Below, one piece after another: positions 1-20,783 of a stretch of 20,783 nucleotides of DNA (positions within the stretch are counted from its first letter, which is position 1; every line of letters starts with the position of its first letter). The stretch is from a virus. Made by a program: the position numbers and the translations under genes. The notes under the pieces are model-generated. The model was not told the origin of the DNA, did not search any database, and saw nothing but the letters and a program-made list of their open reading frames with translations. The stretch spans positions 1-20,783 of IMG/VR virus record IMGVR_UViG_3300046836_000470; one strand, given 5' to 3'.

Positions 1-197
1 ATGTCGCCTACGGGTTCCTGGCGCTCGCGGCCTTGCTCGGCGCTAAGGCCCTAGGGCTGCTAGGTCGGTTGCAAAGCGCCGCGGTTGCGTTTCTGCCACG
101 AGTGAGGATCGAAGCACCGCCGCGCCGGCCACGGATCTGGCGGCGGACGTGGTTATCACGCTCTGCACCGACTGCGGGCCAGGGCCGGGTGACTTCG

Positions 198-350
198 ATG
201 CCTGAGCAGCGGAACGAGTCGAGTGCCGCGAGCGTCTGGTTCTGTCGCTGCCAGAACGACGAGTTGGCGGGCGACCTCGTGTTCCGTCGCGAGCAGCCTG
301 CCGACGTGTCGAAGTGCGAGGACTGCGGATCCGAACAGCCTGCCGCGTAA
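198..350 (+). CDS. Small putative zinc-ribbon protein (50 aa)
   Basis: A 50-residue ORF with two cysteine pairs, C16-x-C18 and C40-x-x-C43, spaced like a small zinc ribbon. Its function is unknown. The reading frame is open back to the left edge, so a longer protein or a fused upstream piece is possible, but the sequence before M198 is Arg-rich and not convincingly protein-like. An overlapping frame ending at 205 also carries a Cys-x-x-Cys pair (LCTDCG), which could mean that a longer zinc protein has been broken by a frameshift. The Shine-Dalgarno sequence is weak (GGGTGA). A strong terminator 24 bases past the stop supports a real rightward transcript. It could belong to the phage or to the host flank. 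Confidence 0.35.
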   Translation: MPEQRNESSAASVWFCRCQNDELAGDLVFRREQPADVSKCEDCGSEQPAA

Positions 351-373
351 GCTCGCGGCGTAGCTGAACGACG

Positions 374-404
374 AAGCCCCGCTGTCGAGCGGGGCTTTCG
401 TTTC
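374..404 (+). terminator. Rho-independent terminator
   Basis: Perfect 10-bp stem AAGCCCCGCT / AGCGGGGCTT (374-383 and 388-397) with the 4-base loop GTCG, followed by a T-rich tail TTCGTTT. It lies just after the small ORF ending at 350 and upstream of the integrase, so it should insulate the integrase from upstream transcription. The stem starts with AA and ends with TT, so it could work in both directions. Confidence 0.75.
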
Positions 405-544
405 ACTTAGGTATGGCGCTTATCCACTGCTCCCTTGGAGGACTTGCGCAAGGGCGCCTGATCTGCTTCAATGGGGTCATGAATCCCGCTCTGGTTTGCG
501 TTCTTGTTGACGATGCCCTCTGTAAGCGATCGCTAGGAAAGTAA
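405..544 (+). promoter_or_regulatory. Integrase upstream region with two short palindromes
   Basis: Noncoding gap before the integrase. It contains two perfect 10-bp palindromes, CTTGCGCAAG at 443-452 and AGCGATCGCT at 525-534. The second lies directly upstream of the integrase Shine-Dalgarno AGGAAAG (535-541). A TTGACG hexamer at 507-512 could be a -35 element, but no good -10 is seen at the right distance. Serine-integrase attachment sites are usually next to the integrase gene, so attP or attL may lie here. The core cannot be defined without the other end of the element. The promoter and att assignments are inference. Confidence 0.25.
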
Positions 545-1912
545 ATGTCGACCGCCCGTCTCATCCCCTACATGCGCAAGTCGTCGGGCGAGGACCCGAC
601 TGGCTCGCTCGAGCGGCAGCGGCGCGCCATCCGCGCCTGGGCCGAGCTCAATAAGGTCGAGCTCGCGCCCGAGGTCTGGGAGCCTGGCGTCTCCGGTAAG
701 ACACCGTGGCAGCAGCGCGGCCTCGGGCTGGCGATCGAGGCTGTGGGACGCGGCGAGGCCGCCGGCATCGTCTGCGAGGAGCAGAGCCGCATGTCCCGCG
801 AGAAAGGCCTACAGACGGCCGAGGTCTGGGATGCTCTCCAGCGCGTCGGAGCACGCCTCGTCTGCGTCGCCGAGGGCATGGACACCGCATCGAGCGACCA
901 AGAGCTGAACTTCTCGATTCGCGCGGCGCTGGCCCGCGAACAATGGAAGCAGTACCAGCGGCGCTCCAGGGCTAACGTCGAGCGGGCTAACCGGCTCGGC
1001 TACCAGATCGCCCGCATGCCCTTGGGCTATCGCAAGGACGAGCACGGCCGCATCGAGGTCGACCCCGCCACGGCGCCGCTCGTCAGGGAAGTGTTCGAGC
1101 GCCGCGCGTCTGGCGCCGGCTGGAACCCGCTGGCTGACTACCTGACCGAAGTGACGGGCCGGCGCTGGCCGCTGAACAGCGTGCGTGAGCTCGTACGCAA
1201 CGATCTCTACAAGGGCGTCCTGAGGCACGGCGACCTCATAAGCGAGTGGAGTCCTGGAGCAGTCGTCGACGAGGCTCTGTGGGCGGCGGCGCAGCGGCGC
1301 ACCACGCACGACCCTCGAGCTTCGCGCAGCGATGGCTTCTACCTGCTGTCGGGCCTGGCCCGCTGCGGCGCGTGTGGCTACGCGCTCAACCCGAACCGCG
1401 CGGGCACACGCAAAGACGGCAGCGAGCGCCTTCGCTACGTCTGCCGCAACCGCCAATGCCCGACGCCCAGGCCGCAGATCGAGGCCCGCCGCCTGGAGCG
1501 GTACGTCGAGATCCAGACAAAGGCCGTCGCCCACGAGTTCACGACGCGAGCGCATGCGCCCGACCTCAGCGCCTTGGAAGACGCGGTCACGGCGGCCAAG
1601 CGTCGCCTCGACTGGATGACGACACCCGAGGCCGTCGACGGCCTGGCCGAGATGTACGGCGCCGCGGTCAAGCAGTACCGCGAGGCGCACGACGCGGCGC
1701 TCGCCGCGCTCGGTGAGGCGCGCCAGCAGTCAGGTGTCGCGGAGCGCTCGTTCGATCTCGGGGCGGTCTGGGACGATCTGCCGCCCAGCGATCGACGCGA
1801 GGCACTGCGCCTGTTCTGGAAAGAGATTCGGGTCGGACGCCGCGAAGGCGGCAGCCAGCCCGTGACGCTCGTCGCCCGTGGGCCCGGCGGCGAGACGGAA
1901 CTAGATCTATGA
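545..1912 (+). CDS. int: Large serine recombinase (phage integrase)
   Basis: 455-residue large serine integrase that would carry out site-specific integration of the phage DNA. The N-terminal resolvase domain (about 1-150) has the YxRxS signature with catalytic S13 and R11, the SLERQ helix (21-25) and the SRMSRE segment (81-86). A recombinase domain follows (about 150-260, with the GYQIARMPLGYR block at 152-163). A zinc ribbon has C274-x-x-C277 and C300/C305. A C-terminal coiled coil (about 340-400) is the region that controls synapsis in this family. Length is normal for the family. The ATG at 545 follows AGGAAAG at normal spacing. The stop overlaps the next gene (ATGA). Directionality would need a separate factor, which is not seen here. 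Confidence 0.95.
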   Translation: MSTARLIPYMRKSSGEDPTGSLERQRRAIRAWAELNKVELAPEVWEPGVSGKTPWQQRGLGLAIEAVGRGEAAGIVCEEQSRMSREKGLQTAEVWDALQRVGARLVCVAEGMDTASSDQELNFSIRAALAREQWKQYQRRSRANVERANRLGYQIARMPLGYRKDEHGRIEVDPATAPLVREVFERRASGAGWNPLADYLTEVTGRRWPLNSVRELVRNDLYKGVLRHGDLISEWSPGAVVDEALWAAAQRRTTHDPRASRSDGFYLLSGLARCGACGYALNPNRAGTRKDGSERLRYVCRNRQCPTPRPQIEARRLERYVEIQTKAVAHEFTTRAHAPDLSALEDAVTAAKRRLDWMTTPEAVDGLAEMYGAAVKQYREAHDAALAALGEARQQSGVAERSFDLGAVWDDLPPSDRREALRLFWKEIRVGRREGGSQPVTLVARGPGGETELDL

Positions 1913-2559
1913 TCCGTCGTGTGTCTACCGCGCTTGCCCTCGTAGCCAGTATCTTCGTGACGGCCGCCCCGGTCGGCTCAGGCGCAGTTCCGGTGCCGGG
2001 GGTGCAGACGATCACCGTCGTCAATACGGCCGGCGTGTCAAGAGAGAAGCTGCGGCGCGTCGAGCGCGCCGTTCAGCGTCAAGTAGAAATCGTCAGGCGC
2101 TGGTGGCAAGTGCCGCGGGTCAGGTTTGGTCCAGGCGGCTGGCCGGTGACGCTCGTGCGGTCGACGCCGACGGTGTGCGGCGAAGATGCCGGAGGATGCC
2201 ACAGCGCGACGGCGACGGTCGATGGAGCGCTCGTTCCTTGGGCGATCGTAACTACGAGCACAAAAATCAGCGGCAGCCCGTGGGCCACACCGTTCGATCA
2301 TGAGATCATCGAGATGCTGACGAACCCGGATACGCTCCTGTTCGATGGCGGCGCGGTCGAGGTTTGTGACATCACGCAAGGCTGGAACTACTTGAACAAA
2401 GGTGTCTGGCTCGCCGACTTCGCGCTGCCGAAGGCGTACGTGCCCGGGTCGCGCGGCATGACCGACTACATGCATCAGGTCAGCGCGAAAGACGTGCGCT
2501 CGCAGTTCGCCTTCGACGGCCTATCTCTCCCCGTTCCTATCTCGCCCACGGTCGGGTAG
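1909..2559 (+). CDS. Secreted protein with HExxE motif, possible metallopeptidase
   Basis: 216-residue protein overlapping the integrase stop by ATGA, so its translation is probably coupled to it. The N-terminus looks like a signal peptide: RR at 3-4, a hydrophobic run at 7-20, and a likely cleavage site near 20-26. The mature part has H131-E132-x-x-E135 in a DHEIIEMLTNPD block, followed by VEVCD (150-154) and WLADF (167-171). This arrangement resembles exported proteins of unknown function with a HEhhE block followed by E-V-C-D and a V-S-D-F-like motif. HExxE suggests zinc binding with Glu ligands, but no activity is proven. C90, C97 and C153 could form disulfides. A terminator follows directly. 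It is probably a cargo gene (lysogenic conversion) rather than a recombination factor. Confidence 0.7.
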   Translation: MIRRVSTALALVASIFVTAAPVGSGAVPVPGVQTITVVNTAGVSREKLRRVERAVQRQVEIVRRWWQVPRVRFGPGGWPVTLVRSTPTVCGEDAGGCHSATATVDGALVPWAIVTTSTKISGSPWATPFDHEIIEMLTNPDTLLFDGGAVEVCDITQGWNYLNKGVWLADFALPKAYVPGSRGMTDYMHQVSAKDVRSQFAFDGLSLPVPISPTVG

Positions 2560-2565
2560 ACAAAA

Positions 2566-2597
2566 CGCCCCGCCTTTCAGCGGGGCGCTTCGTTTCG
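2566..2597. terminator. Bidirectional terminator between convergent operons
   Basis: 8-bp GC stem CGCCCCGC / GCGGGGCG (2566-2573 and 2580-2587) with loop CTTTCA. A T-containing tail follows on the plus side (CTTCGTTTC), and TTTTG follows on the minus side (AAAA at 2562-2565). It lies between the rightward integrase unit and the end of the leftward late operon, as expected for a shared terminator. Confidence 0.75.
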
Positions 2598-2632
2598 GGC
2601 CGGGCTTGACCGCTCGTGTCGGGGCGAGCCGT

Positions 2633-2698
2633 TCACGCGGCCCGCTTCTTCATGATCGCCGCGCAGGCACCGACGATCAGTCAGTCGAGCAGGCTCAT
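2633..2698 (-). other. Possible broken mini-ORF after the holin
   Basis: The holin stop overlaps an ATG (ATGA). That frame encodes only MSLLD before TGA, then continues in frame as LIVGACAAIMKKRAA to a second TGA at 2633. A hydrophobic stretch followed by KKR looks like the end of a tiny membrane protein with one nonsense codon. It is too short to be sure and could be chance. Confidence 0.12.
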
Positions 2699-2895
2699 GA
2701 GGAGCTCCGTCCCAGAAACATCTGCGCCTGGACGGCCGCGAACTTGCCGGCCGAGAGCGCCGCGGCGAGCCCTGCGGCCTTGAGCTGGGTCGTGTCGCCG
2801 AGTGTGGTGACAGAGGCCAGAGAGATGAAGGTTATGACGAACGTGGCGCCGACCCGCTCGGCGAAGTCGACGATCTTGAGCGTGTTCTTGGTCAT
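2695..2895 (-). CDS. Holin, r1t-like
   Basis: 66-residue membrane protein in the lysis cassette. The DFAERVGATFVITFISLA block at the N-terminus and the second hydrophobic stretch (LKAAGLAAALSAGKFAA) match the pattern of small r1t-type phage holins, where a D-x-x-E-R-x-x-x-T-F motif enters the first membrane segment. It would make lesions in the cytoplasmic membrane and so time lysis, letting the lysins encoded just upstream reach the wall. The ATG at 2895 follows GAGGAG at good spacing. It is the last clear gene of the late operon before the terminator. The family match is from memory of the motif. Confidence 0.7.
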   Translation of the reverse strand: MTKNTLKIVDFAERVGATFVITFISLASVTTLGDTTQLKAAGLAAALSAGKFAAVQAQMFLGRSSS

Positions 2896-2903
2896 GCTTC
2901 TCC

Positions 2904-3227
2904 TCAGTGCGGTAGGTAGGCGTGGAGCGTCAGCAAGATCGCGGCCAGGGCCGCCAGTCCGGCCAGACTTGGCACGCCGTAGCGCCAGCGCTCGAGCTTG
3001 TCGAGGCGGACGCCCTGTTTTCCGACATCGACCGGAAGGTTGATTCGGGTAGCCTGGCTCAGTTCGAGTTGAACGATGCGCTTGTCCATCTCGGCCACGA
3101 CAGATGCGTCGGCCTTATAGTCGAGCGCGATCGTCAGCCGGTCGACAAGCCGAAGTTCCATCTGGGATAACTCGGCTCGTAATGTCTCACGTGAGACCGT
3201 GATCCTGTCAGACCCCTCGCCGGTCAT
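2904..3227 (-). CDS. Coiled-coil membrane protein of the lysis cassette
   Basis: 107 residues starting at the ATG that overlaps the muramidase stop (ATGA at 3227-3224). A longer frame reaching 3413 would run through the muramidase gene and is not credible. Residues about 12-60 are charged and heptad-like, then a short linker, then LERWRYGV (78-85) leads into one hydrophobic segment (about 86-104) and a short C-terminal tail. The likely topology is a cytoplasmic coiled coil with a C-terminal membrane anchor. Position between muramidase and holin suggests an accessory holin or antiholin, but no known family is recognised with certainty. Confidence 0.65.
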   Translation of the reverse strand: MTGEGSDRITVSRETLRAELSQMELRLVDRLTIALDYKADASVVAEMDKRIVQLELSQATRINLPVDVGKQGVRLDKLERWRYGVPSLAGLAALAAILLTLHAYLPH

Positions 3228-3706
3228 GCTAGATCGTCCTGGGCCTTCGTGATCTTGATCTGCGCCTGGGCCAGCTGTGCCTTGACGTTCGCGAGCAGAG
3301 ACTGGGCAGCAGTCAGAGCCGCCTGGAGGTTGCGACGTGCCCTGGCTCCGGCCATCGCTACGGCTGCCGCCTCCATGTGCGGCTTGTAGGCGTCGTTGCC
3401 GAACGTGCTCCATGGCGCATAGTTGGAGCCCTTGCTTGAGATGCGAGCCGCGGCCGCCGTCGCCTGGACAGGGTCGAAGGCCATCGCGTCAGTCACCTCG
3501 GGATGCGCCTTGTCGTTGATCTGCCAGAGGCCGCGGTCGGTGCTGAGGACGGTTACGCCGTCGGCGGCCATGTTGCGGTGGACGGCCGTCGGGTCGCGTC
3601 CTGACTCGGCGCAGACGATCGCGATCCCCTCCTGCGTATCCGTCCCGCCGTTGAAGCCGGCGGCGTCGAGCAGGTCGGCCAGGTCGATGAACGAGACCTG
3701 GCTCAT
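3224..3706 (-). CDS. Lysozyme-like muramidase (endolysin component)
   Basis: 160-residue protein with a lysozyme or transglycosylase-type fold. EGIAIVCAESGRDP (26-39) supplies the likely catalytic E34. STDRGLWQIN (56-65) is the glycan-cleft motif of this superfamily, and NYAPWSTF (95-102) is the conserved end of the domain. After about residue 120 the protein is Ala/Gln/Leu-rich and looks like a coiled coil, not a wall-binding module. The ATG at 3706 overlaps the stop of the CHAP gene (ATGA). A longer frame to 4075 is a shadow of that gene. It would cleave the peptidoglycan glycan strands during lysis, together with the neighbouring peptidase. Confidence 0.85.
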   Translation of the reverse strand: MSQVSFIDLADLLDAAGFNGGTDTQEGIAIVCAESGRDPTAVHRNMAADGVTVLSTDRGLWQINDKAHPEVTDAMAFDPVQATAAAARISSKGSNYAPWSTFGNDAYKPHMEAAAVAMAGARARRNLQAALTAAQSLLANVKAQLAQAQIKITKAQDDLA

Positions 3707-4302
3707 GAGACCCTCACCAGCGCCTCGACGAGCTGGACCGCGCGCGATTCGCGCATGACCTCGCCGCCGTTGCTCCAGTTCGCGTCGCCGGTGTTGCCCT
3801 CGATCGCGTGGACCTGACCGCCGGAGTAGCTCGTCACGAAGCCGACGTGGTCGGCGACGCCGTCGTGGTTCCAGTCGTAGCAGGCGAGCACCGGGCGGCC
3901 GGCGGCGAGCGCCGCGTTGACCGCGCTCGGCGCGATGACCGAGAGCCCGTTCTTGTTCGCACGAGCATCGGCGACGATCGCCGGAACGTAGGCGTACTTG
4001 AACGGACGCCCGACGTGCGAGAGGACGTACGAGACGAAGATGGCGCACCACGGCACGCCGTTCTCGCCGTACCACCGCCCGAAGATCGTGAGATTGCTCC
4101 CCGCCGGGTACTCCTTCGTACCGACGAAATGGGATGCGAGCGCGAGCGCGCGGCGGCTAACCGATTTACGCTGCGGATGGCGGATCCTGATCCGAATCCT
4201 GAGCATGCGGATGCGGGCACGTGCGGCAGCGCGTGCCAGCCTGGGATGATGCTTCAGGTAGGCGCTCAGCGCCTTCCCCGTGAGGATGCGGTACTTCGAC
4301 AT
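3703..4302 (-). CDS. CHAP-domain peptidoglycan peptidase/amidase (endolysin component)
   Basis: 199 residues. The CHAP domain spans about 50-190: GTKEYPAGSN (61-70), PWCAIFVSYV with catalytic C86 (84-93), DHVGFV with H152 (151-156), and IEGNTG (167-172) supplying E168/N170. CHAP enzymes cut peptide or amide bonds in peptidoglycan. The first 50 residues are unusual: very basic, with an Arg-Ile run RIRMLRIRIRIR (30-41). No signal peptide is clear, so export would depend on the holin. The start is well placed: GAAGGAGAAA precedes the ATG at 4302. It is the first gene of the lysis cassette, separated from the tail genes by a structured 90-base gap. Confidence 0.85.
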   Translation of the reverse strand: MSKYRILTGKALSAYLKHHPRLARAAARARIRMLRIRIRIRHPQRKSVSRRALALASHFVGTKEYPAGSNLTIFGRWYGENGVPWCAIFVSYVLSHVGRPFKYAYVPAIVADARANKNGLSVIAPSAVNAALAAGRPVLACYDWNHDGVADHVGFVTSYSGGQVHAIEGNTGDANWSNGGEVMRESRAVQLVEALVRVS

Positions 4303-4324
4303 TAGGGTTTCTCCTTCAGAGAGG

Positions 4325-4393
4325 GGCGCAGGCGCGCGGGCGGGATACAGCCCCAGACCCGCTCCGCGCCTTAGAGGGCTTTCGGCCTGCGCC
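4325..4393 (-). promoter_or_regulatory. Structured gap between tail and lysis genes
   Basis: The 90-base gap contains a perfect 9-bp inverted repeat, GGCGCAGGC (4325-4333) and GCCTGCGCC (4385-4393), enclosing 51 bases. Inside are competing pairings: GGCGCG (4331-4336) with CGCGCC (4365-4370), and GCGGG (4340-4344) with CCCGC (4358-4362). No U-run follows in the leftward direction, so it is not a standard terminator. It may be a partial terminator, a transcript-processing site, or a leader controlling the lysis genes. Confidence 0.35.
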
Positions 4394-5001
4394 TAGACGA
4401 TCTCGACGTAGGCGCCCTTGAGCGTCACGTCTTCAGTTGCGTTGGCGGTGGGTAGAGTCACCGTGAGCGCCAGCGCCTGTGCGACTGTCGTATCTATGGC
4501 GCTCGTGTTCCCGCCCAGCGCATAGGCGAGGTTATTTGCCGTGATCGCCAACTGACCTTCCCCGGTCGTGAAGGTTGCCGCTCCGGCCGCAGCCACGCCC
4601 GCGCTCCAGCGCGCGTCGATACTCGCCCACTGGCTATTCGTAGCCCCTAGGTTCAGAATCTCGGCGCTGATCCGCCAGCCCCACCGGACGCCGACGGAAG
4701 CCCAGACCGCCGCGACAACGTTGGTGTCGATGAGCGTCGTCGCGCCCAACTTCAACTTGTAGCGCGGCCACGCGATATTCGCGCCAGTGGACTGGGCCAA
4801 GTCGCCCCACGCCGTCAGCCGGACCGCCCGGTTGGTGCTCATCGCGCCGGCGCCGATCGTGATCTCACCGTTCAGCAGATCGGTCTCGGCGACCGTGTTG
4901 ACCACTTGCTTCGACGTCGTCTTGCGGTAGTGCGCGCGGGCCACCTCGTTGAGGTAGCCGGTGTCTACAAGCTCGCCTGGTGTTACGGGGATACCGGTCA
5001 T
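4393..5001 (-). CDS. Putative distal tail / tail fibre protein
   Basis: 202 residues, starting at the ATG that overlaps the hub-protein stop (TGATG at 5003-4999). A frame extending to 5100 would overlap the hub gene out of frame. The sequence is Thr/Ala/Asn-rich with alternating patterns typical of beta-sandwich structural proteins (for example LALTVTLPTANATEDVTLKG near the C-terminus). There is no catalytic motif. It is the last gene of the tail module, directly before lysis, where siphoviruses usually carry receptor-binding or fibre proteins. The function is inferred from position. Confidence 0.6.
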   Translation of the reverse strand: MTGIPVTPGELVDTGYLNEVARAHYRKTTSKQVVNTVAETDLLNGEITIGAGAMSTNRAVRLTAWGDLAQSTGANIAWPRYKLKLGATTLIDTNVVAAVWASVGVRWGWRISAEILNLGATNSQWASIDARWSAGVAAAGAATFTTGEGQLAITANNLAYALGGNTSAIDTTVAQALALTVTLPTANATEDVTLKGAYVEIV

Positions 5002-6941
5002 CAGTAGCCTGCTCTCGTCGTGGTTCCGGCCTCGCTGGAGCCCGCAGTCCCAGCCAGCCAGTAGTTCCAGGCCGGGGCTGGGGACAGGCGCCAGACGCAC
5101 GTGGCTTCCGGGCCAGGGCCCCAGGTGATGGCGATGCCGTCAATGAAATATGCCTCGGTCAGCGCGGCGCCGCCGCCTGCCGGGGTACGGACTATGGTGA
5201 TTCGGTCGTTTAGCTCGCGAGAGAGGACTTGCACCCACGTCGGGGAGTCGGTGCCGGGGATCAGCGTCAGCGTCTCGACGACCTCATAGCTGTCCTTCTT
5301 CAGACTGAGCTGCCACTGCGCGTAGGCCAGGGCGCTTGGGTCGTCGAGGTGCTGGGTCGAGTAGTCCTTGCTGCGGGTCAGCATCTTGTCCTGCGAGGTC
5401 GGATCGGTCGCCTCCTGGAGGGCGCCGCCGGAGCGTGTCGCACGGGAGTCGTTGACGATCGCGGTCCGCCGCGTGGTCAGCGAGTCATACAGGATGCGGC
5501 CGCCCGACAGATTATGCGTGTCGCAGAAGGTCGCCAGCGAGGTCGCCAGCGGTCGGGAGCGCCGATCACGGAAACACGCATAGCCCCGACCGTCGAAGTA
5601 GAAGAATCCCGGCTCGGTCAGCTCGGCGTCTCGGATCAATGCCAGCGGCGTTGACGATGCGTCGTCGGCCTGGGCGACCGCCTGCATCAGCGCGTTGCCG
5701 GGGTCGATGGCGCGCCAGGGCGTGGGCCACTGGGGAAGGATCCCGATGCCGTTGCCAGATACATCTCCGGTGCCTAGCACATCGTTGATCCGGTTCCCCG
5801 TGAGCTCGCTCGGAAAGGCGCTCCCCGGCGTGACGACGACAGACGAGGGCGGGGTTTCCAACCGCGCGCCGTAGATCGCGGCGATGGCCGAGGCGGACAT
5901 GGCATATGCATACACCGAGACTTGCTGCATCGCCCCGCCGAATCTGTTGCTGAGGGTAGAGGCGACGACGAAGAGGTTGTTGGTGAACGCGGCACCGGCC
6001 GCAGCGGTTTGCTGTCCCTTCGAGACCCCGTTGATGAACAGCTCGGCCTTTTTGGTGGTGTCGTTGTAGACCAGCGCCCAGTGCACCCACTGGTTAGCCC
6101 CTGGCCACGCGTTCGCCCATGTGATCCCCTGGGTTCCGATCAAGAACCGCACGTCTTCCAGCGAGAACCCCTCGTTGCCTACTCCCAGTCCGGCTCCGCT
6201 CACGCCAGGGTTCATCCCAGAGCTGGCGAAAAGCAAGTCGAAGGCCGTGGCATTCCTACTTGCCCACCCCATGAAGGTAAGGGTGCTCCCCGGTACGAAG
6301 GGCTTGTATGTAGACGCCGTGACCTTGGCGGCGGTGGTGCCATCAAAGCTGGCAGCGGTCGCGCCTCCGAGGAGACCCCCTGCGACTCCGAGCGTCACTC
6401 CGGTGCCGTAGGCCCCGGTGTTGCCATTACCGCTCGCATCGAGTGCCGTGCTCGAACCGACGGGCTCGTCGAAGCGCCAGTGCAGAGCCGGACCGTAAAA
6501 CTCGACAGCGTCGTCGTAGTCCAGCGTGAACGTACGCGTAAATACACGTCCGTTATTGAGAATCTCGAATCCATCGTTGCAGGGGACAAGGACGGTGACG
6601 GCAGACGCATTGTCTTCGATCCGCACCCAACCGTTCTGGATGTCGACCCAGCCGTAAAACACGGCGTAGGGCGTGCCATCCAGCGTGGCGACGACTCGGC
6701 AGGGCTGCATCGGCTGGACATATGGGTAGTACGGCCCGGCGGCGTTGTTGGGGTCGTACTTCCGCGCAGTGTCCAGCAGCGTCCCTTGGCACACGCCCGT
6801 CTGCGCCTGGTCGTCATCGGACTGCCGGCCCCGACTCACGGACAAGGTCTCGAGGTCTGCCGCCAGATCAGTGAACGTCGGCGACGCCAGCAGCGGCGTC
6901 GCGCCGAATGCGATCTCGAAGGTGAACGTCGGCAGGCTCAT
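5001..6941 (-). CDS. Tail-hub minor tail protein with LamG-like domain
   Basis: 646 residues. The N-terminal part (about 25-150) follows the pattern of Dit/hub-type minor tail proteins: LSVSRGRQSD (33-42), then YDPNNAAGPYYPYVQP (62-77), then VFYGWVD (94-100). Inserted after it is a LamG/concanavalin-like sandwich (about 152-360), opening with LHWRFDEP and DASGNGNTG (168-176), then ASFDGT (197-202), VHWALVY (286-292) and LFINGV (301-306). The remainder (about 365-646) resumes the hub protein. LamG domains commonly bind carbohydrates, so this may be a host-recognition module carried on the baseplate. It starts with ATGA overlapping the tape measure stop. Confidence 0.8.
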   Translation of the reverse strand: MSLPTFTFEIAFGATPLLASPTFTDLAADLETLSVSRGRQSDDDQAQTGVCQGTLLDTARKYDPNNAAGPYYPYVQPMQPCRVVATLDGTPYAVFYGWVDIQNGWVRIEDNASAVTVLVPCNDGFEILNNGRVFTRTFTLDYDDAVEFYGPALHWRFDEPVGSSTALDASGNGNTGAYGTGVTLGVAGGLLGGATAASFDGTTAAKVTASTYKPFVPGSTLTFMGWASRNATAFDLLFASSGMNPGVSGAGLGVGNEGFSLEDVRFLIGTQGITWANAWPGANQWVHWALVYNDTTKKAELFINGVSKGQQTAAAGAAFTNNLFVVASTLSNRFGGAMQQVSVYAYAMSASAIAAIYGARLETPPSSVVVTPGSAFPSELTGNRINDVLGTGDVSGNGIGILPQWPTPWRAIDPGNALMQAVAQADDASSTPLALIRDAELTEPGFFYFDGRGYACFRDRRSRPLATSLATFCDTHNLSGGRILYDSLTTRRTAIVNDSRATRSGGALQEATDPTSQDKMLTRSKDYSTQHLDDPSALAYAQWQLSLKKDSYEVVETLTLIPGTDSPTWVQVLSRELNDRITIVRTPAGGGAALTEAYFIDGIAITWGPGPEATCVWRLSPAPAWNYWLAGTAGSSEAGTTTRAGY

Positions 6942-8863
6942 GCGAGCCCGAAGGACAGGCCGCGGTTCTTGAGCTGCTGAAGCTCATGGCCGATCTTCAT
7001 GGCGACATCACGTTCGTTGCCGACCACGCCATTGACCGTCACGCTGAAGACCGGGCCGCCGCCAAGCCCGCCTGCGCCCGCCCCGGAGAGCGGGATGACT
7101 GCCTCCGGGCCTGCTTCGCCGATCACGGCCAGCGTCGGCGAGTTGACGATGCCGCCAGCAGCGAGCATCGGGATGTTGAACGGGTTGCTCCAGGCGACCG
7201 AGAATCCGTCCGGGATGCCGTGCCACGTCTTGATGTGGATGCCGCTCGGCAGCTTGATCGCGTCGATCAGGGAGATGACCGCGTTGATCGGCGCTTTGAA
7301 CACGGCGACGATCGCGGTGCCCACCGCTCCCAGCGCGTGGGCGATCGGCTTGCCGAGCCCGCCGAAGGCGCCCGTGATCTTGCCGGGGATGCCACTGATG
7401 AACGTCCAGGCGTCGCTGAACGGACTCGTGATGAGGTTCTTGATCGCCCAGTCCTTGGCCGTGTTGAACCAGACACCGACCTTGCCGAATGCCGTCTTGA
7501 TGTTGCCGGGGATGTTGTTGATGACATTCCAGGCGTCGGTGAACGGTGCGGTGACGAGGCCCTGGACCGCGTTGAACTTGTCGCTCATCCAGTCCTTCAC
7601 GCCCTTGAACGCGCCGATAATATTGTCCCTGACGCCAAAGCCGTTGGTCGCGAGCGCGACGAGCGGGGCGAAGGGGCCGGAGATCAGCGTCGCGATCTCG
7701 GGCCACCTCTGCGTCACCCAGTCCTTGACGGCCTGGAAGGCGCCGGGCACGGTCACGGTGAAGAAGTCGACGAAAGTCTGGGTCGCGGTGGTCACGGCGC
7801 TCCAGACGCCAAGCACGATGTCGCGAAACGTCTGCGAGTGCTTCCATAGCTCGACGAAGGCGACGACGAGCGCGGCGATCGCGATGATGATGAGCCCGAT
7901 CGGGTTGTCGTCCATCGCGATGTTCCAGAGCCACTGTGCCGCTGCCGCCATCTTCGTGTAGGCCGTGTACGCCAGGATGCCGAGCAGCAGCGGGGCGAGA
8001 ACAGCGAGCACGATCTTGACGACGGCCGCGTGCTTGACCAAGAACTGGGAGAAGTTGGCCAGCACGGTCGAGACCTTGGTCAGGACGGGAATGAGGACGT
8101 TGCCGATGTTGATCTCGAGCAGTTGAAACTCGGCGCCCATCTTTTCCTTGGCGCCAGCGGCCGTCTTCGAGAAAGCGTCGGCCTGCCCGCCCAGCTTGTC
8201 CGACAGCAGGCCGACCATCTCCTTGGCGGTCGCCTGCTTGTCGGTCATGTAGGCCGTCGCCTTGGCGTGCTCGTAGGCGGCCAGCGTGGCGTACTGCGTC
8301 TTCGTCTTGAGCGCGTCGGTCGCAGTAGTGACCGGAGCCATCGTAATCCCGAGCGTGTGTGCAGCGCGGGCCGAGCCAGCCATCGTCGTGGTCAGCAGCT
8401 TTGAAGCGTCGGTCAGGCTGATGCCCTTGTACCGCGCCACGTCCTGGGCGGTCGAGAGCATCTGGATCGCCTGGCTGCCGCTATGCGTCGCCACGACGAG
8501 CTGCGCCAAGGATGCCTTGACGTCTTCGCTCTTGAAGCCCAGACCTGCGGACGACTGCTCGGCTGCGTCGATCGAGCTCTTGTAGTCGTCGATGTTGAGG
8601 CCGGACGCCTTGAACGCGGTGGCCAACTTGGCCTCTGCGACCTGGTTCTCCTCGGCCGCATCGACGCTCTTACGCAGGCCGATGACAAGCGCGCCAACTG
8701 CGGCGGCAGCCGGGATGGCGGCCTTCTGGATGCCGCCCTTGAAGCCAGAAGCCGTCTCCGCGGCCATCTCCTTCGACGCCAGCTTCCCCTTCTCGAGGCC
8801 GGCGACGAGCGGGCGCGTGTCGGCGACGAGCTCCAGGACTGCGACGCCCAGACTCTCGGCCAC
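6938..8863 (-). CDS. Tail tape measure protein
   Basis: 641 residues. The N-terminus is Ala-rich helix and coiled coil (about 10-260). Two hydrophobic segments lie at about 282-302 and 321-338, followed by weak repeats of the type SPFSDAWTFISGIPGKITGAF (about 395-423, 438-466, 479-505). The C-terminus has the very common tape-measure block GGIVNSPTLAVIGEAGPEA (570-588). By the usual rule of about 0.15 nm per residue, the tail would be near 95-100 nm. The start is GTG directly after the TAA of the chaperone frame, with GGAGAGGA upstream. Position between the chaperones and the hub protein is standard for siphoviruses. Confidence 0.92.
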   Translation of the reverse strand: MAESLGVAVLELVADTRPLVAGLEKGKLASKEMAAETASGFKGGIQKAAIPAAAAVGALVIGLRKSVDAAEENQVAEAKLATAFKASGLNIDDYKSSIDAAEQSSAGLGFKSEDVKASLAQLVVATHSGSQAIQMLSTAQDVARYKGISLTDASKLLTTTMAGSARAAHTLGITMAPVTTATDALKTKTQYATLAAYEHAKATAYMTDKQATAKEMVGLLSDKLGGQADAFSKTAAGAKEKMGAEFQLLEINIGNVLIPVLTKVSTVLANFSQFLVKHAAVVKIVLAVLAPLLLGILAYTAYTKMAAAAQWLWNIAMDDNPIGLIIIAIAALVVAFVELWKHSQTFRDIVLGVWSAVTTATQTFVDFFTVTVPGAFQAVKDWVTQRWPEIATLISGPFAPLVALATNGFGVRDNIIGAFKGVKDWMSDKFNAVQGLVTAPFTDAWNVINNIPGNIKTAFGKVGVWFNTAKDWAIKNLITSPFSDAWTFISGIPGKITGAFGGLGKPIAHALGAVGTAIVAVFKAPINAVISLIDAIKLPSGIHIKTWHGIPDGFSVAWSNPFNIPMLAAGGIVNSPTLAVIGEAGPEAVIPLSGAGAGGLGGGPVFSVTVNGVVGNERDVAMKIGHELQQLKNRGLSFGLA

Positions 8864-9549
8864 TTACCTGTCCTCTCCGGTGACGTCCCTGATGCCGATG
8901 CCTGCCAGGTCGGCGCGGCTTGGCTTACGGACGGGCTCCGCGACGCCCGCCGCATGCGCGAGCCTCGTGATGTGACGCACCTGATCCTTGCCTTCCAGGT
9001 GCGGGTGTGATGCGGCGGCACGCGCCAGCATTTCTTCCTCGGCTGCGAGCTTCGGCATCATCGACCAGCAGGCGTCTACGATCGGCCTGGGGAGGTCGAG
9101 CCACTGTCGGACTCCTCCTCCGTAGAAGCGAGCGAGCCGAGCGAGCTGTTCGTCAGTTGTGCCACGAGATCCGGCCCCAGCGCCGTCTGCGTCGCCAGCC
9201 CGGCACCTACGAAAAAACGCACCGCCAGACTCCGCTTCGCGATGGCCGAAAGGGCCGCGACGGCGGTGGCGGGTGCGTCAGGGATCAGCTTCTGGGTCAG
9301 GTCGTTCGCCAGCTTCTCGAGGCGCTTGTCCTCGGCGGCCGTGCGCTTCTCCTTTTCCCAGAGTTCGTCGTGGTCGGTGTAGATCCGCGTGATGCGCGAG
9401 AGCTCGAGCGTGCCGATCTCCTCGGGGACGAGCAGTTCGAACGTCTCGTCGTGCTCGACGACGGCGTCGTCGACGATCTCTGCCCAGCGGATGCGGGCCA
9501 GCGGGTGCTCTGGCGCCAGCGCGTTCAGATCGAGAATCTCAGTTGCCAT
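8864..9549 (-). CDS. Tail assembly chaperone GT, made by -1 frameshift
   Basis: Join of 9549-9211 and 9211-8864 on the minus strand. The ribosome slips back one base at T_TTT_TTC and continues in an open frame to the TAA at 8864. The product is about 113 plus 115 residues (228 aa). After the slip, the new frame has no stop codon and soon gives protein-like sequence: TTDEQLARLARFYGGG, then QWLDLPRPIVDACW, then PKLAAEEEMLARAAA. A separate start at the internal ATG 9061 would discard that sequence and has no good ribosome site. In other siphoviruses G and GT together load the tape measure and guide tail-tube assembly. Known family logic plus the visible slip site make this firm. Confidence 0.85.
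9076..9549 (-). CDS. Tail assembly chaperone G
   Basis: 157 residues, the main (unshifted) product of the chaperone gene. Acidic N-terminal half (LDLNALAPEHPLARIRWAE, 7-25), then a charged helical stretch (about 60-90), and a tail ending STSPGRS. It lies between the major tail region and the tape measure, exactly where lambda-type G genes lie. The ATG at 9549 overlaps the end of the upstream 62-residue gene by 11 bases. The slippery heptamer is at codons 112-113 (Phe-Phe). Residues after that point are low-complexity (S/E-rich) and overlap the shifted frame, as expected when selection acts mainly on the -1 frame there. Confidence 0.8.
   Translation of the reverse strand: MATEILDLNALAPEHPLARIRWAEIVDDAVVEHDETFELLVPEEIGTLELSRITRIYTDHDELWEKEKRTAAEDKRLEKLANDLTQKLIPDAPATAVAALSAIAKRSLAVRFFVGAGLATQTALGPDLVAQLTNSSLGSLASTEEESDSGSTSPGRS
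9211..9217 (-). promoter_or_regulatory. -1 ribosomal frameshift site T_TTT_TTC
   Basis: Six A then G read backwards on the plus strand give TTTTTTC on the minus strand, in the exact X_XXY_YYZ register of the G frame (CGT TTT TTC GTA). After a -1 slip the next codon is CGT at 9211-9209 and the frame is open to 8864. The sequence after it is GC-rich, so a stimulating structure is plausible but was not modelled. Confidence 0.88.
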
Positions 9550-9727
9550 CTGTGTCTCCTCCTTCAGGGACTTGGATGCCGATGTCGGCGAGGCGCTCCA
9601 GGAAGGCAGCCCGGCGCATCGCGTCGCGGGCCGCCTTCCGGTGCTGAGACGACAGGCGCTTGTGGTCGCGTGCCGTCTCGCGAAGAGCCTCCACCGTCTG
9701 TGCGATTGCTGTGACGGGGTTGGTCAT
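9539..9727 (-). CDS. Small helical protein between tail tube and chaperones
   Basis: 62 residues, highly charged and helix-forming (ALRETARDHKRLSSQHRKAA), with a short acidic C-terminus. No family is recognised. It lies between the major tail protein and the chaperone gene and overlaps the latter by 11 bases, so translation is likely coupled. The start at ATG 9727 has no Shine-Dalgarno directly upstream; instead GGGAGG lies before a perfect hairpin, which when folded gives a 6-base spacing. Expression may therefore depend on RNA folding and on ribosomes finishing the major tail gene. Confidence 0.6.
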   Translation of the reverse strand: MTNPVTAIAQTVEALRETARDHKRLSSQHRKAARDAMRRAAFLERLADIGIQVPEGGDTDGN

Positions 9728-9733
9728 GGAGTC

Positions 9734-9759
9734 AGCAGATCAGCTGATCTGCTCCTCCC
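9734..9759 (-). promoter_or_regulatory. Hairpin between Shine-Dalgarno and start codon
   Basis: Perfect 20-bp palindrome at 9734-9753 (half-site AGCAGATCAG). As RNA it can fold into an 8-bp stem with an AGCU loop. On the minus strand GGGAGG (9759-9754) sits directly before it, and GACTCC (9733-9728) plus ATG directly after it. It also spans the TGA stop of the major tail gene (9742-9740). No U-run follows, so it is not a standard terminator. Confidence 0.6.
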
Positions 9760-10300
9760 AGGTGCCGTAGCCGAGCGTCGGATCCTCGATCGAGTCGAAC
9801 TTGAGGGACAGCATCGCGGGGACGCCCTCACCGGCGTAGGCGGGGGCGGCCGTGCCGTCCTCGATCGCGATTGGGAGGAAGTATTGCGCGGCGAACGCAT
9901 CGTTGACCGGGCTGAGACCACGGGCCAGCAGTGCCACCTGGGCCACGGTCGCGCCCTGCTCGAGCGGGATCGACTTGGCGTTGCCGGACGTGGTGACGGT
10001 CGCCGTGTTGAGCGCGTAGGCGTACTGCTCGGCGGTCAGATCGATCAGATCGACCTCGACGGAGATGAACTCCTCGACGCGCCATGCCTTGCGATGCCCG
10101 GTGCCGCCGGCGGGGCGCCACTTGGTGATCGTCTCGTTATGGGTGACGACGACGCCCTTGGTGCCGTAGTTCTTCGGGCCGCTCGTGCCGAGCTTGACCC
10201 AGGCGCCCGAAGGGGCGACGTTGATCGCCGGCTTGGCGGTGCCGACCGGCGCTGCAAAGAGCGTCAGCGGGGCGGCGATGACTTCGTACGGTGCGGGCAT
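9740..10300 (-). CDS. Major tail (tube) protein
   Basis: 186 residues. A beta-rich tail-tube candidate, with blocks such as WVKLGTSGP (34-42) and VEEFISVEVDLIDLTAEQ (about 75-92) and a C-terminal ending in LGYGTWEEQIS. Size and position, directly upstream of the chaperones and downstream of the tail-completion genes, match the major tail protein of siphoviruses, which polymerises into the tail tube around the tape measure. The ATG at 10300 has a strong purine-rich GGAGTAAGGA upstream, in line with high expression. No catalytic motifs. Confidence 0.78.
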   Translation of the reverse strand: MPAPYEVIAAPLTLFAAPVGTAKPAINVAPSGAWVKLGTSGPKNYGTKGVVVTHNETITKWRPAGGTGHRKAWRVEEFISVEVDLIDLTAEQYAYALNTATVTTSGNAKSIPLEQGATVAQVALLARGLSPVNDAFAAQYFLPIAIEDGTAAPAYAGEGVPAMLSLKFDSIEDPTLGYGTWEEQIS

Positions 10301-10303
10301 TCC

Positions 10304-10579
10304 TTACTCCTCCTCGCCCGCATCGGCGGGCGGATTCACATGAGCCTCGACGCCGGGCAACTCCCCGGAGGGCGCTTCCTCGGCGGGCGTCTCCTCGTCG
10401 AGAAGCTCGAGCCCGATGTTCGGGTTGGCCGCGAGTTCGCGCGCCAGCGCTGCGGGCAGTACGCCTGTGCTTCCTGCCTCGATGGTCACCTCGCCTGCTA
10501 CCAGACGGGCGGGCGGACCCGGCAGACCTGCGAAACGAACGCGCAGGGTCTCCGGCTCCTTGGACTTGGCCTGTGCCAA
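10304..10579 (-). CDS. Small acidic protein before the major tail gene (TTG start)
   Basis: 91 residues when started at TTG 10579, which has AAGGGAGGGG just upstream and lies 14 bases after the stop of the tail-completion gene. A longer ATG frame from 10702 overlaps that gene by more than 100 bases and is unlikely. The N-terminal two thirds are a compact domain (LRVRFAGLPGPPARLVAGEVTIEAG region), while the last 30 residues are Glu/Pro-rich and probably disordered. It could be a tail-tube partner or a small head-tail protein. No family is recognised. Confidence 0.6.
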   Translation of the reverse strand: MAQAKSKEPETLRVRFAGLPGPPARLVAGEVTIEAGSTGVLPAALARELAANPNIGLELLDEETPAEEAPSGELPGVEAHVNPPADAGEEE

Positions 10580-10593
10580 TGCCCCTCCCTTGA

Positions 10594-11004
10594 TCAGAGC
10601 GCGGCCACCTCGGCGGCCAGCACCTGGAAGGTGCCGACGCAGATCGGCCACGTCGTTTGCGGATCGTGTCCGCTTGTCCCGTCCGTGGTGCAGAGAGCCC
10701 AATGGATGAGCACCTGGCCTACGACAGTCGTTCCCATGCCCTTGAGGGCGGCGTATACGGCGTCGAACAGGTCGGACGCCGCCTTCTCGTTCGTGCCGTA
10801 GCAGTCGACGTCGACACGCTTGTCGCCGAACTGGTTGGTCGCGCCGAGAGCTCCCCCGCCCGCGCGGCGCAGGATGACGGCCGTCGGCGGGTCAGGAAGC
10901 CCCTGAATGTCGCGCGGGAGCGAGCCAGCGTAGACCTGGGTCGTCAATGCCTGCACGCCGGCGTCGGCCAGCAGAAACGTCCTGAGCGCGCCGACTACGT
11001 CCAT
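10594..11004 (-). CDS. Tail terminator / tail completion protein
   Basis: 136 residues with the layout of DUF3168-like or lambda U-like tail terminators: an N-terminal helix (MDVVGALRTFLLADAGVQAL), YAGSLPRDIQGLPDPPTAVILRR-type beta region, RVDVDCYG (about 63-70), then a helix KAASDLFDAVYAAL and a closing beta segment. These proteins cap the tail tube and join it to the head. The ATG at 11004 is preceded by GGGGGAGGG and overlaps the upstream gene by 10 bases. The assignment comes from the pattern and position. Confidence 0.68.
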   Translation of the reverse strand: MDVVGALRTFLLADAGVQALTTQVYAGSLPRDIQGLPDPPTAVILRRAGGGALGATNQFGDKRVDVDCYGTNEKAASDLFDAVYAALKGMGTTVVGQVLIHWALCTTDGTSGHDPQTTWPICVGTFQVLAAEVAAL

Positions 11005-11342
11005 CTCGCCCTCCCCCGAAGCACGCGCCTGAGGTTCTTGAAGTTGCGGTCTGCCGCCGGCCTGAGCCAGGGCGTCTTGCGTTCGAGGAACAGGCCGTAG
11101 AAGCCCTCCCGGCGCAGCGAGCTACCGAAGCGCCCGCGTACCGTGCCCTCGGGCGTCAGAGTTGCTGGCTCGCTGAAGGTATTGCGTTCGAGGTCGCCGG
11201 AGCGGTTGCTCCACCAGTGGTTTTTCTGGGCGTCCTCGGCCGCGGCCTTCGTTACCTCGTCGATCGCGACCTTGCAGGCGGCGGTGGCTTCCTCGGCGAT
11301 CAGGTCGCCCAGCCACTTGACGTGCGTCCCGCCGACGGCCAT
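10995..11342 (-). CDS. HK97 gp10-like tail completion protein
   Basis: 115 residues. An Ala-rich helical N-terminus (EEATAACKVAIDEVTKAAAED) followed by HWWSNRSGDLERN (about 42-54) matches the gp10 family pattern, in which a W-x-N-R-T/S-G-x-L turn follows a long helix. The C-terminus is Arg-rich. Proteins of this family sit at the head-tail joint. The ATG at 11342 follows the head-closure gene stop by two bases. Confidence 0.72.
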   Translation of the reverse strand: MAVGGTHVKWLGDLIAEEATAACKVAIDEVTKAAAEDAQKNHWWSNRSGDLERNTFSEPATLTPEGTVRGRFGSSLRREGFYGLFLERKTPWLRPAADRNFKNLRRVLRGRARWT

Positions 11343-11344
11343 GC

Positions 11345-11671
11345 TCAGCCGCCCGACCGGCGCAGGACGACCTCGATCCGGTCTGACCAGACTATGAGGT
11401 CGTCGATCGTCTGGAAGCCGTCGAGGATGACGGCGCCGCGGTAGGTCACGTCGCCGATGCGGTCGGTCTGAAGGATGTCGGTGCCGAGCGGGAAGGCCAG
11501 GTGCCGAGCGTCGACCGTCGCCAGCTCGCCGCCAGCGATGACGAGCTGGCCGGAGGCGTACCAGGCGCGACAGGGCTGGTTGAGCAAGTAGTCCGCCCAG
11601 GCGTCGCTGTCCTGGCCCCAGGAGTTGATCCCGGAGCCCGTCCGGCGCTGCGTCTTGCAGCGGTGCCTCAT
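11345..11671 (-). CDS. Head closure / head-tail joining protein
   Basis: 108 residues from ATG 11671. An alternative TTG at 11698 overlaps the upstream stop (TTGA) and would add nine residues (TALGSRVS after the start), giving a beginning more like other head-tail joining proteins. Neither start has a strong Shine-Dalgarno. The protein contains RHRCKTQRRTG (about 2-12), a typical opening beta strand of the SPP1 gp16-like stopper family, and a beta-rich rest ending DRIEVVLRRSGG. It would seal the portal after packaging. Confidence 0.65.
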   Translation of the reverse strand: MRHRCKTQRRTGSGINSWGQDSDAWADYLLNQPCRAWYASGQLVIAGGELATVDARHLAFPLGTDILQTDRIGDVTYRGAVILDGFQTIDDLIVWSDRIEVVLRRSGG

Positions 11672-11694
11672 GCTGACGCGCGAGCCGAGCGCGG

Positions 11695-12309
11695 TCAACG
11701 CAGTCTCACGCTCTGGGCCGTCGTGCGGAACTGGTCCGCGAGATCCTCTTCCTCCTCGGCGGTGAGCCTCATCCCGACGGCGGGGTACATCGTCTGTACG
11801 CCGCCGATCATCTCCTGCGTCGCAGCCTCGGGGTTGACCCAGCAACGCGCCACGGCCTCGAGCGCGATCGTCTTGGCCAGCGCGAGCTGGCGCGGGACGG
11901 GGTTCGCGGCCGGGTCGTAGCCGTGGTCGTAGGTGATGGTGAGCTTCCAGCCCGGGCCGAGCCAACCGTTCCCGATCGTGAAGCTGAGCGGCCAGTCGTA
12001 GCGGACGAGCTCGTCCCGGTCGACGAAGTAGGTGAGGGGGTCGACGGTGTACGTCGTGCCGTTCATGAACTGGGCCTGCACCTGCGTGACCTGGATGACG
12101 GGGCGCTCGGGCACGAGCAGCCGGTTCCCGAAGACGCCGCGGGTCACCCACGTGTCGTTGGCAACCTTCGTGATGGTCTGCTTGGCGCTCTGCCGGACGA
12201 GGTCCTGCGCCTGAGCCAGGAGCGTCGTGGCGCGCGCCTGCTCGTTCCCGACCCAGGCATCGAGCCCGAGGCGGGCGAGGAGGTCGCTCTGGGTCGCGAA
12301 GTCGGTCAC
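11695..12309 (-). CDS. Head-tail connector (adaptor) protein
   Basis: 204 residues. The helical N-terminus (QSDLLARLGLDAWVGNEQARATTLLAQAQ region) and a C-terminal helix with acidic EEEEDLADQFR flank a beta-rich middle (ITYDHGYDPAANPVPRQLALA, about 128-148). The pattern fits gp6/gp15-like adaptor proteins that bind the portal ring. The GTG at 12309 overlaps the stop of the glycosyltransferase-like gene (GTGA). Order after the capsid gene agrees with this role. Confidence 0.7.
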   Translation of the reverse strand: MTDFATQSDLLARLGLDAWVGNEQARATTLLAQAQDLVRQSAKQTITKVANDTWVTRGVFGNRLLVPERPVIQVTQVQAQFMNGTTYTVDPLTYFVDRDELVRYDWPLSFTIGNGWLGPGWKLTITYDHGYDPAANPVPRQLALAKTIALEAVARCWVNPEAATQEMIGGVQTMYPAVGMRLTAEEEEDLADQFRTTAQSVRLR

Positions 12310-12890
12310 ACCAGCTCCTTGGTCAGTTCGAGCGCGCTCTCGACGAGGTGCGCGGGGTAGTGGCGCTCGAGCGCGCGGAGGTCGTGCTCGACGCCGTCGC
12401 CGATCGAGTTGCGGACGCCGGCGTAGGGCGAGACGCTCTCGGCGCTCTTGAAGTCGACGCCAGGCGGGCCGGCGCGCTCCACGAAGGCGGGCATGTTGAG
12501 CGCGCCACGGAGCATCGCCTCGGTGCCGCGCTGCATCCGGTCGGGGAAGGGGGCGAAGTGCGTCGGCTCGAGCAGCGCGCGCGGGATGAGCCAGGGGATC
12601 AAGATCGGCCCGTGCGCGTGCTGTAGGACGCCGCGCTCGAGGTCGACGAAGTCGAGTGACGCGGCCGCCGAGATCGCGTTCTCAGGCGGCGCGTCGAAAG
12701 CTGTGGGATGGATCCAGTTGTCGGAGCCGATCAGCACGAGGAGATCGGCACCGCGGTCGCCGGCGTAGGCGAAGCCAGCGTTCCACTTCGAGCCCATCTG
12801 CGCGTTCGACCACCAGAGCCAGTCGAAGCCGTGCCTGCGGGCGATGGACTCGTGCTCGAGCTCGCCGACGACGATCGCGTGCAGGTTCAC
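12306..12890 (-). CDS. Glycosyltransferase-like (GT-A fold) protein, start uncertain
   Basis: 194 residues if started at GTG 12890. Features of a GT-A nucleotide-sugar fold are visible: a strand LHAIVVGE (3-10), SKWNAGFAYA (34-43), then ADLLVLIGSDNWIHP (48-62), where SDN could replace the usual DxD. The frame stays open and protein-like upstream to the capsid stop: WLVTTAWGRP then TDLALLEWAWVRDRL looks like the missing first strand and helix. No ATG, GTG, TTG or CTG start exists there that would keep that part; ACG at 12992 is the only near-start candidate. The protein may modify the capsid, tail or host envelope. No activity is shown. Confidence 0.6.
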   Translation of the reverse strand: MNLHAIVVGELEHESIARRHGFDWLWWSNAQMGSKWNAGFAYAGDRGADLLVLIGSDNWIHPTAFDAPPENAISAAASLDFVDLERGVLQHAHGPILIPWLIPRALLEPTHFAPFPDRMQRGTEAMLRGALNMPAFVERAGPPGVDFKSAESVSPYAGVRNSIGDGVEHDLRALERHYPAHLVESALELTKELV

Positions 12891-12994
12891 CCCGCCCGGG
12901 GCCAGCCGGTCACGGACCCACGCCCATTCGAGCAGCGCGAGATCCGTGACCCGAGGCCGACCCCAGGCGGTGGTGACGAGCCAGGCGTCCGTGC

Positions 12995-13918
12995 TTACGC
13001 CAGCGTGACAGTGCCGAGCGCGAGCGCGGCGGCGTAGTTGACCTTGCCACCGTAGAGATGGAGGCCGCGGATGCCGTCGAGGAAGCCCTCGGTCTGGAGG
13101 CGCAGGGCCTCGGTCTCGCTGATCTGGTCAGCGAACGTGTGGGCCATCGGGTGCCCCGCCATGCAGTGGAACGCGGAACCGGAGACCGGCACCGTGTTCG
13201 ACTCGTAGACGTTGAACCCGGCGATGCGACCGATGAGGGGGTTGGCCCCCATGTCGTCGCCCGAGAACGAGTCGGCCTGCTCACCGGCGTCGCCGATGAT
13301 GCCGTCGTTCACGACGTCCGCCATGCCCGAGCCAGCCAGCTGCGGGTTCGCGACGAAGCGCGGATCCTGCAACAGGTAGCCCGTGGCGTCGGGCGGGATG
13401 ACCGCCCAGCGGCCGGCGTACGGCACGTTGGCCTTGTTGAGCTTGGTGCGCGCTCCCACGAAGAACTTGCCGTAGAAGTCGTTGGCCGCGACCGTGACCG
13501 AGAGCAGGCCGAGGTCGTTGCCCGAGCCGTTGACCGCCGTCAGGAGGTTGGTCGCCACGTAGGCGTCCGCGTTCTTGACGAGGTTGTAGCTCGCGCCCTG
13601 CGAAGCCTTGGCGATGAAGCCCGGCAGCGCCTGGCGCTTGTCGATGTCGTCGACGGTGAACGCGAAGTAGTCCGACTGGTTCACGACCAGCAGGTTCTCC
13701 GCGTCCGTCAGCACGTCCCAGGTGATCGGGCCGCCCTTGGAGTACGTGCGGACCGCCGGGTCCGAGAACGACACCATGTGCACGGTGTCGCCGTAGGCGC
13801 TGATGTCGCCCTCGTAGTCCCGGTTCGAGATCCCCGGGCCCGCGTAGACGAGCTGAGCCCTCAGGTTCGCCAGGATGTTGGCGGACCAAATTTTGGGCTG
13901 GAACTTGGTGATGGCCAT
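12995..13918 (-). CDS. Major capsid protein (HK97 fold)
   Basis: 307 residues. It opens with AITKFQPKIWSANIL and has ISNRDYEGDISAYGDTVHMV (30-49), a layout common in HK97-fold capsid proteins of actinophages that pair with a separate scaffold protein. Later blocks include YAGRWAVIPPDATGYLLQDP (about 166-185) and GRIAGFNVYESN (about 229-240). It would form the head shell. The ATG at 13918 follows a very strong AAGGAGGAT, fitting high expression. The scaffold gene lies directly upstream. The stop (TAA) leads with no clear gap into the glycosyltransferase-like frame. Confidence 0.9.
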   Translation of the reverse strand: MAITKFQPKIWSANILANLRAQLVYAGPGISNRDYEGDISAYGDTVHMVSFSDPAVRTYSKGGPITWDVLTDAENLLVVNQSDYFAFTVDDIDKRQALPGFIAKASQGASYNLVKNADAYVATNLLTAVNGSGNDLGLLSVTVAANDFYGKFFVGARTKLNKANVPYAGRWAVIPPDATGYLLQDPRFVANPQLAGSGMADVVNDGIIGDAGEQADSFSGDDMGANPLIGRIAGFNVYESNTVPVSGSAFHCMAGHPMAHTFADQISETEALRLQTEGFLDGIRGLHLYGGKVNYAAALALGTVTLA

Positions 13919-13945
13919 CTAAGCCATCCTCCTTACGTTCGTCGG

Positions 13946-14584
13946 CTAGCCGAGGAGGTCCTTCATGCGGCCCTGGCGTGTCGCCCGGGCGATCTCCTCA
14001 TGGCTCATGGTTTCGAGCTGGGCCTCGGTCACCTGACCGTCCTTGACGGTGGTGCCACGAGCTCCCTGGTCGACCTTGGGAGGCACGACCTTGCCGACGA
14101 ACTCCGGGATGCTTTCGAGGAGGTTCTTGACAGCCTCCTCGGCGCCGCTCACGGTGCCGTCGTCCTCGACCGTGAGTCCCGTCTTGTCCAGCGCACGCAG
14201 CGCGCCCTCGATGTTCGTGACGCCTGCGGCGGCGAGAGCTGCCTTGGCTTCCGCCGTGACCAGCCTGCCGTTTGCCGTCTCGAGTGCAGCCTTGGCAGCA
14301 GCCTCGGCCTTCTCGCGAGCAGCGTTCGCCTTCTCGAGCTCCGACTGCCCGGCCTGCTCGATCTCCTCGAGCTTGGTCTTGGCGGCGCGGAGCTCAGCCA
14401 GCTCGTCCTTCGACGGCTGGTTCTTGCCCGCACGTGCGAGCCGTTCCTGCACGATGCGGTCCACCTCGGACTGCGGCAGCATCTTCTCCTGCCCGCCCTC
14501 GGTTGCGGCCGGGGCCTCGACCTGTGTCGCGGCGCCCTCTTCGGCGCCAGCGGCGCTCTCGATCGTTGCGGCCTCTTCGGCCAT
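13946..14584 (-). CDS. Capsid scaffold protein
   Basis: 212 residues, acidic and strongly helical. A disordered Ala/Glu N-terminus is followed by SEVDRIVQERLARAGK (about 39-54) and a long coiled coil (about 57-120). The C-terminal part ends MSHEEIARATRQGRMKDLLG, a short basic helix like those that contact capsid subunits. Gp20/DUF4355-type scaffolds share this plan. It would guide capsid assembly and then leave the shell. GGAGG precedes the ATG at 14584. Confidence 0.85.
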   Translation of the reverse strand: MAEEAATIESAAGAEEGAATQVEAPAATEGGQEKMLPQSEVDRIVQERLARAGKNQPSKDELAELRAAKTKLEEIEQAGQSELEKANAAREKAEAAAKAALETANGRLVTAEAKAALAAAGVTNIEGALRALDKTGLTVEDDGTVSGAEEAVKNLLESIPEFVGKVVPPKVDQGARGTTVKDGQVTEAQLETMSHEEIARATRQGRMKDLLG

Positions 14585-14629
14585 GCTGCCTCCTACGGGA
14601 GTCGTTGTCCGGCGGGTGCCCGCCGTGGC

Positions 14630-14839
14630 TTACTTCTTGGTGGCCTTCTTGGCCTCGGAGTCGCGGAGGCTCTCGAAGTTGACGATCACGTCGGAGCCGG
14701 ACTCGTCCTTGTTGACGTCGTACGTGAAGACGTCGCCGTCTTCCACGACCGTCGAGCCGTCCTCGGCGGTGCTTGCCGTCCCGCCGATCGTGACCTCGTA
14801 GTCGCCGAACCCGCGCTTGCTCTTGACGTGCTGACCCAT
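14630..14839 (-). CDS. Small hypothetical head-module protein
   Basis: 69 residues, started at ATG 14839 with AGAAGGAG upstream. A longer frame to 15073 overlaps the neighbour and is rejected. It is beta-like and acidic (VTIGGTASTAEDGSTVVEDGDVFTYD region) with a Lys-rich end AKKATKK. No family is recognised. Position between the small head proteins and the scaffold suggests a minor head protein or assembly factor. Confidence 0.6.
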   Translation of the reverse strand: MGQHVKSKRGFGDYEVTIGGTASTAEDGSTVVEDGDVFTYDVNKDESGSDVIVNFESLRDSEAKKATKK

Positions 14840-14855
14840 CTGGCTGCTCCTTCTG

Positions 14856-15209
14856 TCAGTCCCCGTAGGGAATCCTGTAGGCGCGAACTGTCCCGGTTGC
14901 GCCGGCCTGGACATCGACGAGAATCGTGCCGTCGGCCTGGACGAATCGGTAGAGAGACACGGGCACGAGGACCCGCTGAGCGTTGAGAGACAGGACCAAG
15001 TCGCCGAGCCCGGCGCCCGCGAGGACGCCCTTCTTGACCGTGTAGGTCTTGGCGCCGGCGAAGGTCGCATCAATGTCGAGCACGAGGTGGCCCGAGTCGG
15101 GCGGCGCGGCGAGCACGTGCCCGTTGGTCGGGTCGACCGCGACGCCGGTCGGCATGGCCGAGCTCGCGTCCTTGGAGACGGCCGAATGGGTAACCGCGGT
15201 GCGGGCCAT
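14856..15209 (-). CDS. Small head protein, possible decoration protein
   Basis: 117 residues, starting at an ATG that overlaps the upstream stop by one base (TAATG at 15211-15207). Beta-rich, with DSGHLVLDIDATFAGAKTY in the middle and LVPVSLYRFVQADGTILVDV later. No enzyme motif. The size, fold pattern and position between MuF-like protein and scaffold fit a capsid decoration or head-fibre subunit. The role is inferred. Confidence 0.6.
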   Translation of the reverse strand: MARTAVTHSAVSKDASSAMPTGVAVDPTNGHVLAAPPDSGHLVLDIDATFAGAKTYTVKKGVLAGAGLGDLVLSLNAQRVLVPVSLYRFVQADGTILVDVQAGATGTVRAYRIPYGD

Positions 15210-15559
15210 TAGGGCGTCGCCAGGTCGAGGATGGCCACCGTCAGGCCGGTGATCTCGGACAGCGTGAAGTACAGGTCGCCGTTCGTGTCGTTGTACAGGT
15301 CGCCGGGAAAGATTCCCGCGCAGACGTGGCCGGTCGTCGCCGGCACGACGAAGGTCGCGGCCGGGATCGTCTTGCCGCGGTACGTGCGCTGCGGTGTCAC
15401 CGTGACGGTGCAGGGGTTGGCGCCGACCTTGAGGAAGTCGAGCACTACCAGGCCGCTGTTGCGCACCAGGAACGTGTCTGTCGTAGTCAGACCGGCGTTG
15501 TAGGTCTGCGTGAGACCCGCGTCGGTCGGCTTCTGGGGGTTGAGGCGAATCTGTGCCAT
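15209..15559 (-). CDS. Small beta-rich head protein, possible decoration protein
   Basis: 116 residues. Short beta strands separated by Thr/Gly/Asn (AGLTQTYNAGLTTTDTFLVRN, TVTVTPQRTYRGKTIPAATF, VVPATTGHVCAGIFPGDLYN), a pattern seen in small structural proteins placed before the capsid gene in many actinophages. The ATG at 15559 directly abuts the TAG of the MuF-like gene. With its 117-residue neighbour it forms a pair of similar-sized beta proteins. The exact role is unknown. Confidence 0.6.
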   Translation of the reverse strand: MAQIRLNPQKPTDAGLTQTYNAGLTTTDTFLVRNSGLVVLDFLKVGANPCTVTVTPQRTYRGKTIPAATFVVPATTGHVCAGIFPGDLYNDTNGDLYFTLSEITGLTVAILDLATP

Positions 15560-16285
15560 CTATGTCCTTCCGCGGGGGCGCCGCTTCTTCGGGGGTGCCG
15601 GCACGTCGCCGGTCGTGTCGAGCCTGGACCCCAGGTCGCCGGCATCGCCGGGCGCGACAGCGCCCGAAGCGCCGGAATGGAACCCCAGGCCGGTCGCGGC
15701 CACGGCGGCCGCGCCAAACACGGGCTCGAGGTCGCACTCGCAGTTTTCGTGGATCGGCATCTGAATAGCCGGGTGGTACAAGCCCTGCGCCGCCGCCTCG
15801 CAATAGTCGCAAGTGCCGGAAGGGACGCGCTTGAAAGCGCTGATCGAAGGATCGCCCGCCATCCAGTCGCGGGCGCTCGCCGTGTATGCGGCGTGGACGT
15901 CGGTGGCCGCGAGCTTGGTCAGCGCGTCGACCGCGCTCGCGCGCGCCTCTTCCTCGGAGGCGCCGTTCGCGAGCTGGCCATAGAGAGCGCCGTACGGGCG
16001 GGCATAGACCTCGACGGCCTTCGTCCCGCGCAGCTTCTCGACGGTGTAGTCGTCGAGGTTGAGCGCCTGGTGTCTGGCGTGCCCCGTCTCGCGAGCCTTG
16101 GCCGTCAGGTAGCCGCTCGTGAGCTGCACCATCGCCCGGGTGGCGCCATCCATCAGGGTGAGCACCTGGCCGAGATACCTGTTCCGATTGCCGCTCGACG
16201 CCTGCCAGATGGTCGTAGCCTGTGCCTGGCTGTGGGCCGTCAGTTGCGCGCGTGTCGCGCGGAAGTTCTCGTCGAGTTGGGTCAC
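15560..16285 (-). CDS. MuF-like minor head protein
   Basis: 241 residues. Helical N-terminus (about 1-135), then the MuF-type C-terminal core: GTCDYC with C159/C162, followed by PIHENCECDLEPVFG with H179, C182 and C184. This Cys/His set is a likely zinc site and is typical of SPP1 gp7/Mu gpF-like proteins, which sit inside the head next to the portal. The last residues are disordered and basic (PKKRRPRGRT), possibly for DNA contact. The GTG at 16285 overlaps the portal stop (GTGA). Confidence 0.82.
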   Translation of the reverse strand: MTQLDENFRATRAQLTAHSQAQATTIWQASSGNRNRYLGQVLTLMDGATRAMVQLTSGYLTAKARETGHARHQALNLDDYTVEKLRGTKAVEVYARPYGALYGQLANGASEEEARASAVDALTKLAATDVHAAYTASARDWMAGDPSISAFKRVPSGTCDYCEAAAQGLYHPAIQMPIHENCECDLEPVFGAAAVAATGLGFHSGASGAVAPGDAGDLGSRLDTTGDVPAPPKKRRPRGRT

Positions 16286-17823
16286 GCCTTCATGGTCTGC
16301 GGCTTGACCTCGGTGGCCCCGGGATCGACCGACTGGTCACCAGGCTCGAGGATGATCTTGCCCGACGTCGGATCCGCCTGGGCCACCTGACCGAGCAACT
16401 TCTCGGTGGCCTCCATCGCCATGATCCGGGAGATGGCCGTCTGCGAGTAGCCGAGATCCTCGAGTGCCTGCTCCTTCGGGATCAGGCCGGCGCCGTACTT
16501 CTTGATCGTCGCGTCCGTCCTGACGCCCTCGCTCTCGGTCGAGGCGTCGGCCCAGACGACCTCGCTATCGACGGATGGCTTGGCCTTCGGATCCTGGAAC
16601 TGGCGGGCCAGTTGCATGACCTCCTCCCACGACTCGCCGAACGCGTCCTGCTTGCGCTCGATCTTGCGTACGAGGCCGGACTCCGCGCTCTTGATCGCGT
16701 CGCCCGACGGATCCTGGCCTGTCGGCAGCAGGTAGTGCTTCGGCGTGCGGGAGACAACCGCGAGATGCGCCACCTTCTGGTCGATCGACTTGAGGTACTG
16801 CCCGAGGTCGGTCTGGCCGAACTCGCCGAACTTGGTATCTGGATCCTCCGAGACCAGGAGCTTGTCGATCGCGATGTCGAACGGCTCTTTGACCTCGCCG
16901 CTCGCCTCGTCGACCATCAGCTTGATCCCGGTCGCGAAGCGCTGCCGGTGGGCGCCGAAATAGCCGCCGAGCATGAGCAGGAAGGTGAACGAGTTAATCT
17001 GGTTCTGGATCTGCCATACGTCCGCGAGCTCGCTCTCGCCCTCGAGCAGCGTCCGTCCCCGGTTGCGGAGCGGCACGATCGGAACTATCCCGATGGGGTT
17101 AGTCACGTAGGGATCGTCGCCCTCGATCGGCACCCAGGGATTCTTGAACTGCGGCCCGGTCAGGCGGCTGCCGCCGTCGTAGCTATCGCTCCCGGTCAGC
17201 GTCGACCAGCTAGACCCCACGGTGGCCTGCCCCATGGTCACGAGGTCACTCAACTTGCGCTGGAAGCGGTAGCAGCCGTCGGGCAGGTAGACGGTCGCCC
17301 GCTCCAGCCTGGCCGCCTTGTCCACCCACGCCTTGACCGCGGCGTCACGCCGCCGGAAGTTACTGCCAGGCGTGTAGGCGACGATCGTCTCGCATGCGTC
17401 CTCGATCGCGATGTCTGCATAGCCATCGTCGTCGACGTCCTGCCAGACGGATGCGTAACTCACGCCCTTGACCAGGGAATCGAGCATGGCGGCGCGCGAG
17501 AGGCTGTCGAGCTGGTTCGCCTGCCAGATGTCCCACGAGTCCTTGTCGCTCTGGATGTCGCTGTCAGCGGAAATCCGGAATCCTTCGACTTGGAGGCGCT
17601 CGTCGACGACGTCGACCAGCAGCCGCATGAAGTTGGAGCGCGACTCCTCGAGCATCTGGCGGAACTGAGACCGCATCTTCTCGGCATGCGCCGGAGTCAG
17701 GAAGGGCAGCGGATGGTCGCCGGTGTAGTAGTCGTTGAGCGCATCAAGCCCTGAGCGGCGCTCCTGGAGGGCAGAATAGAGCCGGGCCAGCCAGCCCAGC
17801 GCCGTGTCGTTGTCAGCTGCCAC
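16282..17823 (-). CDS. Portal protein (SPP1 gp6-like)
   Basis: 513 residues. An N-terminal block DALNDYYTGDHPLPFLTP (about 27-44) and RSNFMRLLVDVVDERLQVEGF (about 62-82) are typical of SPP1-type portals. Middle segments include NPIGIVPIVPLRNR (about 242-255) and GESELADVWQIQNQINSFTF, the stem-entry region. The C-terminal part is helical (LEDLGYSQTAISRIMAMEATEKLL). It would form the dodecameric ring for DNA entry and exit. The start is GTG 17823 with GAGGAG upstream, 14 bases after the terminase stop. Confidence 0.92.
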   Translation of the reverse strand: MAADNDTALGWLARLYSALQERRSGLDALNDYYTGDHPLPFLTPAHAEKMRSQFRQMLEESRSNFMRLLVDVVDERLQVEGFRISADSDIQSDKDSWDIWQANQLDSLSRAAMLDSLVKGVSYASVWQDVDDDGYADIAIEDACETIVAYTPGSNFRRRDAAVKAWVDKAARLERATVYLPDGCYRFQRKLSDLVTMGQATVGSSWSTLTGSDSYDGGSRLTGPQFKNPWVPIEGDDPYVTNPIGIVPIVPLRNRGRTLLEGESELADVWQIQNQINSFTFLLMLGGYFGAHRQRFATGIKLMVDEASGEVKEPFDIAIDKLLVSEDPDTKFGEFGQTDLGQYLKSIDQKVAHLAVVSRTPKHYLLPTGQDPSGDAIKSAESGLVRKIERKQDAFGESWEEVMQLARQFQDPKAKPSVDSEVVWADASTESEGVRTDATIKKYGAGLIPKEQALEDLGYSQTAISRIMAMEATEKLLGQVAQADPTSGKIILEPGDQSVDPGATEVKPQTMKA

Positions 17824-17837
17824 TCAGTCTCCTCGTC

Positions 17838-19466
17838 TCAGAAGCCTGCGGTCCGATAGACCACGGGCTTGGTAGCGCCGGCCGCGACGCAGTCGCCCCG
17901 GGCCTCCCAGCTCAGAACTGCGGCCATCGCGGCGTCGATCTTCCGCGGACTGTCCGGCCTGTCCTTGTTCAACGTGTGAAGCTGGCGGTGCTGGTCGTCG
18001 TAGACGTTGAGCTTTTGCCGTCGGGCCTGCTTCAAGTGCCGCAGGAAGTCGGCGTCGTCGGCCAGGCTCACATCGCCGGCGGACATGGCGTCCTCGTAGG
18101 CGCGCACGGCGTAGGCGATCTGGCGCGGCCTGTTGGTGCGCCACTCGAGCACGACCTTGGCGCCCCAGCGTCCCTGCCACTTCTCGACCAGGCCCTCGAT
18201 GTACTGCGGGTCGATGTACGCGCGCCAGACGCTCCAGCGCGCGAAGGCCTCGCTCACCACGCCGTCGACCTCGTCGAGCGGGTGCTCGTAGTCGTCAGGC
18301 GCGGACGGCGGGCGCTCCCAGATCCCAAGGGGCCACTGATGGCCGGTGAGGACGTCGGTGGCGATGACGGCGAGCGCGTCAGCGAACCGCGCGCCGTCGA
18401 TCCCGAGCGTCACGACCGAACCGTCGGCCGGGACCGCGAGCTCGGTGGTGCGCTCCTCGAGCACGTCGGTCCGAAAGGCGGTGCTCTCCGTCGACTGCTT
18501 CCGGTTCAGGAACCAGCGCTCGGCCTGGGCGGGATCGCGGGGGAGCAGGGCGACGATCTCGGAGTCGACGCGATCCAGGTCGACCCACCACGAGTCGCCG
18601 TAGACGGAGCGCAGCGCGCGGCGGCGTTCAGTCTTGTTGCGAATGCTCAGCGCCTCCGCAGGCTCTACGTCGTCGATGAATACGTCGCCGGCCTCAACCT
18701 CGGCCTCGGCCGTGTACTGCGCGACGGAGTCCTCGGCGGGATCCCAGGCGTTCGGCGTCGAGAGCCAGCGGCCCCCCATGCCGGCGAGGTTGCGGCGCTG
18801 CGTGTCGGCGAGCGCGCGGCCACCGTTCGACTTCGTCCAGGACTCGGTCTGGTCCTGAAGGATAAACGTCGTGCGCTGCCCGAGCCGGGACTTGGCCGCT
18901 GCCGTGACGGGCTCGATGTAGCCGCCGCCGGGCAGGTAGATCCTGAGCAGGCCGGTCTCCGGGATGTCGGCACCGAAGTCTCCGAGCGCGATCATCGGGA
19001 GCAGCGCCATCCATACGTTGTCGGTCTGGTCCTCGGAGAGGGCCGTGAGCTGGATGATCGGCGTGGCCTGTGGGCGGCCGACCGGGCGGCCCTCGGCGTC
19101 CCAGCCGTCGAACACGACGGGGCCGGCGGCCTCGGCGCTGATGATGCTGCCAGAGAACGGGCCCTTGCCCCACTTCTGCGGCCGGCAGATCTGGCCGCCG
19201 CGGGAGTAGGTCAGACTCGACCGCCAGCGCCGCCGCGCCTTGTCGTACGTGGCGTGCGGGTTGACGCGGTAGTACCCGAGCAGGAAGCGCCACTGCTCGT
19301 CGGTCAGGAGGAAAGGCTCGCCGACCTGGTCGCGGTCGGGGATCGCGCAGCGCTCCTCGATCCAGCGGCCGATCTCGAAGCCGAGCGTGGGGAAGGTCTG
19401 GCAGGCGAGGCAGCGGCCGTCGGAGGTCCAGCGCGACTCGCCGCACTGCTGGCATGTAGGCTTCAC
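17838..19466 (-). CDS. terL: Terminase large subunit
   Basis: 542 residues from GTG 19466, which overlaps the upstream stop (GTGA); upstream of it the frame is a shadow. A zinc ribbon opens the protein (C5-x-x-C8, C19-x-x-C22). The ATPase part has a divergent Walker A, RPQKWGKGPFSG (95-106), and Walker B-like FILQDQTESW (201-210), where the usual DE is D205-Q206. The coupling region GGRWLSTPNAWDP (231-243) follows. The RuvC-like nuclease has TLGIDGARFAD (353-363) with D357, AYIDPQ (416-421) with D419, and SPRKIDAAMAAVLSW (506-520) with D511. It would drive DNA packaging and cut concatemers. Confidence 0.92.
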   Translation of the reverse strand: MKPTCQQCGESRWTSDGRCLACQTFPTLGFEIGRWIEERCAIPDRDQVGEPFLLTDEQWRFLLGYYRVNPHATYDKARRRWRSSLTYSRGGQICRPQKWGKGPFSGSIISAEAAGPVVFDGWDAEGRPVGRPQATPIIQLTALSEDQTDNVWMALLPMIALGDFGADIPETGLLRIYLPGGGYIEPVTAAAKSRLGQRTTFILQDQTESWTKSNGGRALADTQRRNLAGMGGRWLSTPNAWDPAEDSVAQYTAEAEVEAGDVFIDDVEPAEALSIRNKTERRRALRSVYGDSWWVDLDRVDSEIVALLPRDPAQAERWFLNRKQSTESTAFRTDVLEERTTELAVPADGSVVTLGIDGARFADALAVIATDVLTGHQWPLGIWERPPSAPDDYEHPLDEVDGVVSEAFARWSVWRAYIDPQYIEGLVEKWQGRWGAKVVLEWRTNRPRQIAYAVRAYEDAMSAGDVSLADDADFLRHLKQARRQKLNVYDDQHRQLHTLNKDRPDSPRKIDAAMAAVLSWEARGDCVAAGATKPVVYRTAGF

Positions 19467-19714
19467 GCTGGGAAGCGCGCAACGAGCGTCCAGAGGTCGG
19501 AGGCGCTCAGCCGGTCGAGCTCGTCGACGGCGGCCTGGCCGGTGACTTTGCGCTCGCATACGCCGGGGTTCGAGCCGTAGAGGATGCGCGCGTGCTCCGG
19601 ATTGCCGTGGCCGCAGCACGCGGAGTAGGCGCCGGGCACCTCGCCGATGCAGGGGTCACGCTCGACGCCGGGCTCGTAGTCGAGGCCGCATTCGTGGCAC
19701 CTAGTCTTCGCCAT
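19463..19714 (-). CDS. Small Cys-rich protein upstream of the large terminase
   Basis: 83 residues with C6-x-x-C9, C22, C33-C34, H36 and C53 (CHECGLDYEPG, then ACCGHGNPEH). These could form one or two zinc sites. Not an HNH nuclease: no H-N-H pattern is visible. It starts at ATG 19714, overlapping the previous gene by 14 bases, and its TGA overlaps the GTG of the terminase. Tight coupling suggests a packaging-related or DNA-binding role, but this is inference. Confidence 0.6.
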   Translation of the reverse strand: MAKTRCHECGLDYEPGVERDPCIGEVPGAYSACCGHGNPEHARILYGSNPGVCERKVTGQAAVDELDRLSASDLWTLVARFPA

Positions 19715-19898
19715 CGCGTCGGCTTAGGTAGGCGTGCTTGGCCATCTCGAGCAGGCCGATGATCTGCGACTGGGTCATCTGCGTGCCAACGCGGGTGTCC
19801 CAGCGCTCGACGCCGTCCCCGCCGATGAAAGCCAGGACGACGATCTCGCCGGTGACGATCGACGCCTCCGGAAGCTCGACCGAGATCAGGTGCGTCAT
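19701..19898 (-). CDS. Small hypothetical protein
   Basis: 65 residues. The first half is beta-like (HLISVELPEASIVTGEIVVLAF), the second half a helix (TQSQIIGLLEMAKHAYL) with a charged end. No family is recognised. Its ATG at 19898 overlaps the stop of the 38-residue membrane gene (ATGA), and it overlaps the next gene by 14 bases, so it belongs to the same coupled gene run between the terminase subunits. Confidence 0.55.
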   Translation of the reverse strand: MTHLISVELPEASIVTGEIVVLAFIGGDGVERWDTRVGTQMTQSQIIGLLEMAKHAYLSRRDGED

Positions 19899-20011
19899 GC
19901 GCGGAGACCGAGGACGAGCACGACGGCGAGGATGAACACGACGATCCAGAGCGCGGTGGTCAGCCGGAGCGGCGGCGCGTCGGGGTCGGGCTGCATCAAA
20001 TGGCGGCTCAT
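19895..20011 (-). CDS. Tiny single-pass membrane protein
   Basis: 38 residues from ATG 20011. A short polar N-terminus (MSRHLMQPDPDAPPLR) is followed by one hydrophobic segment (TALWIVVFILAVVLVLGL, about 19-36) and RA at the end. A longer frame to 20248 is a shadow of the neighbour. Both ends overlap neighbours by ATGA, which supports it as a real gene. It pairs with the larger membrane protein upstream. The function is unknown. Confidence 0.5.
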   Translation of the reverse strand: MSRHLMQPDPDAPPLRLTTALWIVVFILAVVLVLGLRA

Positions 20012-20283
20012 GCGACCCGGTGCAGCGCGTGGCTCACGATCAGCGCGACGGCGGCCGCGGCGACGATCAGGAGGTAACGCACGGACCAGTGCAGATCGAG
20101 ATGCCCGAGCAGCACGGCCATGAAGACTGCGACGACGATCCCTACGGGCGCCCACCAGGTCTCGCCGTGCCAGACTGTGCTGGACATCGTGAACCAGGGG
20201 CAGCGCGCGACAAAGTGGGCGGGCAGCTCGAACGCGAGGAAGACGCACGTCCAGACGAGCAGGCTTACGAGTTCCTTGGTCAC
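20008..20283 (-). CDS. Small multi-pass membrane protein
   Basis: 91 residues with about three hydrophobic segments: LVSLLVWTCVFLAFEL (5-20), APVGIVVAVFMAVLLG (45-60) and YLLIVAAAAVALIVSHA (70-86). It starts at GTG 20283, overlapping the small terminase stop (GTGA), and its own stop overlaps the next ATG. Membrane proteins are not needed for packaging, so it may act on the host membrane, for example in superinfection exclusion. That is speculation from position. Confidence 0.55.
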   Translation of the reverse strand: MTKELVSLLVWTCVFLAFELPAHFVARCPWFTMSSTVWHGETWWAPVGIVVAVFMAVLLGHLDLHWSVRYLLIVAAAAVALIVSHALHRVA

Positions 20284-20690
20284 TTCGCCTCCGGCAGAAC
20301 GCGCAGCGGCGCAGGCTCGGCCGGCGTCTCGACCGGCGCGTCCTCCTCGGGAAGCAGCAGGCGGGCGTCGCGGCGGCCCTTAGGCGACAGCGCGAGGTTG
20401 TCGATGCGGATCCGGATCTCGCTGGCCTTGGTGATCGGATCCTCGGCGTGGAGCAGGATCGTGTCGGCGGCCAGAGCGACGTCCTCGGCGGCCCAGGTCT
20501 GCGTCACCGGCGATTCGCGCCAGGCGTCCCAGAGCATCCGCGAGACGGCGGGCCACGTGTAGTCCGGCATCAGATCATCGAGCTCCGGCAGGACGGGCGT
20601 GCGTAGCGCCTCGAGGCGAACCCAATCGCCGAGCGCTGGCTGGTTGCGGCGCTGCCTGGTCTGCTTGGGCGCTGGTCCGCGTCCTGCCAC
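20280..20690 (-). CDS. terS: Terminase small subunit
   Basis: 136 residues from GTG 20690, which follows GAAGGAGG at good spacing; an in-frame ATG at 20711 would add seven residues. The opening AGRGPAPKQTRQRRNQPALGDW (from residue 2) is a basic, Pro-containing start very common in actinophage small terminases. The middle has WPAVSRMLWDAWRESPVTQTW (about 60-80) and helical DVALAADTILLHAEDP, then an acidic disordered tail. It would recognise the packaging site and recruit the large subunit, which lies about 0.8 kb further along the operon. Confidence 0.8.
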   Translation of the reverse strand: MAGRGPAPKQTRQRRNQPALGDWVRLEALRTPVLPELDDLMPDYTWPAVSRMLWDAWRESPVTQTWAAEDVALAADTILLHAEDPITKASEIRIRIDNLALSPKGRRDARLLLPEEDAPVETPAEPAPLRVLPEAK

Positions 20691-20783
20691 CGTGCCTCCT
20701 TCGGGAGTCATGTGGAACGCGACGCGCAGCTCGGTGTTTGCTTGCGCGCGCAAGATTCAGATCCGTACGCTGTTGGAGAGACT
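20691..20783 (-). other. Right window edge with 14-bp palindrome
   Basis: Upstream of the small terminase. Contains a perfect 14-bp palindrome, CTTGCGCGCGCAAG (20741-20754). One frame is open from the edge to a TGA at 20708 that overlaps the ATG at 20711, so it could be the last 24 codons of another gene; another frame ends at TGA close to the edge. The palindrome could be an operator or part of a packaging site. Nothing here is certain. Confidence 0.25.

Follow-up and report, generated by a model that had tools for sequence, protein, structure and literature searches.

In genes 38 and 25 of phage T4, hairpins between the Shine-Dalgarno (SD) motif and the start codon reduce a long linear spacing from 22 to 5 nt and from 27 to 11 nt, respectively, and both cases have mutational and probing support (PMC3014915, its references 108 and 109). 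A second type of structured site is represented by the T4 genes e and soc and by mobE of phage Aeh1, in which the SD is closed in a helix, i.e. inhibitory structures are present at otherwise usable sites (PMC3014915). The third type comprises the gene pairs VII/IX of phage f1 and coat/lysis of MS2, in which the start codon lies near the upstream stop codon and the initiation region is contained in a hairpin that is opened by the upstream ribosome. A review describes both translational coupling at short distances and hairpins that are unfolded by the upstream ribosome (PMC12548453).

The distance between the stop and the start codon limits coupling. In reporter tests, a gap of about 20 nt almost abolished coupling, and a small set of E. 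coli genes starts near +10 from the upstream stop (PMC10666635). Coupling has also been reported to be weakened by RNA structure that closely follows the stop codon (PMC12548453). Here, we describe a phage junction that shares single features with all three types of sites and compare it with the corresponding junctions of its relatives.

Anatomy of the junction

The window, i.e. the whole stretch of DNA that was analysed, is a 20.8-kb virus record with a GC content of 67%. The upstream gene of the pair (9740..10300, minus strand) encodes the major tail (tube) protein of 186 aa, as judged from the list of open reading frames (ORFs), homology, and gene order. Its product is 42-46% identical to the annotated “major tail protein” of Microcystis phage Mwe-Yong1 and of the Sinorhizobium phages Aussie and StopSmel. 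The downstream gene, p62 (9539..9727, minus strand), encodes a basic protein of 62 aa and was recognized from the ORF list and from homologues at the same place. The gene order is tail terminator, tail gene, small ORF, two chaperone-position ORFs, and tape measure. The first of the chaperone-position ORFs (157 aa; 9076..9549, minus strand), for which the function is assigned from position only, starts inside the end of p62 and has a strong ordinary SD, AAGGAGGA, with a spacing of 7 nt. The second one (9061-8864, minus strand) lacks a SD at its ATG, which lies 14 nt past the stop of the first (window 9061-9079); it may also be coupled, or it may be reached by frameshifting.

On the minus strand, the stop/start junction reads ACCTGGGAGGAGCAGATCAGCTGATCTGCTGACTCCATGACC. 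The tail gene ends with TGG GAG GAG CAG ATC AGC TGA; TCTGCTGACTCC and the p62 start codon ATG (9727-9725) come next, so that the distance from the tail-gene stop to the p62 start is 12 nt. An alternative start of p62 can be ruled out, because in close relatives the protein similarity begins exactly at this ATG. The proposed SD, GGGAGG (9754..9759, minus strand), is part of the tail-gene codons TGG GAG GAG (Trp-Glu-Glu). It is followed by the perfect palindrome AGCAGATCAGCTGATCTGCT (9734..9753, minus strand), which contains the TGA of the tail gene (9742-9740), and by the six-base spacer GACTCC (9733-9728). The spacing from GGGAGG to the ATG is 26 nt in linear form and 6 nt with the inner hairpin folded. 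The region between the tail-gene stop and the p62 ATG of the window contains no SD. These elements had been described in an initial annotation, and we found all of their positions to be correct to the base. The palindrome had been reported there as one of 20 bp; it is indeed perfect and 20 nt long, but its two arms of 10 nt amount to 10 bp.

Predicted folding and accessibility of the SD

As RNA, the inner hairpin is predicted to form a stem of 8 bp with a 4-nt AGCU loop and an energy of -11.0 kcal/mol. The minimum-free-energy fold extends beyond it: outside of the inner stem, GGAG (9758-9755) is paired with CUCC (9731-9728), directly 5′ of the ATG, and the full predicted hairpin thus covers 9728..9758 of the minus strand. 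In folds computed for the RNA alone, the probability of the GGAG:CUCC pairing was 0.92-0.99 in sequence contexts of 35, 91, 151, and 241 nt, and about 0.8 in a context of 341 nt.

The initial annotation had placed a hairpin between the SD and the ATG, and this hairpin is present. The outer arm had been overlooked, which alters the interpretation: because GGAG is paired with CUCC, folding would hide the SD, the reverse of a looped-out arrangement. The assumption that folding brings a usable SD to a distance of 6 nt is not supported by the prediction, according to which the core of the SD is paired rather than exposed. The same computation left the SD of T4 gene 38 (AAGGA) mostly free, with a probability of about 0.98 for AGG to be unpaired; for T4 gene 25, the SD was roughly one-third to one-half free. 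The predicted cost of freeing the SD of p62 is about 7.7 kcal/mol. To open everything from the SD to +15 would take 22.6 kcal/mol, the highest value of the seven gene starts compared, which is partly due to the length of the stretch. The folded hairpin is predicted to close the only SD-like sequence. Because partial pairing is likewise predicted for the SDs of several other genes of the phage, which is rich in GC, a predicted occlusion does not decide the question by itself.

Probable coupling of p62 translation to the tail gene

A profile search with the tail protein yielded 48 viral and 7 cellular loci, whereas a search of cellular genomes with the tail protein alone had yielded no matches. 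With a p62 profile, the small ORF was detected behind the tail gene at most of these loci; pattern and profile searches with p62 matched only the two close relatives, and tblastn of p62 in GenBank phages gave no match. The p62 homologues at the same place are 87-92% and 36-39% identical to the window protein. In total, 39 distinct tail-gene/p62 junctions were obtained, i.e. the window and 38 others. A conserved ORF of 60-odd residues (motif AR-x-HK...HR-x-AAR) separates the major tail gene from the gene after it in three GenBank phages, whose records do not annotate it (L038:4606 onward, MZ436628; L039:4609 onward, OR786373; L040:4609 onward, OR786374).

The closest relatives are L001/L045 (89% identity of the tail protein, 92% of p62) and L004/L046 (83% and 87%). 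They retain both genes and the WEEQ end of the tail protein and lack the palindrome. The tail-protein motif GTWEEQ is retained in two close relatives, with GGGAAG replacing GGGAGG in one of them. The junction of L001 reads GGGAAGAGCAGATCAGC TAA AGGCTGACGACAAC ATG and has a weak AAAGG in the gap, and that of L004 reads GGGAGGAGCAGACCTCG TAA GAGGAGACCAC ATG, with a normal GAGGAG that precedes the start codon by five bases. GGGAGG thus corresponds to the Trp-Glu-Glu codons and is also found in L004, which has another SD. Palindromes longer than 10 nt around the stop codon were found at none of the 38 other junctions with a p62 homologue, and the mean folding z of these junctions is -0.04. The gene is thus kept without the palindrome at all 38 junctions, including those of the two closest relatives, an outcome that the initial annotation had itself named as contradicting its proposal. 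Compensatory changes in the stem, which had been suggested as a check, are not seen either, as the hairpin is absent from L001/L045, from L004/L046, and from 36 further junctions.

In contrast to the palindrome, the proximity of the two genes is a feature of the family. In 37 of the 38 junctions with an assigned start (of 39, the window included), p62 starts between -4 and +18 nt relative to the tail-gene stop, and many starts overlap the stop codon as ATGA or TGATG. Only 3 of 38 p62 starts are preceded by an SD with an energy of -6 kcal/mol or lower at a distance of 3-12 nt, compared with 15 of 33 starts of the next gene at the same loci. The median SD strengths at this distance are -2.2 kcal/mol for p62 and -5.8 kcal/mol for the next gene (paired Wilcoxon, p = 2e-6, a value that is indicative because the loci are related). 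All SD energies were calculated with the standard anti-SD sequence assumed for the host. Most genes of the window have strong ordinary SDs, and because other genes of the phage mostly use such motifs, the missing SD at p62 is informative.

The reading that we favour, with moderate confidence, is that p62 is translated mainly by coupling to the tail gene, i.e. by termination-reinitiation, and that the window carries in addition a lineage-specific hairpin that could only block independent entry. The hairpin encloses the TGA of the tail gene, as had been noted initially, and because the stop codon lies within the structure, a ribosome that finishes the gene necessarily has to open it. The terminating ribosome, not yet fully released, would then restart at the ATG 12 nt downstream. 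GGGAGG lies 8 nt ahead of the final sense codon of the tail gene, which would occupy the P site during termination, and may help to retain this ribosome by pairing with the 3′ end of the 16S rRNA. Without a ribosome, the hairpin would close, the outer arm GGAG:CUCC would hide the SD, and independent entry at p62 could only drop. The hairpin might also influence the ratio of the two proteins; the initial annotation had suggested a low ratio of the p62 protein to the tail protein.

The start at +12 is within the range in which coupled genes are expected, i.e. overlapping the upstream stop or within about 20 nt of it. Judged by the reporter tests of PMC10666635, a gap of 12 nt is nevertheless long for reinitiation, towards the upper end of what works, and the reported negative effect of structure just downstream of a stop codon also counts against coupling here. 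With the f1 genes VII/IX and MS2 coat/lysis, the junction shares the short distance and an initiation region within a hairpin that would be opened by the upstream ribosome. It differs in that we infer coupling from the anatomy and the family comparison, and in that the relatives appear to couple without a hairpin; only in this phage does a predicted hairpin span the SD, the upstream stop, and the gap. On the basis of the sequences compared, the best reading is that coupling is the family-wide arrangement, to which this lineage has added the hairpin.

Origin of the palindrome

Unlikely on balance, yet the most serious of the alternatives, is that the palindrome is functionless and recent. It could have arisen by chance, or a templated (quasi-palindrome) mutation could have placed a copy of the conserved tail-gene end in the non-coding gap; p62 would be coupled regardless. 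This would agree with the family comparison, in which coupling does not seem to depend on it. One arm is fixed by the tail-protein codons (EEQIS-stop), which are common to L001, and the other arm is a gap sequence found only here: L001 has AAAG at the place of GATCT of the window, and GCTGAC to the right is kept. Compared with L001, the change from AAAG to GATCT together with a new CTCC end may have completed an inverted copy of the coding arm, as far as a single comparison can suggest.

The palindrome alone is not beyond chance. AGCAGATCAGCTGATCTGCT is the longest perfect palindrome of the window (the runner-up has 16 nt), but palindromes of at least this length occurred in 9% of dinucleotide shuffles of the window. 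The full inverted repeat, GGAG-AGCAGATCAG / CTGATCTGCT-CTCC, with 10 + 4 pairs around a 1x2 interruption, was matched in only 3 of 400 shuffles. Thus, what lies beyond chance is the larger unit with the SD, and this extension, together with its location exactly on the stop-start junction, argues against a functionless repeat, although a templated mutation could explain both properties. As to stability, stretches of 35 nt that are at least as stable are predicted at 40 separate places on the minus strand, and the folding z is -1.0 (versus shuffles) in the 91-nt context, no better than shuffles, and -2.8 (mononucleotide shuffles) in a 60-nt window around the stop. The predicted energy of the hairpin is therefore not exceptional for a genome with 67% GC. 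The palindrome is known from one contig, in which an assembly error is possible.

The proposed looped-out ribosome-binding site

The initial proposal corresponds to an accommodated site, in which the folded inner hairpin would separate GGGAGG from the ATG and make 26 nt act as 6 nt. The reduction from 26 to 6 nt is within the range of the T4 examples (PMC3014915), and a stable hairpin lies within the long linear spacing, as in T4 genes 38 and 25. The state with a free SD and an intact inner hairpin is predicted to be 6.6 kcal/mol above the ground state, which is less than the 9.2 kcal/mol gained by pairing of the SD with the 16S rRNA, so that a minor looped-out mode would be thermodynamically reachable. 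We nevertheless regard this mechanism as improbable. The outer arm is predicted to pair the SD core in all five contexts (P of at least 0.8), whereas the SD of T4 gene 38 is free beside its hairpin. In addition, GGGAGG is coding sequence, and L004 has the same GGGAGG and a normal GAGGAG in the gap. Lastly, the hairpin is found in none of the relatives compared and is not conserved by compensation among the closest ones, whereas the stem of T4 gene 25 is conserved in about 30 T-even phages (PMC3014915). Restriction to one lineage alone is not fatal, as the gene 25 arrangement is also limited to close T-evens, though to about 30 phages. Considering the predicted accessibility of the SD and the closest relatives, we do not assign the junction to the accommodated sites. 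The inhibitory structures at T4 e, T4 soc, and Aeh1 mobE are likewise different, as the SD of the window is, in linear form, too far from the ATG even when it is free.

A related and quite doubtful version is a two-state, translation-gated site, in which a terminating ribosome or a 30S subunit would open just the outer four pairs, while the inner hairpin with the stop codon stays folded and docks the SD at 6 nt. If true, the stop codon of the upstream gene would be part of a looped-out ribosome-binding site, with an outer arm that hides the SD in the closed state.

Structure and divergence of the p62 ORF

At fourfold sites, p62 (window 9727-9542, minus strand; L001:1932-2117; L004:10190-10375) shows about half or less of the divergence of the tail gene. 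In the three pairwise comparisons, 8/35, 6/32, and 3/33 sites differ in p62, versus 36/100, 39/95, and 33/98 in the tail gene (Fisher p of 0.21, 0.03, and 0.006). The 186-nt ORF is also predicted to fold more strongly than its codon permutations (z of -4.8, -3.3, and -3.8 for the window and the two closest relatives), beyond all 29 control tiles of the window (lowest value -3.0), with strong predicted hairpins at 9679-9645 and 9637-9603. Across the three sequences, two base pairs of the fold were retained although both partners had changed, at two others one partner differs, and another four no longer pair in one or more of the relatives. A conserved RNA hairpin within p62 throughout the family was considered and rejected, because with a proper codon pool p62 was no more structured than its neighbours at 38 loci. 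The pattern, seen in three sequences, could reflect an RNA element of a small clade or a recent gene exchange.

The hairpin at the junction and the structure in the following ORF could together act as a stabiliser of the mRNA 3′ end, or decay boundary, so that the abundant message of the tail gene is favoured over downstream ones. That a stable hairpin lies just where a presumably highly expressed gene ends, and that p62 as a whole folds unusually well in the window and its two close relatives, is compatible with this role. The relatives have no such hairpin at the same junction, p62 is locally not more structured than its neighbours in the family given codon choice, and a terminator-like site is lacking, which makes this explanation very improbable. 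A transcription terminator was rejected, as the stem is not followed by a T run, and the junction has no match to a known RNA family in Rfam. Elsewhere in the window (2560-2594, minus strand), a hairpin of 15 bp with a T-rich 3′ end (GTTTTGT) and a predicted energy of -27.6 kcal/mol, the strongest 35-nt fold on the strand, looks like an intrinsic terminator.

A repeated DNA-binding site was also rejected, because AGCAGATCAGCTGATCTGCT has no other copy in the window, even with up to three mismatches allowed, and, beyond the IMG/VR record itself, is not matched exactly in the viral contig collection. In the window, p62 is in frame with the tail gene (TGA plus 4 codons; 9725-9742, minus strand), and read-through would give a fusion protein. 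As a family trait this was rejected, since the stop-start distances of the closest relatives (+14 and +11), like many others, are not multiples of three.

Implications

A striking local pattern of an SD, a hairpin, and a start codon can mislead when relatives and the accessibility of the SD are not checked. The comparison also revealed a small conserved ORF, located between the tail-tube gene and the chaperone-position genes, that had been missed in GenBank records. If the hairpin acts, it would be a clean natural case that separates the unfolding and the reinitiation models of translational coupling, since among close relatives the gene pair is maintained whether or not a hairpin is present and whether or not the gap contains an SD.
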